The notes below the pieces were generated by a model, which was not told the DNA's origin, did not search any database, and saw only the letters and a list, made by a program, of their open reading frames with translations. The position numbers and the translations under genes were made by a program. A DNA stretch of 64,000 bases from Oceanihabitans sp. 2_MG-2023. Its GTDB lineage: Bacteria; Bacteroidota; Bacteroidia; Flavobacteriales; Flavobacteriaceae. Shown here in pieces: positions 1 through 64,000 of this stretch. The stretch covers positions 558,001 to 622,000 of the forward strand of contig NZ_JAUOQT010000001.1 in NCBI RefSeq assembly GCF_030547245.1, read 5' to 3'. How positions within the stretch are numbered: the first letter of the stretch is position 1; every line of letters begins with the position of its first letter.

Positions 1-10
1 TTATTATAAA

Positions 11-42
11 AAAAACCGTTTTAGTTTACTAAAACGGTTTTT
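11..42 (-). terminator. Rho-independent terminator, downstream of the HHH-domain gene
   Basis: A perfect 15-bp inverted repeat (11-25 and 28-42) with a 2-nt centre, rich in A/T at the base and with CCG/CGG in the middle. Read on the minus strand it lies 24 nt beyond the stop of the gene at 67-603 and ends in a T run, so it should end that transcript. The T tract on both sides means it could also work on the plus strand. Confidence 0.8.
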
Positions 43-66
43 AATTTGTTTTGTAAAAGGAAAAAA

Positions 67-603
67 TTACTTACCTCCATCTAATTCATCTTGCCAATCA
101 AACAGTTCTTTCCATTTTCCTTGATAAGCTAATAATGCTTGTTTTGGCCAAGTTCCTGGTTTATGTATTTTATACCTTTCTCCTCCAGAGTTTAAAACTT
201 CTTGGCATTTTTCTATACTACAATCTGATAATGCTTGCCATGTTTTCACATCATGATTATGAAAAAGTTCTTTAATTTTTGGACCAATACCTTCTACTAC
301 TGTTAAATCATCTTCTTTAATTTTTTTACCAAATACAGCTTTAGCTGCGTCTGCATCAAAAGCGATTTTAGCAACAGAACCGACTCCTGCTCCTGCCGCA
401 AAAGAAGATACCGCAGAACCTAATCCTGAAGACTTACTTGCTTTACAAGCTTCTAAATCTGCTTCTAGTTTTGCTATTCTACTTTTGTAAACATTTAGAT
501 CCGTAGAATTATCTTCACTACTTCCTCCAAATAATTTTCCTAGTAAATATCCTAATAAGGCACAAATTGCACCAACTAATAATGGAATTAATATACACCA
601 CAT
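67..603 (-). CDS. Membrane-anchored protein with helix-hairpin-helix-like C-terminal domain
   Basis: A 178-residue protein. Residues 1-27 form one hydrophobic membrane segment with Gly-rich small residues. Residues about 38-60 are predicted coiled coil (heptad-like, charged). The last 80 residues contain a VVEGIGPKIKEL motif, the signature of a helix-hairpin-helix fold, followed by a conserved HKPGTWPKQA segment. Flavobacterial proteins with this C-terminal domain are often found next to OmpA-domain proteins, as here: the OmpA gene ends 24 nt upstream, and both are probably one transcript. The HHH motif normally binds DNA or mediates protein contacts, but with a membrane anchor at the N-terminus a DNA role is doubtful. 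Function is unknown; the domain assignment is by motif recognition only. Confidence 0.75.
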   Translation of the reverse strand: MWCILIPLLVGAICALLGYLLGKLFGGSSEDNSTDLNVYKSRIAKLEADLEACKASKSSGLGSAVSSFAAGAGVGSVAKIAFDADAAKAVFGKKIKEDDLTVVEGIGPKIKELFHNHDVKTWQALSDCSIEKCQEVLNSGGERYKIHKPGTWPKQALLAYQGKWKELFDWQDELDGGK

Positions 604-627
604 ATTTTATATTTTTTAAATTTTAAT

Positions 628-1557
628 TTAATTAATTGTTACTACTGTTCTTCTATTTTTAGCTCTACCTTCTTCTGTCGCATTATCTGCAATTGGCTCA
701 TTAGGGCCTTGAGATAAAGCTTCAATGTTAGTGCTTAAAATACCATTTTGTATTAAATAATCTTTCGCAAAATTAGCTCTATTTTGACCAAGAGTTATAT
801 TCTTTGCGGCAACACCAGTATTATCTGTATGCCCAACAACTTGTACTTTGACTCCTAGTTTATCAACACATCTAGAAATAGCTGCAATTTTTTTACGTTG
901 CTCTAATGTTAAGTTTATTTGAGCTTCTCCGGTATTAAAATATAATACTAACGGATTTGCTTTTAAAGAAGCACAATCTGCTTTTAACGCGTCTTCAGCT
1001 GAAGTATCCCCTTCTTCTTTTGCAGATATTTTATAATCCACAGGCCCAAAAAAGACTTTGTTTTCGTCTGCAACCATACTGTCTTTTAATTCGCCCTGAG
1101 TATCTATTATTTTTGAAGATATTCCTTGTGAAACAAAATAGTTTTTAACTGCATTTGCTCTAGCCAAACCTAAATTGGGATATGCAGAATTGTTAGTTTC
1201 GCCATTAGTATAGTATCCCGTAATAGATACTCTTTTTGAAGGGTTTTCGTTAAAATACGTTTTTAGTTGTACAACAGAATTCTTCAAATCTTCTGAAACT
1301 GGTTCTAAAATTTTAAAATTAGAATCTTTAAAATTAAAATTGTCATTGCTATTAATAGCATAATTTCCATCCTTTATAGAAAAAGAATTTAGGGTTGTTT
1401 TACTTACATTAGGCTTTGCTACTATTGTACTTTCTGTAACTTTTTTGTTCTTGCAACTTTCTTTATTACAACAACTACAACAAAGCCACCAATACAATAA
1501 AGTTCCAATAATAATGGTAAGCAAAATACCTAGAAGGTAAGATGTTTTTTTACTCAT
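628..1557 (-). CDS. OmpA-family protein, single membrane anchor
   Basis: A 309-residue protein with an N-terminal membrane segment (residues 7-26) followed by a short cysteine-rich patch (CCSCCNKESC). The C-terminal ~105 residues are a typical OmpA-like peptidoglycan-binding domain: LYFNTGEAQI, VQVVGHTDNTG, GQNRANFAKDYL and the terminal GRAKNRRTVV motif with the conserved Arg pair. The middle (about 60-170) looks like a second, degenerate OmpA-like domain, with VSITGYYTNGE where GHTD would be and LGLARANAVKNYF in the helix. It probably tethers the inner membrane or periplasmic face to the cell wall. It precedes and is likely cotranscribed with the HHH-domain membrane protein. The poly-Cys patch directly after the membrane segment is unusual and may be lipid- or metal-related; that is speculation. 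Confidence 0.85.
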   Translation of the reverse strand: MSKKTSYLLGILLTIIIGTLLYWWLCCSCCNKESCKNKKVTESTIVAKPNVSKTTLNSFSIKDGNYAINSNDNFNFKDSNFKILEPVSEDLKNSVVQLKTYFNENPSKRVSITGYYTNGETNNSAYPNLGLARANAVKNYFVSQGISSKIIDTQGELKDSMVADENKVFFGPVDYKISAKEEGDTSAEDALKADCASLKANPLVLYFNTGEAQINLTLEQRKKIAAISRCVDKLGVKVQVVGHTDNTGVAAKNITLGQNRANFAKDYLIQNGILSTNIEALSQGPNEPIADNATEEGRAKNRRTVVTIN

Positions 1558-1678
1558 TTAGTTAGTTTTTATAAGTTAATGATTATCAAGATATTAAATT
1601 TTAGATGTAATTTTCATTTTTAAAGTTTAAGTTTCTTTTAATTATCGATTAACTACTTAATTTATACGTTATGAAACA

Positions 1679-1710
1679 AAAAAAGCCACATCAAATGATG
1701 TGGCTTTTTT
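1679..1710 (-). terminator. Rho-independent terminator of the aldehyde dehydrogenase gene
   Basis: A perfect 15-bp stem (1679-1693 with 1696-1710) containing GCCACATCA/TGATGTGGC, flanked by A and T runs. It lies 20 nt beyond the stop codon of the minus-strand gene at 1731-3284. Confidence 0.85.
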
Positions 1711-1730
1711 TAATTAGAATTTATTTGGTC

Positions 1731-3284
1731 TTACAAATCAAATTTAATTCCTTGAGCTAAAGGCAACTCATCAGAATAATTTATAGTATTCGTTTGTCTT
1801 CTCATATATACTTTCCATGCATCAGAACCAGATTCTCTTCCACCTCCAGTTTCTTTTTCTCCACCAAAAGCACCACCAATTTCTGCTCCTGAAGTTCCTA
1901 TATTCACATTTGCAATTCCGCAATCAGATCCTGCATAGGACAAGAATTTTTCTGCCTCTTTCATTTCGTTTGTCATGATTGCAGAAGATAAACCTTGTGC
2001 AACTCCGTTTTGTTTTGCAATAGCATTTTCTACTTCACCAGTATATTTCATTAAATATAAAATTGGAGCAAAAGTTTCATGTTGTACAATTTCAAAATGA
2101 TTTTCTGCTTCAATAATTGCTGGTTTTACGTAACAACCAGATTCGTAACCTTCACCAGTTAAAACACCACCTTCAACTAACACATTTCCGCCTTCTGCTT
2201 TTGCTTTTGCTATAGCTTCCAAATAAGTATTTACTGCATCTTTATCAATTAATGGTCCAATATGATTTTTTTCATCTAAAGGGTTTCCAATAATTAATTG
2301 CCCATACGCACCAACAATGGCGTCACGTACTTTATCATAAACCGATTCATGTATAATTAATCTTCTTGTAGAAGTACAACGTTGACCACAAGTTCCAACA
2401 GCTCCAAATACAGCTCCAGGAACCACTACTTTTAAATCGGCTGTTGGTGTAATAATAATTGCATTATTGCCTCCTAATTCTAATAAAGATTTCCCAAAAC
2501 GTTCTGCAACTGTTGCTCCAACTATTCTTCCCATTCTAGTAGATCCTGTAGCAGACACAAGTGGAATTCTTGAATCTGTTGTCATCATTTCACCTACTTT
2601 ATAATCTCCATTTATAATACAAGAAATCCCTTCTGGTAAATTGTTATCTTTTAATACTCCAGCTATAATATTCTGACAAGCAATGGTGCATAAAGGTGCT
2701 TTTTCTGAACCTTTCCAAACACAAACATCTCCACAAATCCAAGCTAAAGCGGTATTCCATGCCCAAACAGCAACTGGAAAGTTAAATGCAGAGATTATAC
2801 CTACAACACCAATAGGATGCCATTGCTCACGCATAACGTGTCCTGGCCTTTCTGATGGAATGGTTTGTCCGTTTAATTGTCTAGATAAACCAACTGCAAA
2901 ATCGCAGATATCAATCATTTCTTGCACCTCACCATAACCTTCTTGCAAAGATTTTCCCATTTCGTAGGAAACAAGTTTTCCTAAAGGCTCTTTCAATTCT
3001 CTTAATTTATTTCCAAACTGACGTACGATTTCTCCACGTTGTGGAGCTGGCATATCTCTAAAAGATAAAAATGCCTTGGTAGCAGTTTCCATTACTTTGT
3101 CGTAATCTGCTCTTGTCGTTGTTTTTACTTTTCCAATTAATTTTCCATCAACCGGAGAATAAGACGCAATAATTTCTCCATTTGAAAAATTATTAGAACC
3201 TGTAGAGGTTCCTTCATTAATTGCGGCAACACCTAATGCTTTTAATGCGTTATCCATTCCGAAATCTGTAGAAATAGCTTCCAT
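1731..3284 (-). CDS. amaB: ALDH7-type aldehyde dehydrogenase (alpha-aminoadipic semialdehyde / piperideine-6-carboxylate dehydrogenase)
   Basis: A 517-residue NAD-dependent aldehyde dehydrogenase. The catalytic cysteine is Cys303 in GQRCTSTRR, the general base Glu269 in LLELGGNN, and the oxyanion Asn168 in SAFNFPVAVW. The GQRCT(S/T)TRR and ELGGNNA forms are those of the ALDH7 (antiquitin) family, whose members oxidise alpha-aminoadipic semialdehyde in lysine breakdown. The length and the start fit the family. It is a monocistronic unit with its own terminator on one side and a good promoter on the other. No other lysine-degradation gene is in the window, so the substrate is inferred only from family membership; betaine- or other aldehyde oxidation cannot be excluded. 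Confidence 0.88.
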   Translation of the reverse strand: MEAISTDFGMDNALKALGVAAINEGTSTGSNNFSNGEIIASYSPVDGKLIGKVKTTTRADYDKVMETATKAFLSFRDMPAPQRGEIVRQFGNKLRELKEPLGKLVSYEMGKSLQEGYGEVQEMIDICDFAVGLSRQLNGQTIPSERPGHVMREQWHPIGVVGIISAFNFPVAVWAWNTALAWICGDVCVWKGSEKAPLCTIACQNIIAGVLKDNNLPEGISCIINGDYKVGEMMTTDSRIPLVSATGSTRMGRIVGATVAERFGKSLLELGGNNAIIITPTADLKVVVPGAVFGAVGTCGQRCTSTRRLIIHESVYDKVRDAIVGAYGQLIIGNPLDEKNHIGPLIDKDAVNTYLEAIAKAKAEGGNVLVEGGVLTGEGYESGCYVKPAIIEAENHFEIVQHETFAPILYLMKYTGEVENAIAKQNGVAQGLSSAIMTNEMKEAEKFLSYAGSDCGIANVNIGTSGAEIGGAFGGEKETGGGRESGSDAWKVYMRRQTNTINYSDELPLAQGIKFDL

Positions 3285-3320
3285 ATATGTTTGTTTTTTA
3301 CGAATTATTTAAATTTATTT

Positions 3321-3349
3321 CAAAGATACTAATTATTTACCTGTTCAAG
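3321..3349 (-). promoter_or_regulatory. Bacteroidota-type promoter for the aldehyde dehydrogenase gene
   Basis: On the minus strand a perfect -7 box TATCTTTG (3321-3328) is preceded, 17 nt upstream, by CTTG (3346-3349) at the -33 position. This fits the TTTG/TAnnTTTG consensus of the Bacteroidota primary sigma factor. The predicted start site is about 30 nt before the ATG at 3284. Confidence 0.6.
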
Positions 3350-3528
3350 CATCGTTTTATTTCTTAAAAATATTCATTTAAAAAAGCGTAAATACAGGCT
3401 TCTTTTTTTAACTTTAAGAACAATTTAACAGCTATTAAAAATCTAAAACGTTTACTGCAAGAGTATTTATATTAACACGAATTATATTACAGCTCTTTTA
3501 CATGTATTCACTTTAAAAATCTTCTCCT

Positions 3529-6500
3529 ATGCACATCAAGAAACTTCTTGCTTTGGTATTCCTTTTCTCTTTAATCTTTTCCTGTAAAAAAAAGGTGGAA
3601 GAAACGGATAATATCTTCCAATTTAAAGACTACATAAGCTACACTACTTCTGGACATATTTCTATAGCAAATGCTATTGAAATTAATTTAGCAAATGATG
3701 TAGAAGGTTGGGAAATAAATCAAGAAATAACAGATAATATGGTTACCATAAAACCACATGTTAATGGGAAACTATTAGTAAACAATAAGCATTCGCTTCG
3801 TTTTGTTCCTGATGAAACCTTAGATCCAGACACAGAATATACTGTAAATATTAAACTAGATAAGATCTATAGTGATATTCCAGCAGACTTTAAAACCTAC
3901 ACGTTTCAGTTTAAAACCATTACACCAAACTTCAATATTGTTACCAATAACTTACAATCGTATAATAAAGAATGGCAATATTTAGAGGGTGTTGTTCGCA
4001 GTGCAGATATGATTTATTTAGAGGATGCAAAACAACTTGTTGAAGCATCACAAAATGGAAAAAAATTAAAAATTGTTTGGAATGAATCGTATAAAAATTC
4101 CAAAGTTTTCGAATTTAAAATAGATAGTATCCATCGATTAATTGAAGATGATAAAATACTTGTTACATGGAATGGAAAAAGCATTAAAGCAGATAATTCT
4201 GGCGAAAACATTGTGAATATCCCTGGTAAAAACAACTTTATAATTACCAAAGTAGATGTGGTACAAACACCAGAACAATTTTTATCTATCAATTTTTCGG
4301 ATCCTTTAAAAAAGCAACAAAATTTTGACGGATTAGTATCCATTCAAAATGTAAAAAACCCTAAATATATTGTAGATGGCAATGTATTAAAAGCATACCC
4401 TAATGCTAAAATTGTTGGCAATATACAGGTAGATGTTTTTCAAGGAATAGCTAATACAGAAGGGTATAAACTAAAGAAACCATTTTCGGAGATGATAGCT
4501 TTTGAAGATGAAAAACCTCAAGTTAGACTAATAAGTAATGGTGTTATTTTACCAAACTCACAAGAACTAAAATTCAATTTTGAAGCGGTTAATTTAAAAG
4601 CTGTCGATGTTAGAATAATTAAAATATTTGAAGATAACGTGCTTCAGTTTTTACAAGACAACAACCTCAACAACACAAATAGAAATGATGTACGTCGTGT
4701 TGGTAGACGTATTGCAAAACAAACCATTACACTTCAAAATGAAGCAGATAATACAGGGAAATGGAAAACATACAGTGTTGATTTATCCAAATATATGAAA
4801 GCAGATCCTGGAGCAATTTACAGAGTAGAGTTAGAAATGAAAAAAGAATACTCTTTGTACAACTGCGAAGGCAATCAAAACATTACAAATTCTGAAGACA
4901 ACGACGATTATTATGAAGAAGAATACTACGAAGATGACTATTATTATGATGACTATAGAGAAACTACAACAGAAGATGAAAACCTTAGAGAGGAAGAATA
5001 TTGGGACAATTTAACCTACAGTTACAGAAACAATTACTACAACTGGAGCGATAGAAAAAACCCATGTAAAGAAGCTTTTTACAACAACAAAACAGTTGCT
5101 CAAAACGTATTAGCCTCTAATCTTGGAGTAATTGCAAAAAAAGGTGCAAACAATAATTATTATTTTGCTATAACTAATATTTTAGATACCAATCCTGAAG
5201 CAGGAGCAACAGTTCGTATTTATAACTTTCAACAACAAGAAATTGCTAGTACGAAAACAGATAGCGAAGGTTTAGCTACTATAGATGCAGAAAACCATGC
5301 TGCTTTCGCAATCATTTCTAAAGGAAACAATACGAGTTACCTAAAATTAAACGATGGTAATTCTTTATCCTTAAGCAAATTTGATATTTCTGGAAACCAT
5401 TTGCAACGTGGACTAAAAGGCTATATTTATGGCGAACGTGGTGTTTGGAGACCAGGGGACACTTTACATTTATCTTTTATGTTAAATGATACTGGAAACA
5501 AGCTACCAAAAAAGCATCCTGTAAAAATGGAAATCACAGATGCCAATGGAAAACTTGCTTTTAGAAACATTACAACAAACAACCTCAACAATCTGTATAC
5601 CTTTACTGTTCCTACTTCAACCGAAGACAAAACAGGAAACTGGAATGCAAAAGTTTCGGTTGGTGGAGCCACTTTTTATAAAGGCTTAAAAGTGGAAACA
5701 GTGAAACCTAATCGTTTAAAAATTAAAGTCGATTTTGAAGACGAAGTACTTTCTGGTGCAAATCCGTTAAACGGAAAATTAGATGTAAAATGGTTACATG
5801 GAGCTCCTGCAAAAAGTGTTAGAACCGAAATTAAAGCGAAATTTAGCAACTCGTATTCCAGTTTTAAAAACTATAAAGATTACGTTTTTCGTGATCCTTC
5901 GCGAACTTTTTCAAGTGAAGAAATCGTCATTTTTGATGGTAAAGTAAACGAAGAAGGTATAGCAAACATTACCAACAAATTAAACGTTGGTAGCAACGCT
6001 CCAGGAATGTTAAATGCACAATTTTTAGTTCGTGCTTTCGAGAATGGAGGTGACTTTTCTATGGATGCTTTTACCAAACAATATGCCCCTTACAAATCTT
6101 TTGTAGGTTTAAAATCACCCAAAGGAAAAGGTTATGGCTCTTTTGTTACCAACGAAAACCAAACCTTTAATATTGTCGTTGTAGATGCACAAGGAAAACC
6201 TATAAAACGTAAAGGTTTAGAAGTAAAAGTCTATAAAATAAATTGGCGCTGGTGGTGGAATTCCTCTTATGACAACCTATCTTCGTACACCTCAAGCACC
6301 TTTCATCAAGCATATAAAAACCTGAAACTAGATACAGATACCAATGGCAAAACTAGTTTCACTTTAAATATTCCAGAAAGCGACAAAGGTCGTTTCCTTA
6401 TTCGAGTATTCGATCCTAAAAGCGGGCATGCAACAGGACGAACTGCTTACTTTTATAAAAACTGGTACACACCTTCTGGTGATAAAGAAGCTGCAAAAAT

Positions 6501-9099
6501 GTTAGCATTTGCATCAGACAAAGAAAATTATAATGTTGGAGAAACTGCTACAATTACTTTTCCTTCTGGTAGCGAAGGTCGTGCTTTGGTGAGTATTGAA
6601 AATGGCACAGAAGTATTAGAACACAAATGGGTAAAAACTACCAAAGGCGAAACAAAGGTAAGCATTCCTATTACAGCAAAAATGGCTCCAAATGTTTTTG
6701 TAAATATTTCGCTGTTACAACCACATGCAATTACTGCTAACGATTTACCTATTCGTTTATATGGTGTAATTCCTATAATGGTAGAAGACCCAAACACCAA
6801 GCTAGAACCAGAAATTAAAATGGCAAGCGTTTTACGTCCTGAACAAGAATTTGAGGTTTTTGTGTCTGAAAAAAACAACAAAGCAATGACCTATACGATT
6901 GCTATGGTAGAAGAAGGCTTGCTGGACTTAACACGTTTTAAAACTCCAAATGCTTGGGGTGAATTTTACAAACGTGAAGCTTTAGGCGTAAAAACTTGGG
7001 ATATTTTTGATGATGTGATTGGTGCATACTCTGGAAGCGTAGATCAAATATTCGCCATTGGTGGAGATGCAAGTGCTGCAGGTGGTAAAAACAAAAAAGC
7101 CAATCGTTTTAAACCTGTTGTAACCTTTTTAGGCCCTTTTCAATTAAACGCAGGGGATAACAAAGTACATAAAATTAAAATGCCAAACTATATTGGTTCG
7201 GTAAGAACCATGGTTGTGGCAGGAGATATTAATAACGAAGCATATGGAAGTACAGATAAAACGGTTCAAGTAAAAAAACCTTTAATGGTGTTAGCAACGC
7301 TTCCGCGGAAACTAAGCCCTGGCGAAAAAGTGACCCTTCCAGTTACTGTTTTTGCTATGGAACCAAATATTAAAAAAGTAAATATTAACTTAAAACTAAG
7401 CAATGGTATAGAAGTAGTTGGTAGCAAAACACAAACAGTCTCTTTTGCTAAACCAGACGAAAAAATGGTTTATTTTGAATTGGATGTTAGTAAAGCAAAA
7501 GGTATCCATACTGTGGAAGTTGTTGCGACTGGAAATGGTGAAAAATCTACATATAAAGTAGAGTTAGATGTGGTAAACACCAATCCAATTACATCTGTCG
7601 CTTTAGATAAAACTTTAGAAGCAAATACTTCCGAAAATCTAGATTTTAAAACCTTTGGTGTTTCAGGAACTAATAGTGCAACGGTTGAATTTTCTACCAT
7701 GCCACCAATGGACTTTTCTAAAAGATTACAATACCTTGTGCAATATCCTCATGGTTGTGTAGAACAAACTACTTCTGGCGTTTTTCCGCAATTATACTTG
7801 CAAGATATTTTCGATTTAACTTTTAAGAAAAAGCAAGAAATACAATCGAATATAGAAAATGGCATCAAACGCTTAGGTCATTTTCAAAGACCAAATGGAG
7901 GAATGAGTTATTGGATAGGAGAAAACACTGCCAATGATTGGGGAACTAGTTACGCTGGACATTTTATGATGGAAGCCGAGAAGAAAGGATTTGTGCTTCC
8001 TCTTACTTTTAAAAGTAACTGGATTACATACCAAAAGCAAGCGGCTCGAGATTGGAGACCAAGCTATAAAACCTACAATAGTGATTTAGCGCAAGCATAT
8101 AGATTATACACTTTAGCATTAGCAGGAAGTCCAGATTTAGCAGCAATGAATAGGCTTAGAGAATTTACCGAAATTTCTAACGAAGCAAAATGGCGTTTGG
8201 CTTCGGCTTATGCTTTAGCAGGACAACAGGAAGCTAGCACACAGATTTCTAAAACTGCAAATATTGAGTTTTTACCACCTAAATATAATTATTACACCTA
8301 TGGATCTGTAGATAGAAATCGTGCAATGGCTTTAGAAACCATGGTAATTACTAAAGACCCAAGAGTTAGAGAATTGGCTAAAACTATTGCTAAAGATTTA
8401 TCTAGTAGTCGCTGGATGAGTACACAAACCTCTGCATACAGCTTGTTAGCAATGGCAAAAATGGTAGAGGCAAATGGCGGAAAAGCAATGAAGCTACAAT
8501 ATACGTTAAACGGAAAAACAGAAGAAATAGACACCAAAAGTGCTATTGCACAACGAGATTTAATAGTTAAAGAAGGAAGCAATACATTTTCCTTTACAAA
8601 CAAGCAAAGCAATATTGTTTATGTTCGTGTATTAAATTCTGGTAAACTGCCTTTAGGTAACGAAATCACTGAGCAACGTGGTTTAAGTGTTTCTGTTGTG
8701 TATAAAGATTTACAAGGAAATACAATAGACATTTCGAAATTGCAACAAGGTCAGGATTTTGTAGCAACAGTTAAGGTGAGTAATCTTAAAAATGAAAAGG
8801 TGAATGATGTTGCGTTAACACAAATTTTTCCATCAGGTTGGGAAATTGTAAATACACGTTTTACAGACTTTGGAAGCAGTACAACAAGTCAAGCGCGTTT
8901 TACAGATATTCGTGATGATCGTGTAAATTTTTATTTCGATTTAAATAAAAAAGGAAAATATGACACTAAGACCTTTAACGTCATGCTAAATGCTGCTTAT
9001 TTAGGAACTTATTATTTACCTGGAGTGCAAGCTGAAGCAATGTATGATAATGAGTTTTTAGTTAGAAATAAAGGTCGTTGGATTGCCGTTGTAAAGTAA
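3529..9099 (+). CDS. Alpha-2-macroglobulin family lipoprotein (bacterial protease trap)
   Basis: A 1856-residue envelope protein. The signal peptide ends in a lipobox LIFSC with lipidated Cys19. Large beta-sandwich (MG) domains follow; the GERGVWRPGDTLHL motif (about residue 632) is the MG3/MG4 region typical of bacterial alpha-2-macroglobulins, and LVQYPHGCVEQTTSG carries the reactive thioester Cys1410-Val-Glu-Gln1413. The helical thioester domain after it contains the NGGMSYW motif. The family traps attacking proteases by covalent bonding through the thioester and guards the periplasm together with the repair synthase PBP1C, which is encoded 3.7 kb downstream. An unusual insertion of acidic residues and tyrosines occupies residues about 455-490. 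The start at 3529 gives a perfect lipoprotein signal. Confidence 0.93.
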   Translation: MHIKKLLALVFLFSLIFSCKKKVEETDNIFQFKDYISYTTSGHISIANAIEINLANDVEGWEINQEITDNMVTIKPHVNGKLLVNNKHSLRFVPDETLDPDTEYTVNIKLDKIYSDIPADFKTYTFQFKTITPNFNIVTNNLQSYNKEWQYLEGVVRSADMIYLEDAKQLVEASQNGKKLKIVWNESYKNSKVFEFKIDSIHRLIEDDKILVTWNGKSIKADNSGENIVNIPGKNNFIITKVDVVQTPEQFLSINFSDPLKKQQNFDGLVSIQNVKNPKYIVDGNVLKAYPNAKIVGNIQVDVFQGIANTEGYKLKKPFSEMIAFEDEKPQVRLISNGVILPNSQELKFNFEAVNLKAVDVRIIKIFEDNVLQFLQDNNLNNTNRNDVRRVGRRIAKQTITLQNEADNTGKWKTYSVDLSKYMKADPGAIYRVELEMKKEYSLYNCEGNQNITNSEDNDDYYEEEYYEDDYYYDDYRETTTEDENLREEEYWDNLTYSYRNNYYNWSDRKNPCKEAFYNNKTVAQNVLASNLGVIAKKGANNNYYFAITNILDTNPEAGATVRIYNFQQQEIASTKTDSEGLATIDAENHAAFAIISKGNNTSYLKLNDGNSLSLSKFDISGNHLQRGLKGYIYGERGVWRPGDTLHLSFMLNDTGNKLPKKHPVKMEITDANGKLAFRNITTNNLNNLYTFTVPTSTEDKTGNWNAKVSVGGATFYKGLKVETVKPNRLKIKVDFEDEVLSGANPLNGKLDVKWLHGAPAKSVRTEIKAKFSNSYSSFKNYKDYVFRDPSRTFSSEEIVIFDGKVNEEGIANITNKLNVGSNAPGMLNAQFLVRAFENGGDFSMDAFTKQYAPYKSFVGLKSPKGKGYGSFVTNENQTFNIVVVDAQGKPIKRKGLEVKVYKINWRWWWNSSYDNLSSYTSSTFHQAYKNLKLDTDTNGKTSFTLNIPESDKGRFLIRVFDPKSGHATGRTAYFYKNWYTPSGDKEAAKMLAFASDKENYNVGETATITFPSGSEGRALVSIENGTEVLEHKWVKTTKGETKVSIPITAKMAPNVFVNISLLQPHAITANDLPIRLYGVIPIMVEDPNTKLEPEIKMASVLRPEQEFEVFVSEKNNKAMTYTIAMVEEGLLDLTRFKTPNAWGEFYKREALGVKTWDIFDDVIGAYSGSVDQIFAIGGDASAAGGKNKKANRFKPVVTFLGPFQLNAGDNKVHKIKMPNYIGSVRTMVVAGDINNEAYGSTDKTVQVKKPLMVLATLPRKLSPGEKVTLPVTVFAMEPNIKKVNINLKLSNGIEVVGSKTQTVSFAKPDEKMVYFELDVSKAKGIHTVEVVATGNGEKSTYKVELDVVNTNPITSVALDKTLEANTSENLDFKTFGVSGTNSATVEFSTMPPMDFSKRLQYLVQYPHGCVEQTTSGVFPQLYLQDIFDLTFKKKQEIQSNIENGIKRLGHFQRPNGGMSYWIGENTANDWGTSYAGHFMMEAEKKGFVLPLTFKSNWITYQKQAARDWRPSYKTYNSDLAQAYRLYTLALAGSPDLAAMNRLREFTEISNEAKWRLASAYALAGQQEASTQISKTANIEFLPPKYNYYTYGSVDRNRAMALETMVITKDPRVRELAKTIAKDLSSSRWMSTQTSAYSLLAMAKMVEANGGKAMKLQYTLNGKTEEIDTKSAIAQRDLIVKEGSNTFSFTNKQSNIVYVRVLNSGKLPLGNEITEQRGLSVSVVYKDLQGNTIDISKLQQGQDFVATVKVSNLKNEKVNDVALTQIFPSGWEIVNTRFTDFGSSTTSQARFTDIRDDRVNFYFDLNKKGKYDTKTFNVMLNAAYLGTYYLPGVQAEAMYDNEFLVRNKGRWIAVVK

Positions 9100-9173
9100 C
9101 AAACTCTTGCACAGGCTGCAACATCGCAAAAAAGAAGTCGTTTTAATTTTGAAAAAAAACATAACAGGTTAGT

Positions 9174-9248
9174 GCGTTAAGGATTGAACGGTTTGTTTGA
9201 GCTCCTTAAAAAGAGCGAGTAGTGAAAGCCTGACCTTTAGGTAACGCC
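9174..9248 (+). repeat. Dispersed ~75-bp intergenic repeat, copy A
   Basis: First of three related copies in this window (others at 20721-20796 and, inverted, 46022-46096). All start with GCGTTA and end with TAACGC, which are inverted repeats of each other, and share a GAGCTCCT core, AGAGCGA and GAAAGC(C/G) blocks. It lies between the alpha-2-macroglobulin stop and the DUF2071 gene. The organisation resembles REP-type palindromic units or a short MITE. Confidence 0.75.
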
Positions 9249-9261
9249 AAATTAAATTAAA

Positions 9262-9277
9262 TCCCACTTTCGTGGGA
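9262..9277 (+). promoter_or_regulatory. Short hairpin directly before the DUF2071 start
   Basis: TCCCAC-TTTC-GTGGGA forms a 6-bp stem with a 4-nt loop, ending 7 nt before the ATG at 9285. A comparable hairpin, also followed by the letters ACTAAAG and then ATG, stands before the RNase H gene (25851-25868). No T run follows, so it is not a terminator; an effect on mRNA stability or initiation is possible but unproven. Confidence 0.45.
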
Positions 9278-9284
9278 ACTAAAG

Positions 9285-10007
9285 ATGAAAGCAAAAGAAA
9301 TACTTAATCATTGTAAACACAGGCCTTTTGATTACCCTTCACGCGCTTGGAAATTTTACCAAGAATGGAATGATGCTATTTTTTTACATTGGGAAATAGA
9401 TTGTAATTTGATAAGACCTTTACTTCCAAATGGTTTAGAATTAGATGTTTTAAACGGAAAAACCTGGGTGAGTTTAGTGGCATTTAACATGAATAATATT
9501 GGAATTAGAAGCCTCCCTAAACTACCACATATTTCCGATTTTCATGAAATAAATATTCGTGTTTATGTTATATGTAATAATAAACCTAGTGTCTATTTTT
9601 TAAGCATGGAAGGTAGTAAACGTTCCTCGTGCAAAGTTTTAAAGTCCATTTCTAAATTTCCGTATTATCCTTCTAAAATGAAACGTACCTCTTACAGTTT
9701 TGCATCTTCAAACAAGAAAGAAAACAATTGGTTTTTTACAGAATATCGATTAGAAAATAATCCCGTAATTAAAGACGAAACAGATAATTGGTTGACGGAA
9801 CGTTATGCTACTTTTCAAGATTATAAAGGTCAATTTTTAGAATACGACGTACATCATGTTGCTTGGCCAATGCAAGCTATTGAGATTAAAAAACTAGAAA
9901 TACATTACCCTAAATTAAATCATATTCTTAATAATTATCCAAGTAAAATACATTATTCTAAAGGTGTACAGGTTTTAACTTGGGATAAAAAGAAATTAGC
10001 TTTATGA
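9285..10007 (+). CDS. DUF2071 family protein (YqjF-like)
   Basis: A 240-residue soluble protein without signal peptide or membrane segment. The N-terminus (WNDAIFLHWEIDCNLIRPLLPNGLELDVLNGKTWVSLVAF, residues about 28-65) is the recognisable DUF2071 signature, and the body has the expected alternating strands. Family members are described as acetoacetate decarboxylase-like beta-barrels with no agreed biochemical role. The next gene overlaps it by 4 nt (ATGA), so the two are translationally coupled. Enzyme activity cannot be deduced from the sequence. Confidence 0.8.
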   Translation: MKAKEILNHCKHRPFDYPSRAWKFYQEWNDAIFLHWEIDCNLIRPLLPNGLELDVLNGKTWVSLVAFNMNNIGIRSLPKLPHISDFHEINIRVYVICNNKPSVYFLSMEGSKRSSCKVLKSISKFPYYPSKMKRTSYSFASSNKKENNWFFTEYRLENNPVIKDETDNWLTERYATFQDYKGQFLEYDVHHVAWPMQAIEIKKLEIHYPKLNHILNNYPSKIHYSKGVQVLTWDKKKLAL

Positions 10008-10318
10008 AAAACCTTAAACCTTATTACGCAGTTATTTTTACTTCAACTCAAAATGAAAATATAGAAGGTTATGTAGAAATGGCTGAAAAAATGGAAATTC
10101 TAGCAAAACAGCAAGAAGGCTTTTTAGGAATAGATTCTGCTAGAGACAATGTTGGAATTACTGTAAGTTATTGGGAAACTATAGAAGCTATTAAAAACTG
10201 GAAACAGCAAACAGATCATTTAACAGCACAATTAAAAGGAAGACAAGACTGGTACAATTGGTATCATGTTAGAATTTGTAAAGTAGAACGTGAATATGCG
10301 TTTAATAGTTCGTTTTAA
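10004..10318 (+). CDS. Antibiotic biosynthesis monooxygenase (ABM) domain protein
   Basis: A 104-residue ferredoxin-like dimeric alpha/beta-barrel protein. The pattern YYAVIFTS..., GFLGIDSARD, ITVSYWETIEAIKNWK and WYNWYHVRICKVE follows the ABM/YczJ family closely; the aromatic-rich C-terminus is typical of the subgroup annotated as antibiotic biosynthesis monooxygenase. Such small proteins either oxidise quinol-like substrates or have lost activity. Its start codon overlaps the stop of the DUF2071 gene (ATGA), so they probably work in the same process, which I cannot name. Confidence 0.8.
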   Translation: MKNLKPYYAVIFTSTQNENIEGYVEMAEKMEILAKQQEGFLGIDSARDNVGITVSYWETIEAIKNWKQQTDHLTAQLKGRQDWYNWYHVRICKVEREYAFNSSF

Positions 10319-10377
10319 TACAAAAAAGTTACAACAGAAGCAATTAGAGCTTGTTTCGTTTTACTGCAATAAAAAAA

Positions 10378-12699
10378 TTATCGCTTTAAAGTAAAATGCC
10401 CTTTCATTTCTTGATTGTCTAAAATGACAATATACCAATAATCTGCACTTGGAAGTTCTTGATTGTTAAATGTGCCGTCCCAAACAAAAGGACTGTTTTT
10501 AGCGCTTTTTATAAGCTTTCCAAAACGATCAAAAACATACACTTCGGAAGTATTATAATTCTCCATTCCATTTAAGTTAAAAGTATCATTATATCCATCA
10601 TTATTTGGTGTGAAAAAAGTAGGAATTGCAAAATGCAAATGTGTAATTATCACTGGATTACAACCTCTTACATCTTTCACATACACAGTATTTAAACCAT
10701 TTTCTACATTATAAAACGTATTACTAGACTGGTATTGAACTCCATCTAGAGCGTATAAAAAATCGCCCATATTTGTAGTTTCGACAACAATATCATTTCC
10801 AACAGATATAACACTTTCGATAATTGGTTTATCTATTTGAGTAACTTGAAAATTAATAATTTCGGTAGTACAACTATCGGATATTTCTACAGAATAATTA
10901 CCTGGATTACTAATTGTTATACTTTGTGAGATTTCTCCCGAATCCCAATCGAAATCTGGGTTTATTAAAGTGGTATTAGCAAATAAAGTGATGTCTTCTC
11001 CTTCGCAAAAGCTGTAGGACTCATTACTCTCTGTCATAGGTTCTATTCCCCTATTTTCCCATTCACATGTTATAGGATTAAACTGAAAATCATCCCAGCA
11101 AGTTACATTTGGAGGCTGTACATCTTGAAATCCAATATTTTGCCATGTACAAGTTGTTGTATCAAACTGATAATCGTCCCAACAGTTTATAATTGGTGGC
11201 TGTACATCTTGCATACCATTATTTTGCCATGCACAAGATGCTGTATCAAATTGGTAATCATCCCAACAATTTACATTTGGTGGTTGTGCATCTTGCACTC
11301 CAATATTTTGCCATGTACAAGAAGTTGTGTCGAATTGAAAAGCATCCCAACAGTTCACATTTGATGGTTGTATATCTTGTGTTCCTATATTTTGCCATGT
11401 ACAAGTTGTTGTGTCGAACTGAAAATCATCCCAACAATTTACAATTGGTGGCTGTATATCTTGCGAACCATTATTTTGCCATGTACAAGATGCTGTATCA
11501 AATTGGTAATTATCCCAACAGGTTATATTTGGTGGTTGTGCATCTTGCACTCCAATATTTTGCCATGTACAAGTTGTTGTGTCAAACTGATAATCGTCCC
11601 AACAATTTACAATTGGTGGTTGCGTATCTTGCGAACCATTATTTTGCCATGTGCAAGAAGCTGTATCTAATTGATAATCATCCCAACAAGTTATATTTGG
11701 TGGTTGTGGTCCTGCTTGTGTAATGATCACAGAAAAAACATCTGAAAAAGTTATACAATCTGCATTATTTAAGTTTGTTGCATATTCAGCAACTTTTGCT
11801 CTGTAATATATAGTAGAAGTGACTCCAGAAACCGTTAAGGTAGCATTTGTTTCTCCTATAATATCTCCCCAAGTAATTCCATCTACACTTTCTTGCCACT
11901 GATAAAAATGACTACTAAAAACCGTATTATCTGGTGTTGCAGTAAAAATGGTATTATAAGGTGTATCTACACTACATAAAGCAGCAGCATTATCGCCTGA
12001 AGAATCTGTAATCCCTATAAAGTCACCACAACTTTTAAAAACAATATCATCAATCGCTAAATCGTTTCCACAACCACCAATTCCATTATTAATCATTTTT
12101 AAAATCACAGAAGTTTGAGCAGGTAATGTTTGAAATACTAATGCGTATTGTTCCCAATTAGGAGAATTAGTTTCAAAAATATCTCCTGTATTACCACTAG
12201 CTAATCTATTAGTGTCGGTATTATCCCATATTTCAAATCCAACATTAATTGGAATGGTTCCTGAAGAAAGTGTAGAACAAAACCCACCAGCAATCACTAG
12301 ATTCATCATCCATGCAGAAAACTCATAAGTAGTATTTTCACATAAACCAGAAACAATAGTTCTATAAAACTCACCAGCAGAAAAACTCGCATTTACAACA
12401 AGCATTTTTCCATTAATATCACCAGCAGTATGGTCTTGAATTGCATGCCAACCAAAAGTGTTTCCAGAAGTGGTATTCATAACCGAATAAAATCCGTCAT
12501 TCGGAATTCCATTAAAATAAGAATACGTTGTAGTACCAGCTGGTAAAGTCGTGTTTGTTGTTCCAGTACCAAAGGTTTCTGTAAAAATGGAATCGCCAGA
12601 ATTTCCTTGACAAAAACCTAATTGCGCAAGTATATTTCCGGTAGAAAAAAACACAAGAAAAATTAGGAAAACATTATGATATACAAGGCTTTTTTTCAT
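10378..12699 (-). CDS. T9SS-secreted surface protein with eight 28-residue CWD repeats and CHU_C sorting domain
   Basis: A 773-residue secreted protein. Residues 1-26 are a signal peptide (ending NILAQ). Residues about 30-230 form a jelly-roll-like domain (GEFYRTIVSG, NNGIGGCGNDLAIDDIVFKSC), followed by an Ig-like stretch. Residues 331-554 hold eight tandem 28-residue repeats of the form CWDDYQFDTTTCTWQN, each with two cysteines and three tryptophans or aromatic positions. The last ~85 residues (FFTPNNDGYND, VYVFDRFGKLI, WDGTFNNQELPSADYWY) are the gliding-motility-associated C-terminal domain that directs type B export by the type IX system. It is likely a surface adhesin or matrix protein. 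Repeats may vary in number among strains. It lies between the ABM gene and pbpC, and is oriented opposite to both. Confidence 0.88.
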   Translation of the reverse strand: MKKSLVYHNVFLIFLVFFSTGNILAQLGFCQGNSGDSIFTETFGTGTTNTTLPAGTTTYSYFNGIPNDGFYSVMNTTSGNTFGWHAIQDHTAGDINGKMLVVNASFSAGEFYRTIVSGLCENTTYEFSAWMMNLVIAGGFCSTLSSGTIPINVGFEIWDNTDTNRLASGNTGDIFETNSPNWEQYALVFQTLPAQTSVILKMINNGIGGCGNDLAIDDIVFKSCGDFIGITDSSGDNAAALCSVDTPYNTIFTATPDNTVFSSHFYQWQESVDGITWGDIIGETNATLTVSGVTSTIYYRAKVAEYATNLNNADCITFSDVFSVIITQAGPQPPNITCWDDYQLDTASCTWQNNGSQDTQPPIVNCWDDYQFDTTTCTWQNIGVQDAQPPNITCWDNYQFDTASCTWQNNGSQDIQPPIVNCWDDFQFDTTTCTWQNIGTQDIQPSNVNCWDAFQFDTTSCTWQNIGVQDAQPPNVNCWDDYQFDTASCAWQNNGMQDVQPPIINCWDDYQFDTTTCTWQNIGFQDVQPPNVTCWDDFQFNPITCEWENRGIEPMTESNESYSFCEGEDITLFANTTLINPDFDWDSGEISQSITISNPGNYSVEISDSCTTEIINFQVTQIDKPIIESVISVGNDIVVETTNMGDFLYALDGVQYQSSNTFYNVENGLNTVYVKDVRGCNPVIITHLHFAIPTFFTPNNDGYNDTFNLNGMENYNTSEVYVFDRFGKLIKSAKNSPFVWDGTFNNQELPSADYWYIVILDNQEMKGHFTLKR
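11038..11709 (-). repeat. Eight tandem 84-bp coding repeats inside the T9SS surface protein
   Basis: The 84-bp unit equals 28 codons and keeps frame. Units 1, 3 and 6 carry ASC(T/A)WQNNG while 2, 4 and 7 carry TTCTWQNIG, so much of the array is built of 168-bp two-unit blocks; unit 8 is divergent and forms the edge. This layout suggests growth by duplication of unit pairs. Confidence 0.9.
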
Positions 12700-12788
12700 C
12701 TAAATCTATTATTGTAAGATTTCTAAAATAACTATATTTATTGAATTACAAATAAGATAAAAGAACTAAAACTAAAGATGTGCAGTTC

Positions 12789-15140
12789 ATGTATAGGTTA
12801 AAAAGTTATATATATAAGAATAAAGTAAAATCTACAGTATTAGTAGTGCTATTACTTGCTTATTATTTCTGTTTACCGAAGCAACTTTTTAAAGACCCAA
12901 CAGCAACAGTGATAACAAGTTCTAATAATAAACTTCTTGGTGCACAAATTGCAAAAGATGGACAATGGCGATTTCCAGAAAACGATACTATACCAAAAAA
13001 ATTTAAAACTTGTATTATTCAATTTGAAGACGAATATTTTTACAAACATCCAGGTTTTAATCCTATTTCTATATTTAAAGCACTAAAACAAAACATACAA
13101 TCTGGGGAAGTAAAACGAGGTGGAAGTACCATTACACAACAAGTAATTCGTCTTTCAAGAAAAGGACAGTCTAGAACTTATTTCGAAAAAATTAAAGAAA
13201 TCATTCTTGCTACACGATTAGAATTTCGCGAAAGCAAAGAACAAATATTATCGTTTTATAGCAGTCATGCTCCTTTTGGCGGAAATGTAGTTGGTATTGA
13301 TGCTGCATCTTGGCGCTATTTTAATAGAAATGCAAACCAATTATCATGGGCAGAAAGCGCGACACTTGCTGTTTTACCTAATGCACCAAGTTTAATTTAT
13401 CCAGGGAAAAACCAAGAACGATTACGAGCAAAGCGAAATCGTTTATTAAAAAAACTACTAGAAAAACAGATTATAGATTCACTCACCTATACTTTATCGA
13501 TAGCTGAAGGTTTACCACAAAAACCATATCCTTTACCACAAACAGCACCTCATCTATTACAAAAAATAGCTAAAACAAATTATGGGAAACGCGTACAAAC
13601 CACCATTAAATCTGGACTGCAAAATCAAGTCAATGCTATTGTAAAAAATCACTATAATTTATTGAAACAAAATGAAATTTACAATATATCTGCCTTAGTT
13701 TTAGATGTAAAAACGCGACAAGTGTTAGCCTATGTAGGTAATACACCTACAGACAAAACACACCAAAAGGATGTAGATATTATAGACAAGCCAAGAAGTA
13801 CAGGAAGCGTTTTAAAACCATTCTTGTACGCTGCTATGTTAGATTCTGGAGATTTGTTACCTAATACTTTAATTGCAGATGTGCCAACACAATATGGCAA
13901 CTATTCTCCTGTAAATTTTAATAAAGAATACGATGGTGCCGTTCCTGCAAGTCGTGCTTTATCTCGTTCTTTAAACGTACCTGCTGTACGCATGCTTCAG
14001 GAGTTTGGTTTAGACAGGTTTCATCATTATTTAAAAAAATTAAACCTAAAAGATTTAAAATACAACGCAAATCATTATGGCTTAACATTAGTTTTGGGGG
14101 GTGCAGAAAGTAATCTCTGGGATTTATGTAAAAGCTATGCTTCGTTATCTTCAACCATAAATCATTACTCCGAAAATTCTAGTCAATATTATACCAATGA
14201 ATTTTGCGAACCTACTTTTTTAGCTTCTGAAAAAATAGATTTTGGAAAGAAAACTTCAGAAAAAACCTTATTGGATGCAGCTTCCATTTACTTAACATAC
14301 GAAAGTTTAAAAGAAGTAAACAGACCAGAAAGTGATGAGAGTTGGGAATTTTTTGATGGTTCTAAACAAATCGCCTGGAAGACAGGAACCAGCTTTGGTT
14401 TTCGTGATGCTTGGGCAATTGGTACTACTAAAGATTATGTAGTTGGTATTTGGGTTGGTAATGCAGATGGCGAAGGAAGACCAGGTTTAGTAGGTGTGCA
14501 AACAGCTGCTCCAGTTTTATTTGATATTTTTGATGTTTTACCAAATAGCGATTGGTTTGTAAAACCTTTTGATGAAATGCAAAAAGTTCGCATCTGTACA
14601 AAAAGTGGTTATAGAGCGACAGAAAACTGTGAGGAAATCGAAAATAAATTCATACAGGTTAGCGGATTAAAAACGAAACCCTGTCCGTACCATATGCTTG
14701 TGCATTTAGATAAAAACGAAAAGTATCAAGTAAATTCCTCGTGTGAAGATATTAGTAACATGGAAAACAAATCTTGGTTTGTACTTCCACCTTTAATGGA
14801 ATTCTATTACAAAACTAAAAATCCTTTTTACAAACGGCTACCAAAATTTAGAAGCGATTGTTTAGGCGAAAACCCTGTTTCTATGCAATTTATTTATCCA
14901 AAAGAGAATACAACTGTTTTCTTGCCAAAAGATTTTGATGGAAACACGAATGAACTGGTTTTAAAAATTGCACATTCTAAACCAGAAACTACTTTATTTT
15001 GGTATGTAGATACTGTTTTTGTTGGTACTACAAAAGACATTCATGATTTGGCAATACTACCAAAAGTAGGAAAACATAAAATTACTGTTGTAGATGCTTT
15101 TGGCAATGAAGTAAAGCGTTTTATTACGGTTTCCAAATAG
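12789..15140 (+). CDS. pbpC: Penicillin-binding protein 1C
   Basis: A bifunctional class A peptidoglycan synthase of 783 residues from this ATG. After one membrane segment (about 16-31) comes the glycosyltransferase domain with the catalytic Glu in FEDEYFYKHPG and the GGSTITQQV motif. The transpeptidase domain has the SVLK tetrad at about residue 340 and KTGTS at about 530. The C-terminal ~90 residues are the PBP1C-specific beta domain (BiPBP_C). PBP1C is thought to repair peptidoglycan together with alpha-2-macroglobulin, encoded upstream. I prefer ATG 12789; an in-frame GTG at 12780 would add three residues. It ends on the base next to the last base of the convergent gene. Confidence 0.93.
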   Translation: MYRLKSYIYKNKVKSTVLVVLLLAYYFCLPKQLFKDPTATVITSSNNKLLGAQIAKDGQWRFPENDTIPKKFKTCIIQFEDEYFYKHPGFNPISIFKALKQNIQSGEVKRGGSTITQQVIRLSRKGQSRTYFEKIKEIILATRLEFRESKEQILSFYSSHAPFGGNVVGIDAASWRYFNRNANQLSWAESATLAVLPNAPSLIYPGKNQERLRAKRNRLLKKLLEKQIIDSLTYTLSIAEGLPQKPYPLPQTAPHLLQKIAKTNYGKRVQTTIKSGLQNQVNAIVKNHYNLLKQNEIYNISALVLDVKTRQVLAYVGNTPTDKTHQKDVDIIDKPRSTGSVLKPFLYAAMLDSGDLLPNTLIADVPTQYGNYSPVNFNKEYDGAVPASRALSRSLNVPAVRMLQEFGLDRFHHYLKKLNLKDLKYNANHYGLTLVLGGAESNLWDLCKSYASLSSTINHYSENSSQYYTNEFCEPTFLASEKIDFGKKTSEKTLLDAASIYLTYESLKEVNRPESDESWEFFDGSKQIAWKTGTSFGFRDAWAIGTTKDYVVGIWVGNADGEGRPGLVGVQTAAPVLFDIFDVLPNSDWFVKPFDEMQKVRICTKSGYRATENCEEIENKFIQVSGLKTKPCPYHMLVHLDKNEKYQVNSSCEDISNMENKSWFVLPPLMEFYYKTKNPFYKRLPKFRSDCLGENPVSMQFIYPKENTTVFLPKDFDGNTNELVLKIAHSKPETTLFWYVDTVFVGTTKDIHDLAILPKVGKHKITVVDAFGNEVKRFITVSK

Positions 15141-15674
15141 CTATCGTAAAGAAATCCCTTTCGCGCACCACCAAGGGTGCATTTCTATTTTTAATCTTCC
15201 AGCTTGTACCATAGGATCTAGATTCGCCAAGCTATCTGCTATTTTTTTAGTTGGCACATTATACACAGTAATACCACGAATATCTCCATCGTCACCAAAA
15301 GGTCCCGATAAATCTGCATAACCCTCGGCATACATTCTGCTTAAATGTTCTAAATGATCCTCTTGTAATGCTTTTGCTTCTTCTTCATTCTGGTTTCTAA
15401 TTGGTCCCGTTTTTAAGAAAGCCATAAAATATTTTTGCATGATTACGGTATCTTTGGTTTTTTCATCTACATAATTAAACGTTTCAAAACCTTTGGCTTT
15501 AAGTTCTGCTAATACATTAGCGACAGATTTTTTTACTTCCTGTATATCAGGAACTACTTCTTCAATAACTTCTTCTTCTGGAACGGTTGAAATTTTGTTG
15601 GTTATCGTTTTACTCTCTTTTTTGCATGCAAGAACCGTTGTACATACAAGAATTAAAATTATAATTTGTTTCAT
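15141..15674 (-). CDS. YCII-related domain lipoprotein
   Basis: A 177-residue lipoprotein: the signal peptide ends in TTVLAC with lipidated Cys17. A Glu/Val-rich linker follows to about residue 60. Residues about 75-175 carry the YCII ferredoxin-like fold (YFMAFLKTGPIRN, QEDHLEHLSRMYAEGYADLSGPFGDDGDIRGITVY), with the conserved His of YCII proteins in EDHLEHL. Cytosolic YCII proteins are small and of unclear role (muconolactone isomerase-like fold); export with a lipid anchor is a Bacteroidota habit. Its stop abuts the stop of pbpC with no base between. It ends 2 nt after the CYTH gene, so it is likely in one transcript with it. Confidence 0.82.
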   Translation of the reverse strand: MKQIIILILVCTTVLACKKESKTITNKISTVPEEEVIEEVVPDIQEVKKSVANVLAELKAKGFETFNYVDEKTKDTVIMQKYFMAFLKTGPIRNQNEEEAKALQEDHLEHLSRMYAEGYADLSGPFGDDGDIRGITVYNVPTKKIADSLANLDPMVQAGRLKIEMHPWWCAKGISLR

Positions 15675-15676
15675 AG

Positions 15677-16165
15677 TTAATGTTCTTTATTTGTCCAAGT
15701 AGTATATGGGTTGTTACTTAATTGCGAGTTGTAATATTTTATTTTACCTGTAACTTCTTTACCAAGCCAATGTGGTTTTGTGAATAATTCAGCTTCGGTT
15801 TGTAATTCTACTTCGGCTACAATTAATCCTTCATTTTTACCAAAAAATTCATCTACTTCAAAAATATGATTATTTACTTTAACTTCATACCTAATCTTAT
15901 CAATAACTCCTTTTTTACAAAGTTTCAAAAGATCTTCTGCTTCGCTTTTAGAAATTTCTTTTTCCCACTCAAAACGAGATAATCCGCTTTTTGAAGATGC
16001 TCCCTTTATGGTTAAAAAACCTTGTTCTCCTTTTAACCTTACACGAACGGTTCTTTTTTTATTAGTACTTAAAAACCCTTGAACAATCTTTGTATGCTTA
16101 AAAGCTTCGTCTTTAAACAGTGTAGATTTTACTAAAAATTTACGTTCTATTTCTAAGTTATGCAT
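15677..16165 (-). CDS. CYTH domain protein (inorganic triphosphatase-like)
   Basis: A 162-residue protein that consists of one CYTH domain. The hallmark ExExK motif is EIERK at residues 5-9, followed by basic strands (RTVRVRLKGEQGFLTIKG) and acidic strands (FEVDEFFGKNEGLIVAEVEL) of the triphosphate tunnel. Short bacterial CYTH proteins hydrolyse inorganic triphosphate in the presence of a divalent metal. All tunnel residues I can recognise are present, so it should be active. Its start overlaps the end of the lysoplasmalogenase gene by 8 nt and its stop is 2 nt from the YCII lipoprotein gene, which suggests a three-gene transcript. Confidence 0.87.
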   Translation of the reverse strand: MHNLEIERKFLVKSTLFKDEAFKHTKIVQGFLSTNKKRTVRVRLKGEQGFLTIKGASSKSGLSRFEWEKEISKSEAEDLLKLCKKGVIDKIRYEVKVNNHIFEVDEFFGKNEGLIVAEVELQTEAELFTKPHWLGKEVTGKIKYYNSQLSNNPYTTWTNKEH

Positions 16166-16832
16166 TTGTTTTTGTTTTATTGTGAATATGAATAGTAGAA
16201 AGTGAAATTAATGTAACTGCAGACCAATAAGTACTAGAAACTAAAAATTGTGCGATAGTAAAATCTGCAATAAACCTTCTATACGATAGTACAGAATCGG
16301 AAACTAAAAACAAAGAAGCCCCTATTGCAATTAGTAAAAAGCCATATTCCTTTTTCCAAACATATAAGTTTATTGCTTGCCAAGCCATAAGCACAATACA
16401 AGTTACATATAGAATTACTGGAATCATTAAATTACCTAAATGGTCTTTTAAATTAAAAAAGATAAGACTAGCTATTATTAATAACGGAATTAGTGTTTTA
16501 ATGTTCCACAAAAAACCATTAATGGTTGTAAATCCATACACAAAAAATAAGTGACCAATTAAAAAGGAAGCTAAACCAAAAACAAAATAGGTATCAAACA
16601 TTAAAAAAACATCTCCAAAAAGACAAAACACCAAACCAATTAATATAATATTCTTGTATGGTTTTAGTCCATTTTTAGCATATAAAAAAGGTAATAGTAT
16701 TACTAGTATGGTAGATAATGGCTTAAAAATATAATGCATTATAGTATTCTCTATGTAAGACGAAATGATGGTACAGAGTACAGAAATTATTATTAAAATG
16801 AGAAGAATACTTTTTTTCATGAATTGTTTCAT
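16158..16832 (-). CDS. Lysoplasmalogenase (YhhN/TMEM86 family)
   Basis: A 224-residue integral membrane protein with about eight hydrophobic segments. The motif FCLFGDVFLMF (residues about 70-80) and the late segment GASLFLVSDSVLSYRRF are the two conserved acidic-residue regions of the YhhN/TMEM86 family, whose animal members hydrolyse the vinyl ether bond of lysoplasmalogens. The bacterial substrate is uncertain because plasmalogens are not expected in an aerobic flavobacterium. A second in-frame Met at codon 5 is an equally good start. Only 24 nt separate it from the divergent dinB, so both promoters must overlap. Confidence 0.82.
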   Translation of the reverse strand: MKQFMKKSILLILIIISVLCTIISSYIENTIMHYIFKPLSTILVILLPFLYAKNGLKPYKNIILIGLVFCLFGDVFLMFDTYFVFGLASFLIGHLFFVYGFTTINGFLWNIKTLIPLLIIASLIFFNLKDHLGNLMIPVILYVTCIVLMAWQAINLYVWKKEYGFLLIAIGASLFLVSDSVLSYRRFIADFTIAQFLVSSTYWSAVTLISLSTIHIHNKTKTNA

Positions 16833-16856
16833 TCTATTATTGTCTAAATTTACATC

Positions 16857-17960
16857 ATGTCTAACGATTTACCAATACGAAAAATTATTCATGTAGATAT
16901 GGATGCTTTTTATGCATCTGTAGAGCAAATGGATAATCCCGAATTACGAGGCAAACCTATAGCTGTTGGTGGTGGAGGTACTCGAGGAGTGGTAAGTGCT
17001 GCAAGTTATGAAGCTAGAAAATTTGGAGTACGAAGTGCTATAAGCGGCGCACAAGCAAGACGAAATTGCCCAGAACTTATTTTTGTAAAACCTAGATATG
17101 ATAGATATACAGAAATTTCTAAAAAGGTGAAAAAGATTTTTTTCGATTATACAGATTTGGTAGAGCCACTTTCTTTAGACGAAGCCTATTTAGATGTAAC
17201 CGAAAACAAAAAAGGAAACCCTAGCGCATCTTTACTTGCAAAAGAAATTAGAGATCGTATTTTTAATGAGGTTGGTTTAACAGCTTCTGCAGGAATTAGT
17301 ATCAATAAGTTTATAGCAAAGGTTGCAAGTGATTACAACAAACCTAACGGGCAAAAAACAGTAAATCCCGAAGAGGTTTTAGAATTTTTGGAGGTTTTAG
17401 ATATCCGAAAATTTTATGGTGTTGGTAAAGTTACCGCCGAAAAAATGTATCAAAAAGGCATCTTTACAGGAAAAGACTTAAAGTCTAAAACGCTAGAATA
17501 TCTAGATGAAAACTTTGGAAAATCTGGACGATACTACTATTATATTGTTAGAGGAATACATAACAGTGAAGTAAAACCAAACAGAATTAGAAAATCCCTT
17601 GCTGCAGAACGTACTTTTCATGAAAATCTTTCTTCTGAAATATTCATGCTAGAAAAACTAGAACATATTGCTGCCGAAGTTTCTAGACGATTGTATAAAA
17701 GTAAAGTAGCAGGGAAAACAGTCACCTTAAAAATTAAATACAGTGATTTCACATTACAAACTAGAAGTAAAACATTACCATATTTTATAAGTGATTCTAG
17801 TATTATATTAGAAACTGCAAAAGATTTATTGTATCAAGAAAAAATGAGTAATTCGGTGCGATTGCTTGGTATTTCGCTCTCTAATCTAAATACCGAAAAA
17901 TCTAAAAAACCTAAAGTTGTTAAAAAGGAAGTAACCGTTCAGCTACAGTTTGATTTTTAA
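16857..17960 (+). CDS. dinB: DNA polymerase IV
   Basis: A Y-family translesion polymerase of 367 residues. Metal-binding acidic residues are in HVDMDAFYASVEQ (Asp14, Asp16) and SLDEAYLD (Asp108, Glu109). The thumb and little-finger domains follow (YGVGKVTAEKMY helix-hairpin-helix, residues about 185-200). The extreme C-terminus QLQFDF is a good match to the sliding-clamp binding motif. The steric-gate position after the first aspartates is Phe/Tyr (AFYAS) as usual. It lies back to back with the lysoplasmalogenase gene. No LexA-like box was recognised upstream. Confidence 0.95.
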   Translation: MSNDLPIRKIIHVDMDAFYASVEQMDNPELRGKPIAVGGGGTRGVVSAASYEARKFGVRSAISGAQARRNCPELIFVKPRYDRYTEISKKVKKIFFDYTDLVEPLSLDEAYLDVTENKKGNPSASLLAKEIRDRIFNEVGLTASAGISINKFIAKVASDYNKPNGQKTVNPEEVLEFLEVLDIRKFYGVGKVTAEKMYQKGIFTGKDLKSKTLEYLDENFGKSGRYYYYIVRGIHNSEVKPNRIRKSLAAERTFHENLSSEIFMLEKLEHIAAEVSRRLYKSKVAGKTVTLKIKYSDFTLQTRSKTLPYFISDSSIILETAKDLLYQEKMSNSVRLLGISLSNLNTEKSKKPKVVKKEVTVQLQFDF

Positions 17961-18134
17961 AGCTACAGCAAATTAGCAACAGGCTCTATTTTTTCTTAAA
18001 ATTTTCAAGGATTAAAAATAAAACAGCTATATATAATCAATTATTTAAAACCCATTAAAAAGTAAAACAAGCACTTCTTTAAGCGTATGGATTGCCTTAT
18101 ATTTAAAGGAATAAATTATTTTAAAAAACATGTT

Positions 18135-18845
18135 ATGAAAAATTCAATGCTATTCTGTACGTTATTCATCGCTATTCTTTTTTCAAGTTGTGTTAACAAA
18201 GAAGAAAAGCCAATAACTTCAAATTCGGATATAGTTGCTTTAAAGGAAGTAAAAAAGGAAACTAAAAAAGAGTTGAAATTTACAAATGAACAATTCTACG
18301 ATGCTGAAGGAAATTTTTTAAAAGAAAAGGCTAAAGATGCTTTAATAGAAATGCTAGAATATCATAATTATCCTGTTTTTGATGGTTTACGTGAAAAAAT
18401 TTGGCTTACCGATTACAACAAAGGTAAATATGCCGAGTTAGGCCTAGCCTCTATTATGTTTGTAAACAACAAAGAAGACAAATACATGCTTATGGATATC
18501 TTTTTATTACCAAACCAAATGCTAGGAGAGCATATGCATTTTGCTGCAGAAGGAAATCCAGTGAAAATGGAAGGTTGGTTAATAAGACATGGGAAAAGTT
18601 ATATAGTAGGTGTAGGCGAAGATAATAGCGAGCAATTTCCACAAGTTGTTGTTCCAAAATCACATTGGGATGGTAAAGTAACTACCAAACATATTATAGA
18701 AGCAAATGAAGGTGATTTTGCATCTTTAACAAAAGCGGAATCTCCACATTGGCAAATGGCAGGACCTGAAGGTGTAGTGATTACAGAAGTAGGAAATGTA
18801 CATACCAATTCTGGTGTTCTTCGATCCGATCCTGCTATGAATTAA
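18135..18845 (+). CDS. Cupin lipoprotein resembling D-lyxose/mannose isomerase
   Basis: A 236-residue lipoprotein from the ATG at 18135: the signal peptide ends in AILFSSC with lipidated Cys19. A longer frame opening at 18087 would put 16 polar residues before the signal and is less likely. The mature part has a cupin metal site: His-x-His in LGEHMHF, a Glu eleven residues after the second His (VKMEGW) and a late His in GNVHTNSG. The spacing His-x-His-x10-Glu matches D-lyxose isomerase (sugar isomerase cupins), and overall length is close to that family. An exported lipid-anchored isomerase would be odd, so it may be a sugar-binding or otherwise changed relative. It stands alone, with 126 nt of gap-free flanks upstream and a convergent lipase. 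Confidence 0.65.
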   Translation: MKNSMLFCTLFIAILFSSCVNKEEKPITSNSDIVALKEVKKETKKELKFTNEQFYDAEGNFLKEKAKDALIEMLEYHNYPVFDGLREKIWLTDYNKGKYAELGLASIMFVNNKEDKYMLMDIFLLPNQMLGEHMHFAAEGNPVKMEGWLIRHGKSYIVGVGEDNSEQFPQVVVPKSHWDGKVTTKHIIEANEGDFASLTKAESPHWQMAGPEGVVITEVGNVHTNSGVLRSDPAMN

Positions 18846-18860
18846 AATTCAATTAAAACG

Positions 18861-19868
18861 TTACGGAATGTTATGATTTTTAACCATTTGATATTGAACC
18901 GCTTCCGTCATATCTTTTAAATTAAAATGTCCATAGGGTGAGGAGCTGTATGTTTTTTCTCCATTTTGTCCAGGAATTCTAGAAGTATATTGTCCATAAA
19001 CAAGATTGCCATAACCAATAATCTGATCTGCTGTAGACCAAATTGAATAGGTGTACGCTCCTTCATAATTTGTAGTACTATTTATATCTACTAAATAATC
19101 GGAAACACCATAAGGTCCATAACCCCACCATAAATAACCAGGATATAAACCGTTATCATTATCGCAAGTTGCAGTTGCACCATTTACTTGATAACAAGAA
19201 ACCAAACCTTGATTAGCTCCTGCAATACCAACAAATGCGTCTACTGAAGACGTTAAAGAGCTTCCTAAATTATAATTACCTACTGCTGCATCATAACCGC
19301 TTCCTCCTTTTATGGCTTTTCTACCTAAAGTAACTCCCATAGAATGCGAAATAATATCCACTTTTGAAGCACCAGTATATGTTTTTACTGCTTGAATAAA
19401 TGCTCTTATTTGAGTTAGATATGCATAAGAATGGTATTGGGATCCTGATTGATAGGCATCTGCCGGCCCCCAAGTAAAACCATATAACTCTGCATTAGTA
19501 TATCCTTGAGATACAAAATAATCTCTAGAATCTGTCCAACCAGATTGTCCAAACACATCTCCTAACGCTTTATCTGAATTACCATGAATAAATATGACTG
19601 GTTGATTTACGACTTGGTCTGTAGAGTTTATTTTACCTCCAAAACTACCACCTATTAAATCGTTTCTTAGGAAGTCATAATTCCCATAACCATTAGATTG
19701 TAGCCAAGATTGAAAATCGTTTGTAATAGCATCTTGAATTACAACACCAATTTTAGATTGCGAAGTAGTGGATGGGTTTAAATAGATAAAATCCTCTTCT
19801 TCTGCTTCGCATCCAAAAAAGGAAATAACTATAAATACCAAAGGAATAATATAAGTGAATTTTTTCAT
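18861..19868 (-). CDS. Lipase-like alpha/beta hydrolase lipoprotein (class 2 lipase family)
   Basis: A 335-residue lipoprotein with lipobox SFFGC (Cys20). The hydrolase core begins at QPVIFIHGNSDKALGD (residues 89-103), the oxyanion region of lipases. The nucleophile elbow is ISHSMGV, Ser176, with serine in place of the first glycine of GxSxG. The catalytic Asp is likely in the STADQIIG strand and the His in the PYGHFNL motif near residue 317. The closest family by pattern is Lipase_2 (PF01674), triacylglycerol lipases and esterases. It probably acts at the cell surface on lipids or polyester. It is convergent with the cupin lipoprotein, and no operon partner is seen. Confidence 0.8.
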   Translation of the reverse strand: MKKFTYIIPLVFIVISFFGCEAEEEDFIYLNPSTTSQSKIGVVIQDAITNDFQSWLQSNGYGNYDFLRNDLIGGSFGGKINSTDQVVNQPVIFIHGNSDKALGDVFGQSGWTDSRDYFVSQGYTNAELYGFTWGPADAYQSGSQYHSYAYLTQIRAFIQAVKTYTGASKVDIISHSMGVTLGRKAIKGGSGYDAAVGNYNLGSSLTSSVDAFVGIAGANQGLVSCYQVNGATATCDNDNGLYPGYLWWGYGPYGVSDYLVDINSTTNYEGAYTYSIWSTADQIIGYGNLVYGQYTSRIPGQNGEKTYSSSPYGHFNLKDMTEAVQYQMVKNHNIP

Positions 19869-20190
19869 GATTTTGATTGTTTGTTGTACGTAATGTAACC
19901 CAAAACAAAGAAAAAAGTAGCTCTTGATAAAAATACAATCCCTAGACTATTATGATTAATCAAAAAAAATGAAAATATTAAATATTTGATAATCAGATAG
20001 TTAAATTAAATTTTAAGCTTTTAATTTTAGGGATGACTATCATTTAAGTAGCTACAAAGTGGAATATTAAAACCATTTAGAATAAAAAACCAGCGACAAG
20101 GACGTAACTTGTTCTATTAGATATATTTTATACTCTTGTATTTGCTATTCTAGCTTTTAGATTAAAAAAAGCAAGATATTACTCGATGTT
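19869..20190. other. Intergenic region, 322 bp, no gene seen
   Basis: AT-rich, between two minus-strand genes. It should hold the promoter of the lipase gene, but I find no clear TAnnTTTG box. A terminator-like sequence for the upstream gene is at 20087-20113. No conserved frame, tRNA or repeat was recognised. Confidence 0.6.
20087..20113 (-). terminator. Possible degenerate terminator after the gene at 20191-20580
   Basis: Read on the minus strand: ACAAG-TTACGTC-CTTGT followed by CGCTGG and six T. Letter for letter it resembles the pyk terminator (20667-20696), including the GCTGGTTTTTTA end, but its 5' arm is imperfect. Confidence 0.35.
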
Positions 20191-20580
20191 TTAAATATCA
20201 CTTTTAGCTTTTATAACATCTCGAAATGTTGGTACATTCTCTGAGATACTTCCTACTCCTTTTTTATTTACTTTAAAAGTAACATCTTTAGTTGTTGTAA
20301 ATAAAATAACGGATAAAAATGGGTTTAATAAATAGGGCTTTAAAAATGCAAAAGCCTCTTCTAAAGAAAATTCGTGTACCTCATCTTCTATTTCTCTTGG
20401 TCTATAATGCAGTTTTACTAAAACCATAGAATTATTTTCAGAATCAAGAGGTCTTACAAATATGTTTTTTAATTCTAATTTACCAATAGTTTTTGCCATA
20501 GTTAATTTGGCAAATCGGTCTTCTTGAATACTATCTTTTACTTGTTCCCAGAAAAGAAGAAATACATCTTGGTATGGCAT
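20191..20580 (-). CDS. Hypothetical protein
   Basis: A 129-residue soluble protein without signal peptide, membrane segment or cysteine. It is acidic/basic mixed with a likely alpha+beta fold: helix at residues 5-30 (FLLFWEQVKDSIQEDRFAKLTMAK), strands with KLELKNIFVRPLDSENNSMVLVKLHYR, a helix FSLEEAFAFLKPYL and strands at the end. I do not recognise the family; it looks like a conserved flavobacterial protein, and its start and codon use are ordinary. It lies 223 nt downstream of pyk on the same strand but the pyk terminator stands between, so it is probably transcribed separately. Confidence 0.6.
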   Translation of the reverse strand: MPYQDVFLLFWEQVKDSIQEDRFAKLTMAKTIGKLELKNIFVRPLDSENNSMVLVKLHYRPREIEDEVHEFSLEEAFAFLKPYLLNPFLSVILFTTTKDVTFKVNKKGVGSISENVPTFRDVIKAKSDI

Positions 20581-20666
20581 AAATAAAGTTAAATGTTATG
20601 ATTGTCAAAAGTAACATTAATAATTCAATTCGTATATTATTGTTAGGCTTGAAAATGAAGTATTAA

Positions 20667-20696
20667 AAAACCAGCTACATTACTGTAACTGGTTTT
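20667..20696 (-). terminator. Rho-independent terminator of the pyk operon
   Basis: On the minus strand the 13-nt arms AAAACCAG-TTACA and TGTAG-CTGGTTTT pair with one mismatch around a 4-nt loop and are followed by a T run. It lies about 110 nt past the pyk stop, with repeat copy B between, so the repeat is part of the pyk transcript. Confidence 0.7.
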
Positions 20697-20720
20697 CATT
20701 ATTCTTCTATTCTCGATTTC

Positions 20721-20796
20721 GCGTTAGCGATAGAACGGTTTGTTTGAGCTCCTCGCAGAGAGCGAGTAGTGAAAGCGCGACCCTTGTGGTAACGCC
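20721..20796 (+). repeat. Dispersed ~75-bp intergenic repeat, copy B
   Basis: Same orientation as copy A. It shares GAACGGTTTGTTTGAGCTCC, AGAGCGAGTAGTGAAAGC and GGTAACGCC with copy A; the main differences are a CTCGCAGAG centre, which forms a small inner palindrome, and a few substitutions in the last third. It lies in the 3' untranslated part of pyk, 8 nt from its stop. Confidence 0.75.
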
Positions 20797-20803
20797 CAAG
20801 TGT

Positions 20804-22246
20804 TTAGAAACTACAGCTAGTAATTTCGGTTACACGTAAAGTATTTACCATTCCTTTTTCTTGTATTGGCATTGCGGCAAGGCTGATTAGCATGTCGCCA
20901 ACTTCTAAATATCCTTTTTTACAAGCTATTGCATTTACATCTTCTATGGTTTCGTCTGTGCTTACAAACTTATCATAATAGAATGCCTTTACTCCCCAAA
21001 GTAAGTTGAGTTGGGTTAATATGCGTTTGTTGGATGTAAATACTAGGATGTGTGAGCTTGGTCTCCATGCCGAAATTTGAAATGCGGTATATCCACTATT
21101 GGTAAGTGTTGAAATACCTTTTGCATTAATTTCGTTTGCCATATTTGCTGCGTGATAACATATAGATTTAGTGATGTATCTTTTGGTACGAATATGTGGT
21201 GGCAATTGTGGTACTTGAATAAGTGGTGAGTCTTCTACACTTTTAATAATGTTAGACATTTGTCTTATTACTTGTACTGGATATTGCCCAACGGAAGTTT
21301 CACCAGAAAGCATTACTGCATCTGCACCATCCATTACAGAGTTGGCAACGTCATTAACTTCTGCTCTTGTTGGTGTAAGGCTAGAAATCATGGTTTCCAT
21401 CATTTGCGTTGCAATAATCACTGGGATTCTAGCTTTTTTAGCACGTAAGACTAATTGTTTTTGAATTAAAGGAACTTGCTCTGCAGGAACCTCAACACCT
21501 AAATCACCACGAGCTACCATTAAACCATCGCAATAGGCAACAATTTTATCGATGTTTTCTACAGCTTCTGGTTTTTCAATTTTTGCAATAATTGGAATTT
21601 TATGATCGCTATGTTTTTTAATTAGCTCTTCTAACTGCATTAAATCTTCTGCATGACGAACAAAGGATAAAGCCATCCAATCTACTTTTTGAGAAATAGC
21701 GAAGATTGCATCTTCAATATCTTTTTCGGTTAAAGCAGGTTGCGAAATATTAGTGTTTGGCAGATTAACTCCTTTTTTAGATTTAAGAGGTCCTCCTTGT
21801 ATAACTTTTGCTTTTACTTCGGTTTTTTTATCTGTTGAGACTACTTCAAAAATAAGTTTACCATCGTCTAAAAGAATACGCTCTCCAGGTTTTGCATCTT
21901 GTGGAAAACGATCGTAGGTCATATAAACACGTTCCTTTGTTCCTTCAAAACGTTCGCCCGTTGCAAAAATGATTTCATCTCCTTCATTTACAATAACATC
22001 TCCTTTCATTACACCTACGCGTAGTTTAGGCCCTTGTAAATCTCCTAAAATTGCAGCATTATATCCAAATTCTTCGTTTAGTTCACGTATCATTTGGATG
22101 CGCTCTTTTACATCTTCGTAATCGGCATGCGAAAAGTTAATTCTAAACACATCTACTCCTTCTTCAAGCATTGCTTTTAAAACTATTTTGGTGCTTGTTG
22201 CTGGTCCTAGAGTTGCTACTATTTTTGTTTTTTTTCTTTTTAACAT
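20804..22246 (-). CDS. pyk: Pyruvate kinase
   Basis: A 480-residue glycolytic enzyme that transfers phosphate from phosphoenolpyruvate to ADP. Conserved blocks are KIVATLGPAT at the N-terminus, VFRINFSHA, ILGDLQGPKLRVG, the active-site strand IPIIAKIEKPEAVENID with the catalytic Lys, the metal-binding VARGDLGVEVP and ATQMMETMI. Residues 70-170 form the B domain and residues from about 345 the C domain. It is the last gene of the acpP-fabF-rnc-IPExxxVDY-pyk series; its start shares one base with the stop of the preceding gene (TAATG), so translation is coupled. Confidence 0.97.
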   Translation of the reverse strand: MLKRKKTKIVATLGPATSTKIVLKAMLEEGVDVFRINFSHADYEDVKERIQMIRELNEEFGYNAAILGDLQGPKLRVGVMKGDVIVNEGDEIIFATGERFEGTKERVYMTYDRFPQDAKPGERILLDDGKLIFEVVSTDKKTEVKAKVIQGGPLKSKKGVNLPNTNISQPALTEKDIEDAIFAISQKVDWMALSFVRHAEDLMQLEELIKKHSDHKIPIIAKIEKPEAVENIDKIVAYCDGLMVARGDLGVEVPAEQVPLIQKQLVLRAKKARIPVIIATQMMETMISSLTPTRAEVNDVANSVMDGADAVMLSGETSVGQYPVQVIRQMSNIIKSVEDSPLIQVPQLPPHIRTKRYITKSICYHAANMANEINAKGISTLTNSGYTAFQISAWRPSSHILVFTSNKRILTQLNLLWGVKAFYYDKFVSTDETIEDVNAIACKKGYLEVGDMLISLAAMPIQEKGMVNTLRVTEITSCSF

Positions 22247-22722
22247 TAGTTAAATATTAATTGGTCTGTAGTTTTTAATTTGTTTGCATCTATACCAAAA
22301 GCAGTTACTACTTGAGGTATTTCTAAAATTTTATTCAAAGCTTGTTTTTCTAAGTGTTGATTAGGGTCTTCACTTATCTTTAGTATAAAGTTTACTTTTT
22401 TATATTCTGGAATTAAATGTTTTGTTTTAGTAAATTTCTCTTCGTTTATAAATAATGAAGTAACATCTACTGTGTCGCTAACTTCTATTTTGCTAATGTT
22501 AGAAACTAAATTCCAAATGGTTAATTGTTTTTCATCTTCCCATTCAAAAATAGAATAACTAGAAGTGTCTTTATATTCTATATCAACGGTTTTTCTTGTA
22601 AGATTTAACCCTAAATGTTTATTAAGTAAATAGGCCAATCTGTAATCTTCAATAGAGCAATGTATGCCTATTAGAGCATAGTCTATATCTTCTATAAAGT
22701 CTTCAAGAATTAGTTTTCGCAA
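22246..22722 (-). CDS. IPExxxVDY family protein
   Basis: A 158-residue protein. It carries the diagnostic motif as IPEYKKVNF (residues about 107-115; VNF instead of VDY), followed by the strand ILKISED. The family is confined to Bacteroidota and always sits between rnc and pyk, exactly as here. No signal peptide, membrane segment or catalytic motif is seen, and no function is known. The stop overlaps the pyk start by one base, which suggests the two products are made in balance. Confidence 0.85.
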   Translation of the reverse strand: MRKLILEDFIEDIDYALIGIHCSIEDYRLAYLLNKHLGLNLTRKTVDIEYKDTSSYSIFEWEDEKQLTIWNLVSNISKIEVSDTVDVTSLFINEEKFTKTKHLIPEYKKVNFILKISEDPNQHLEKQALNKILEIPQVVTAFGIDANKLKTTDQLIFN

Positions 22723-22839
22723 AATGTTAATTCCTTTTAATTATTGTAAATATAGTATTTAAAACGAATAATTATGTTAAGCAAAAGGTAATATTAGCAG
22801 GAGTTTTTAACGAAAACGTTATAGTTTGTATATTATTTT

Positions 22840-23586
22840 TTAAACGGAAGTTCCTCTAGGAATTTGTTTTTGTAAAGCAAAAAATGCTCGTTTAGAAGCT
22901 TTTTCTTCAGCTTTCTTTTTAGAAGTTGCTCGTGCTTTAGAAATGACTTTTTTCTCTATGGATAGTTTTACAGAAAAATGTCTAATATTATCGTTTCCTG
23001 TATCTTCATAAACGTCGTAATTAAAGTTTTTCTTTTCTTTTTGACACCATTCAATAAGTAAACTTTTATAGCTAATTACTTTACCTTCTAATGTTTCGAT
23101 GTCAACATGTGGTGTGATTACGCGTTTGTAAATAAATTTCTCACAGTATTTATAGCCTTTATCTAAAAATATTGCTCCTACTAAAGCTTCAAATAAATTA
23201 CCATGAATATTATCGCCAAATTGGCCTTTTGGTATTTTGCTTTCTACAAGTTTAATAAGCTCCAGCTCTCTACCAAGTTCATTTAGGTGCTCTCTACTTA
23301 CAATTTTAGAACGCATCTTAGTAAGATAACCTTCGTCTCCACTTGGTACCTCTATATATAAATGATGTGCAATTACAGCACTTAGCATCGCGTCTCCTAG
23401 AAATTCTAGTCGTTCATAATTAATAGCATGACCTTTGCTATTTTTTATGTTCATAGAACGGTGTGTAAAAGCCGTTTGGTAAACTTTTATTTGCTTAGGT
23501 TTAAAGCTTAAAATTTTAGTAATTTCCATAAAAAAATTCTCGTTGCCTTTAGCACGAGAATTAAATATGTTACTTATGTAGCTCAT
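22840..23586 (-). CDS. rnc: Ribonuclease III
   Basis: A 248-residue double-strand RNA endonuclease. The signature is YERLEFLGDAML with Glu58, Glu61 and Asp65. The second catalytic segment reads IHGNLFEALVGAIFLD: Glu133 is present but the metal-site position that is Asp114 in E. coli is Asn130 here. The double-strand RNA-binding domain occupies residues about 165-240 (YKSLLIEWCQKEKKNFNYDVYE, ending KKKAEEKASKRAF). It processes rRNA precursors and structured mRNA. The gene starts 7 nt after fabF and is clearly in the same operon. The N-terminal ~15 residues are poorly conserved, and a later Met20 is a possible alternative start. Confidence 0.95.
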   Translation of the reverse strand: MSYISNIFNSRAKGNENFFMEITKILSFKPKQIKVYQTAFTHRSMNIKNSKGHAINYERLEFLGDAMLSAVIAHHLYIEVPSGDEGYLTKMRSKIVSREHLNELGRELELIKLVESKIPKGQFGDNIHGNLFEALVGAIFLDKGYKYCEKFIYKRVITPHVDIETLEGKVISYKSLLIEWCQKEKKNFNYDVYEDTGNDNIRHFSVKLSIEKKVISKARATSKKKAEEKASKRAFFALQKQIPRGTSV

Positions 23587-23593
23587 TCAAAAA

Positions 23594-24844
23594 TTAATCT
23601 AACTTCTTAAATAAAACACAAGCATTATGACCACCAAAGCCAAAGGTATTACTCATAGCAACTTTAACCTCTCTTTTTTGTGGTTTATTAAGCGTTAAGT
23701 TTAATTCTGGATCTATATTTTCATCTACTGTAGTATGGTTTATTGTTGGAGGAACAATACCATGTTCCATTGCAAGTATAGATGCAATAGACTCAATAGC
23801 TCCTGCTGCTCCTAATAAATGACCAGTCATAGATTTTGTAGAGTTTATGTTTATATTTTTTGCATGCGCGCCAAATACTTCCGAAATAGCTTTAAGCTCT
23901 GCAACATCTCCTAAAGGTGTTGAGGTACCATGTGTATTAATATGGTCTACTTCTTCTGGTTTAACTCCTGCGTTTTCTAAACAATTTTTCATCACAGCAA
24001 TAACTCCAATTCCATCAGGATGTGGTGCTGTCATGTGATGTGCATCAGAAGACATTCCGCCTCCTAATACTTCTGCATATATTTTTGCTCCTCTTGCTTT
24101 TGCGTGCTCATACTCTTCTAAAATAATAGCTCCTGCTCCTTCTCCCAATACAAAACCATCTCTGGTTGCATCAAAAGGTCTAGATGCTGTTTCTGGACTT
24201 TCATTTCTAGTAGATAATGCATGCATAGCATTAAAGCCTCCCATTCCTGCAATAGTTACTGCAGCTTCACTTCCTCCGGTTACTATAACATCACAATGTC
24301 CTAAACGAATATAATTTAAAGCATCAATCATAGCGTTAGCAGAAGAGGCACAAGCAGAAACTGTTGTATAATTAGGTCCCATAAATCCATGTTTAATAGA
24401 TATGTTACCAGGTGCTATATCTGCAATCATTTTTGGGATAAAGAACGGATTAAATCTAGGTGTTCCATCTCCTTGAGCAAAGTTTAAAACTTCGTTTTGA
24501 AATGTTTCTAGACCTCCAATTCCAGCGCCCCAAATAACACCAACACGTAGTTTGTTGATGCTGTCCAAATTCAGCTTAGCATCTATGATAGCTTCATCGG
24601 AAGCTATCATAGCATACTGAGCAAACTTGTCCATTTTACGCGCCTCTTTTCTATCAAAAAAATCGGTAGCGTTAAAGTTTTTTATTTCACAAGCGAACTT
24701 GGTTTTGAACTTTTCGGTATCAAAATATGTTATAGGTGCAGCACCACTTTTACCACTTAATAAGGCTTCCCAATATTCATCTTTGGTATTACCAATAGGT
24801 GTTAATGCGCCTAGACCTGTAACTACAACTCGCTTTAGTTCCAT
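23594..24844 (-). CDS. fabF: 3-oxoacyl-[acyl-carrier-protein] synthase II
   Basis: A 416-residue condensing enzyme of fatty-acid elongation. The catalytic cysteine is Cys165 in TVSACASSANAM; the two histidines are in NTHGTSTPLGD and KSMTGHLLGAAG. The terminal SNTFGFGGHNA motif with the gatekeeper Phe is intact. It extends malonyl-ACP condensation to long chains and, in FabF, temperature-controls unsaturated fatty acids. It follows acpP by 11 nt, the usual arrangement, so carrier and synthase are made together. Confidence 0.97.
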   Translation of the reverse strand: MELKRVVVTGLGALTPIGNTKDEYWEALLSGKSGAAPITYFDTEKFKTKFACEIKNFNATDFFDRKEARKMDKFAQYAMIASDEAIIDAKLNLDSINKLRVGVIWGAGIGGLETFQNEVLNFAQGDGTPRFNPFFIPKMIADIAPGNISIKHGFMGPNYTTVSACASSANAMIDALNYIRLGHCDVIVTGGSEAAVTIAGMGGFNAMHALSTRNESPETASRPFDATRDGFVLGEGAGAIILEEYEHAKARGAKIYAEVLGGGMSSDAHHMTAPHPDGIGVIAVMKNCLENAGVKPEEVDHINTHGTSTPLGDVAELKAISEVFGAHAKNININSTKSMTGHLLGAAGAIESIASILAMEHGIVPPTINHTTVDENIDPELNLTLNKPQKREVKVAMSNTFGFGGHNACVLFKKLD

Positions 24845-24855
24845 AAAGTTTGTTC

Positions 24856-25089
24856 TTATTTAGCTGCTTCAATATAAGAAACCGCTTGACCAACTGTTGC
24901 AATATTTTCAGCTTGATCGTCTGGTATTTGGATATCGAATTCTTTTTCGAACTCCATTATTAATTCAACAGTATCTAATGAATCTGCTCCTAAGTCGTTT
25001 GTGAAGCTAGCTTCTGTTACAACTTCGTTTTCATCAACTCCCAGTTTGTCTACGATAATCGCTTTTACTCTTGATGCAATGTCTGACAT
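24856..25089 (-). CDS. acpP: Acyl carrier protein
   Basis: A 77-residue, strongly acidic four-helix protein. The phosphopantetheine attachment site is Ser37 in [11 protein letters not shown]. Length and sequence are typical of the fatty-acid ACP. It is the first gene of the acpP-fabF-rnc-IPExxxVDY-pyk operon and has its own promoter box at 25122-25129. Being first explains its expected high expression relative to the downstream genes. Confidence 0.97.
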
Positions 25090-25121
25090 AATCTTTTTAA
25101 TTTTAAGTTTTAATTAGATGG

Positions 25122-25129
25122 CAAAAATA
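25122..25129 (-). promoter_or_regulatory. -7 promoter box for the acpP operon
   Basis: TATTTTTG on the minus strand, 32 nt before the acpP ATG, is a full match to TAnnTTTG. No convincing -33 TTTG is seen at the right distance. Confidence 0.5.
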
Positions 25130-25272
25130 AAAAACTTTATTTTAAAACACACCTTTAGTTTAAAAATGTGCTTGTAATTTAATAAATAAAGCTGAATATT
25201 TTCTTTTTTGCTACTAATTGTTAATAATTATTCTTTTTTTTGTTCGAACAATTTTAACATTATTATCTGTAA

Positions 25273-25845
25273 ATGAAACGTATTGTAATTTTTGCTTCCG
25301 GAAGTGGAACTAATGCTGAAAATTTAATTAAGTTTTTTCACAACAGAGAAAATGCTTCTGTTATTCAGGTTCTAACTAACAATCCTCATGCCAAAGTACT
25401 GGAGCGTTGCAAAAAACTGAATACAAGCGCTTTATCATTTAACAAAATAGCTTTCACTAAAACCAATGATGTTCTAAACATACTTAAAAACACGCAACCG
25501 GACTTAATTGTACTTGCTGGTTTTTTATGGAAATTCCCAGAAAAAATACTCGCACATTTCCCTAATAAAGTGATAAATATACACCCTGCTCTGTTACCAA
25601 AATTTGGAGGAAAAGGCATGTACGGTATGCATGTTCACGAAGCGGTTGTTAATAGTAAAGAAAAAGAAACTGGTATCACGATTCATTACGTAAATGAACA
25701 TTATGATGAAGGAGCAATCCTTTTTCAGGCAAAATGTGAAGTAAAAACGACAGATTCTGCTGAAGATATTGCAAAAAAAATTCATTTATTAGAAATGAAA
25801 CATTTTCCAGAAGTGGTAGAAAAATTGTTGCTAGATACTAAATAA
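25273..25845 (+). CDS. purN: Phosphoribosylglycinamide formyltransferase
   Basis: A 190-residue purine biosynthesis enzyme that transfers a formyl group from 10-formyltetrahydrofolate to GAR. The phosphate-binding loop is FASGSGTNAENLI at residues 7-19. The catalytic Asn-His pair is in NIHPALLPKFGGKGMYG and the catalytic Asp in HYDEGAILFQ. It is complete and ordinary in length. A 12-bp perfect palindrome (25240-25251) stands 21 nt before the start and might be an operator. RNase H follows after 29 nt. Confidence 0.95.
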   Translation: MKRIVIFASGSGTNAENLIKFFHNRENASVIQVLTNNPHAKVLERCKKLNTSALSFNKIAFTKTNDVLNILKNTQPDLIVLAGFLWKFPEKILAHFPNKVINIHPALLPKFGGKGMYGMHVHEAVVNSKEKETGITIHYVNEHYDEGAILFQAKCEVKTTDSAEDIAKKIHLLEMKHFPEVVEKLLLDTK

Positions 25846-25850
25846 TAAGA

Positions 25851-25868
25851 TTTCTGTTTTCACGGAAA
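25851..25868 (+). promoter_or_regulatory. Short hairpin directly before the RNase H start
   Basis: TTTCTG and CGGAAA pair (five Watson-Crick, one G-T) around a 6-nt loop, 6 nt before the ATG at 25875. The trailer ACTAAAG-ATG is the same as after the hairpin at 9262-9277. It lies in the purN-RNase H gap. Confidence 0.35.
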
Positions 25869-25874
25869 CTAAAG

Positions 25875-26516
25875 ATGGCTAAAAAGAAAAAAAAATATTA
25901 CACGGTTTGGAAAGGGCATCATGTTGGTGTTTTTGAAACATGGAATGATTGTAAAGCGCAAATTAAAGATTATCAAGGTGCACAATACAAATCTTTTGCC
26001 ACTTTTGATGCTGCAAAAAAGGCATTAAATGGGAATTATAAAGATTATATAGGTTCCAACAAAAAATTTAAAAGCGAACTCACACCAGAACAATTAAAAA
26101 AAATAGGTCAACCTAATTATAACTCTATTGCTGTAGATGCTGCTTCCTCTGGGAACCCTGGTATTATGGAATATCGTGGTGTAGAAACAAAATCTAAAAA
26201 ACAACTTTTCATCCAAGGCCCTTTTGCCGAAGGCACAAATAACATAGGAGAGTTTTTAGCTTTGGTTCACGGATTAAGCTTTTTAAAAAAACACAATAGC
26301 AACCTTATTATATATACAGACTCTAGAACAGCCATGAGCTGGGTTCGCAAAAAGCAATGCAACTCTAAGCTAGAACGAAACGATAAAAACAAACCTGTTT
26401 TCGATTTAGTAGATCGTGCAATTACATGGCTTAATAAAAACACGTACACCACAACCATTGTAAAATGGGAAACAAAAGCTTGGGGAGAAATACCTGCAGA
26501 TTTTGGTAGGAAATAA
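25875..26516 (+). CDS. rnhA: Ribonuclease H with N-terminal viroplasmin-type hybrid-binding domain
   Basis: A 213-residue RNase HI-type enzyme. Residues 5-50 (KYYTVWKGHHVGVFETWNDC...QYKSFATFDAAKKAL) are the small caulimovirus/RNase H1 N-terminal domain that binds RNA-DNA hybrids. The catalytic domain has the acidic residues in AVDAASSGNPG (Asp), NIGEFLALVHGL (Glu), IYTDSRTAMSWV (Asp) and GEIPADFGRK (Asp). It removes RNA from hybrids and Okazaki primers. The VDAASS segment differs from the usual TDGS of E. coli RNase HI, but that form is frequent in this domain architecture. Confidence 0.9.
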   Translation: MAKKKKKYYTVWKGHHVGVFETWNDCKAQIKDYQGAQYKSFATFDAAKKALNGNYKDYIGSNKKFKSELTPEQLKKIGQPNYNSIAVDAASSGNPGIMEYRGVETKSKKQLFIQGPFAEGTNNIGEFLALVHGLSFLKKHNSNLIIYTDSRTAMSWVRKKQCNSKLERNDKNKPVFDLVDRAITWLNKNTYTTTIVKWETKAWGEIPADFGRK

Positions 26517-26542
26517 TTTATTAAACTCGTTTTAAAATAACG

Positions 26543-26550
26543 TATATTTG
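26543..26550 (+). promoter_or_regulatory. -7 promoter box for the PfkB kinase gene
   Basis: A perfect TATATTTG, 22 nt before the ATG at 26573 and 26 nt after the RNase H stop. It implies that the kinase gene is transcribed on its own. No -33 element is obvious. Confidence 0.55.
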
Positions 26551-26572
26551 CAAAAAAAATTAACATCGCTTT

Positions 26573-27502
26573 ATGAGCAAATTAGTAATAGTTGGAACTG
26601 TAGCCTTTGATGCTATTGAAACCCCTTTTGGTAAAACCGATAAAATTCTTGGAGGCGCAGCAACATATATAGGTTTTTCTGCAGCCAATTTTGACAATGT
26701 AGATGCAGTAGCTGTTTCTGTTGTTGGTGGAGATTTCCCTCAAGAATACTTAGACCTTTTAACCGAAAGAAAAGTAAGTATAGAAGGAATAGAAATAGTA
26801 AAAGAAGGCAAAACGTTCTTCTGGAGTGGTAAATATCATAACGATATGAACTCTCGTGACACTTTAGTAACAGAGCTTAATGTACTTGAACATTTTACAC
26901 CTGTTGTTCCTGAAAGCTATAAAGACGCAGATATTGTTATGCTTGGCAACTTACATCCTTTAACCCAACAAAGTGTTTTAAATCAAATGTCTAAAAAACC
27001 AAAATTGGCTATTTTAGACACTATGAATTTCTGGATGGATATTGCTATGGATGATTTAAAAGCAGTATTAAAAAATGTAGATGTTATTACTATTAATGAT
27101 GAAGAAGCTCGCCAATTATCTGGAGAATACTCATTGGTAAATGCTGCAAAAAAGATTCATGAAATGGGTCCTAAATATGTAGTTATTAAAAAAGGAGAAC
27201 ATGGCGCTTTACTTTTTAGTGAAGGGAATATGTTTTATGCACCAGCTTTACCTTTAGCCGAAGTATTTGATCCAACAGGAGCAGGAGATACTTTTGCCGG
27301 TGGTTTTGCAGGTTATATTGCTAAAACAGGCAACATCTCTTTTGATAATATGAAGAAGGCAGTCATTTACGGCTCTGCATTAGCGTCCTTTTGTGTTGAA
27401 AAATTTGGAACTGAACGCATGCTAACACTAACAGATAAAGAAATCTTCGAACGCTTGCAACAGTTCAAGGATTTGACCCAATTTGATATCGAATTAAAAT
27501 AA
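26573..27502 (+). CDS. PfkB family carbohydrate/nucleoside kinase
   Basis: A 309-residue ribokinase-fold kinase. The N-terminal signature LGGAATYIGFSAANF lies at residues 25-40 and the second PfkB motif with the catalytic Asp is DPTGAGDTFAGGFAGY at about residues 238-255. The substrate lid region (WSGKYHNDMNSRDTLVTELN, residues 82-101) is not one I can tie to ribose, adenosine or fructose. Proteins of this subgroup are often listed simply as sugar kinase. The neighbours purN and the PurF-like gene hint at nucleoside or phosphoribosyl metabolism. It has its own promoter and a strong terminator. Confidence 0.85.
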   Translation: MSKLVIVGTVAFDAIETPFGKTDKILGGAATYIGFSAANFDNVDAVAVSVVGGDFPQEYLDLLTERKVSIEGIEIVKEGKTFFWSGKYHNDMNSRDTLVTELNVLEHFTPVVPESYKDADIVMLGNLHPLTQQSVLNQMSKKPKLAILDTMNFWMDIAMDDLKAVLKNVDVITINDEEARQLSGEYSLVNAAKKIHEMGPKYVVIKKGEHGALLFSEGNMFYAPALPLAEVFDPTGAGDTFAGGFAGYIAKTGNISFDNMKKAVIYGSALASFCVEKFGTERMLTLTDKEIFERLQQFKDLTQFDIELK

Positions 27503-27506
27503 ACAC

Positions 27507-27536
27507 AAACGCGCTCTAAAATAGAGCGCGTTTTTT
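27507..27536 (+). terminator. Rho-independent terminator of the PfkB kinase gene
   Basis: A perfect 12-bp stem (27507-27518 with 27522-27533) of AAACGCGCTCTA type, 3-nt loop, closed by a T run. It begins just 5 nt after the stop codon and separates this gene from the PurF-like gene. Confidence 0.9.
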
Positions 27537-27630
27537 ATTTCCGCTAAACAAAAGAAGCACAATTAAAATATTGTAAATTAACTGGTAAAGCGAAAAACAA
27601 AATAAAAAACAACAAACACAATACAACAAA

Positions 27631-29529
27631 ATGAGCGATGCTTTAAAACATGAATGTGGAATTGCACACATTAGACTTTTAAAACCATTAGAATATTACA
27701 AGAAAAAGTATGGTACCGCATTTTACGGCGTGAATAAAATGTACCTTTTAATGGAAAAGCAGCACAATCGTGGACAAGATGGAGCTGGTTTTGCAAGTAT
27801 TAAACTAGACACCAAACCAGGAGAACGTTATATTAGTAGAGTTCGCTCTATTGCACAACAACCAATTCAAGATATTTTTGCGCAAATTAATGAGCGCATT
27901 AACAAAGAACTAACAGAGCATCCAGAATACCAAAACAATGTTGCTTTACAAAAAAGAAACATTCCTTATATAGGAGAAGTTTTATTGGGTCATGTTCGTT
28001 ATGGCACCTTTGGAAAAAACAGTGTAGAAAGTGTACACCCTTTCTTAAGACAAAATAACTGGATGCATAGAAACCTAATTCTTGCGGGTAACTTTAACAT
28101 GACTAATGTTAAAGAGTTATTTAAAAACCTGCTGGACCTTGGGCAACACCCAAAAGAGTATACAGATACCATTACTATAATGGAAAAAATTGGACACTTT
28201 TTAGATGATGCTGTTGCAAAAATTTACAAGAAACTCAAAAAAGAAGGTTACAACAAAAACGAATGCTCTCCGTTAATTGCCGAAAGATTAAACGTGGCTA
28301 AAATATTAAAAAGAGCAGCTAAAAACTGGGATGGTGGTTATGCCATGGCTGGGCTTTTAGGTCATGGAGATTCTTTTGTACTTCGAGATCCTGCTGGAAT
28401 AAGACCAACGTATTATTATCAAGATGATGAAGTGGTAGTTGTAGCTTCAGAAAGACCTGTAATACAAACTGTTTTTAATGTAGATTTTGACGACGTTAAA
28501 GAACTAGAACCAGGACATGCAATTATTACAAAAAAATCTGGAGAAGTTTCTATTCAAAAAATATTAGAACCTTTAGAAAGAAAAGCCTGTTCTTTTGAAC
28601 GTATTTATTTTTCTAGAGGAAGTGACGCTGAAATTTATCAAGAACGCAAAGAGCTAGGCAAATTATTAATGCCTAAAGTTTTAGAAGCAATTAATAACGA
28701 TACTGAAAACTCTGTGTTTTCCTATATCCCCAATACCGCAGAAACTTCCTTCTTTGGAATGATTGAAGCTGTTGAAGAACATCTTAATAAAAAGAAAACA
28801 CAAGCTATTTTAGATGGCGATGGTAAACTCTCCAAAGAACGTGTTATTGAAATTTTATCGGAAAGAACCAGAATTGAAAAAATAGCTATTAAAGATGTGA
28901 AGCTAAGAACTTTTATTACAGAAGATAGTAGTAGAGATGATTTAGTTGCTCATGTATACGACGTCACTTATGGGGTAATAAAACCAACAGATAATTTAGT
29001 GATCATAGATGATAGTATTGTAAGAGGTACCACCTTAAAAAAGAGTATCATTAAAATGATGGATAGACTACATCCTAAAAAAATAGTTGTTGTCTCTTCT
29101 GCTCCTCAAATACGTTTTCCAGATTGCTACGGTATTGACATGGCTAATCTAGAAGGACTAATTGCTTTTAGAGCAATGTTAGCTTTGTTAAAAGAAAACA
29201 ACAAATATCATTTAATTGAGGAAGTATATAAGAAATGTAAAAAACAAGTAGACTTAAATGATTCTGATGTAAAAAACTTTGTTAAAGAATTATACGACCC
29301 TTTTACAGACGATGAAATTTCAAATAAAATTTCGGAACTCTTAAGCGATGAAACAGTAAATGCTGAGGTAAAAATATTATTTCAACCTGTTGCTAATTTA
29401 CATAAAGCCTGTCCTAAAAATTTAGGAGATTGGTATTTTACAGGAAACTATCCAACAGTTGGAGGAAATAGGGTAGTAAATAGAGCTTTTATTAATTTTT
29501 ATGAAGGAAACAAAGAACGTGCTTATTAA
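27631..29529 (+). CDS. Amidophosphoribosyltransferase-like protein (PurF family, long form)
   Basis: A 632-residue protein with the two domains of PurF. The N-terminal Ntn glutaminase would start at Cys9 after removal of MSDALKHE; supporting motifs are QHNRGQDGAGF, GHVRYGT, LAGNFNM and LRDPAGIRPTYYY. The phosphoribosyltransferase domain has the PRPP loop NLVIIDDSIVRGTTLK. It is about 130-160 residues longer than standard PurF, through insertions in the glutaminase part and a C-terminal extension (NLGDWYFTGNYPTVGG). Family members make phosphoribosylamine from PRPP and glutamine. Whether this is the main PurF or a paralog cannot be told here, because no other pur gene apart from purN is near. 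The gene ends before the sRNA cluster. Confidence 0.82.
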   Translation: MSDALKHECGIAHIRLLKPLEYYKKKYGTAFYGVNKMYLLMEKQHNRGQDGAGFASIKLDTKPGERYISRVRSIAQQPIQDIFAQINERINKELTEHPEYQNNVALQKRNIPYIGEVLLGHVRYGTFGKNSVESVHPFLRQNNWMHRNLILAGNFNMTNVKELFKNLLDLGQHPKEYTDTITIMEKIGHFLDDAVAKIYKKLKKEGYNKNECSPLIAERLNVAKILKRAAKNWDGGYAMAGLLGHGDSFVLRDPAGIRPTYYYQDDEVVVVASERPVIQTVFNVDFDDVKELEPGHAIITKKSGEVSIQKILEPLERKACSFERIYFSRGSDAEIYQERKELGKLLMPKVLEAINNDTENSVFSYIPNTAETSFFGMIEAVEEHLNKKKTQAILDGDGKLSKERVIEILSERTRIEKIAIKDVKLRTFITEDSSRDDLVAHVYDVTYGVIKPTDNLVIIDDSIVRGTTLKKSIIKMMDRLHPKKIVVVSSAPQIRFPDCYGIDMANLEGLIAFRAMLALLKENNKYHLIEEVYKKCKKQVDLNDSDVKNFVKELYDPFTDDEISNKISELLSDETVNAEVKILFQPVANLHKACPKNLGDWYFTGNYPTVGGNRVVNRAFINFYEGNKERAY

Positions 29530-29644
29530 TTTGTTTTTTACGGTTTATCCGTATCTACCTTGTTTTGAAACACTTAATCCAAAAAAAAAGCTTTTCATCT
29601 AAAAGATTTTATAAATTCCAATAAATAAAAGTACATTAGTTGTA

Positions 29645-29717
29645 CCATAACATAAGTAGGTTAAGTTCATGGTAGATTTGGGGCAAAAAAGGTGAACTCT
29701 CGTTCACCTTTTTTTTA
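29645..29717 (+). ncRNA. Candidate small RNA, copy 1 of 3
   Basis: The element starts CCATAAC and has the loop ATAAGTAGGTTAA followed by GTTCATGG, so the ends pair in a 7-bp stem with one bulged base. A single-strand TAGATTTGGGGC follows, then a perfect terminator: AAAAAAGGTGAAC, loop TCTC, GTTCACC and a T run to 29717. Upstream, TACATTAG (29632-29639) matches the -7 consensus at all but one fixed position and lies 5 nt before CCATAAC, the same spacing as in copy 2. Together these describe a free-standing ~70-nt RNA with two hairpins. The function is not known. Confidence 0.7.
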
Positions 29718-29825
29718 TTTAATAACATTTCTTTCATATTTCTCTCTAAAACAGACACTTTACCCCTTTAGACTAATATATTAGTCGTTTGTCTAATAAT
29801 TTTCGCATTTACATCCAAGCACACT

Positions 29826-29833
29826 TATATTTG
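29826..29833 (+). promoter_or_regulatory. -7 promoter box of small RNA copy 2
   Basis: A perfect TATATTTG ends 5 nt before the first base of the conserved element, so the predicted transcript begins at or near its CCAT. A weak TTTCG (-33 region) lies about 21 nt upstream. Confidence 0.55.
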
Positions 29834-29838
29834 CTAGA

Positions 29839-29908
29839 CCATAACATAAGTAGGTTAAGTTTATGGTAGATTTGGGGCAAAAAAGGTGAACTCTCGTTCA
29901 CCTTTTTT
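29839..29908 (+). ncRNA. Candidate small RNA, copy 2 of 3
   Basis: Nearly identical to copy 1 across its ~70 nt: the only change up to the terminator stem is GTTTATGG instead of GTTCATGG, at the bulged base of the 5' hairpin. The terminator stem GGTGAAC/GTTCACC (29885-29891 with 29896-29902) and its TCTC loop are the same. Flanking sequence is unrelated to that of copy 1, so the unit boundaries coincide with the predicted RNA. It has the best promoter of the three. Confidence 0.75.
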
Positions 29909-29978
29909 CATTTTATAACCTCAAAAAAAATAAAGTTATATAAAATATTCAAAATACTTTTACGTTATTTGTATATCT

Positions 29979-30050
29979 CCATAACATAAGTAGGTTAAGT
30001 TTATGGTAGATTTGGGACGAAAAAAGGTGAACGCAAGTTCACCTTTTTTT
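29979..30050 (+). ncRNA. Candidate small RNA, copy 3 of 3
   Basis: The same 5' hairpin as copy 2 (CCATAAC ... GTTTATGG), but with GGGACG in the linker and with terminator loop GCAA, a GNRA tetraloop, in place of TCTC; the stem itself is unchanged. TTTG of a possible -7 box (29968-29971) lies 7 nt upstream. The terminator has T tracts on both strands and probably also ends the convergent sodA transcript. Confidence 0.7.
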
Positions 30051-30097
30051 ATTTACACCTACTAAAATAATAATAGGTTTTGTTTTTGTATTAAAGC

Positions 30098-30706
30098 TTA
30101 TTTAGCTTCGGCATAACGTCTTTCTACTTCGTTCCAGTTAATTACATTAAAGAAAGCTTCAATATAATCTGGTCTTCTGTTTTGGTAATTTAAATAGTAA
30201 GCATGTTCCCAAACATCTAATCCTAAAATTGGTGTTCCTTCACAAGTAACTCCTGGCATCAATGGATTATCTTGATTTGGTGTAGAACAAACCTCTACTT
30301 TCCCTCCTTTATGCACACATAACCAAGCCCAACCAGAACCAAACTGTGTAGCTGCAGCTTTACTAAAAGCATCTTTAAAAGCATCAACAGATCCATAAGC
30401 TGCTTCAATAGCATCTTTTAAATCTCCAGACAAACGCCCTTTTCCTTCTGGATTCATTACTTCCCAAAATAAAGAATGGTTATAAAAACCACCTCCATTA
30501 TTTCTAACTGCACCATTATTCATATCTAGATTACCAAGAATATCTTCAATAGATTTTCCTTCTAAATCGGTACCTTCAATAGCAGCATTTAATTTTGTTG
30601 TATAACCGTTATGATGTTTTGTGTGGTGAATCTCCATTGTGCGTGCATCAATGTTTGGTTCTAAAGCATCATAAGCATATTTTAATTTCGGTAATTCGAA
30701 AGCCAT
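30098..30706 (-). CDS. sodA: Superoxide dismutase, Mn type
   Basis: A 202-residue cytosolic enzyme that dismutates superoxide. Metal ligands are His27 (EIHHTKHH), His77 (FYNHSLFW), Asp164 and His168 (DVWEHAY). The GGG-x-x-NH at 71-77 and NQDNPLM at 144-150 are the arrangement seen in Mn-dependent enzymes rather than the AAQ form of iron enzymes, so Mn or cambialistic use is likely. A -7 box TAAATTTG is at 30743-30750 on the same strand. The gene is convergent with the small RNA cluster, whose last terminator can serve it. Confidence 0.95.
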
Positions 30707-30742
30707 AATATTTCTTTTTTTAAGTTAATATTTAATTTCTTT

Positions 30743-30750
30743 CAAATTTA
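30743..30750 (-). promoter_or_regulatory. -7 promoter box for sodA
   Basis: TAAATTTG on the minus strand, 36 nt before the ATG, a full match to TAnnTTTG. A TTG is present 14 nt upstream of it, closer than the usual 17-21 nt. Confidence 0.5.
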
Positions 30751-30828
30751 CGCATAAATGCTTTCAATTAAAAATAATAAATCGTTATGAAATCATTGAT
30801 AGTTTTTATCTTGTCTAAAATTTAACGC

Positions 30829-33800
30829 ATGACAAACCAACATCCTTTTACTATTTATAATGCATCTGCAGGAAGTGGCAAAACATTCACGCTAGTAAAA
30901 GAGTATTTAAAGATTTTATTGCAATCTAGTAATACCCAACAATACAAGCACATTTTAGCGATTACATTTACCAATAAAGCAGTTGGTGAAATGAAAGAAC
31001 GTATTATAGAAATGCTTACTGCGTTTTCTTTAGAAGAAAGTATAGAAAACCCAAATAGCATGTTTACTGTACTTAGTGAAGAACTTGAAATGAAGCCTGA
31101 GAAACTTCAAAAAAAATCTAAAAAAATATTAAACAGTATTATCTATAATTATGCAGCTTTTGATGTTTCTACCATTGATGGCTTTACACATAAAATCATA
31201 AGAACTTTTGCACACGATTTAAAACTACCTTTAAATTTTGAAGTCGAACTAGATCAAGATTCGCTTTTACAAGAAGCTGTAGATAGTTTGATTGCAAAAG
31301 CAGGAACCAATAGAGAACTTACTAAAGTTTTAGTGGATTTTGCTATTGAAAAAGCAGATGAAGATAAAAGTTGGGACATTACTTTCGATTTAAATAAGAT
31401 TGCTAAACTGCTAGTTAAAGAAAGTGATGTTCCACATATTGAAAAACTGAAAGACAAATCGCTTGAGGATTTTAAAACACTTAAAATACAAATAAAAAAA
31501 GACCTTAAAAATCTTGAAGATCAAATTGTAGAAATTTCAAAAAATCTATTACAACTTATTAGTGAAGCTGGTTTACAGTTTAATGATTTTTCAAGTAGTT
31601 ATTTACCAAAACATTTTGAGAAACTAGCAAATAAAAACTTTACTGTAAAATTTGATCCTAAATGGCAAATTACCTTAATTAACAACGAAACACTATACCC
31701 TAAAAGACTCACTCCAGATCTTGGTGCTGTTATAGATGGTTTGCAACCGCAATTAATTAAGGCGTTTCTAGATACCAAAAAATTAGTTTTTCAATATAGA
31801 TTCTTAAAAGCCTTTTACAGAAACATAACACCTTTATCGGTTTTAACTGCCATAAACAAAGAGCTTACAAACATAAAAATAGACCAAAACAAATTATTGA
31901 TTTCCGAGTTTAATACCTTAATTCAAAAAGAAATTAAAGACCAACCCACTCCCTTTATTTATGAACGTTTAGGCGAAAAATTTAGACACTATTTTATAGA
32001 TGAGTTTCAAGACACTTCTAAATTACAATGGCAAAATTTAATTCCGCTAATAGATAACTCACTTGCCGGCGAAAACCTAAAACAAGAAAACGGAACCGCT
32101 ATGTTGGTTGGCGATGCCAAACAAGCAATTTATAGATGGCGAGGTGGAGAAGCAGATCAATTTATAGACTTATACTCTAAAAACGTTTATCCTTTTCAAG
32201 TAGAACAACATGTAGATAATTTACCAACAAACTATAGAAGCTATCAAGAAATTATTCATTTTAACAATCATTTTTTTCAATATGTAGCTTCAACTGTTTT
32301 TAGTAACCAAGATTACAGTAAGCTATATATAGATGGTTCTAAGCAAAAGACCTTTAATGAAAAAGAAGGTTATATTCAATTAGATTTTTTAGACCTAAAA
32401 GATGAAGCTAGAGACGAAATCTATCCGCAAAAAGTATTAGAGATTATTAAAACTTGTTTAACAAATGGGTTTACCTATCAAGATATTTGCATTTTAGTAC
32501 GTAAGAAAAAGGAAGGTGTTGCTATTGCAGAATATTTAAATCAAGCAGATATTCCTATTATGTCCTCGGAAACAATGCTAATTTTTAATAGTCCAGAAGT
32601 ACAATTTATAGATAATATGTTAACCCTCTTGGTACAATCTGAAAACGAAGAGATCAAGATTAACATGTTAAATTATCTTACTGAAAAATTTAATATTAAA
32701 GACAAGCATGCTTTTTTTAGCAAACACACAAAACAGTCTCTTTTTCAAACCTTTACCAGTTTTGAAGATTACAACATCTACCTAACTCCTAAGCAATTAT
32801 TACAATTACCATTATATGAATTAGCAGAAACCATTGTTAGAAATTTTAACCTTGTAGAAACATCTAACGCATATGTTCAATATTATTTAGACTTTATACT
32901 AGAGTATGCGCAAAAACAAGGGTCTAGTCTTTCTGGTTTTTTAGAGCATGTAGCCAACAAAAAAGAAAAATTAAGTATTGTTTCTCCTCAAGGACAAAAT
33001 GCAGTGCAAATAATGACCATTCATAAATCTAAAGGTCTAGAATTTCCTGTAGTTATTTTTCCATATGCAGATGTAAATATTTATAAAGAAATAGAACCAA
33101 AAGAATGGTTCCCATTACAAGCAGAAAATTTTAATGGCTTTTCCAACACCTTATTAAATTACAATAAAGAATTTGAAAACTATGGTGAAGTTGGCCTAGA
33201 AATTCATAACAAACACCAATCCGAATTGGAGTTAGATAATATAAACCTGTTATACGTAGCACTAACCAGACCAAAAGAACAACTTTATATTATTACAAAA
33301 AAAGAGACAACTCCTAAAAAAGAAGCAAAACCAAGAACCTTTTCTGCCTTGTTTTTAGAATATCTAAAACAAGCACAAAAATATAACGACAATGAAAGCA
33401 TGTACACTTTTGGTACTGCTAAAAAAGTTTCAAAAAGGGAAACTTCCCCTAAAGAAATTATAGAACAAAAAGAATTTATAACTACAACCAAAGAAAGTCA
33501 TAATATAAAAATTGTAACAAACTCTGGTTATTTATGGAATACCAATCAAGAAAAAGCCATTGAAAAAGGAAACCTTATTCATAACATTATGGCGCATATT
33601 AAAACAAAAGAGGATATTACATTTGCAATCTCGCATTTTCTAGACAAAGCTATTATTAACCAAGAGCAAGCAAAAGAATTACAAAAAACCATATTACAAA
33701 TAGTTAACCACAAAGATTTAAAAAACTATTTCACAGATGGTTACACGATATTTAATGAAAGAGACATTATATCTAAACATGAAATTATAAGACCAGACAG

Positions 33801-33978
33801 ATTGGTTATAAACCAGAATAATCAAGCAACTATTATAGATTACAAAACAGGAGCAATAGACAAAAAGCACCAATTACAATTAGAAAATTACCAAAGTATT
33901 ATTGAGCAAATGTCTTACAAAGTGATAAATAAAATTTTAATATACATTAACGATGACATTCATGTAGTTACTTTTTAA
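30829..33978 (+). CDS. addA: UvrD/RecB-type helicase-nuclease (AddA-like)
   Basis: A 1049-residue superfamily 1 helicase fused to a nuclease. Helicase motifs: Walker A ASAGSGKTFT (residues 10-19), AITFTNKAVGEMK, Walker B FIDEFQDTS, VGDAKQAIYRWRG, IMTIHKSKGLEFPVV and LLYVALTRPKEQ. The C-terminal ~130 residues are a PD-(D/E)XK RecB-like nuclease with KGNLIHNIM, RPDRLV (about 989) and IIDYKTG (about 1003). The partner AddB-like protein is encoded at 36956-39703. The pair should unwind and resect double-strand breaks for RecA loading, as AddAB/RecBCD do. Kbl and an OmpA gene lie between the two subunits, an unusual split. The name AddA is by architecture; RecB is an equal label. Confidence 0.88.
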   Translation: MTNQHPFTIYNASAGSGKTFTLVKEYLKILLQSSNTQQYKHILAITFTNKAVGEMKERIIEMLTAFSLEESIENPNSMFTVLSEELEMKPEKLQKKSKKILNSIIYNYAAFDVSTIDGFTHKIIRTFAHDLKLPLNFEVELDQDSLLQEAVDSLIAKAGTNRELTKVLVDFAIEKADEDKSWDITFDLNKIAKLLVKESDVPHIEKLKDKSLEDFKTLKIQIKKDLKNLEDQIVEISKNLLQLISEAGLQFNDFSSSYLPKHFEKLANKNFTVKFDPKWQITLINNETLYPKRLTPDLGAVIDGLQPQLIKAFLDTKKLVFQYRFLKAFYRNITPLSVLTAINKELTNIKIDQNKLLISEFNTLIQKEIKDQPTPFIYERLGEKFRHYFIDEFQDTSKLQWQNLIPLIDNSLAGENLKQENGTAMLVGDAKQAIYRWRGGEADQFIDLYSKNVYPFQVEQHVDNLPTNYRSYQEIIHFNNHFFQYVASTVFSNQDYSKLYIDGSKQKTFNEKEGYIQLDFLDLKDEARDEIYPQKVLEIIKTCLTNGFTYQDICILVRKKKEGVAIAEYLNQADIPIMSSETMLIFNSPEVQFIDNMLTLLVQSENEEIKINMLNYLTEKFNIKDKHAFFSKHTKQSLFQTFTSFEDYNIYLTPKQLLQLPLYELAETIVRNFNLVETSNAYVQYYLDFILEYAQKQGSSLSGFLEHVANKKEKLSIVSPQGQNAVQIMTIHKSKGLEFPVVIFPYADVNIYKEIEPKEWFPLQAENFNGFSNTLLNYNKEFENYGEVGLEIHNKHQSELELDNINLLYVALTRPKEQLYIITKKETTPKKEAKPRTFSALFLEYLKQAQKYNDNESMYTFGTAKKVSKRETSPKEIIEQKEFITTTKESHNIKIVTNSGYLWNTNQEKAIEKGNLIHNIMAHIKTKEDITFAISHFLDKAIINQEQAKELQKTILQIVNHKDLKNYFTDGYTIFNERDIISKHEIIRPDRLVINQNNQATIIDYKTGAIDKKHQLQLENYQSIIEQMSYKVINKILIYINDDIHVVTF

Positions 33979-34156
33979 TAATGGCGTTACGCTTTTTCGT
34001 TAAAGACTTCAAAACCGTCGTGTCATCCACTATATCTTTTTTATAATTTCCTATAAAATATTATACTAAAAGAAGCCTTTCATCTAAATATAAACTCTAA
34101 TCTTAAAACCAATATAAAAAAGGATGCCGTTTCTACCACTAACGCAAAAAACATCC

Positions 34157-34164
34157 TAAATTTG
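34157..34164 (+). promoter_or_regulatory. -7 promoter box for kbl
   Basis: TAAATTTG, 15 nt before the ATG at 34180. A full -7 match; only a weak TTTC is found upstream. Confidence 0.5.
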
Positions 34165-34179
34165 TAAAAAACAAAAATC

Positions 34180-35373
34180 ATGTACGGAAATATTCAACAA
34201 CAACTACAACAAGAAATTCAAGACATAAAAGATAATGGTCTTTATAAAGAAGAACGCATTATCACCTCTCCTCAAGGAGCAGAAATAACATTAAACACAG
34301 GAGAAACCGTTTTAAACTTTTGTGCAAACAACTACTTAGGGCTTTCTTCACATCCAGAAGTAATTCAAGCTGCAAAAGACGTTATGGATACCCATGGTTT
34401 TGGTATGTCTTCGGTACGCTTTATTTGCGGCACACAAGACATACACAAGGAGTTAGAACAAAAAATTGCAGATTTTTATGGCACAGAAGACACCATTTTA
34501 TACGCTGCAGCATTTGATGCAAATGGTGGTGTTTTTGAACCTTTATTAGGTAAAGAGGACGCTATTATTTCAGACGCTTTAAATCACGCATCGATAATAG
34601 ATGGAGTACGTTTATGTAAAGCTGCTAGATATCGTTATGCAAATAATGACATGGCAGATTTAGAAAAACAATTAATAGAAGCGAATACAAATGGAGCAAG
34701 AAATAAAATCATTGTAACAGATGGTGTTTTCTCTATGGATGGCTTAGTAGCTCCATTAGATGAAATTTGTGACTTAGCAGATAAATATGATGCAATGGTA
34801 ATGATTGACGAATGTCATGCAACAGGATTTATTGGGCCAAAGGGAATTGGTACATTAGAAGAAAAAGGTGTTTTAGGTAGAATAGACATTATAACAGGTA
34901 CCTTAGGAAAAGCTTTAGGAGGAGCTATGGGAGGATATACTACAGCAAAAAAAGAAATTATTGAAATCTTACGTCAACGCTCTAGACCATATTTATTTTC
35001 AAATTCTTTAGCCCCAGCAATTGTTGGTGCATCTATTAAAGTTTTTGATATGCTAAAAAATGACACCACACTTAGAGACAAATTAGAATGGAATACCAAT
35101 TACTTCAAAAAAGGGATGAAAGAAGCAGGTTTTGACATTGTTGAAGGAGATTCTGCTATTGTTCCAGTAATGTTATACGATGCAAAACTTGCTCAAACAA
35201 TGGCAAATATGTTATTAAAAGAAGGTATTTATGTTATTGGTTTCTTTTTTCCAGTCGTTCCAAAAGAAAAAGCAAGAATAAGAGTACAACTTTCTGCAGC
35301 ACATGAAAAAGCGCATTTAGATAAGGCTATAACTAGCTTCATTAATGTTGGGAAAACATTAGAAATTATTTAA
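34180..35373 (+). CDS. kbl: Glycine C-acetyltransferase (2-amino-3-ketobutyrate CoA ligase)
   Basis: A 397-residue PLP-dependent enzyme of the alpha-oxoamine synthase family. It cleaves 2-amino-3-ketobutyrate with CoA to glycine and acetyl-CoA in threonine breakdown. Markers are [12 protein letters not shown], the substrate loop [32 protein letters not shown] and the PLP lysine segment [14 protein letters not shown]. Length and motif set fit Kbl rather than BioF or ALAS. Threonine dehydrogenase is not in the window. The gene lies between the addA- and addB-like genes but has its own promoter, and an unrelated job. Confidence 0.93.
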
Positions 35374-35419
35374 ATTGATTACAAACAGATATTTTTAAAC
35401 GTTTTTTTTAATATTTTTT

Positions 35420-35427
35420 TATATTTG
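35420..35427 (+). promoter_or_regulatory. -7 promoter box for the OmpA-family gene
   Basis: A perfect TATATTTG, 69 nt before the ATG at 35497, within a very T-rich tract. The ~60-nt leader is longer than for other genes of this window. Confidence 0.5.
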
Positions 35428-35496
35428 TCTTTGTTAATAATATTTAACAACTTACTTTTGCTTATCAATTAACACTTAAAAATTAAATTTTTGAAT

Positions 35497-36885
35497 ATGA
35501 AAAATCTTAGCAGATTATTGTTCGCTATGTTGCTTGTATTAGGTTTTAGCAACACGTATGCACAAGATGAAAACAATCCTTGGGCAATTAGTTTCGGGGT
35601 AAACGCAGTTGATCTTTATCCAGTAGGAGAAGATTCTCCTCAAGGTGACTACTTCGATGAATACTTTAATGTAGATGATCACTGGAACATCCTTCCTTCA
35701 TTATCTACCATTTCAGTTTCTAAATACCTTAACAATGGGTTTTCACTTGGAGTAACAGGATCGATCAACAAAATCGAAAAAATTGGTGAAACAGTTGGAG
35801 TACCTAGCGTAACTGTTAGTGAAATGTCTTATTATGGTCTTGATGCAGCTGTTAGATATAGCTTTGCAGACTTATTAAACTGTACAACTATTGAGCCTTA
35901 TTTAGGTGTTGGTGGTGGTTACACTTGGATTGATGAAATCGGAGCTGGAACTTTAAATGGTTCTTTAGGATTAAACTTCTGGATTACAGAAAACATTGGT
36001 TTCAACTTACAATCTACGTATAAACATTCTTTCGAAGATTACTTATCTAAACATTTCCAACATTCAGCAGGTTTAACTGTTAAGTTTGGTGGAAAAGATA
36101 CAGATGGTGACGGTGTATATGATAAAGATGATGCTTGTCCAGAAGTACCTGGTTTAGAAGCATTCAACGGTTGTCCAGATGCTGATGGTGATGGAATCGA
36201 AGATTCTAAAGATTCTTGTCCTAATGAAGCTGGTTTAGCTGAATTTAATGGATGTCCTGATAGCGATGGTGACGGTGTAGCAGATAAAGACGATAAATGT
36301 CCTACAGTTCCTGGATTAAAAGCTTTAGCTGGTTGTCCAGATGCAGATGCTGATGGTGTTGCTGATGGAGATGATAAATGTCCTAACGAAGTTGGTCCTG
36401 CTGCTAACAATGGATGCCCATGGGCAGACACTGATGGTGACGGTATCTTAGACAAAGATGATAAATGTCCTAACGAAGTTGGTGTTGCTGCAAACAATGG
36501 TTGTCCAGAAGTTGTTGCTGCTCCTACTGCAGAAGTAATGGCTACATTAAACAACTATGCTAGAACAATCTTATTTGATAGTGCTAAGTCTTCTTTCAAA
36601 CAAGAAACATTCCCAGTATTACAAGCAATTACTGCTATCTTAAAAGAATATCCAGAATCTAACTTTACATTAGAAGGACATACGGATAGTGATGGTTCTA
36701 AATCTTCTAACCAATTATTATCGGAAAGAAGAGCTAACGCTGTAAGAGATTATTTAATTTCTAATGGAGTAAGCGCTCAAAGATTAGTTGCTGCTGGATT
36801 TGGTGAAGATTACCCAATCGATAGTAACTCTACAAGAGCTGGTAAGAAAAATAACAGACGTGTTGAAGTAAAACTTAGAAAATAA
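35497..36885 (+). CDS. OmpA-family outer membrane protein with thrombospondin type 3 repeats
   Basis: A 462-residue protein from ATG 35497 (a TTG two codons earlier is less likely). The signal peptide ends NTYAQ. Residues about 25-200 form an 8-strand OmpA-like beta-barrel. Residues about 200-345 hold five calcium-binding thrombospondin type 3 repeats of the form DADGDGIEDSKDSCP, each with a Gly-Cys-Pro end. The last 110 residues are the peptidoglycan-binding domain with FTLEGHTDSDG, SERRANAVRDYL and GKKNNRRVEV. It is one of the main structural outer-membrane proteins of flavobacteria, tethering the membrane to the wall. Its GC-richer, codon-optimised look, own promoter and terminator fit high expression. 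Confidence 0.94.
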   Translation: MKNLSRLLFAMLLVLGFSNTYAQDENNPWAISFGVNAVDLYPVGEDSPQGDYFDEYFNVDDHWNILPSLSTISVSKYLNNGFSLGVTGSINKIEKIGETVGVPSVTVSEMSYYGLDAAVRYSFADLLNCTTIEPYLGVGGGYTWIDEIGAGTLNGSLGLNFWITENIGFNLQSTYKHSFEDYLSKHFQHSAGLTVKFGGKDTDGDGVYDKDDACPEVPGLEAFNGCPDADGDGIEDSKDSCPNEAGLAEFNGCPDSDGDGVADKDDKCPTVPGLKALAGCPDADADGVADGDDKCPNEVGPAANNGCPWADTDGDGILDKDDKCPNEVGVAANNGCPEVVAAPTAEVMATLNNYARTILFDSAKSSFKQETFPVLQAITAILKEYPESNFTLEGHTDSDGSKSSNQLLSERRANAVRDYLISNGVSAQRLVAAGFGEDYPIDSNSTRAGKKNNRRVEVKLRK

Positions 36886-36913
36886 GTATTACCAAACAAT
36901 CTAAATATTTAAT

Positions 36914-36943
36914 AAAAACGCTTCGATATATCGAAGCGTTTTT
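36914..36943 (+). terminator. Rho-independent terminator of the OmpA-family gene
   Basis: A perfect 13-bp stem (AAAAACGCTTCGA with TCGAAGCGTTTTT) around a 4-nt loop, then further T, ending 12 nt before the AddB-like gene. Confidence 0.9.
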
Positions 36944-36955
36944 TATTTTTATAGA

Positions 36956-39703
36956 ATGACAACATTCATTCTAGATGTATTAAAAGATTTACAAAAAAGA
37001 AATAAAGATTTATCTACACTAATCTTTATATTACCCAGTAAACGGGCTGGTATTTTTTTAAAACATCAAATTGCTCAAATAGTTAATCATACTATTCTAT
37101 CTCCTAAAATTATTAGTATAGAAGAATTTGTAGAAGACTTATCGCAATTAAAAAAAACTTCAAACACTGAACTTCTATTTGTTTTCTATAAAGTCTATTT
37201 AGAATTAACTAAAAAAGAAGATCAAGAAGGTTTTGATTCCTTTTCAAAATGGGCTCAAATACTACTTCAAGATTTTAATGAAATAGATAGATACCTTATT
37301 TCTCAAGACAAAATATTTAATTATTTAAGCGCTATACAAGATTTAAAACATTGGTCTTTAGAAGAACCTAAATCTGATTTTATAAAAAAATATTTATCCT
37401 TTTGGAGTAAATTAAATCAATACTACACAAAATTTTCAGAAACGCTTTTACAAAACAAAACAGGTTATCAAGGTTTAATCTACAGAGAAGCCGTTGAGAA
37501 TTTAGAAACATACATACAAAGTAATTCTAAAAATCAACATGTTTTTTTAGGGTTTAATGCATTAAATAAAGCCGAAGAAAATATTATTCAAGAATTACTT
37601 GAAAATGAAATGGGAGAAATTTTTTGGGATATTGATCAAAAGTTTTTTGATAATAAATATCATGATGCTGGCTTATTTACAAGACAACATCACAAAAACT
37701 GGAAATACTTTTCTACAAACCCGTTTAATTGGAAAACGAATAATTATAAAAAAGAAAAAAAAATAGAGGTTTTTGGAGTCCCTAAAAACATTGGACAAGC
37801 AAAATATATTGGTACACTTTTAAAAAAAATAAAAAAAAATAATGCAAGCTTACAACAAACAGCAGTTGTTCTAGCAGACGAAAACCTACTCACACCAACA
37901 TTAAATGCTCTTCCATCATCAATAGATGCATTAAATATTACAATGGGGTTTCCCTTACAATCCATTCCCTTAGCATCCTTGTTTGAACAAATTTTTCAAA
38001 TACACAAAAAAGGAGGCGATACATTTTATTACAAAGATGTAATAGCTATTCTTTCTCACCAGTACATTAGGCCTTTACTTAATAATAATAATGTAGATAT
38101 AGCATCAAAAATAACAAAAACGATACTTAACAATAACTTAGTTTACATCACTATAGATCGCTTAAAAGAGTTAGCCGTAAATTCTTCAAAAGTGCTAGAC
38201 TTATTATTTGTGGTAAAAGACAACAATGTAGAAAACATTCTTAAAAACTGTAATACACTAATTTTATGCATTAAAGAAGATTTGGACTTAAATAAATCTT
38301 TAAACAAACTCTCTTTAGAATACTTATTTCGCTTTAATGAGCTATTTAATGAACTTTCTAACCTAAATAAAAGCTACAGCTATATTAAAGATTTAAATAC
38401 GCTTCATGGTATTTATAAAGAATTATTAAGCGCAGCTACTTTAGATTTTCAAGGAGAACCTTTACAAGGCTTACAAGTTATGGGAATGCTGGAGTCTCGT
38501 GTACTAGATTTTGAAACCGTAATCATAGCTTCGGTAAATGAAGGTGTACTTCCGTCAGGAAAAACTAATAATTCATTTATACCTTTTGATGTTAAAATAG
38601 AAAACAAACTACCAACATATAAAGAAAAAGATGCTGTTTATACTTATCACTTTTACAGGTTAGTACAACGCGCTAAAAATGTTTACATTTTATACAATAC
38701 AGAAGCAGATGTTTTAACTGGAGGAGAAAAAAGCAGGTTTATTACGCAGTTAGAATTAGAAGGAGATCATTCTATTAAGCATCAAATAGTAACTCCAAAG
38801 GTAGAAGCGTGTTTTACTAAACTAATAGAAATTGAAAAAACGGAAGCAATACAAAACGAGTTAATAGCTGTTGCGAAAAAAGGGTTTTCACCTTCTTCAT
38901 TAACCAACTATATTAGAAACCCGATAGACTTTTATTATCAAAAAATATTAGGGATAACGCAACAAGAGGACGTAGAAGAAAGTGTTGCCTTTAATACACT
39001 TGGGACGGTTGTGCATAATACACTAGAGGATTTATATAAAGAGTTTATTGGTGTTTTTTTAACGGCTGAGAATTTAGAAAAACAAAAACAGAAAATCGCC
39101 CAAAAAGTTACCTATCATTTTGAAAAGGAATATAAAGAAGGAGATATTAATACTGGAAAAAACCTTATCATTTTTGAAATTGCAAAACGCTATGTTTTTA
39201 ATTTTATTAATTTAGAAATAGAAGAAGTAAAACAAGGAAACCAAATTAAAATAATTGCTTTAGAGGCTAACAACAGAACAGCCATTTCTATTTCAGAATT
39301 AGATTATACAATACACCTAACCGGTAAAGTAGATCGCGTAGATTCTTACAATGGTATTACCAGGATTATTGATTATAAAACTGGGAAAGTTGCTTCCAAT
39401 CAAGTAGAGATTTCTAATTGGGAAGACATTACAACAGATTACAAAAAATATAGTAAAAGTTTCCAGGTACTTTTATATGCGTATATGATGAAGCAAGAAA
39501 ACAAAGTAGCATTTCCTTTAGAAGCAGGTATTATCTCTTTTAAAAACCTAAGCGCTGGTTTTATAAAATTTGGTGTGAAAGAGGGACGAAATAGCGACCA
39601 ACTTATTACTGAAGAAACCCTCGCTAATTTCGAAATAGAACTCAAAAAAATCATTATAGAAATCTGTAATCCTAAAATTAATTTTATTGAAAAAGAAGTC
39701 TAA
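36956..39703 (+). CDS. addB: PD-(D/E)XK nuclease / inactivated helicase subunit (AddB-like)
   Basis: A 915-residue protein with the layout of AddB/RecC-type subunits. The N-terminus (FILPSKRAGIFLKHQIA) corresponds to the helicase Walker A area but lacks GKT, so it should not bind ATP there. A RecB-like nuclease closes the protein: VVHNTLEDLY (about residue 685), LTGKVDRVDS (about 790) and RIIDYKTGKV (about 803). The strand before the nuclease reads SLTNYIRNPIDFYY (about 645), where AddB proteins with the iron-sulfur staple have a cysteine (RCP); the C-terminal triple cysteine is absent too. It works with the AddA-like protein at 30829-33978. Its stop shares a base with the next start. Confidence 0.82.
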   Translation: MTTFILDVLKDLQKRNKDLSTLIFILPSKRAGIFLKHQIAQIVNHTILSPKIISIEEFVEDLSQLKKTSNTELLFVFYKVYLELTKKEDQEGFDSFSKWAQILLQDFNEIDRYLISQDKIFNYLSAIQDLKHWSLEEPKSDFIKKYLSFWSKLNQYYTKFSETLLQNKTGYQGLIYREAVENLETYIQSNSKNQHVFLGFNALNKAEENIIQELLENEMGEIFWDIDQKFFDNKYHDAGLFTRQHHKNWKYFSTNPFNWKTNNYKKEKKIEVFGVPKNIGQAKYIGTLLKKIKKNNASLQQTAVVLADENLLTPTLNALPSSIDALNITMGFPLQSIPLASLFEQIFQIHKKGGDTFYYKDVIAILSHQYIRPLLNNNNVDIASKITKTILNNNLVYITIDRLKELAVNSSKVLDLLFVVKDNNVENILKNCNTLILCIKEDLDLNKSLNKLSLEYLFRFNELFNELSNLNKSYSYIKDLNTLHGIYKELLSAATLDFQGEPLQGLQVMGMLESRVLDFETVIIASVNEGVLPSGKTNNSFIPFDVKIENKLPTYKEKDAVYTYHFYRLVQRAKNVYILYNTEADVLTGGEKSRFITQLELEGDHSIKHQIVTPKVEACFTKLIEIEKTEAIQNELIAVAKKGFSPSSLTNYIRNPIDFYYQKILGITQQEDVEESVAFNTLGTVVHNTLEDLYKEFIGVFLTAENLEKQKQKIAQKVTYHFEKEYKEGDINTGKNLIIFEIAKRYVFNFINLEIEEVKQGNQIKIIALEANNRTAISISELDYTIHLTGKVDRVDSYNGITRIIDYKTGKVASNQVEISNWEDITTDYKKYSKSFQVLLYAYMMKQENKVAFPLEAGIISFKNLSAGFIKFGVKEGRNSDQLITEETLANFEIELKKIIIEICNPKINFIEKEV

Positions 39704-40554
39704 TGCTAATGATTCACAAAAACCTAGTAATACAAAGAGAGCAAAAAAAACCAATACTTTGGGATGCTTTTTATAAAGACAATGCCAACAAAAAACCTTT
39801 AGTTATTTTCTGCCATGGTTATAAAGGATTTAAAGATTGGGGAAGCTGGGATTTAGTTGCGCAAGCTTTTAGTGCTGCAGAATTATTTTTTATAAAATTT
39901 AATTTCTCGCATAATGGAGGAACAATAGATAACCCAATAGACTTTCCAGATCTGGAGGCTTTTGCAGAAAACAACTACACCAAAGAACTAGAGGATGTTG
40001 AAAGTGTATTACAACATATTCTATCTAAAAATAATGCGTTTTTAAATCAAATAGATACAAATAACATTACACTAATTGGACATTCAAGAGGAGGTGGAAT
40101 TTCAATACTAAAAACTTCTGAGGATATTAGAATAAAAAAACTAATTACTTGGGCAAGTGTTAGTGGTTTTGCAAAAAGAACTGCTACCATTGGCGATCTT
40201 GGGCAATGGAAAAAAGATGGTGTTAAATATGTTTTAAACGGTAGAACTAAACAACAAATGCCACATAATTATCAGTTTTACTTAGATTATAAAGCAAATG
40301 AAACAAGGCTTAATATTGAATTAGCTGCCAAAAGAATCAAGATTCCATTTTTAATTATTCATGCCGTTGAAGACCCTTCGGTACCATTTAACGAAGCAAA
40401 AAATCTAAATCTTTGGAACTCAGAAAGTGAACTTTTTAAAATAGAAAATAGCAATCATGTTTTTAATAGTTCCCATCCATGGACAGAAAGCAAAATGCCA
40501 ATTTCGTTAAAAAAAATAGTCGATAAGAGTATTTCTTTTATTAAAAAAAATTAA
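39703..40554 (+). CDS. Alpha/beta hydrolase (dienelactone hydrolase/S9-like)
   Basis: A 283-residue cytosolic hydrolase. VIFCHGYKGFKDWGSWD (residues about 30-46) holds the oxyanion hole, LIGHSRGGG (about 124-132) the nucleophile Ser, and HAVEDPSVPFNEA with NSNHVFN the Asp and His. The large cap after the nucleophile suggests an esterase or peptidase acting on small substrates, but the specificity is open. The start (TAATG) overlaps the stop of the AddB-like gene, so it is cotranscribed with it. The stop overlaps that of the convergent sensor kinase within TTAA. Confidence 0.85.
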   Translation: MLMIHKNLVIQREQKKPILWDAFYKDNANKKPLVIFCHGYKGFKDWGSWDLVAQAFSAAELFFIKFNFSHNGGTIDNPIDFPDLEAFAENNYTKELEDVESVLQHILSKNNAFLNQIDTNNITLIGHSRGGGISILKTSEDIRIKKLITWASVSGFAKRTATIGDLGQWKKDGVKYVLNGRTKQQMPHNYQFYLDYKANETRLNIELAAKRIKIPFLIIHAVEDPSVPFNEAKNLNLWNSESELFKIENSNHVFNSSHPWTESKMPISLKKIVDKSISFIKKN

Positions 40555-42911
40555 GCGATTTTTAAAACAGCAGTATGACAACTAGAAGCGATTTTTGCTA
40601 ATAAAACGTCTTTATTAACTGGTTTGGTTAAATAATCATTCATCCCCAAATCCAGAACTCTTTGCTTGGTTTCTTGCATTGCATCTGCAGTAACTGCTAT
40701 TATTGGTATTTTTGTAATCGCTTCATTAAAGATGCCACTTCTAATAATTTCTGTTGCTTCATAACCATCCATTACCGGCATTTGTAAATCCATTAAAACG
40801 ACATTAAAGGTCTCTGTTTTTAAAGCATCTAAAGCCTCTTGACCATTATTTACCATAGTATAAGTAACATCCGAAAAACTTTTTAAAAGTTTTCCCATAA
40901 CCATTTGGTTTAACTTGTTATCTTCAACAACCAATATATGCATTGGCGTATGCAACTGTTTTACTTTTTGTTTTAAAATTTCCTTTTTTAATGCTTTTGG
41001 TGCACTTTCTAATTCTAAATCAATAAAAACTTCTGTACCAACCCCTTTTTCACTTTCAATTTTAATACTTCCTTTAAAAAGAGCTACTAAATGTCTAACA
41101 ATGGTTAACCCTAAGCCAACACCTCCAAACTCTCTTTTATGGTTTAATCGCATTTGATTAAAACTATCGTAAACACTAGATTTCATTTTAGCATCCATTC
41201 CTACTCCTGTATCTGAAATATGAATAGAAAAGCGATGTATGTTATTGGGTTGCGCGATACAACTAAGCTTAAAACGAACACTTCCCTTATTGGTGAATTT
41301 TACAGCATTACCTAAAACATTATTAATTATTTGAATGAAGCGTTTCGAATCTCCTTTAATACTTTCTGGTAAATTATTATCAATTTTAAATTGATATGCA
41401 ATACCTTTTTCTTCTGCTTTTATTTTCCAATTATCTACAATTTGTTGAATCGCTTCTGTTGGATTGAATATAGATTCATCTAGCTTTAGCTTATTTTTTT
41501 CTATATTTTCAAAATCCAATATGTCATTTATATTACTTAATAAGCTAAAGGAAGCATTTTTAATAATTTCAAAAGGCTTTCTATCTTCATCCTTTAATTC
41601 TTTAAGCTCTGTTTCTGCTATTCCCATAATAGCATTAATTGGAGTTCTTAATTCATGGCTCATATTAGACATGAAATATGTTTTTAGTAAACTAACTTCT
41701 TCTGCTTTTTGTAGTGCTTCTCTTTGCGATATTTCTTTTTCTACCCGCAAATTTCGTATTAATGTAGTCATGGACATAGATAGAAAAATCACTTCAAATC
41801 CAGAACCAAATTTAGCACTGTTTAATGTGTAAAAATTATTAGGAAGTAGACTTAAATTATTCATTACAAAACCTAATAAGCCAATTACTAAAAAGAAAAT
41901 ACCGAAAGTAAAATAGGTGTCAATTTTAATGCGCTTATATCGCATTCTAAAAAGAGTACCAACAATTAAAACTAAACTAAATAGTCCATTTAAATTACTA
42001 AGAGGATATGCTAACTCTAATGTTTTAGGGTTTATAAAAAGCATTAAAAACAAAATACCTAACACAATGTAAATGGTATTAAATACTTTGTGTGTTTTAT
42101 TAAATACTTCTCTTACTTTTAAAAAATGCTCACAATATTTTAAAAGAAAAAAGTTTGATAATAGTGCTGTAATTAAAACAGCTCTACTATTAAAGAAACC
42201 TCCTTCTGGAAGGATATATTGATGTATAAAACCATCTAGAGCAGCTTGCATTAATCCTATTGAAAAAACATAAAAACCATAATACAAAAAAGTTTTTTCT
42301 TTTATTCCTGTGTAAAAGAATAAATAGATTGTTCCTGCTAAAAATAGTAAACCATAAAAAATACCTAAAAACAATTGTTGCTTATAATTTACCATCCAAA
42401 AAGTAGACTCACTATATAGGTTCAATGGAATATTAATAGTTTCCCCGTCACTTTTTAGGTGAATATAAAACTGTTGTGTTGATCTACTTGGAAGGGTTAG
42501 CTTAAAAAAGGTGGAACGATGTTGTACTTGTCGTTCATTAAAAGAAATTTGATCACCACTTTTAAAAGCACTAATATCTCCTGCTTTATTTATTTGATAT
42601 AATGTAGCAACATCTGTTATTGGTCTTGCCGTTTCTAGATAATAAGTCTTTTCGTTTTTAGTAGTGTTTTCAAGTTTAAATTTCACCCAGTAATCACTAG
42701 ATGTAAAACCTACACTATGGTTATCAGAAGATAGTGATTGGTATTTTAAACTATCATTTTTAATAATAGAATTAATATCTAAATCTTGATTTTCTACAGT
42801 AGTAAAAGAAGCAGATTTATATAATTCATTTTCTCCTTTTTCAGGATTAAAAGACTCTTGAGCATGCATTAAATGGCACACAAAAACAGCAAAAAAAAGT
42901 AGGTATCTCAT
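40551..42911 (-). CDS. 7TMR-DISM hybrid sensor histidine kinase with receiver domain
   Basis: A 786-residue membrane receptor kinase. A signal peptide (ending MHAQ) leads to an extracellular 7TMR-DISMED2 beta-sandwich domain (about 30-170) that is thought to bind carbohydrate or other small ligands. Seven membrane segments follow at about 180-385. The HisKA domain has the phospho-acceptor in MSNMSHELRTPINAIMG (His near 421), the HATPase domain has the N-box NNVLGNAVKFTN and the GVGLGLTIV G-box. The C-terminal receiver has VVEDNKLNQ, VLMDLQMPVMDGYEA and YLTKP. No response regulator or Hpt gene is adjacent, so its phosphorelay partner is elsewhere. Confidence 0.94.
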   Translation of the reverse strand: MRYLLFFAVFVCHLMHAQESFNPEKGENELYKSASFTTVENQDLDINSIIKNDSLKYQSLSSDNHSVGFTSSDYWVKFKLENTTKNEKTYYLETARPITDVATLYQINKAGDISAFKSGDQISFNERQVQHRSTFFKLTLPSRSTQQFYIHLKSDGETINIPLNLYSESTFWMVNYKQQLFLGIFYGLLFLAGTIYLFFYTGIKEKTFLYYGFYVFSIGLMQAALDGFIHQYILPEGGFFNSRAVLITALLSNFFLLKYCEHFLKVREVFNKTHKVFNTIYIVLGILFLMLFINPKTLELAYPLSNLNGLFSLVLIVGTLFRMRYKRIKIDTYFTFGIFFLVIGLLGFVMNNLSLLPNNFYTLNSAKFGSGFEVIFLSMSMTTLIRNLRVEKEISQREALQKAEEVSLLKTYFMSNMSHELRTPINAIMGIAETELKELKDEDRKPFEIIKNASFSLLSNINDILDFENIEKNKLKLDESIFNPTEAIQQIVDNWKIKAEEKGIAYQFKIDNNLPESIKGDSKRFIQIINNVLGNAVKFTNKGSVRFKLSCIAQPNNIHRFSIHISDTGVGMDAKMKSSVYDSFNQMRLNHKREFGGVGLGLTIVRHLVALFKGSIKIESEKGVGTEVFIDLELESAPKALKKEILKQKVKQLHTPMHILVVEDNKLNQMVMGKLLKSFSDVTYTMVNNGQEALDALKTETFNVVLMDLQMPVMDGYEATEIIRSGIFNEAITKIPIIAVTADAMQETKQRVLDLGMNDYLTKPVNKDVLLAKIASSCHTAVLKIA

Positions 42912-42950
42912 AGTTTTGGGGTTATGGGAATATATACGAATGTATTAAAA

Positions 42951-42970
42951 AAGGGTTTTACTAAACCCTT
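42951..42970 (-). terminator. Rho-independent terminator of the universal stress protein gene
   Basis: AAGGGTTT and AAACCCTT form a perfect 8-bp stem around TACT. On the minus strand a run of six T follows. It lies 83 nt past the stop of the gene at 43053-43847. Confidence 0.8.
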
Positions 42971-43052
42971 GGTTTTCGATAAGATACCAAAAAAATCTAT
43001 GAATTGACTCAAAAAGACAATTCTCTAATTAAATAATAAGCATTAAAAAATT

Positions 43053-43847
43053 TTACTCTGCTCCTTTTAAAACCAATAATGGTACACGACTTTCAAAATC
43101 TGCTTTTTTAATCGTGTTTTGTTCCCAAAGCTTTTTAAAGAAACCTCTTTTGCGTCTAAAAACACAAATAACATCTGGATTATGTGTGTTTAAATGTTCT
43201 AAAACACCTTGAAATAAAGTAGCGTTTTCTGAAGTGCTATAACCTGTCTTTAAAGATTCTAATTCCCTAGAAATCTCTAAATCTTTTGGTGTGAATTTTT
43301 TAGTTTTCACTTGTAATAAATGCATGTTAGCTTCAAAAGTAGTAACTATTTTTTCTAAAGGTAATACTGCATTTTTCTTAGTAATAATACCCGATTTAAT
43401 TGCTGTTAAAACCTTTTTAATTGGTTGAAAAATATATCCTTCCGGAATTATTAAAACTGGAATGTTTGTTTGTTTAACTAGACTTCCTGAGGTTCTTCCT
43501 AAAAAAAAGGATTCTTGTAAATCATTTGGCCTTTGCCCTACAATAACTAAATCTATTCCTATCTCTTTATTTAAAACATCTAAACTATCAATAACTCCAC
43601 CTTTAGCAGATATTATCTTTACATCAATACCTTTAGTGTCTACTTGATCTACAACTGCTTTTACACTTGCAACCTGTTCTCTCGCAATAATACTATCTAT
43701 ATTTATCATTGCTCCTGCTTTTGCTGTTACACTAAAAGCTCTAAAAACAAAAACATTTGCATTCATATCTTTTGCAAAATCTATAGCATATTGTAAGGTG
43801 TTTTTTGCATTACTTGATGATCCTATAGGAACTAAAATATTTTTCAT
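43053..43847 (-). CDS. Universal stress protein, tandem domains
   Basis: A 264-residue protein with two UspA folds. The first (1-145) starts MKNILVPIGSSSNAKNTLQYA and keeps the nucleotide-binding motif VIVGQRPNDLQESFFLGRTSGSLV followed by IPVLIIPEG, so it probably binds ATP. The second half (150-264) keeps the fold but lacks the glycine motif (VICVFRRKRGFFKKLW) and looks degenerate. Such proteins improve survival in starvation or stress by an unclear mechanism. Its start lies 82 nt from that of the divergent MATE gene. Confidence 0.88.
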   Translation of the reverse strand: MKNILVPIGSSSNAKNTLQYAIDFAKDMNANVFVFRAFSVTAKAGAMINIDSIIAREQVASVKAVVDQVDTKGIDVKIISAKGGVIDSLDVLNKEIGIDLVIVGQRPNDLQESFFLGRTSGSLVKQTNIPVLIIPEGYIFQPIKKVLTAIKSGIITKKNAVLPLEKIVTTFEANMHLLQVKTKKFTPKDLEISRELESLKTGYSTSENATLFQGVLEHLNTHNPDVICVFRRKRGFFKKLWEQNTIKKADFESRVPLLVLKGAE

Positions 43848-43929
43848 TACGTATTATTTAGATTGCAAAAATACAGATTTTATAATAATTGTTACGACCT
43901 TTAGTTTTTCTAATTAAATAATTAAACAA

Positions 43930-45264
43930 TTGCACACCAATATTAGCTTGAAAAACATAAATAAATTGGCAATTCCTGCATTGATTTCTGGAGTGTCTGA
44001 GCCTATTTTGTCTCTAACAGATACTGCAATTGTAGGAAACATAAGTGTAAATGCTACAGAATCTTTAGCCGCTGTTGGTATTGTTGGTGCTTTTATTTCT
44101 ATGCTTATTTGGGTTTTAGGGCAAACAAGAAGTGCTATTTCCTCTATCGTTTCGCAATATGTAGGAGCAGATAATGTCGATGCCGTTAAAAACCTTCCTG
44201 CACAAGCTATATTTATTATTACTTCTTTAAGCATTCTTATTATTATAAGTACCTATCCTTTTGCTCAACATATTTTTAAACTCTATAATGCCTCTGGCTT
44301 AATATTAGATTATAGTGTAGATTATTATAAAATTCGCGTTTTCGGTTTTCCTTTTACTCTTTTTACTATTGCTGTTTTTGGAACTTTTAGAGGCTTACAA
44401 AACACTTATTACCCAATGCTTATTGCTGTTATTGGTGCTTCAGCAAATATTATTTTAGACTTTATTTTAGTGTATGGTATTGAACACTATATTCCTGCCA
44501 TGCATATTAAAGGTGCTGCATATGCAAGTGTATTTGCACAGTTTTTAATGGCAATTTTTTCTGCATATTACCTTTTAACCAAAACTAATATTCCATTACG
44601 TTTTAGCTTTCCGTTTAATCCAGAAATAAAACGTTTTATAGGTATGATACTTAATCTTTTTCTACGTACTCTGGCTCTAAATGTAACCTTGTATTTTGCA
44701 AGTGCTTTTTCTACAAGCTATGGTAAACAATATATTGCAGCATATACAATTGCTATTAACTTATGGTTTCTTGGTGCTTTTATTATTGATGGTTATGCTA
44801 GTGCAGGAAATATTTTATCCGGAAAATTATTAGGAGGAAAAGAATATAAAAACCTCTTAAAACTAAGTAATAAATTAATAAAATACGGAATTATAATAGG
44901 ACTTATCATTGCATGCTTTGGTGCTCTTTTTTACTATTCTTTAGGAACCCTTTTTACAAAGGACCCAGAAGTACTAAAAGAATTCTATAACATATTCTGG
45001 TTGGTACTACTCATGCAGCCACTTTGTGCTTTAGCTTTTATTTTCGACGGTATTTTTAAAGGTTTAGGTAAAATGAAAACCCTTAGAAACGTACTACTCC
45101 TTTCTACAGGTCTCGTATTTGTACCTATTCTATTTTGGCTAGATGCTTTAAACTATAAATTATATGGCATTTTTATAGCTTTTACACTATGGATTATCGC
45201 CAGAGGATTCCCATTAATCATAAATTTTAGAAAAGAATTTTTACCACTTTCACAAAAGGCGTAA
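43930..45264 (+). CDS. MATE family efflux transporter (DinF-like)
   Basis: A 444-residue membrane protein with 12 hydrophobic segments. The segment LAIPALISGVSEPILSLTDTAIVG is the family N-terminus, with the conserved Pro and the Asp in TDTAIVG; the second half has the matching RTLALNVTLYFASAFS repeat. It exports cationic or other compounds using a Na+ or H+ gradient. There is no ATG at the start: TTG 43930 gives the family-conserved NISLK, and TTG 43948 would give MKNINK. I prefer 43930. Two very small membrane peptides and queD follow in the same direction. Confidence 0.88.
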   Translation: MHTNISLKNINKLAIPALISGVSEPILSLTDTAIVGNISVNATESLAAVGIVGAFISMLIWVLGQTRSAISSIVSQYVGADNVDAVKNLPAQAIFIITSLSILIIISTYPFAQHIFKLYNASGLILDYSVDYYKIRVFGFPFTLFTIAVFGTFRGLQNTYYPMLIAVIGASANIILDFILVYGIEHYIPAMHIKGAAYASVFAQFLMAIFSAYYLLTKTNIPLRFSFPFNPEIKRFIGMILNLFLRTLALNVTLYFASAFSTSYGKQYIAAYTIAINLWFLGAFIIDGYASAGNILSGKLLGGKEYKNLLKLSNKLIKYGIIIGLIIACFGALFYYSLGTLFTKDPEVLKEFYNIFWLVLLMQPLCALAFIFDGIFKGLGKMKTLRNVLLLSTGLVFVPILFWLDALNYKLYGIFIAFTLWIIARGFPLIINFRKEFLPLSQKA

Positions 45265-45296
45265 CTTTGACTAAACTTTTATCTTAAATATAAAAT

Positions 45297-45461
45297 ATGC
45301 TGCTTTCCCTTATTCAAGACATAGATATAGAAGAAAAAATACAACACGCGCCAGATGCTAATTATAGCATCGGTGTATTTATTGGTTCTATGTTGCCTTT
45401 TATCATTTTAGTGGCTCTTGCTTATTTAATATTTAGATATAATAAAAACAAAAAAGAATAA
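45297..45461 (+). CDS. Small single-helix membrane peptide (54 aa)
   Basis: ATG to TAA, 54 residues: an acidic N-terminal third (IQDIDIEEKIQHAPDANY), a hydrophobic helix of about 20 residues (FIGSMLPFIILVALAYLIF) and a basic tail (RYNKNKKE). The tail predicts cytosolic C-terminus. It starts 32 nt after the MATE stop and ends one base before the next small frame. I do not recognise the family. Compact spacing on both sides and the clear membrane design support a real gene. Confidence 0.6.
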   Translation: MLLSLIQDIDIEEKIQHAPDANYSIGVFIGSMLPFIILVALAYLIFRYNKNKKE

Positions 45462-45462
45462 C

Positions 45463-45561
45463 ATGGATATTTTAAATTTTTTAAGCGGAAACGGATTGTT
45501 TTTAGTGCTAGGAATAGCACTAGTTATCATCTATTTTTATAACAGAAACAAACGCAGATAA
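45463..45561 (+). CDS. Small single-helix membrane peptide (32 aa)
   Basis: ATG to TAA, 32 residues: NFLSGNGLFLVLGIALVII forms one membrane helix, followed by the basic tail YNRNKRR. It starts one base after the previous peptide and its stop codon shares the base A with the ATG of queD (TAATG). This tight chaining suggests coupled translation. The gene is too short for usual gene finders and may be left out in genome annotations. Confidence 0.6.
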   Translation: MDILNFLSGNGLFLVLGIALVIIYFYNRNKRR

Positions 45562-46013
45562 TGAGTAACATACGCATTACAAAACAATTTTCATTCGAAA
45601 CTGGTCACGCGCTTTATGGCTATGATGGCAAATGTAAAAACGTACATGGGCACAGCTACAGGTTATTTGTAACCGTTATTGGTAAGCCAATCAAAGACGC
45701 AAACAATGTGAAATTTGGAATGGTTATCGATTTTGGCGATCTAAAAAAAATAGTCAAAGAAGACATTGTTGAAGTTTTTGATCACGCAACCGTTTTTAAT
45801 AAAAACACACCACATCGCGAGCTTGCCAAAGAATTATCAGACAGAGGGCACAACGTACTTTTGGTAGACTACCAACCAACTAGTGAAATGATGGTTATCG
45901 ATTTTGCCTCGAAAATAAAAAAACGCCTACCAGAAAACATACAATTACACTCGCTAAAACTGCAAGAAACAGCAACTTCTTATGCAGAATGGTATGCAAG
46001 TGATAATGCCTAA
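45561..46013 (+). CDS. queD: 6-carboxytetrahydropterin synthase (6-pyruvoyl-tetrahydropterin synthase family)
   Basis: A 150-residue enzyme with zinc ligands His16 (ETGHALYG), His29 and His31 (NVHGHSYR), catalytic Cys25 in GKCKNVHGH, and the DHATVFN and LQET active-site segments. It makes 6-carboxytetrahydropterin, the second step of queuosine/7-deazaguanine synthesis; queE, queC and queF are not in the window. The start overlaps the upstream small peptide. It is followed by repeat copy C, then lpxH. Confidence 0.93.
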   Translation: MSNIRITKQFSFETGHALYGYDGKCKNVHGHSYRLFVTVIGKPIKDANNVKFGMVIDFGDLKKIVKEDIVEVFDHATVFNKNTPHRELAKELSDRGHNVLLVDYQPTSEMMVIDFASKIKKRLPENIQLHSLKLQETATSYAEWYASDNA

Positions 46014-46021
46014 ATAATTTT

Positions 46022-46096
46022 GGCGTTACCTAAAAGGTCAGGCTTTCGCAAGTCGCTCTTTACAAGGAGCTCCAACAATTGCTTAATCCTTAACGC
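46022..46096 (-). repeat. Dispersed ~75-bp intergenic repeat, copy C (inverted)
   Basis: In reverse orientation relative to copies A and B. Its reverse complement keeps GCGTTAAGGATT, GAGCTCCTT, AAAGAGCGA, GAAAGCCTGACCTTT and AGGTAACGCC of copy A, with differences in the section between GGATT and GAGCTC. It lies between queD and lpxH. Confidence 0.7.
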
Positions 46097-46136
46097 TGCA
46101 TCTAGTTAACTAACAAACATTTTCTATATTTACAGT

Positions 46137-46898
46137 ATGCAAATTCCAAAAGGAAAAAAAATATACTTCGCAAGCGATAACCATTTAGGGGCTCCTACAA
46201 AAGAAGCTTCACTACCTCGCGAAAAAAAGTTTGTAGCCTGGTTAGATCATGTAAAACAAGATGCTGCCGCTATTTTTCTTTTAGGAGATTTATTTGATTT
46301 TTGGGTAGAATATAAAAATGTAGTTCCTAAAGGCTTTACAAGAACACTTGGTAAACTAGCCGAAATAGCAGATTCTGGCATACCAATCTATTACTTTGTT
46401 GGTAATCATGATTTATGGATGAATGGCTATTTTGAAGAAGAACTAAACATCCCTGTTTATCACAAACCCAAAGAATTTACCTTTAATAACAAAAGTTTTT
46501 TTATAGGTCATGGCGACGGCTTAGGTCCACATGACAAAGGCTACAAACGCATGAAAAAAGTGTTTACCAACTCTTTGTGTCAATGGTTATTTAAACGCAT
46601 TTTACATCCAGATTTTGCCATGCGAATCGGGCAATACATGTCTGTAAAAAACAAACTGATTTCTGGAGATGACGACGCAAAATTTTTGGGCAATGATAAC
46701 GAATGGCTAGTACAATATTGCAAACGTAAGCTAGAAGACAAACATAGAGACTTTTTTGTTTTCGGACATAGACACCTTCCGTTAAACATTGATTTAGAAA
46801 ACAACGCAAAATACATCAATCTTGGCGATTGGATTCAATATTACACCTATGGTGTTTTTGATGGAGAAACCATGACTTTAGAAACCTTTAAACCATAA
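46137..46898 (+). CDS. lpxH: UDP-2,3-diacylglucosamine diphosphatase
   Basis: A 253-residue metallophosphoesterase of lipid A synthesis, cutting UDP-2,3-diacylglucosamine to lipid X. Metal ligands: Asp14 and His16 (ASDNHLG), Asp51 (LLGDLFDFW), Asn90-His91 (VGNHDLW), His124 (FIGHGDGLGP) and the late GHRHLP His pair. It is a peripheral inner-membrane enzyme; the long loop GYKRMKKVFTNSLCQWLFKR is the cap seen in LpxH. Longer than LpxH of E. coli by few residues, as usual for Bacteroidota. A DUF3784 gene remnant follows 3 nt after the stop. Confidence 0.9.
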   Translation: MQIPKGKKIYFASDNHLGAPTKEASLPREKKFVAWLDHVKQDAAAIFLLGDLFDFWVEYKNVVPKGFTRTLGKLAEIADSGIPIYYFVGNHDLWMNGYFEEELNIPVYHKPKEFTFNNKSFFIGHGDGLGPHDKGYKRMKKVFTNSLCQWLFKRILHPDFAMRIGQYMSVKNKLISGDDDAKFLGNDNEWLVQYCKRKLEDKHRDFFVFGHRHLPLNIDLENNAKYINLGDWIQYYTYGVFDGETMTLETFKP

Positions 46899-46901
46899 CA
46901 C

Positions 46902-47205
46902 TTGCTAGTAACCGCTTGTATATTTATCCTTTTGGGAACATTAATAAAATATGGCAAATGCTATTTTTTAATTGCTGGTTATAACACCATGACTAATGAA
47001 GAAAAAGAAAAGTACCATATAGAAGGAATTGGCAACCCTTTTTAAAAATGTTATGTTTGGTATGGCATTAGTAATAGGTATAGGGTATTTGGCTTCCAAA
47101 TATTTTGAAAACAACAACCTGCAAAACATCTTTTTCTTTATTTCTCTACTCATTGGAATTCCTTATTTACTTCTCCAATCCAATGCCAAAAAATATAAAA
47201 AATAG
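46902..47205 (+). pseudogene. DUF3784 small membrane protein, interrupted by a one-base frameshift
   Basis: The TTG-started frame at 46902 encodes MLVTACIFILLGTLIKYGKC, then YFLIAGYNTM, a hallmark of DUF3784, and EEKEKYHIEGIGNPF, up to a TAA at 47043-47045. The frame then continues one base later with KNVMFGMALVIGIGYL and a second helix (IFFFISLLIGIPYLLL) to 47205. Skipping one T of the five at 47039-47043 restores a 100-residue protein with three membrane segments, the usual family length. It could be an inactive gene, an error in a homopolymer, or programmed +1 shifting on UUU-U before a stop codon. It follows lpxH directly. Confidence 0.75.
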
Positions 47206-47209
47206 AAGG

Positions 47210-48478
47210 TTATTCTTCATTTTCATGTGCTTCAATATCCTTGGTTAAATCCAATTCCCGTAATGGCTTATTTTTAACCCCAATTATCGTAACAATAATA
47301 AGAGTAACTGTACCACCAAGAACAACCGCTAAAGGTGCCCCAAAAATACGTGCTGCAATACCACTCTCTAAAGCTCCAAGTTCATTAGAAGAACCAACAA
47401 ACATAGAATTAACCGCACCAACGCGACCACGCATATTATCGGGGGTTTTAAGTTGGAGAATTGTTTGACGAACCACCATAGAAATACCATCAAAAACTCC
47501 AGAAAAAAACAATGCTACAATACTTAGCCAAAATAATTTTGAAGCCCCAAATAGGATCATAAAAACACCGAAACCAAAAATAGAAACCAACAACTTTTTA
47601 CCTGTATTTTTAGTTATTGGAATATACGTTGTTGCTAACATGGTTAAAATACTTCCTGAAGATAGTGCCGCATTTAATATACCAAAACCTTTGGGTCCAG
47701 CATTTAAAACATCTGTTGCAAATACTGCAAAAAGAGCGACTGCACCACCAAATAAAACAGCAATCATATCTAAGGTTAATGCACCTAAAATAACTTTATC
47801 GGTAAAAACAAAGCTAAGTCCTGCCCGCAAACTTTCTTTCACAGATTCATTAACACCTTGGTTTAAAATTGGTTTCTTATCAATTTGGAATACCAGTAAC
47901 AAAGCAATCATTACCAAAACAAAAATAATTCCGAGCGTATAGTTTACTCCTATCCATGCTATAAAAAAACCTCCAAACAAAGCACCAAATACATTCGCTC
48001 CTTTCCAGGTACTACTGCTCCATGTTGCAGCATTTGGATAGGCTTTTTTAGGAACGATAAGTGCTATTAAGGAAAAGATTGTTGGCCCAAAAAAAGCACG
48101 CAATACACCACCAAAAAACACCAAACTATAAATTCCGTACAAAATGGTTTTTGTTTCCCAAGAAGATTCTATGGTATCTGACGTTAGCCAAAACAAACCA
48201 AAACTTATCAATGAAAATAACGCAATACAAAGCGTGAAAAGGTTTCTTTTTTCCTTTTTATCTACAATATGCCCAGCAAATGGGGCTAAAAAGAATGCAG
48301 GTAAAAATTCACAAAGACCAATAATACCTAATGCTAATGGGTCTTTTGTTAAAGCATAAACCTGCCATTCAATTACTACAAATTGCATGGACCAGCCAAA
48401 AACTAAAGCAAAACGCACCAATAAAAAAACATTAAATTCTTTAAACCTTAGCGCTTCATAGGGATCTTTTCTTGCCAT
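47210..48478 (-). CDS. MFS transporter (EntS/MFS_3-like)
   Basis: A 422-residue membrane protein with about 12 hydrophobic segments. The loop between helices 2 and 3, GHIVDKKEKRN, is the major facilitator signature (GxxxDxxxRR-like). The MFS_3/EntS group includes siderophore and macrolide exporters; the substrate here is unknown. The acidic C-terminal tail DIEAHENEE is cytosolic. Its start lies 4 nt after the recJ stop on the same strand, so they are cotranscribed, and its stop is 4 nt from the DUF3784 remnant (convergent). Confidence 0.87.
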   Translation of the reverse strand: MARKDPYEALRFKEFNVFLLVRFALVFGWSMQFVVIEWQVYALTKDPLALGIIGLCEFLPAFFLAPFAGHIVDKKEKRNLFTLCIALFSLISFGLFWLTSDTIESSWETKTILYGIYSLVFFGGVLRAFFGPTIFSLIALIVPKKAYPNAATWSSSTWKGANVFGALFGGFFIAWIGVNYTLGIIFVLVMIALLLVFQIDKKPILNQGVNESVKESLRAGLSFVFTDKVILGALTLDMIAVLFGGAVALFAVFATDVLNAGPKGFGILNAALSSGSILTMLATTYIPITKNTGKKLLVSIFGFGVFMILFGASKLFWLSIVALFFSGVFDGISMVVRQTILQLKTPDNMRGRVGAVNSMFVGSSNELGALESGIAARIFGAPLAVVLGGTVTLIIVTIIGVKNKPLRELDLTKDIEAHENEE

Positions 48479-48482
48479 AAAC

Positions 48483-50174
48483 TTATGCTTTTAAATCTCT
48501 TAGTTTTAATTGCAAAGACACATTGCCTTGCCAATGATTTTCATCCACAGAATACACTGCTTTAAATCGTTTTTTGTTTGTTATAAGATCTAGCTTGTTT
48601 CCTAAACCAAAACCAATACAAACTATTTTATCTGCTTGCGGTTGTGTTACAGTAATTCTTAAATGCTTATCGTCTTCACCAACACATTTTCCGTAGCCTG
48701 TATCTTGTAAATCTTCGGTTACAAAAATGGGTGTCATATTTCCTGGACCAAAAGGAGCAAATTGTTTAATAATTCGCCATAACCTTCCATCTACTTGACG
48801 TAAATCTATCTTTCTATCTATTTTTATTTCTGGAGTCATTAAAGACTTGGCTATCGTTTTAGAGACTACCGCTTCAAAAGCCTGTTTAAAAGCTTCGTAG
48901 TTTTCTTCTTTTAAAGTTAAACCAGCAGCATATTTATGTCCACCAAATTGTTCTATATGTGTTGCGCAAGCTTCCAAGGCATTGTATACATCAAAACCAG
49001 AAACCGAACGTGCCGAAGCAGCCAATTTATCACCACTTTTAGTAAACACTAAAGTGGGTCTGTAATAGGTTTCAATTAATCGAGAAGCCACAATACCAAT
49101 AACGCCTTTGTGCCAAGTTTCATGGTAAACAACAGTAGTAAAACCTTCCTGTTCTTTATGTTCTTCAATTTGTTGAAGTGCTTCTTCCGTAATGCGTTTA
49201 TCTGCATCTCGTCTATCGGTATTAAATGTTTCAATCTCGGTAGCATATTTTTCGGCCAAAGCAAAATCCATTTCGGTTAATAAGGTTACCGCGTAATTAC
49301 CGTGTTTCATTCTTCCGGCAGCATTAATTCTTGGTGCAACGGTAAATACAACATCTGTTATGGTTAATTCTGTTTTTTTTACCTGATTAATTATAGCTTG
49401 AATTCCTGGTCTCGGATTGGCATTTATTACTTGCATACCAAAATAGGCAAGAGTTCTGTTTTCACCTGTTATAGGAACAATATCTGCTCCAATTGCAGTA
49501 GCTACCAAATCTAGATATTGGGTTAAGTCTTCTACTTTTTTATTTTGTTTGCTAGCTAAAGCTTGAATAAGTTTAAAACCTACACCACAACCACAAAGTT
49601 CTTTATACGGATAATTACAATCCCCTCTTTTAGGATCTAAAACAGCAACAGCATCTGGCAAATTTTCTCCAGGTCTATGGTGATCGCAAATAATAAAATC
49701 GATGCCTTTTTCTTTAGCATATGCTACTTTATCAATCGCTTTTACACCACAGTCTAATGCAATAATTAATGTAAAATCATTGTCTTTTGCAAAGTCAATT
49801 CCTTGATAAGAAACGCCATAACCTTCGTCATAACGATCAGGTATATAGGTTGCTATACGGTCTACTCTAGTTTTTAAATACGAAGACATTAATGCCACAG
49901 AAGACGTACCATCTACATCATAATCGCCAAATACCAATATATTTTCTTTTTGAAGAAATGCGTGTTCAATTCGAGCAACAGCCTTGTCCATATCTTGCAT
50001 TAAAAAAGGATCATGCAAATCGGCTAAGCTAGGTCTAAAAAACGTTTTTGCATCCTCATAAGTATCTATACCACGTTGTAAAAGTAGAGTTGCAACCACT
50101 TCATCTACCTGAAGCGCTTTTTGTAAAGCTTCTAATTTTTTAGTTTCCGGTTTTGGTTTGATTGTCCAACGCAT
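48483..50174 (-). CDS. recJ: Single-stranded-DNA-specific exonuclease
   Basis: A 563-residue 5'-3' exonuclease of recombination and mismatch repair. The DHH phosphoesterase domain shows LVFGDYDVDGTSS (about 78-90), the IALDCGVKA strand, ICDHHRPGE and a C-terminal DHHA1 region with FGGHKYAAGL. The OB-fold domain closes the protein (about 450-560; FAPFGPGNMTP). All metal-binding Asp and His I can check are intact. It is encoded directly upstream of the MFS gene, with OsmC 22 nt before. Confidence 0.95.
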   Translation of the reverse strand: MRWTIKPKPETKKLEALQKALQVDEVVATLLLQRGIDTYEDAKTFFRPSLADLHDPFLMQDMDKAVARIEHAFLQKENILVFGDYDVDGTSSVALMSSYLKTRVDRIATYIPDRYDEGYGVSYQGIDFAKDNDFTLIIALDCGVKAIDKVAYAKEKGIDFIICDHHRPGENLPDAVAVLDPKRGDCNYPYKELCGCGVGFKLIQALASKQNKKVEDLTQYLDLVATAIGADIVPITGENRTLAYFGMQVINANPRPGIQAIINQVKKTELTITDVVFTVAPRINAAGRMKHGNYAVTLLTEMDFALAEKYATEIETFNTDRRDADKRITEEALQQIEEHKEQEGFTTVVYHETWHKGVIGIVASRLIETYYRPTLVFTKSGDKLAASARSVSGFDVYNALEACATHIEQFGGHKYAAGLTLKEENYEAFKQAFEAVVSKTIAKSLMTPEIKIDRKIDLRQVDGRLWRIIKQFAPFGPGNMTPIFVTEDLQDTGYGKCVGEDDKHLRITVTQPQADKIVCIGFGLGNKLDLITNKKRFKAVYSVDENHWQGNVSLQLKLRDLKA

Positions 50175-50196
50175 ACACTAATATAGAAAATTTTCG

Positions 50197-50619
50197 CTAT
50201 TTATTATGAAGATGAACAGAAGTTTTTACGGTAGCAAACTTTCTAAACATTTCCATAACACCGCAATATTTTTCAACCGATAAATTAACAGCCTTATTAA
50301 TTTTAGATTCGTTTAGCTCTTTTCCAGTAAAATGATATTCAACAGTTACTGTATGGTAGTATTTTGGATGTTCATCGGTAAGCTCTCCTTCTACAGTCAT
50401 ATAAAAACCTTCTACAGAAGCTTTCATTTTTTCTAAAACAGAAACCACATCTAAACCAGAACAACCAGCTAAAGAAGAAAGCATCATAGCTTTTGGAGCC
50501 ATTCCTGAATTGGTTCCTCCAAATTCTTCAGAAGCATCCATCATTATAGAATCCCATCTTGGGTTATCAGATTCAAAAACCATATTCCCTTTCCAATTGG
50601 CTGTAATTTTATCAGACAT
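50197..50619 (-). CDS. OsmC family peroxiredoxin-like protein
   Basis: A 140-residue protein of the OsmC/Ohr fold. The redox cysteines are Cys53 (LAGCSGLDVVSVLEK) and Cys119 (VEKYCGVMEM). Family members reduce organic hydroperoxides using a dithiol. The sequence lacks Ohr-specific features, so YhfA-like OsmC is the better label. It is divergent from the AhpD-like gene across 54 nt, which also suggests a shared role in redox defence. It has a -7 box at 50649-50656. Confidence 0.88.
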   Translation of the reverse strand: MSDKITANWKGNMVFESDNPRWDSIMMDASEEFGGTNSGMAPKAMMLSSLAGCSGLDVVSVLEKMKASVEGFYMTVEGELTDEHPKYYHTVTVEYHFTGKELNESKINKAVNLSVEKYCGVMEMFRKFATVKTSVHLHNK

Positions 50620-50648
50620 TGTATTATTTTTTTTGTTTATTGTTACAT

Positions 50649-50656
50649 CAAAAATA
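50649..50656 (-). promoter_or_regulatory. -7 promoter box for the OsmC-family gene
   Basis: TATTTTTG on the minus strand, 30 nt before the ATG at 50619. Full -7 match; it overlaps the divergent promoter region of the AhpD-like gene. Confidence 0.45.
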
Positions 50657-50673
50657 CCACTAAAAAAAAGATT

Positions 50674-51264
50674 ATGCCATTAGTTACACCATTATCTGCC
50701 GACCATGACTTAGAAACCAAAGCGTTAGCAGAATTTTTTAACGAAACATTAGGTTTTTGCCCAAATTCGGTACTTACCATGCAACGTCGCCCTGCTATTA
50801 GCAAGGCATTTATTCATTTAAACAAAGCCGTTATGGCTAATGAAGGTAAAGTCACCTCTGCTTTAAAACGAATGATTGCTTGGGTTTCTAGTAACGCTAC
50901 AGGTTGTAGGTATTGTCAAGCACATGCTATTCGTGCTGCAGAGCGTTATGGCGCAGAACAAGAACAGTTAGATAATATTTGGGAATACAGAACCCATCCT
51001 GCATTTAATGAAGCAGAACGTGCTGCTTTAGATTTTTCTCTTGCTGCTAGTCAAGTACCAAATGCTGTAGATGCCGAGATACAAAAACGATTACATGCAC
51101 ATTGGACAGAAGGCGAAATTGTAGAAATGCTAGGAGTAATTTCTCTTTTTGGTTATTTAAATAGGTGGAATGATAGTATGGGAACAACCCTTGAGGGAGA
51201 TGCTATTGAAAGCGGAAACCAATTTTTAGGAAAACACGGATTTGAAGTTGGAAAACATGTGTAG
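50674..51264 (+). CDS. AhpD-like carboxymuconolactone decarboxylase family protein
   Basis: A 196-residue all-helical protein with the AhpD redox motif GCRYCQAHAIRAAERYG (Cys78, Cys81, His84), typical of peroxidase-related members of the carboxymuconolactone decarboxylase superfamily. Its length matches the two-part YciW/Sll1135-like group. The reaction is probably reduction of peroxides, or support of a peroxiredoxin. The divergent neighbour is an OsmC-type protein. No signal peptide. Confidence 0.87.
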   Translation: MPLVTPLSADHDLETKALAEFFNETLGFCPNSVLTMQRRPAISKAFIHLNKAVMANEGKVTSALKRMIAWVSSNATGCRYCQAHAIRAAERYGAEQEQLDNIWEYRTHPAFNEAERAALDFSLAASQVPNAVDAEIQKRLHAHWTEGEIVEMLGVISLFGYLNRWNDSMGTTLEGDAIESGNQFLGKHGFEVGKHV

Positions 51265-51341
51265 ATAGTAGGGAGTTGTTGTTTTCAGTTTGCTTACTCT
51301 TCTAAATAAGATATAAACCTTGCTAGAGATAGTGAGGTTTA

Positions 51342-51914
51342 TTAGGATAAAATATTTTGTGTTATTCTCTGCAACTCAGGAACCACATCGATTTCAAACC
51401 AAGGGTTTTTACTTTTCCAAAATCTATTGGTTGGTGAAGGATGCGGAATAGGAAAATACTTAGGTAAGTATTCTTTATAATTCGCAACCGTTTCGGTTAG
51501 TGTTTTTTTAGCATCCTTTTTTAAATAATATTTTTGCGAATACATTCCAATTAAAAGAATCAATTTTACATTTGGCATTTTTTCTAATAAAGCTCCATGC
51601 CATTCTGGTGCACATTCTTTTCTTGGTGGTAAGTCTCCTGTTTTTCCTTTTCCTGGATAACAAAAACCCATTGGCATAATGGCAAATTTGTTTTCATCAT
51701 AAAAATCTTCATCGGTTACTCCTAACCATTTTCTTAATTGTCTTCCGCTAGGATCATTCCAGGCAATTCCAGTTTTATGCACACTAGTTCCTGGTGCTTG
51801 TCCTATAATAATAATTTTAGATTCTATATTTCCTGTTACTATTGGTCGTGGACCAAGTGGTAAATGTGCTTCACAAATAGCACATTGTCTTATTTTGTGC
51901 AGTAAATCTTCCAT
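51342..51914 (-). CDS. Uracil-DNA glycosylase family protein with Fe-S cluster cysteines
   Basis: A 190-residue protein of the UDG fold. Cysteines at 11, 14, 85 and 101 have the spacing of the 4Fe-4S cluster of family 4 uracil-DNA glycosylases. The first active-site motif reads GQAPGTSVHKTGIAWNDPSG, distinct from the GEAPG-x-x-E-D of family 4, and the late motif is PHPSPTN. It is therefore close to the UDG-like group with unproved substrate, presumably excising a damaged or deaminated base. It ends a possible minus-strand group with HopJ, rsmI and an unknown protein upstream. Confidence 0.82.
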   Translation of the reverse strand: MEDLLHKIRQCAICEAHLPLGPRPIVTGNIESKIIIIGQAPGTSVHKTGIAWNDPSGRQLRKWLGVTDEDFYDENKFAIMPMGFCYPGKGKTGDLPPRKECAPEWHGALLEKMPNVKLILLIGMYSQKYYLKKDAKKTLTETVANYKEYLPKYFPIPHPSPTNRFWKSKNPWFEIDVVPELQRITQNILS

Positions 51915-51933
51915 TGTATGAGAAATAATTTTT

Positions 51934-52284
51934 TCACTTTTTCACCAAAGGAAAGCTTTCAAAAACCAAACCTTCAAAACTAGTATTCATAAAATTTCTA
52001 ATATTTTGATGCCCTTCTCCGTTTGGGTCTTTTAAAACATCTTTAAAATAAAAAGCACCAAAACATGCTAGCGTTTCTTCTTTAGATAATCCTTCTGTTA
52101 TTGCAAAAGCAAACAATTTACAGGAACCAGAATTTTGTCCTTCGGCATTTTCTAAAGGACCATTTTTAAATGCTTTTGGTGTGAATTCATAATTCGTTTC
52201 AATAACATCCATAGTTTCTGAAAACACAATAGTCCTTGGAGTTGTTTTTAATTTATTTTTGAATGTTTGTATATCCATTTTCAT
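51934..52284 (-). CDS. HopJ type III effector family protein
   Basis: A 116-residue protein matching PF08888 (HopJ): FKNKLKTTPRTIVFSETMDVIETNYEFTP, NSGSCKLFAFA and the late CFGAFYFKDVL with HQNIRNF. The family name comes from a Pseudomonas effector, but members are widespread in free-living bacteria without type III secretion, and none of that apparatus is here. It has no signal peptide. The role is unknown; it is conserved in flavobacteria. Confidence 0.88.
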   Translation of the reverse strand: MKMDIQTFKNKLKTTPRTIVFSETMDVIETNYEFTPKAFKNGPLENAEGQNSGSCKLFAFAITEGLSKEETLACFGAFYFKDVLKDPNGEGHQNIRNFMNTSFEGLVFESFPLVKK

Positions 52285-52320
52285 CTTTAAATTGTTATTC
52301 TAAAAAAGAAAACAACTTTC

Positions 52321-52998
52321 TTATTTTTTAGGATTTCCTCCAACCACAACTACAATTTCTCCTTTTGGCGGTTTATTTGTGTAGTATTCTAAAACTTCTT
52401 TTGCTGTTCCTCTAACCGTTTCTTCGTATAGCTTTGTTAATTCTCTAGAAACAGAAACCTGTCTTTCTTCTCCAAAATATTCTGAAAAATGGGTGAGTGT
52501 TTTTATAAGCTTATGTGGACTTTCGTAAAAAATCATGGTTCTGGTTTCTTCAGCTAGAAGTAATAATCTAGTTTGTCTTCCTTTTTTTACAGGAAGAAAA
52601 CCTTCAAAAACAAATTTATCATTTGGCAAACCACTATTAACTAATGCTGGTACAAAAGCGGTTGCTCCAGGCAAACAGTCTACCTTTATACCATTTTCTA
52701 AACAAGCTCTGGTTAGTAAAAAACCTGGGTCTGAAATAGCTGGAGTTCCAGCGTCACTTATTAATGCAATTGTAGTTCCTGCTTTTAGTTTTTGTATTAA
52801 ACCTTCCACCGTTTTATGCTCATTATGCATATGATGGCTTTGCATTGGTGTGCCAATCTCGAAATGCTTTAAAAGCTTACCAGAAGTTCTAGTATCTTCG
52901 GCTAAAATAAGATCTGCTTCCTTTAAAACCTCAATAGCTCTAAAGGTTATGTCTTTAAGGTTTCCTATTGGTGTTGGAACAATATATAGTTTACTCAT
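52321..52998 (-). CDS. rsmI: 16S rRNA (cytidine(1402)-2'-O)-methyltransferase
   Basis: A 225-residue SAM-dependent enzyme that methylates the 2'-OH of C1402 in the ribosomal decoding centre. The TP-methylase fold begins VPTPIGNLKDITFRAIEVL, with ILAEDTR, ALISDAGTPAISDPG and MIFYESPHKL as the further signatures. The C-terminal ~60-residue domain of the E. coli enzyme is shortened here. The gene shares its last base with the first of the next gene (ATG/TAA overlap at 52998). Confidence 0.94.
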   Translation of the reverse strand: MSKLYIVPTPIGNLKDITFRAIEVLKEADLILAEDTRTSGKLLKHFEIGTPMQSHHMHNEHKTVEGLIQKLKAGTTIALISDAGTPAISDPGFLLTRACLENGIKVDCLPGATAFVPALVNSGLPNDKFVFEGFLPVKKGRQTRLLLLAEETRTMIFYESPHKLIKTLTHFSEYFGEERQVSVSRELTKLYEETVRGTAKEVLEYYTNKPPKGEIVVVVGGNPKK

Positions 52999-53726
52999 TA
53001 CTCAAACTTACTTTCAATGAGTTCTAAAAGGCGTGCTTCTACTTCCTCTTTTCCTATCCAGTTATTATAATCTGGTTTTACCATTGTTTGAATAAAACTT
53101 TGTGCAGCTTCAAAAGATTCGGAAGTATTTATTTGCGAAATTACACGATCATAATCTTCATTTTTATTGTCAAAAAGATGTTTTATAAAAGCTATTTTAT
53201 CATTTAAACCAATATGTAATGCTCCCGTTTTAAGTTTTTCATTTAACGACTTTTTTTCATTCGTTTTATTAACTTTTTCAAAAACAGGCATTTCTGTAAA
53301 ATCGGCAGTAATTTCATCTAAATCATTTTTATGAAACTGTGTTTTTGGTATTACCTTTTCTAAAAAATCATCCACCTGATGTGTTTCACTAGGCATTTGA
53401 GCTACCATGTCTTTTATTTTTTCGATAGCAGGTTCCATGATGGCTTCATTCTCATTATCATCCATATTTACATAGATTTTATCTTCAATCTCTATGTTAT
53501 CACTAACCTTATTATTAAAAGCAGTATCTAGCATTCCGAAAAAAGAAGAATCATTACCAATTGTAGGTAAGCTTTCCTCAAAATTTTCCTGTGCAAATTT
53601 TAATACCGTAAGTTTTTCATAAAGTGCTGCAACCTCTTCATGCATTTTATTAACGTCTTCTTTTCCTTTTAGCTTTAAAATTCTATGAGCAATACTCATT
53701 AATTCAGATTCTAACTTCTTCTTCAT
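52998..53726 (-). CDS. Conserved hypothetical protein, flavobacterial
   Basis: A 242-residue acidic soluble protein. The N-terminal ~45 residues are coiled coil or helix (MKKKLESELMSIAHRILKLK); the middle (50-170) is low-complexity and acidic. The C-terminal ~75 residues are conserved in style (LKTGALHIGLNDKIAFIKHL, PDYNNWIGKEEVEARLLELI) and are known to me from other flavobacteria without a function. It overlaps rsmI by one base and is probably cotranscribed with it. No motif shows an enzyme. It faces the divergent tdk. Confidence 0.7.
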   Translation of the reverse strand: MKKKLESELMSIAHRILKLKGKEDVNKMHEEVAALYEKLTVLKFAQENFEESLPTIGNDSSFFGMLDTAFNNKVSDNIEIEDKIYVNMDDNENEAIMEPAIEKIKDMVAQMPSETHQVDDFLEKVIPKTQFHKNDLDEITADFTEMPVFEKVNKTNEKKSLNEKLKTGALHIGLNDKIAFIKHLFDNKNEDYDRVISQINTSESFEAAQSFIQTMVKPDYNNWIGKEEVEARLLELIESKFE

Positions 53727-53801
53727 GATTTAATAAATTTTAATTTTTTCAATATAATGCAATTTAGGCTTTTGATTTTTAATAAATTTACGCCACCTTT
53801 A

Positions 53802-53828
53802 TGCAAACGAAAAACTAGTTTCGTTGCA
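53802..53828 (+). promoter_or_regulatory. Stem-loop in the tdk leader
   Basis: TGCAAACGAAA and TTTCGTTGCA pair over ten positions with one bulged A; the loop region ACTAG includes a small palindrome. It lies 17 nt before the tdk ATG with no T run behind it, so it is not a terminator. A TAAATTTA sequence (53783-53790) upstream would put it inside the 5' untranslated region. Confidence 0.45.
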
Positions 53829-53844
53829 GTGATAAAATTACAAA

Positions 53845-54492
53845 ATGTTTCTTGAAAATACAGTAAATCAAAAAGAACAATTTGGTTGGATTGAAGTAAT
53901 CTGCGGATCTATGTTCTCTGGCAAAACCGAAGAGTTAATACGTAGGCTTAAACGTGCGCAATTTGCAAAGCAAAGAGTCGAAATCTTTAAACCAGCTATA
54001 GACGTACGTTACGACGAAGAAATGGTGGTATCTCATGATGCTAACGAAATTCGCTCGACGCCAGTTCCTGCTGCTGCTAATATTCCTATTTTAGCAGACG
54101 GTTGTGATGTGGTTGGTATTGACGAAGCGCAATTTTTTGACGATGAAATTGTACGCGTGTGTAATGATTTAGCAAACAAAGGTATTCGTGTAATAGTTGC
54201 TGGTTTAGATATGGATTTTAAAGGAAACCCCTTTGGACCAATGCCAAACCTTATGGCAACTGCAGAATACGTTACCAAAGTGCATGCTGTTTGTACTAGA
54301 ACCGGTAATTTGGCACAATATAGCTTTAGAAAATCGCAAAACGACAAATTGGTATTACTTGGTGAAACGGAAGAATATGAGCCTTTAAGTCGCGCTGCAT
54401 ATTACAAAGCTACCATGCGTGAAAAAATAAAGAGTATGAAAGTGCAAGGAGCTGAAGAAATTTCTTCCAAAGAAAACAAACCCAATGTCTAA
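53845..54492 (+). CDS. tdk: Thymidine kinase
   Basis: A 215-residue type II thymidine kinase of the salvage pathway. Walker A is GSMFSGKT (residues 21-28), the Mg-binding motif is [14 protein letters not shown] and the lasso ends with [10 protein letters not shown]. Of the zinc-binding cysteines of the family only one (HAVCTRTG) is visible, a known situation in Bacteroidota. It overlaps the next gene, alr, by 8 nt, a coupling often seen in flavobacteria. Confidence 0.94.
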
Positions 54493-55591
54493 AGTGCAAG
54501 AAACAATACTTGAAATAGATTTAAAAGCACTTTCTCACAACTACAAACATCTTAAATCTAAAATACAGCCAAAAACAAAATTTTTAGCTGTTGTAAAAGC
54601 GTTTGCTTATGGAAGTGATGCAATAGAAGTAGCAAAACACCTTCAAAATTTAGATGTAGATTCATTTGCTGTAGCATATGTAAATGAAGGTGTTGCTCTA
54701 CGTGATGCAGGAATAACAAAACCTATTCTAGTATTACATCCTCAACCTATTCATTTTAAAACCATTATTGAACGCTGTTTAGAACCTAGCATATATAGTC
54801 TAAAAATTTTAAAAGAATTTATAAACGTTGCTTCTAAAGAAAAACAACAGAAATATCCAATTCATATAAAATTTAATACCGGATTAAATAGGTTAGGCTT
54901 TAATGCCGAAAAAGTAGACGAAATAATTACCATACTTCAAAAGACAGAAACAATAAAAATAGCATCTATCTTTTCGCATTTAGCAGCAAGTGAAGACCTT
55001 AACGAAAAGGAATTTACTTTAAATCAAATGAATAAGTTTAAAGCGATTGCAGAAAGATTTATCGAGCAGATTTCGTATCAACCAGTCCTTCATATTTGCA
55101 ACACATCTGGAATACTAAACTATCCCGAAGCACATTTTAATATGGTAAGAAGTGGTATTGGTTTATATGGATTTGGAAATTCTGAAAAAGAGAACAAAAA
55201 TCTATTACCTATTGCGTCCCTTAAAACTATTATTTCGCAAATTCACATTATAAAAAAGGGAGAATCGCTAGGTTATAATAGAGCATTTACCGCAAACAAA
55301 ACCACTAAAACGGCAACACTACCTATTGGTCATGCAGACGGTATTGGTAGACAGTATGGAAATAAAATTGGCTTTGTAACGATAAACAATAAAAAGGCTC
55401 CTATTGTTGGTAATGTTTGTATGGACATGATTATGGTAGATATAACCAACATCGATTGTAAAGAAGGAGATGAAGTTATCGTTTTTGGCGGCATTACAAC
55501 TGCCGAAACTTTAGCAAAAGAAACAAACTCAATTTCTTATGAGTTACTTACGGCTATATCTCAACGGGTAAAACGAGTATTTCGTCGTTAA
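54485..55591 (+). CDS. alr: Alanine racemase
   Basis: A 368-residue PLP enzyme that makes D-alanine for peptidoglycan. The PLP lysine is Lys38 in [12 protein letters not shown]; the second catalytic residue is the Tyr in SLGYNRAF. The C-terminal beta domain starts near residue 230, and the motif [13 protein letters not shown] with the conserved Arg/Cys-Met pair is intact. The start overlaps the tdk coding end by 8 nt, and no other start is better. It is followed by mscL with its own leader of 88 nt. Confidence 0.96.
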
Positions 55592-55679
55592 AATCTCTTT
55601 TCATAAAATTTATCATTTAGATTTTGTTAAAATTTTAAGTAAATTGCTGCTTAATTAATTAACTATAAAACACTAAATC

Positions 55680-56081
55680 ATGTTAAAAGAATTTAAAGAA
55701 TTTATTACAGGTGGAAACGTAATTGAGTTTGCTGTTGCTGTAATTATGGCAGGAGCAATTGGAGCGGTTGTAACTGGGTTTGTAAACAATATTGTTATGC
55801 CGTTTGTTGGTCACTTTACAGGAGGAACAGACTTTGCAGACAAAAAAATCATTCTTGATGAAGCTATTGTAGATGCAGCAGGAGTAGTAACAACTCCAGA
55901 AAACGCAATTATGTGGGGAAGTTGGATAAACACAATTATTAACTTATTAATAGTTGGTTTAGTTATGTTTTTAATTGTAAAAGCATACAACAAAACTAAA
56001 AAACCTGTAGAAGCTCCAGCACCAGCAGGACCATCTCAAGAAGATTTACTTGCAGAAATTAGAGATTTATTAAAAAAGTAA
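55680..56081 (+). CDS. mscL: Large-conductance mechanosensitive channel
   Basis: A 133-residue channel that opens under membrane tension to release solutes in osmotic down-shock. Helix 1 (GGNVIEFAVAVIMAGAIGAVV, residues about 10-30) lines the pore, and helix 2 is at about 78-100 (WINTIINLLIVGLVMFLIVKAY). Between them is a periplasmic loop somewhat longer than in E. coli. The C-terminal bundle is DLLAEIRDLLKK. The terminator at 56130-56163 ends the unit. Confidence 0.95.
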   Translation: MLKEFKEFITGGNVIEFAVAVIMAGAIGAVVTGFVNNIVMPFVGHFTGGTDFADKKIILDEAIVDAAGVVTTPENAIMWGSWINTIINLLIVGLVMFLIVKAYNKTKKPVEAPAPAGPSQEDLLAEIRDLLKK

Positions 56082-56129
56082 TTTTCTTTAATAGAACACT
56101 ATAATTATATATTATTCATATAATTACTT

Positions 56130-56163
56130 AAAAAGCCTCATTTAATTTAAAATGAGGCTTTTT
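56130..56163 (+). terminator. Rho-independent terminator of mscL
   Basis: A perfect 14-bp stem AAAAAGCCTCATTT / AAATGAGGCTTTTT with a 6-nt loop and T run, 49 nt past the mscL stop. Confidence 0.9.
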
Positions 56164-56205
56164 TTATACTTCATTTTTAACAAAAAAAACACAGTATATT
56201 AAATG

Positions 56206-56232
56206 TTTGCATTAATAAATGATATAATTTTG
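56206..56232 (+). promoter_or_regulatory. Promoter for asd
   Basis: TAATTTTG (56225-56232) as -7 box with TTTG (56206-56209) 15 nt upstream as -33. The spacing is slightly short, but both boxes are present. The ATG follows after 20 nt. Confidence 0.5.
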
Positions 56233-56252
56233 TAAACTAAATTTTTAATAAA

Positions 56253-57242
56253 ATGAAAGTAGCTGTAGTTGGTGCCACTGGAATGGTTGGCGAAGTTATG
56301 AGACGAGTGCTTGTAGAACGTAATTTTCCTGTAACAGAATTTATTCCTGTTGCATCAGAAAGATCTGTTGGTAAAGAAATTGAATTTAATGGGAAAAAAT
56401 ACACTATTGTAGGTCTACAAACAGCTGTAGAAATGAAACCAGACATTGCAATATTTTCTGCAGGAGGAAGCACCTCTCTAGATTGGGCTCCAAAATTTGC
56501 AGAAGTAGGAACTGTTGTAATAGACAATTCTTCTGCCTGGAGAATGGATCCAACAAAAAAACTTGTAGTTCCAGAAATTAATGCAAAAGAACTTACTAAA
56601 GAAGATAAAATTATTGCCAATCCTAATTGTTCTACTATTCAATTAGTACTAGCGCTATCTTCACTTCATGAAAAATACAAAATGAAACGTGTAGTTATAT
56701 CTACATATCAATCTGTTTCTGGTACAGGAGTTAAAGCTGTACAGCAATTAGAAAACGAAATAAAAGGTATTGAAGGAGAAATGGCTTACCCATATCCTAT
56801 TGGACGAAATGCTTTACCGCATTGTGATGTTTTTGAAGAAAACGGCTATACAAAAGAGGAAATGAAACTTGCTAGAGAACCTCAAAAAATATTTAACGAC
56901 AGAACTTTTTCGGTAACCGCAACAGCAGTTCGAATACCAACAGCAGGAGGTCACTCGGAAGCAGTAAATGTTGAATTTGAAAATGATTTCGATTTAAACG
57001 AAGTAAGACAATTATTAAGTCAAACTCCTGGAGTTGTCGTTCAGGACAATACAGCAGCAAACGAATATCCAATGCCAATTTTTGCTAATGGTAAAGATGA
57101 AGTTTTTGTTGGAAGACTTAGAAGAGATGAAACACAACCAAACACATTAAATATGTGGATTGTTGCAGATAATTTACGAAAAGGAGCAGCAACAAACGCT
57201 GTTCAAATTGCAGAATATTTAGTAGAAAATCATTTAGTTTAA
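56253..57242 (+). CDS. asd: Aspartate-semialdehyde dehydrogenase
   Basis: A 329-residue NADPH-dependent enzyme that makes aspartate semialdehyde for lysine, threonine and diaminopimelate. The Rossmann motif is GATGMVGEVM at residues 7-16. The catalytic Cys lies in NPNCSTIQL, and the catalytic His in PTAGGHSEAVNVE. The enzyme is complete and of the Gram-positive/Bacteroidota subtype (329 residues). It has its own promoter and is followed by 98 nt before the next gene. Confidence 0.95.
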   Translation: MKVAVVGATGMVGEVMRRVLVERNFPVTEFIPVASERSVGKEIEFNGKKYTIVGLQTAVEMKPDIAIFSAGGSTSLDWAPKFAEVGTVVIDNSSAWRMDPTKKLVVPEINAKELTKEDKIIANPNCSTIQLVLALSSLHEKYKMKRVVISTYQSVSGTGVKAVQQLENEIKGIEGEMAYPYPIGRNALPHCDVFEENGYTKEEMKLAREPQKIFNDRTFSVTATAVRIPTAGGHSEAVNVEFENDFDLNEVRQLLSQTPGVVVQDNTAANEYPMPIFANGKDEVFVGRLRRDETQPNTLNMWIVADNLRKGAATNAVQIAEYLVENHLV

Positions 57243-57340
57243 ATATATAAAACAACTTTAACATAATTATTACTGTAGTTTAACCTGTTTAACATATCGT
57301 TTACATAAAAAATCGTACCTTAATAGCCATTTTTAAATCT

Positions 57341-58432
57341 ATGGCTAAAAAGGTACTTTCTATTCTCTCTTGTTTTTTTCTTAGCATACTATTTTATGCT
57401 TGTGACTCAGATGACAACTACGTGGCCAACGAAGTGCCAGAAATTTCACCTGTAGTTTTTGATATTACTCAAGTGCCTTACGCTACCCTTTCAGAATACA
57501 ACTTTTTTGAAGGCGACATCCAAAACTTAAACCCCGTTTATGGTGTATTGCCTTACGATTTACGTTCCACGCTTTTTTCAGACTATGCTAAAAAAAAACG
57601 ATTTATCTGGATGCCTAATGATGTGAAAGCAAATTACATTAGCGATAGTGATATTTTAGATTTTCCGATTGGAACCGTTCTAATAAAGAATTTTTATTAC
57701 AACAACGTATTGCCTGAAAATAAATCGAAGATTCTAGAAACTAGGTTAATGATTAAAAAAGACGACAGTTGGATCTTTGCAAACTACATTTGGAATGATT
57801 CGCAAACTGAGGCGGTTTTTGATTTAAGCGGAAGCGTTGTAAGTATGGATTGGAATGAAAATTCTATAACAAATCATGTAGAGTATAGAATACCAAGCGA
57901 ATCTCGTTGTCACACATGTCATAAAACTGGAGATACTTCTATACCTATTGGGCCTAAACCTAGAAATTTATTCTTAAATTATAACTATGAAGATGGCTCC
58001 ATGAATCAACTGCAAAAATGGGCGGAATTTGGTTATCTTAACACTAATTACCCTTCTAATGTAGAGGCGCTACCAAAATGGGATGATACCACTTTATCGC
58101 TAGATTTAAGAGCACGAGCTTACCTAGAAATTAATTGTGCACATTGCCACTCGGAAGAATCCCATTGTGCTTATAGACCTGTTCGATTTAATTTTAATGC
58201 TACCTCAGATCCATTAAACATGGGAGTTTGCGTAGTTCCAGACACAGATCTAGGTGTAGGTTTAACTTATATTGTAGAGCCACGAAGCACCAGAAATTCT
58301 GTCCTATTTTATAGGTTAAATGAAACCGAAGAATCTGTAAGAATGCCACTTTTAGCGAGAACCTTAAGGCATCAGGAAGGAATTGAATTAATTGAAGAAT
58401 GGATTAATTCATTAAATATAAATTGTAACTAA
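57341..58432 (+). CDS. SO2930-family diheme c-type cytochrome lipoprotein
   Basis: A 363-residue envelope protein. The signal peptide ends in SILFYAC with lipidated Cys21. The body matches the family named SO2930/HNE_0200 (YATLSEYNFFEGDIQNLNPVYGV, STLFSDYAKKKRF). Two haem-binding CxxCH sites are present: CHTCH (Cys190-His194) and CAHCH (Cys266-His270). The function is unknown; the haems and the lipid anchor suggest electron transfer in the envelope. An 11-nt gap separates it from the T9SS ASPIC/FG-GAP protein, so the two are probably one transcript and act on related material. Confidence 0.85.
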   Translation: MAKKVLSILSCFFLSILFYACDSDDNYVANEVPEISPVVFDITQVPYATLSEYNFFEGDIQNLNPVYGVLPYDLRSTLFSDYAKKKRFIWMPNDVKANYISDSDILDFPIGTVLIKNFYYNNVLPENKSKILETRLMIKKDDSWIFANYIWNDSQTEAVFDLSGSVVSMDWNENSITNHVEYRIPSESRCHTCHKTGDTSIPIGPKPRNLFLNYNYEDGSMNQLQKWAEFGYLNTNYPSNVEALPKWDDTTLSLDLRARAYLEINCAHCHSEESHCAYRPVRFNFNATSDPLNMGVCVVPDTDLGVGLTYIVEPRSTRNSVLFYRLNETEESVRMPLLARTLRHQEGIELIEEWINSLNINCN

Positions 58433-58443
58433 TTATCAAAACC

Positions 58444-60966
58444 ATGAAAAAAATTACACTAATTATCGCTTTTCTTATTAGCAGTACCTCTGTTATTGGC
58501 CAAGTATTAAATGAAGATGCTAATTGGCCAAATTCCAATTGGGATTTAGACGGATCATTTGACGATGCTTCAAATATTTTCACAGGAAACCCAACAATAG
58601 TAGGTGGTTCTTCTAGTTTTTCTTATGACGAAGATGAAGCAGGAGGATCTTCTATAAATAATATTGGTGTTCAATCACCAACAATTAATTTAGTAAATGC
58701 ATTTAATGCTGGAGAAACGGCATTAACTATTACCTCAACTTATGTTTTAAATGTTTACACGGATGAATCTTTAAATATACAATATTGGGATCAAGATGCT
58801 ACTTCTTGGGTAAATTGGGGACCAATTTATACTAATAACAGTAGTGGTGATGTTCCAACTGTAGATTTTTGTTCAGGTGAAAGAGCAGTATTTAATCCTG
58901 GCGAGTTAGACATTTCTGGCTTTTCAAATAATCAACTTCAAAATTTTAGATATCGTATTTATTATGACGACAATGGAGCTTATGGTTGGGGAGTTTGTTT
59001 TGATTCTCCAAATATATCATCTGTAGCACCACCAAATTGCCCAAATATTTCTGATTTAAGTATTTGTATAATAACCGATTCTTCTGCTAATATTAGCTGG
59101 TCAGCTGGTTCTAATGAAATTGCATGGGAAATTGCTGTAACACCACAAGGTTCTGGTGCTCCAACTTCTGGAACTCCAACTAGTTCGAATGATTCTTATT
59201 CTGTAACTGGACTTTCAGCTAGTACTGGATATGAGGTTTATGTTAGAGGGAATTGTTTAGACGGTAGCGGATTTAGTTCATGGATTTCCATGCCATTTAC
59301 AACAAATGCAACTTCACCTACCCCTGGTGCTTTTATTTTCACTCAAGACAGTAGTATTTCTATGTCTGGAACAAGTTATGCCGCTGTAGATATGAATAAT
59401 GATGGACTTGATGATTTAGTTGCTGCAACCTCTTCTAATGTAAGAATAGCTTACCAAACAACAAATGGTTGTTTCGATGAGGCTATCTATACTGCTTCTA
59501 CCACATATGGTCCTGGTTGGAGTATTGCTGCTGGAGATTTAAACAAAGACGGTTATAACGATTTATTATATGGCGCAGGAAATGGCGTTTCTTTTCTTAC
59601 GAATAATGGTGACGGAACAGGTTTTACAAATTCCTTTAATACAGTTGCTTCAGCAGATGTGTTTTCACAACGTTCTAATTTTATTGATATTAATAACGAT
59701 GGAAATTTAGATGCATTTGTTTGTCATGATGTAGAACCAAACGTGTATTTTATTAATGATGGTAGTGGAGCTATAACTTATTATCAAGGGGCCTCATCTA
59801 TTTTGCCAAATGGTTTAGGAACTCATGCTAATGGCGGAAATTATGGTACTGTGTGGATTGATTATGATAATGATGGTGATATGGACATGTTTATTGCTAA
59901 GTGTAGAGGAGGAAATATTACACACAAAATAAATGAATTATGGCAAAACCAAGGAGTAGATATAAATGGTAATGTAACTTTTATTAATGTAGCAGATTTA
60001 GGTCACTATGCTGCCACATTCCCTACACAAGGACATAACAATAGTTCTGGGCTTGGGGATCCTGTGCAAACTTGGTCTTCTGCTTGGGCAGATTATGATA
60101 ATGATGGTGATTTAGACGTATATGTTGGTGCTAGTTCTAGCTCAGATGGTTCTCATAAATACATGCTTAACAATGGCGATGGTACATTTTCTAATGCAAC
60201 TAGTGGAGCTGGATTTGATAGCGCACCTTATGGTATTGAAAATGCTCCAGCAGATTTTAATAATGATGGATATGTCGATATTTTATCTAATGGTAACATT
60301 CTGTTAAATGATGGTGATAATACTTTTACTTTAGTAAGTGCAAATATGCCTCCTAGTGGTGCTATTGGTGATGTTAATGATGATGGTTTCTTAGATGTAT
60401 TTAGACAAAATATGTATTTAAACAATGGTGGAAACGGAAACAATTGGATTAAAATTAGACCACAAGGAATACTAAGTAATTCTAATGGTATTGGAGCAAG
60501 ACTAGAAATTGTTACAGCTTTAGGAACTCAAATAAGGGAGATTCGTAGTGGTGAAGGTTTTGAATATATGAGTACATTATTTGCACATTTTGGGATTGGT
60601 ACAGATACCGAAATTACTAGCTTGACCATTAAATGGCCGTCAGGAACTGTCGATGTAATTCTTAACCCTGCTATTAATGAAACCATAACAGTAGCTGAAG
60701 GAGATTATCCGCTTAGTGTAAATAATAATTCATTAGAAGGAGACCTTGTAATTTATCCAAACCCAGCAAAAGATATCGTTAATATTAATGCTTCGGTAGA
60801 ATTAAATAATGCTACTTATACTATCTATGATATTACTGGAAAACAAATCCTAAATGCAGACTTAATAGATAAGGCGATTAATGTTTCCAAATTAAATACA
60901 GGAATATACATTTTACAGATTACAGTAGATGGAAAACAAAAAACACAAAAGCTAATCAAACAATAA
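58444..60966 (+). CDS. T9SS-secreted FG-GAP/ASPIC repeat protein
   Basis: An 840-residue secreted protein. Residues 1-20 are a signal peptide. A fibronectin III domain is at about 195-285 (ANISWSAGSNEIAWEI, SATGYEVYVRGNCLDGS). Residues about 305-640 hold FG-GAP/VCBS calcium-binding repeats with the pattern DYDNDGDLDVYVG, D-x-N-N-D-G and similar. Residues about 655-745 are an ASPIC/UnbV domain (GIGARLEIVTALGTQIREIR, LTIKWPSGTVDVI). The last ~75 residues (LVIYPNPAKDIV, YTIYDITGKQI, LNTGIYILQI) are the type A T9SS sorting signal. It is exported to the surface by the type IX system and follows the diheme cytochrome gene. Ligand unknown. Confidence 0.92.
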   Translation: MKKITLIIAFLISSTSVIGQVLNEDANWPNSNWDLDGSFDDASNIFTGNPTIVGGSSSFSYDEDEAGGSSINNIGVQSPTINLVNAFNAGETALTITSTYVLNVYTDESLNIQYWDQDATSWVNWGPIYTNNSSGDVPTVDFCSGERAVFNPGELDISGFSNNQLQNFRYRIYYDDNGAYGWGVCFDSPNISSVAPPNCPNISDLSICIITDSSANISWSAGSNEIAWEIAVTPQGSGAPTSGTPTSSNDSYSVTGLSASTGYEVYVRGNCLDGSGFSSWISMPFTTNATSPTPGAFIFTQDSSISMSGTSYAAVDMNNDGLDDLVAATSSNVRIAYQTTNGCFDEAIYTASTTYGPGWSIAAGDLNKDGYNDLLYGAGNGVSFLTNNGDGTGFTNSFNTVASADVFSQRSNFIDINNDGNLDAFVCHDVEPNVYFINDGSGAITYYQGASSILPNGLGTHANGGNYGTVWIDYDNDGDMDMFIAKCRGGNITHKINELWQNQGVDINGNVTFINVADLGHYAATFPTQGHNNSSGLGDPVQTWSSAWADYDNDGDLDVYVGASSSSDGSHKYMLNNGDGTFSNATSGAGFDSAPYGIENAPADFNNDGYVDILSNGNILLNDGDNTFTLVSANMPPSGAIGDVNDDGFLDVFRQNMYLNNGGNGNNWIKIRPQGILSNSNGIGARLEIVTALGTQIREIRSGEGFEYMSTLFAHFGIGTDTEITSLTIKWPSGTVDVILNPAINETITVAEGDYPLSVNNNSLEGDLVIYPNPAKDIVNINASVELNNATYTIYDITGKQILNADLIDKAINVSKLNTGIYILQITVDGKQKTQKLIKQ

Positions 60967-60983
60967 ACATATAATAATATCTT

Positions 60984-61015
60984 AAAAGCTCTAATATTAA
61001 TTTATTAGAGCTTTT
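60984..61015 (+). terminator. Rho-independent terminator after the ASPIC/FG-GAP gene
   Basis: A perfect 13-bp stem (AAAAGCTCTAATA / TATTAGAGCTTTT) with a 6-nt loop and T run, 17 nt past the stop. Confidence 0.9.
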
Positions 61016-61050
61016 TTTATGTTATTTTTATACCATCAAACTTTATTATT

Positions 61051-63216
61051 ATGAAAAAAATAACACTTTGTTTAATTACACTAATAACCATAATGTCTTG
61101 TAAAGAAGAAAAGAAAAAGGTAGAAAGAAAGATAACTGTAAACTATCCAGAAACCAAAAAAGTAGATACCGTTACCAATTACTTTGGCACAGCTATTAAA
61201 GATCCTTACAGATGGTTGGAAGATGATAGAAGCACAGAAACCGAAACTTGGGTAAAAGATCAAAACCAATCTACATTTGGTTATTTAGACAATATACCTT
61301 ACCGAAAAGAATTAAAAGATCGCTTTGAAAAACTTTGGAATTACGAAAAAATAGGCGCACCATTTAACGAAGGCGATTACACCTATTTTTATAAAAATGA
61401 TGGCTTACAAAACCAATATGTTATTTATAGATATAAAAAAGGAAGCAACCCGGATACTGCAGAAGTATTTCTAAATCCAAATACTTTTTCTAAAGATGGA
61501 ACCGTTTCTCTAGGAGGAACTAGTTTTTCGAAAGACGGAAAAACATTAGCTTATTCTATTTCGGAAGGTGGAAGTGATTGGCGAAAAATATTAATAATGA
61601 ATGCCGAAACGAAAGAAATTATAGAAGACACCTTGGTAGACATTAAATTTAGTGGGATGTCTTGGTATAAAAACGATGGTTTTTATTATTCTAGCTACGA
61701 TAAACCAAAAGGAAGCGAGCTTTCGGCAAAAACAGATCAACACAAAGTGTATTATCATAAAATAGGAACTCCTCAAAAAGAAGATGCCCTTATTTTTGGA
61801 GGCACAAAAGCACAAAAACACAGATATATCTACGGAAGCGTTACAGAAGACGATAGGTATTTATTAATTTCACCTAGAGTATCTACCTCTGGAAACAAAC
61901 TTTACATTAAAGACCTATCTAATCCAAATAATCCTTTAGTTACTATTTTAGATCACACAGATAGTGACACTTACGTTATAGACAACATTGGCAGCAAACT
62001 TTATTTAGTCACAAATTTAAATGCTCCGAACCAAAAAATAGTAACAGTGGATGCCTCGAATCCAACTCCAGAAAACTGGGTGGATTTTATTCCAGAAACA
62101 GAATATGTTTTAAGCCCTTCAAAAGGAGGCGGGTATTTCTTTACAGAATATATGGTAGATGCTATTTCAAAAATAAAACAATACGATTATGACGGAAAAT
62201 TCGTAAGAGATATACAACTTCCAGGAGTAGGAAATGCAGGAGGATTTGGTGGTAAAAAAGAAGAGAAAATAGATTATTATTCCTTTACAAATTATAATAC
62301 ACCATCAAGCATCTATAAATACGATATGGTAACTGGTACTTCAGAATTATACTGGAAACCAAACATAGATTTTAACCCAGAAAATTATACCAGCAAACAA
62401 GTATTTTACAACTCTAAAGATGGTACAAAAGTACCTATGATAATTACACACAAAAAAGGTGTTGAACTAAACGGAAAAAACCCAACTATTCTTTATGGTT
62501 ATGGCGGTTTCAATGTAAGCCTTAACCCTTCTTTTAGTATTGCTAATGCAGTTTGGATGGAACAAGGCGGCATTTATGCAGTTCCAAATCTTCGTGGTGG
62601 TGGAGAGTATGGAAAAGAATGGCACAAAGCAGGAACCCAACTAAAAAAACAAAATGTATTCGACGATTTTATTGCCGCAGCAGAATACCTAATAGCAAAC
62701 CATTATACTTCTAGTGATTATTTAGCAATTAGAGGTGGTTCTAATGGTGGGTTATTAGTTGGTGCAACCATGACGCAAAGACCAGATTTAATGAAGGTAG
62801 CACTACCAGCAGTTGGTGTTTTAGATATGTTACGTTACCACACATTTACAGCAGGAGCTGGCTGGGCTTACGATTATGGTACAGCTGAAGATAATAAAGA
62901 AATGTTTCAATACCTTAAAAATTACTCACCAGTACACAACGTAAAAAAAGGCGTGCAATACCCAGCAACACTAGTAACCACTGGAGATCATGACGATCGC
63001 GTTGTACCAGCACACAGTTTTAAATTTGCTGCAGAATTACAAGACAAACAAACAGGAAATAACCCAACCCTTATACGCATTGAAACAGATGCTGGACATG
63101 GCGCTGGAACTCCTGTAAGTAAAACGATAGAACAATATGCAGATATTTTTGGTTTTACATTATATAATATGGGCTATGATATGCTTCCAAGTAAAATAAA
63201 AGAATTTAAAGACTAA
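61051..63216 (+). CDS. Prolyl oligopeptidase family lipoprotein (S9A)
   Basis: A 721-residue peptidase anchored by a lipobox: Cys17 in LITIMSC. Residues about 60-410 form the beta-propeller gate of prolyl oligopeptidase, beginning [11 protein letters not shown]. The catalytic domain has Ser564 in [12 protein letters not shown], the Asp in [12 protein letters not shown] (648/649) and His683 in DAGHGAG. It cuts short peptides after proline; family members from flavobacteria are secreted prolyl endopeptidases. The lipid anchor suggests the envelope as location. A terminator precedes and follows it, so it is monocistronic. Confidence 0.94.
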
Positions 63217-63239
63217 CTAAGAAATCTAATACTTTATTT

Positions 63240-63275
63240 AGACCTGTCTAGTTTTAAAAAACGGACAGGTCTTTT
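63240..63275 (+). terminator. Rho-independent terminator of the prolyl oligopeptidase gene
   Basis: AGACCTGTC (63240-63248) and GACAGGTCT (63264-63272) form a 9-bp stem. The centre TAGTTTTAAAAAACG can pair partly, so the hairpin may be longer, and TTTT follows. Confidence 0.75.
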
Positions 63276-63287
63276 CTAAATTTACAC

Positions 63288-64000
63288 ATGCTTCAAGTAA
63301 AAAATCTCACCTTTTCCTATAACAAAACACCAGTCTTAAAAGATGTTTCTTTTGCTGTAAAACCAGGAGAACACCTTTCTATTATTGGAGAAAGTGGTTC
63401 TGGAAAAAGCACCTTACTAAAAGTTTTATATGGAGAATATGATACCTTAAAAGGGAGTGTTTTCTGGAAAAATGAAGCAATTCTTGGCCCAGAACACAAT
63501 CTCGTTATTGGTTATGATTTTATGAAATACGTAGCACAAGAATTCGACTTGATGCCTTTTATTTCTGTAGAAGAAAACATAGGGAAATTCTTATCTCGTT
63601 TTTATCCAGAAGAAAAACAAAAACGTGTAGCAGAGTTAATGAAGGTAGTAGAACTTACCAACGTTGCAAAAACCAAAGTAAAATTGCTTAGTGGCGGACA
63701 AAAACAGCGCGTGGCACTTGCAAGAGCTTTAGCAAAAGAACCTGAAATTATTTTACTAGATGAACCCTTTAGTCATATCGATAATTTTAAAAAACAATCC
63801 CTGCGTAGAAGCGTTTTTAAATATTTAAAAAAAAATAACATTGCTTGTATTGTTGCTACACATGATAAAGAAGATGTTTTGGGTTTTGCCGATAAAATGA
63901 TTGTTTTAAATAACCACAAAATAGCCGTTCACGATACTCCAGAAAATTTATACAAAAACCCAAAAACCGCTTTAACAGCTTCGTTTTTTGGTGAATTTAA
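63288..64000 (+). CDS. ABC transporter ATP-binding protein (3' end beyond the window)
   Basis: ATG at 63288, open to the window end without a stop: at least 237 residues. Walker A is GESGSGKST (residues about 33-41), the Q-loop YVAQEFDLMPF, signature LSGGQKQR, Walker B IILLDEP and the H-loop ATHDKED. It is a near-complete PotA/FbpC-like ATPase of short-form type. The membrane partner is not visible, and the substrate is unknown. Its ending AASFFGEF-like region suggests that the nucleotide-binding domain is close to complete at the window border. Confidence 0.85.
   Translation, partial: MLQVKNLTFSYNKTPVLKDVSFAVKPGEHLSIIGESGSGKSTLLKVLYGEYDTLKGSVFWKNEAILGPEHNLVIGYDFMKYVAQEFDLMPFISVEENIGKFLSRFYPEEKQKRVAELMKVVELTNVAKTKVKLLSGGQKQRVALARALAKEPEIILLDEPFSHIDNFKKQSLRRSVFKYLKKNNIACIVATHDKEDVLGFADKMIVLNNHKIAVHDTPENLYKNPKTALTASFFGEF

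Follow-up and report, generated by a model that had tools for sequence, protein, structure and literature searches.

The window analyzed here, a 64,000-nucleotide stretch of the genome of Oceanihabitans sp. 2_MG-2023, contains a cluster of three related units of about 70 nt between two convergent genes, a purF-like gene (27631..29529, plus strand; 126 bits against TIGR01134, under the cut-off of 350 for that model) and a sodA-like gene for an Fe/Mn superoxide dismutase (30098..30706, minus strand), which are the conserved upstream and downstream neighbours, respectively. All three units, identified by sequence, BLAST and predicted fold, lie on the plus strand and consist of a 5' hairpin followed by a linker and an intrinsic terminator. 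Copy 1 (29645..29716) and copy 2 (29839..29908) carry the type A linker GGGGCA and differ by a single base in the 5' hairpin arm (GTTCATGG/GTTTATGG); 72 bases of copy 2 are identical in five other genomes of the same genus. Copy 3 (29979..30050) has the type B linker GGGACGA, which is also found in distant genera, and a terminator loop GCAA in place of TCTC, with the stem kept. In copy 1, the 5' hairpin (29645..29672) carries AAGTAGGTTAA at its apex, which the predicted fold closes with a weak 3-bp UAA/UUA stem; the linker TAGATTTGGGGC (29673..29684) is predicted to be unpaired, and the terminator (29685..29716) is recognizable by sequence and fold, with a stem that covaries over 56 sequences. 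The apical part and the linker are identified below, by complementarity, as pairing regions 1 and 2. A 5' hairpin is predicted for each of the three copies as well as for the consensus, and the predicted fold of each unit beats all 200 dinucleotide shuffles (z from -3.7 to -4.8).

A BLAST search of the whole genome with unit 1 (30 contigs, E<=0.001) detected three full copies only, all in the cluster (E 4.9e-32, 2.5e-29 and 2.1e-22), along with a partial, reverse-strand match to the terminator palindrome of copy 3. Such a threefold repetition is far above the chance expectation. Translation of the units was considered, since both type A copies could encode MVDLGQKR, and rejected because copy 3 does not keep the frame.

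The two type A copies are preceded, on the same strand, by a direct-repeat promoter element consisting of two TTnnnnC-type boxes with a 20-bp period (29572..29604 for copy 1 and 29766..29798 for copy 2, with sRNA-promoter matrix scores of 11.2 and 14.6) and by a -7-type box of the form TAnnTTnG, conserved at -13..-6 (TACATTAG, 29632..29639, with one mismatch, and TATATTTG, 29826..29833, a perfect match). Copy 3 has only a weak, shortened -7-like box, TATTTG (29966..29971, plus strand), with no direct repeats upstream and a matrix score of -21.8. The same arrangement, with TTnnnnC boxes at -71 and -51 (20 bp apart) and the TAnnTTnG box at -13, is seen across 102 distinct type A upstream regions, and in a leave-one-genome-out test the matrix score exceeded the 95th percentile of shuffles for 83 of the 103 type A copies examined versus 2 of 15 type B copies. 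Type B copies of distant genera (linker GGGACGA or GGGATGA) have promoters without direct repeats (L007, L026, L027, L029, L030, L076, L078, L079, L080, L084). Type B might be an old paralogue under separate control, and copy 3 is itself probably one such ancient paralogue, with a separate promoter inferred from sequence.

A preliminary description, made from the sequence alone, had reported the three units with their shared parts, the restriction of the difference between copies 1 and 2 to the bulged base of the 5' hairpin, the loop change in copy 3 with retention of the stem, and the -7 box 5 nt ahead of copies 1 and 2, and all these observations held. The linker change in copy 3 had gone unmentioned, and the statement that the DNA between the units is unrelated is not quite correct: copies 1 and 2 have the direct-repeat element in common, at about -73 to -41. 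A terminator repeat without a conserved 5' hairpin, named there as the outcome that would refute a small RNA, is contradicted by comparative analysis, in which the hairpin core and the linker are the most conserved part. In an alignment of 56 sequences these two parts are nearly invariant and the terminator drifts while keeping its stem. Two-sided changes were detected at 9 of the 21 consensus pairs, eight of the nine in the terminator, and some terminator pairs are also broken, partly through stem shifts in the alignment. The invariance of the hairpin core and linker fits pairing regions, and it leaves the 5' hairpin too constant to be checked by covariation (for which R-scape was not used).

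The sRNA is a feature of the Flavobacteriaceae. In a first DNA search of 60 relatives, matches were found in 29, all among the 37 genomes of the same family, and in none of the 23 genomes from other families. One of these matches (L038, G021:C72) stems from a copy that has diverged: it keeps the common linker and terminator but differs in its hairpin loop. The other 28 genomes yielded 69 copies, and a model was built from an alignment of the 56 distinct sequences among them. Applied to genomes sampled evenly across the phylum, it matches 37 of 46 Flavobacteriaceae genomes, 28 of them at least twice; one weak case (G384, E 4.2e-4) was not confirmed by the core search. The 3 matches among the 346 other genomes of the phylum (E 2e-4 to 9e-4) are close to what chance would give in a sample of that size. 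An exact-core scan of named genomes yielded at least 118 stretches, and for the 80 loci listed the names are those of what we take to be Flavobacteriaceae genera, or unnamed or uncultured Flavobacteriaceae, Flavobacteriia or Bacteroidetes/Bacteroidota, without a taxonomy look-up. A phage origin of the sRNA was rejected after no match to the exact core was found in viral contigs.

Loci outside the present genome contain one to six copies. Because purF and/or sodA are found at nearly all sRNA loci (29 of 30, 20 of 20 and 76 of 80 in three sets, with both genes present in 23, 20 and 56, respectively), the cluster appears to be inherited at a fixed site. Four loci with an exact core (L089, L098, L140 and L150) show neither gene in the fetched stretch and could be second loci. 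No published description of this RNA was found in the openly licensed literature searched, supplements excluded. The units likely represent an undescribed, family-wide group of RNAs, for which a regulatory role is inferred.

Partial reverse-strand matches to the sRNA away from the cluster led to a second conserved locus, located between scoB and, in several genomes, a gene for an ABC-transporter ATPase. Here an ORF for 29-46 aa has a leader made up of the complement of the sRNA, present once to three times and extending into the start codon. This leader, with the AUG, is complementary to both the apical part of the hairpin, AAGUAGGUUAA, and the linker, AGAUUUGGG: it contains box 1, CCCAAATC, and box 2, AACCTACTTATG, matching the two parts of the sRNA, and box 2 reaches the AUG. 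In the present genome, the small ORF encodes MNTDLFFLKLFKKVRSTFKFIASLLYLTKKVFML and lies about 200 kb from the cluster, beyond the window. Translation of the ORF under purifying selection is supported by a pS of 0.31 versus a pN of 0.037 (five genomes of the same genus, 22 codons). The predicted proteins are basic (median net charge +4) and weakly amphipathic (22 of 32 at p<0.1), and no Pfam or NCBIfam match was found for the three members scanned. A synteny search downstream of scoB in 29 further genomes identified the small ORF in 18; in one of the genomes examined (G004), it is located 984 nt after scoB. In each of the nine Flavobacterium genomes and in two others (G360 and G026), the 1.5 kb that follow scoB gave no such ORF, and since these 11 genomes had been chosen as sRNA carriers, the small ORF cannot be the sole target. 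In one genome that is 90% complete (G011, L043), the ORF is apparently frameshifted with the leader sites present, reflecting either a sequencing error or decay.

The complementarity is well beyond random expectation in most leaders. When the sRNA of each genome was paired with its own leader, using only cores from copies containing GATTTGGG, 27 of 32 leaders reached p<=0.01 against 300 dinucleotide shuffles; with the leaders of G004 (p 0.003, dinucleotide shuffles) and G408 (p 0.003, mononucleotide shuffles), the total is 29 of 34. The duplex ends one or two bases beyond the AUG in 20 of the 32, with a predicted dG of -47.8 in the present genome, and the real sRNA outperforms all 100 shuffled sRNAs in 27 of the 32. 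The leaders that miss the threshold are those of G447 (0.12), G027 (0.063), G036 (0.027), G431 (0.017) and G006 (0.29), the last a member of the same genus in which the ORF is kept and the complementarity is lost.

Several biases have to be considered. Six of the first 16 leaders were discovered through complementarity, and homologous leaders are not independent. In the set found by scoB synteny, 13 of 18 leaders reach p<=0.01 (one genome of this set, G033, was also seen via complementarity). In a control family, an unrelated 70-aa protein, only 1 of 27 leaders does so, namely one that had been chosen by complementarity, and 4 of 27 reach p<=0.05, the genome of origin included (0.030); in this control, a generic Flavobacterium core stood in for any sRNA not retrieved from the genome concerned. 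Duplex prediction disregards accessibility, and the predicted fold leaves pairing region 1 only partly open. When linkers were swapped, 19 of 20 leaders of the TAG type favoured the TAG sRNA and only 7 of 12 of the TAAG type favoured the TAAG sRNA, so that linker covariation in the mRNA leaders is one-sided. With these qualifications, the units satisfy one criterion for trans-acting base-pairing sRNAs as a general kind, since their conserved complementarity to an mRNA from another locus holds in 29 of 34 leaders; an independent transcript is inferred only from the conserved -7 box and the terminator.

The sRNA-promoter matrix was also applied to 16 regions ahead of the small ORF: 14 of them score above dinucleotide shuffles at p<=0.014, and the remaining two give 0.080 and 0.086. 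The genomes are related, and the combined p-value should not be taken at face value. By a count made by hand, the motif at the small ORF lies about one helical turn nearer to the -7 box than at the sRNAs. Because the sRNA and its target carry the same direct-repeat motif, a single activator is suggested for both, and control of most type A copies and the small ORF by one common, inferred activator appears to be the simplest reading, likely but indirect. LytTR-like proteins are one family that can be considered as a candidate.

In some genera the linker contains an additional base. This extra-A type reads GGTAAGATTTGGG and is the only type at 31 of the 80 named loci, including those of Maribacter, Zobellia, Flagellimonas and Eudoraea; 47 loci have TAG only, and two have both. 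The sites found with the extra-A sRNA read CCCAAATCTTACC, with one more T, in a search that was biased, the query having been that sRNA. Another search, of 299 Flavobacteriaceae genomes, used a query that covered the promoter block ahead of one of these sites but not the site itself, and its result is therefore unbiased for complementarity. There were matches in 21 genomes, 20 of which gave loci (G621 was not included). Among the 19 loci besides that of the query, 17 were new and two (G191 and G431) had been seen before. In 18 of the 19, a -7-like box (assigned by eye), an sRNA-complementary stretch and a terminator follow at similar distance, so that the element resembles a separate transcription unit of about 60 nt with its own promoter block; the unit is absent from the remaining locus (L351). 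Against shuffles of the 245-nt region, the complementarity is significant at p<=0.01 in 14 of the 19 and at p<=0.026 in 18. All 19 loci with the unit (the 18 and the query's own) pair better with the extra-A sRNA than with the same sRNA minus the extra A, by 0.6 to 4.7 kcal/mol, and the sRNA type was read directly in only five of these genomes (G007, G024, G032, G191 and G431), always with the extra A. The unit might act as a sponge for the sRNA; both its transcription and its sponge action are inferred. All three elements occur together in G007, which has six copies of the sRNA in addition to the small ORF and a sponge-like unit.

One locus (L337, G534:C9) contains four tandem candidate sponge copies about 200 nt apart. 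Upstream of the sponge units (L336-L350 and L352-L355) lies a conserved block, ACATCAAAA...TTAGCATACAAAA...CTTGACAACT, unlike the direct repeats of the sRNA, which is probably the site of another regulator. Longer transcript-like units with leader-like sites are present in G191 (L254, a tandem pair) and G017 (L264); conceivably, these are duplicated leaders without the ORF and a second kind of decoy. Nothing reached an Rfam gathering score in eight leader and sponge loci scanned.

Several further sites were observed. In the present genome, a 24-nt stretch complementary to the sRNA (92% match; L035, G000:C23:436027-436050) directly follows the stop codon of a gene whose 1232-aa product shows a weak match to a T9SS tail, and precedes a terminator-like hairpin; it could be a 3' UTR sponge or a target. 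Sequence starts complementary to the sRNA, such as CCCCAAATCT(T)ACC, occur at six loci of four genomes (L045, L259, L260, L261, L262 and L263 in G013, G024, G360 and G032), followed in all but L259 by a recurrent hairpin-like element. At L260 this arrangement comes directly after an ORF that by eye resembles a tyrosine recombinase, and the elements may therefore belong to mobile elements. Two candidate targets in Flavobacterium were rejected, the 70-aa protein (p<=0.01 in 1 of 27 homologous leaders) and one with a homologue in only 2 of 29 genomes. The Flavobacterium match CATTAG/CTAATG rests on the single locus L265 and is no more than a possible lead.

Taken together, we propose that the units are trans-acting sRNAs that pair over the start of the small-protein mRNA and block initiation, with a probability of about 0.75. 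The family, structure, synteny, complementarity, coding potential of the target, common motif and sponge-like sequences are computed; transcription, the direction of regulation, the activator and sponge action are inferred. According to this model, a transcript of about 70 nt would be made, with the 5' hairpin, the linker and a Rho-independent terminator, and its apical part and linker would pair jointly with the leader and start codon of the small-protein mRNA. Bacteroidota mRNAs lack Shine-Dalgarno sequences (PMC6847099), so the AUG region itself would have to be covered; the block of initiation is inferred because the duplex does cover this region. The long duplex would perhaps also be exposed to cleavage. 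That regulation is negative is only guessed from where the duplex lies. One activator driving both the sRNA and its target would produce an incoherent feed-forward loop and, in the subset of genera containing Zobellia, with the linker longer by one base, the transcript of about 60 nt would mimic the target and titrate the sRNA. A bolder reading, toward which we lean only slightly, is that these elements constitute an undescribed three-RNA circuit of Flavobacteriaceae, comprising the purF-sodA sRNA, the co-regulated small-protein mRNA and, in some genera, a sponge that coevolves with the sRNA (extra A/extra U).

The preliminary description had suggested three paralogous small RNAs, possibly regulators, with the AGTAGGTTAA loop as the pairing site. 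The former is supported as the best reading, in the absence of transcript data, and the latter is borne out by the comparative evidence, the loop matching, by complementarity, an mRNA leader that is conserved. That description had not recognized the linker as a second pairing region, nor did it include the common promoter motif, the target or the sponge.

Among the alternatives, the strongest is that the small-ORF mRNA is mainly a decoy and that the important targets are other mRNAs, for example, those of secreted surface proteins. This remains possible and is supported by the two to three tandem sites in some leaders (L036, L040 and L041), the sponge-like noncoding units in other genera, the retention of the sRNA without the small ORF at scoB in Flavobacterium, the 3' UTR site in the present genome, and a 19-nt perfect complement of the sRNA immediately ahead of the start codon (ATG) for a large protein that by eye looks secreted (L044, G015:C21:164362-164380). 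On the other hand, the small ORF is under purifying selection, its start codon is covered by the duplex in most leaders, the two Flavobacterium candidates are not conserved, and no other conserved target was found, albeit without a genome-wide target search. At L044, a direct-repeat-like block is also seen by eye upstream of the site.

A second alternative is a trans-encoded pair akin to type I toxin-antitoxin systems, in which the small protein would be toxic and the RNA would be the antitoxin. The size, charge and weak amphipathicity of the protein, the lack of domain matches and the long complementarity across the start region are compatible with this view; however, the sRNA and the ORF are unlinked, belonging to separate conserved loci, and we consider this explanation, with its hypothetical toxicity, unlikely. 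Finally, a mere repeated read-through terminator for purF and sodA, without function in trans, would fit the strong terminator that ends each unit between convergent genes but is very unlikely given that the hairpin core and linker are more strongly conserved than the terminator, of which only the stem is kept, that the -7 box is conserved ahead of the units, and that it would leave unexplained why the units are complementary to an mRNA from a remote locus.

For the preferred reading, a base-pairing sRNA acting at the start of the small ORF, the family offers a deeply conserved sRNA, a matching target locus, a predicted opposing RNA and a common promoter motif. The absence of Shine-Dalgarno sequences makes sRNA control of initiation in Bacteroidota a subject of general interest, and the carriers include cultured marine bacteria such as Zobellia, so that the circuit is directly testable. 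The analysis also exposes a conserved family of small proteins, of which the three members scanned gave neither Pfam nor NCBIfam matches.

Comparison with known systems does not allow the units to be assigned to FopS, Flavo-1, Rfp18 or type I toxin-antitoxin systems. Flavo-1 (RF01705), whose possible identity with the units the preliminary description had left undecided, is likewise an RNA motif of Flavobacteriaceae, but its covariance model (cut-off 42 bits) has no match at the units, and no Rfam gathering score is reached anywhere in the window. Flavo-1 matches do occur near the sRNA cluster in two Flavobacterium genomes (L068:3975-4055 and L067:5546-5626), without overlapping the units. Rfp18 of Flavobacterium psychrophilum, a structured sRNA like the present one and conserved in Flavobacterium, reportedly pairs with metalloprotease mRNAs via its third stem-loop (PMC9723704), whereas the present unit has two stem-loops (the sequences were not compared). 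With respect to type I toxin-antitoxin systems, complementarity of the RNA to the mRNA of a small protein is met; an RNA gene adjoining or overlapping the toxin gene is not, the two being about 200 kb apart in the genome of origin (G000). Such genes are usually, albeit not universally, adjacent or overlapping.

The FopS/GibS sRNAs of Bacteroides (RF04319) are multicopy RNAs of about 65-70 nt that have a 3' terminator and pair near start codons, and FopS reportedly blocks initiation by covering the AUG region (PMC11697453). The present units are similar in having multiple paralogous copies per genome, three in the genome of origin, and share with the FopS Rfam model the stretch UUCAUGGU..AGAUUU..GG. 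Relaxed Rfam scans of the units gave only terminator look-alikes and a weak FopS alignment, whose 18-22 bits (E 0.16-3) fall short of the gathering threshold of 56; the best score, 22.0 bits (E 0.6), is on the minus strand, and the plus strand gives 18.4-20.4 bits. This weak similarity could reflect either chance or distant kinship. FopS pairs via a 5' region that precedes a single terminator-like stem (PMC11697453 and the Rfam model), whereas the units have a 5' hairpin and a linker; the criterion of an unpaired 5' pairing region is not met in the three copies or the consensus. Furthermore, FopS is encoded by 14 scattered copies with mainly SusC targets (PMC11697453), in contrast to the purF-sodA cluster and the small-ORF target described here, and involves RbpB, for which there are no binding data with the present sRNAs. 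The Qrr (PMC11697453) and LhrC sRNAs belong to other phyla and, to our knowledge, have no sequence in common with the present family (none was compared). These sibling sRNAs are likewise encoded in several near-identical copies, are under common control and act by pairing.
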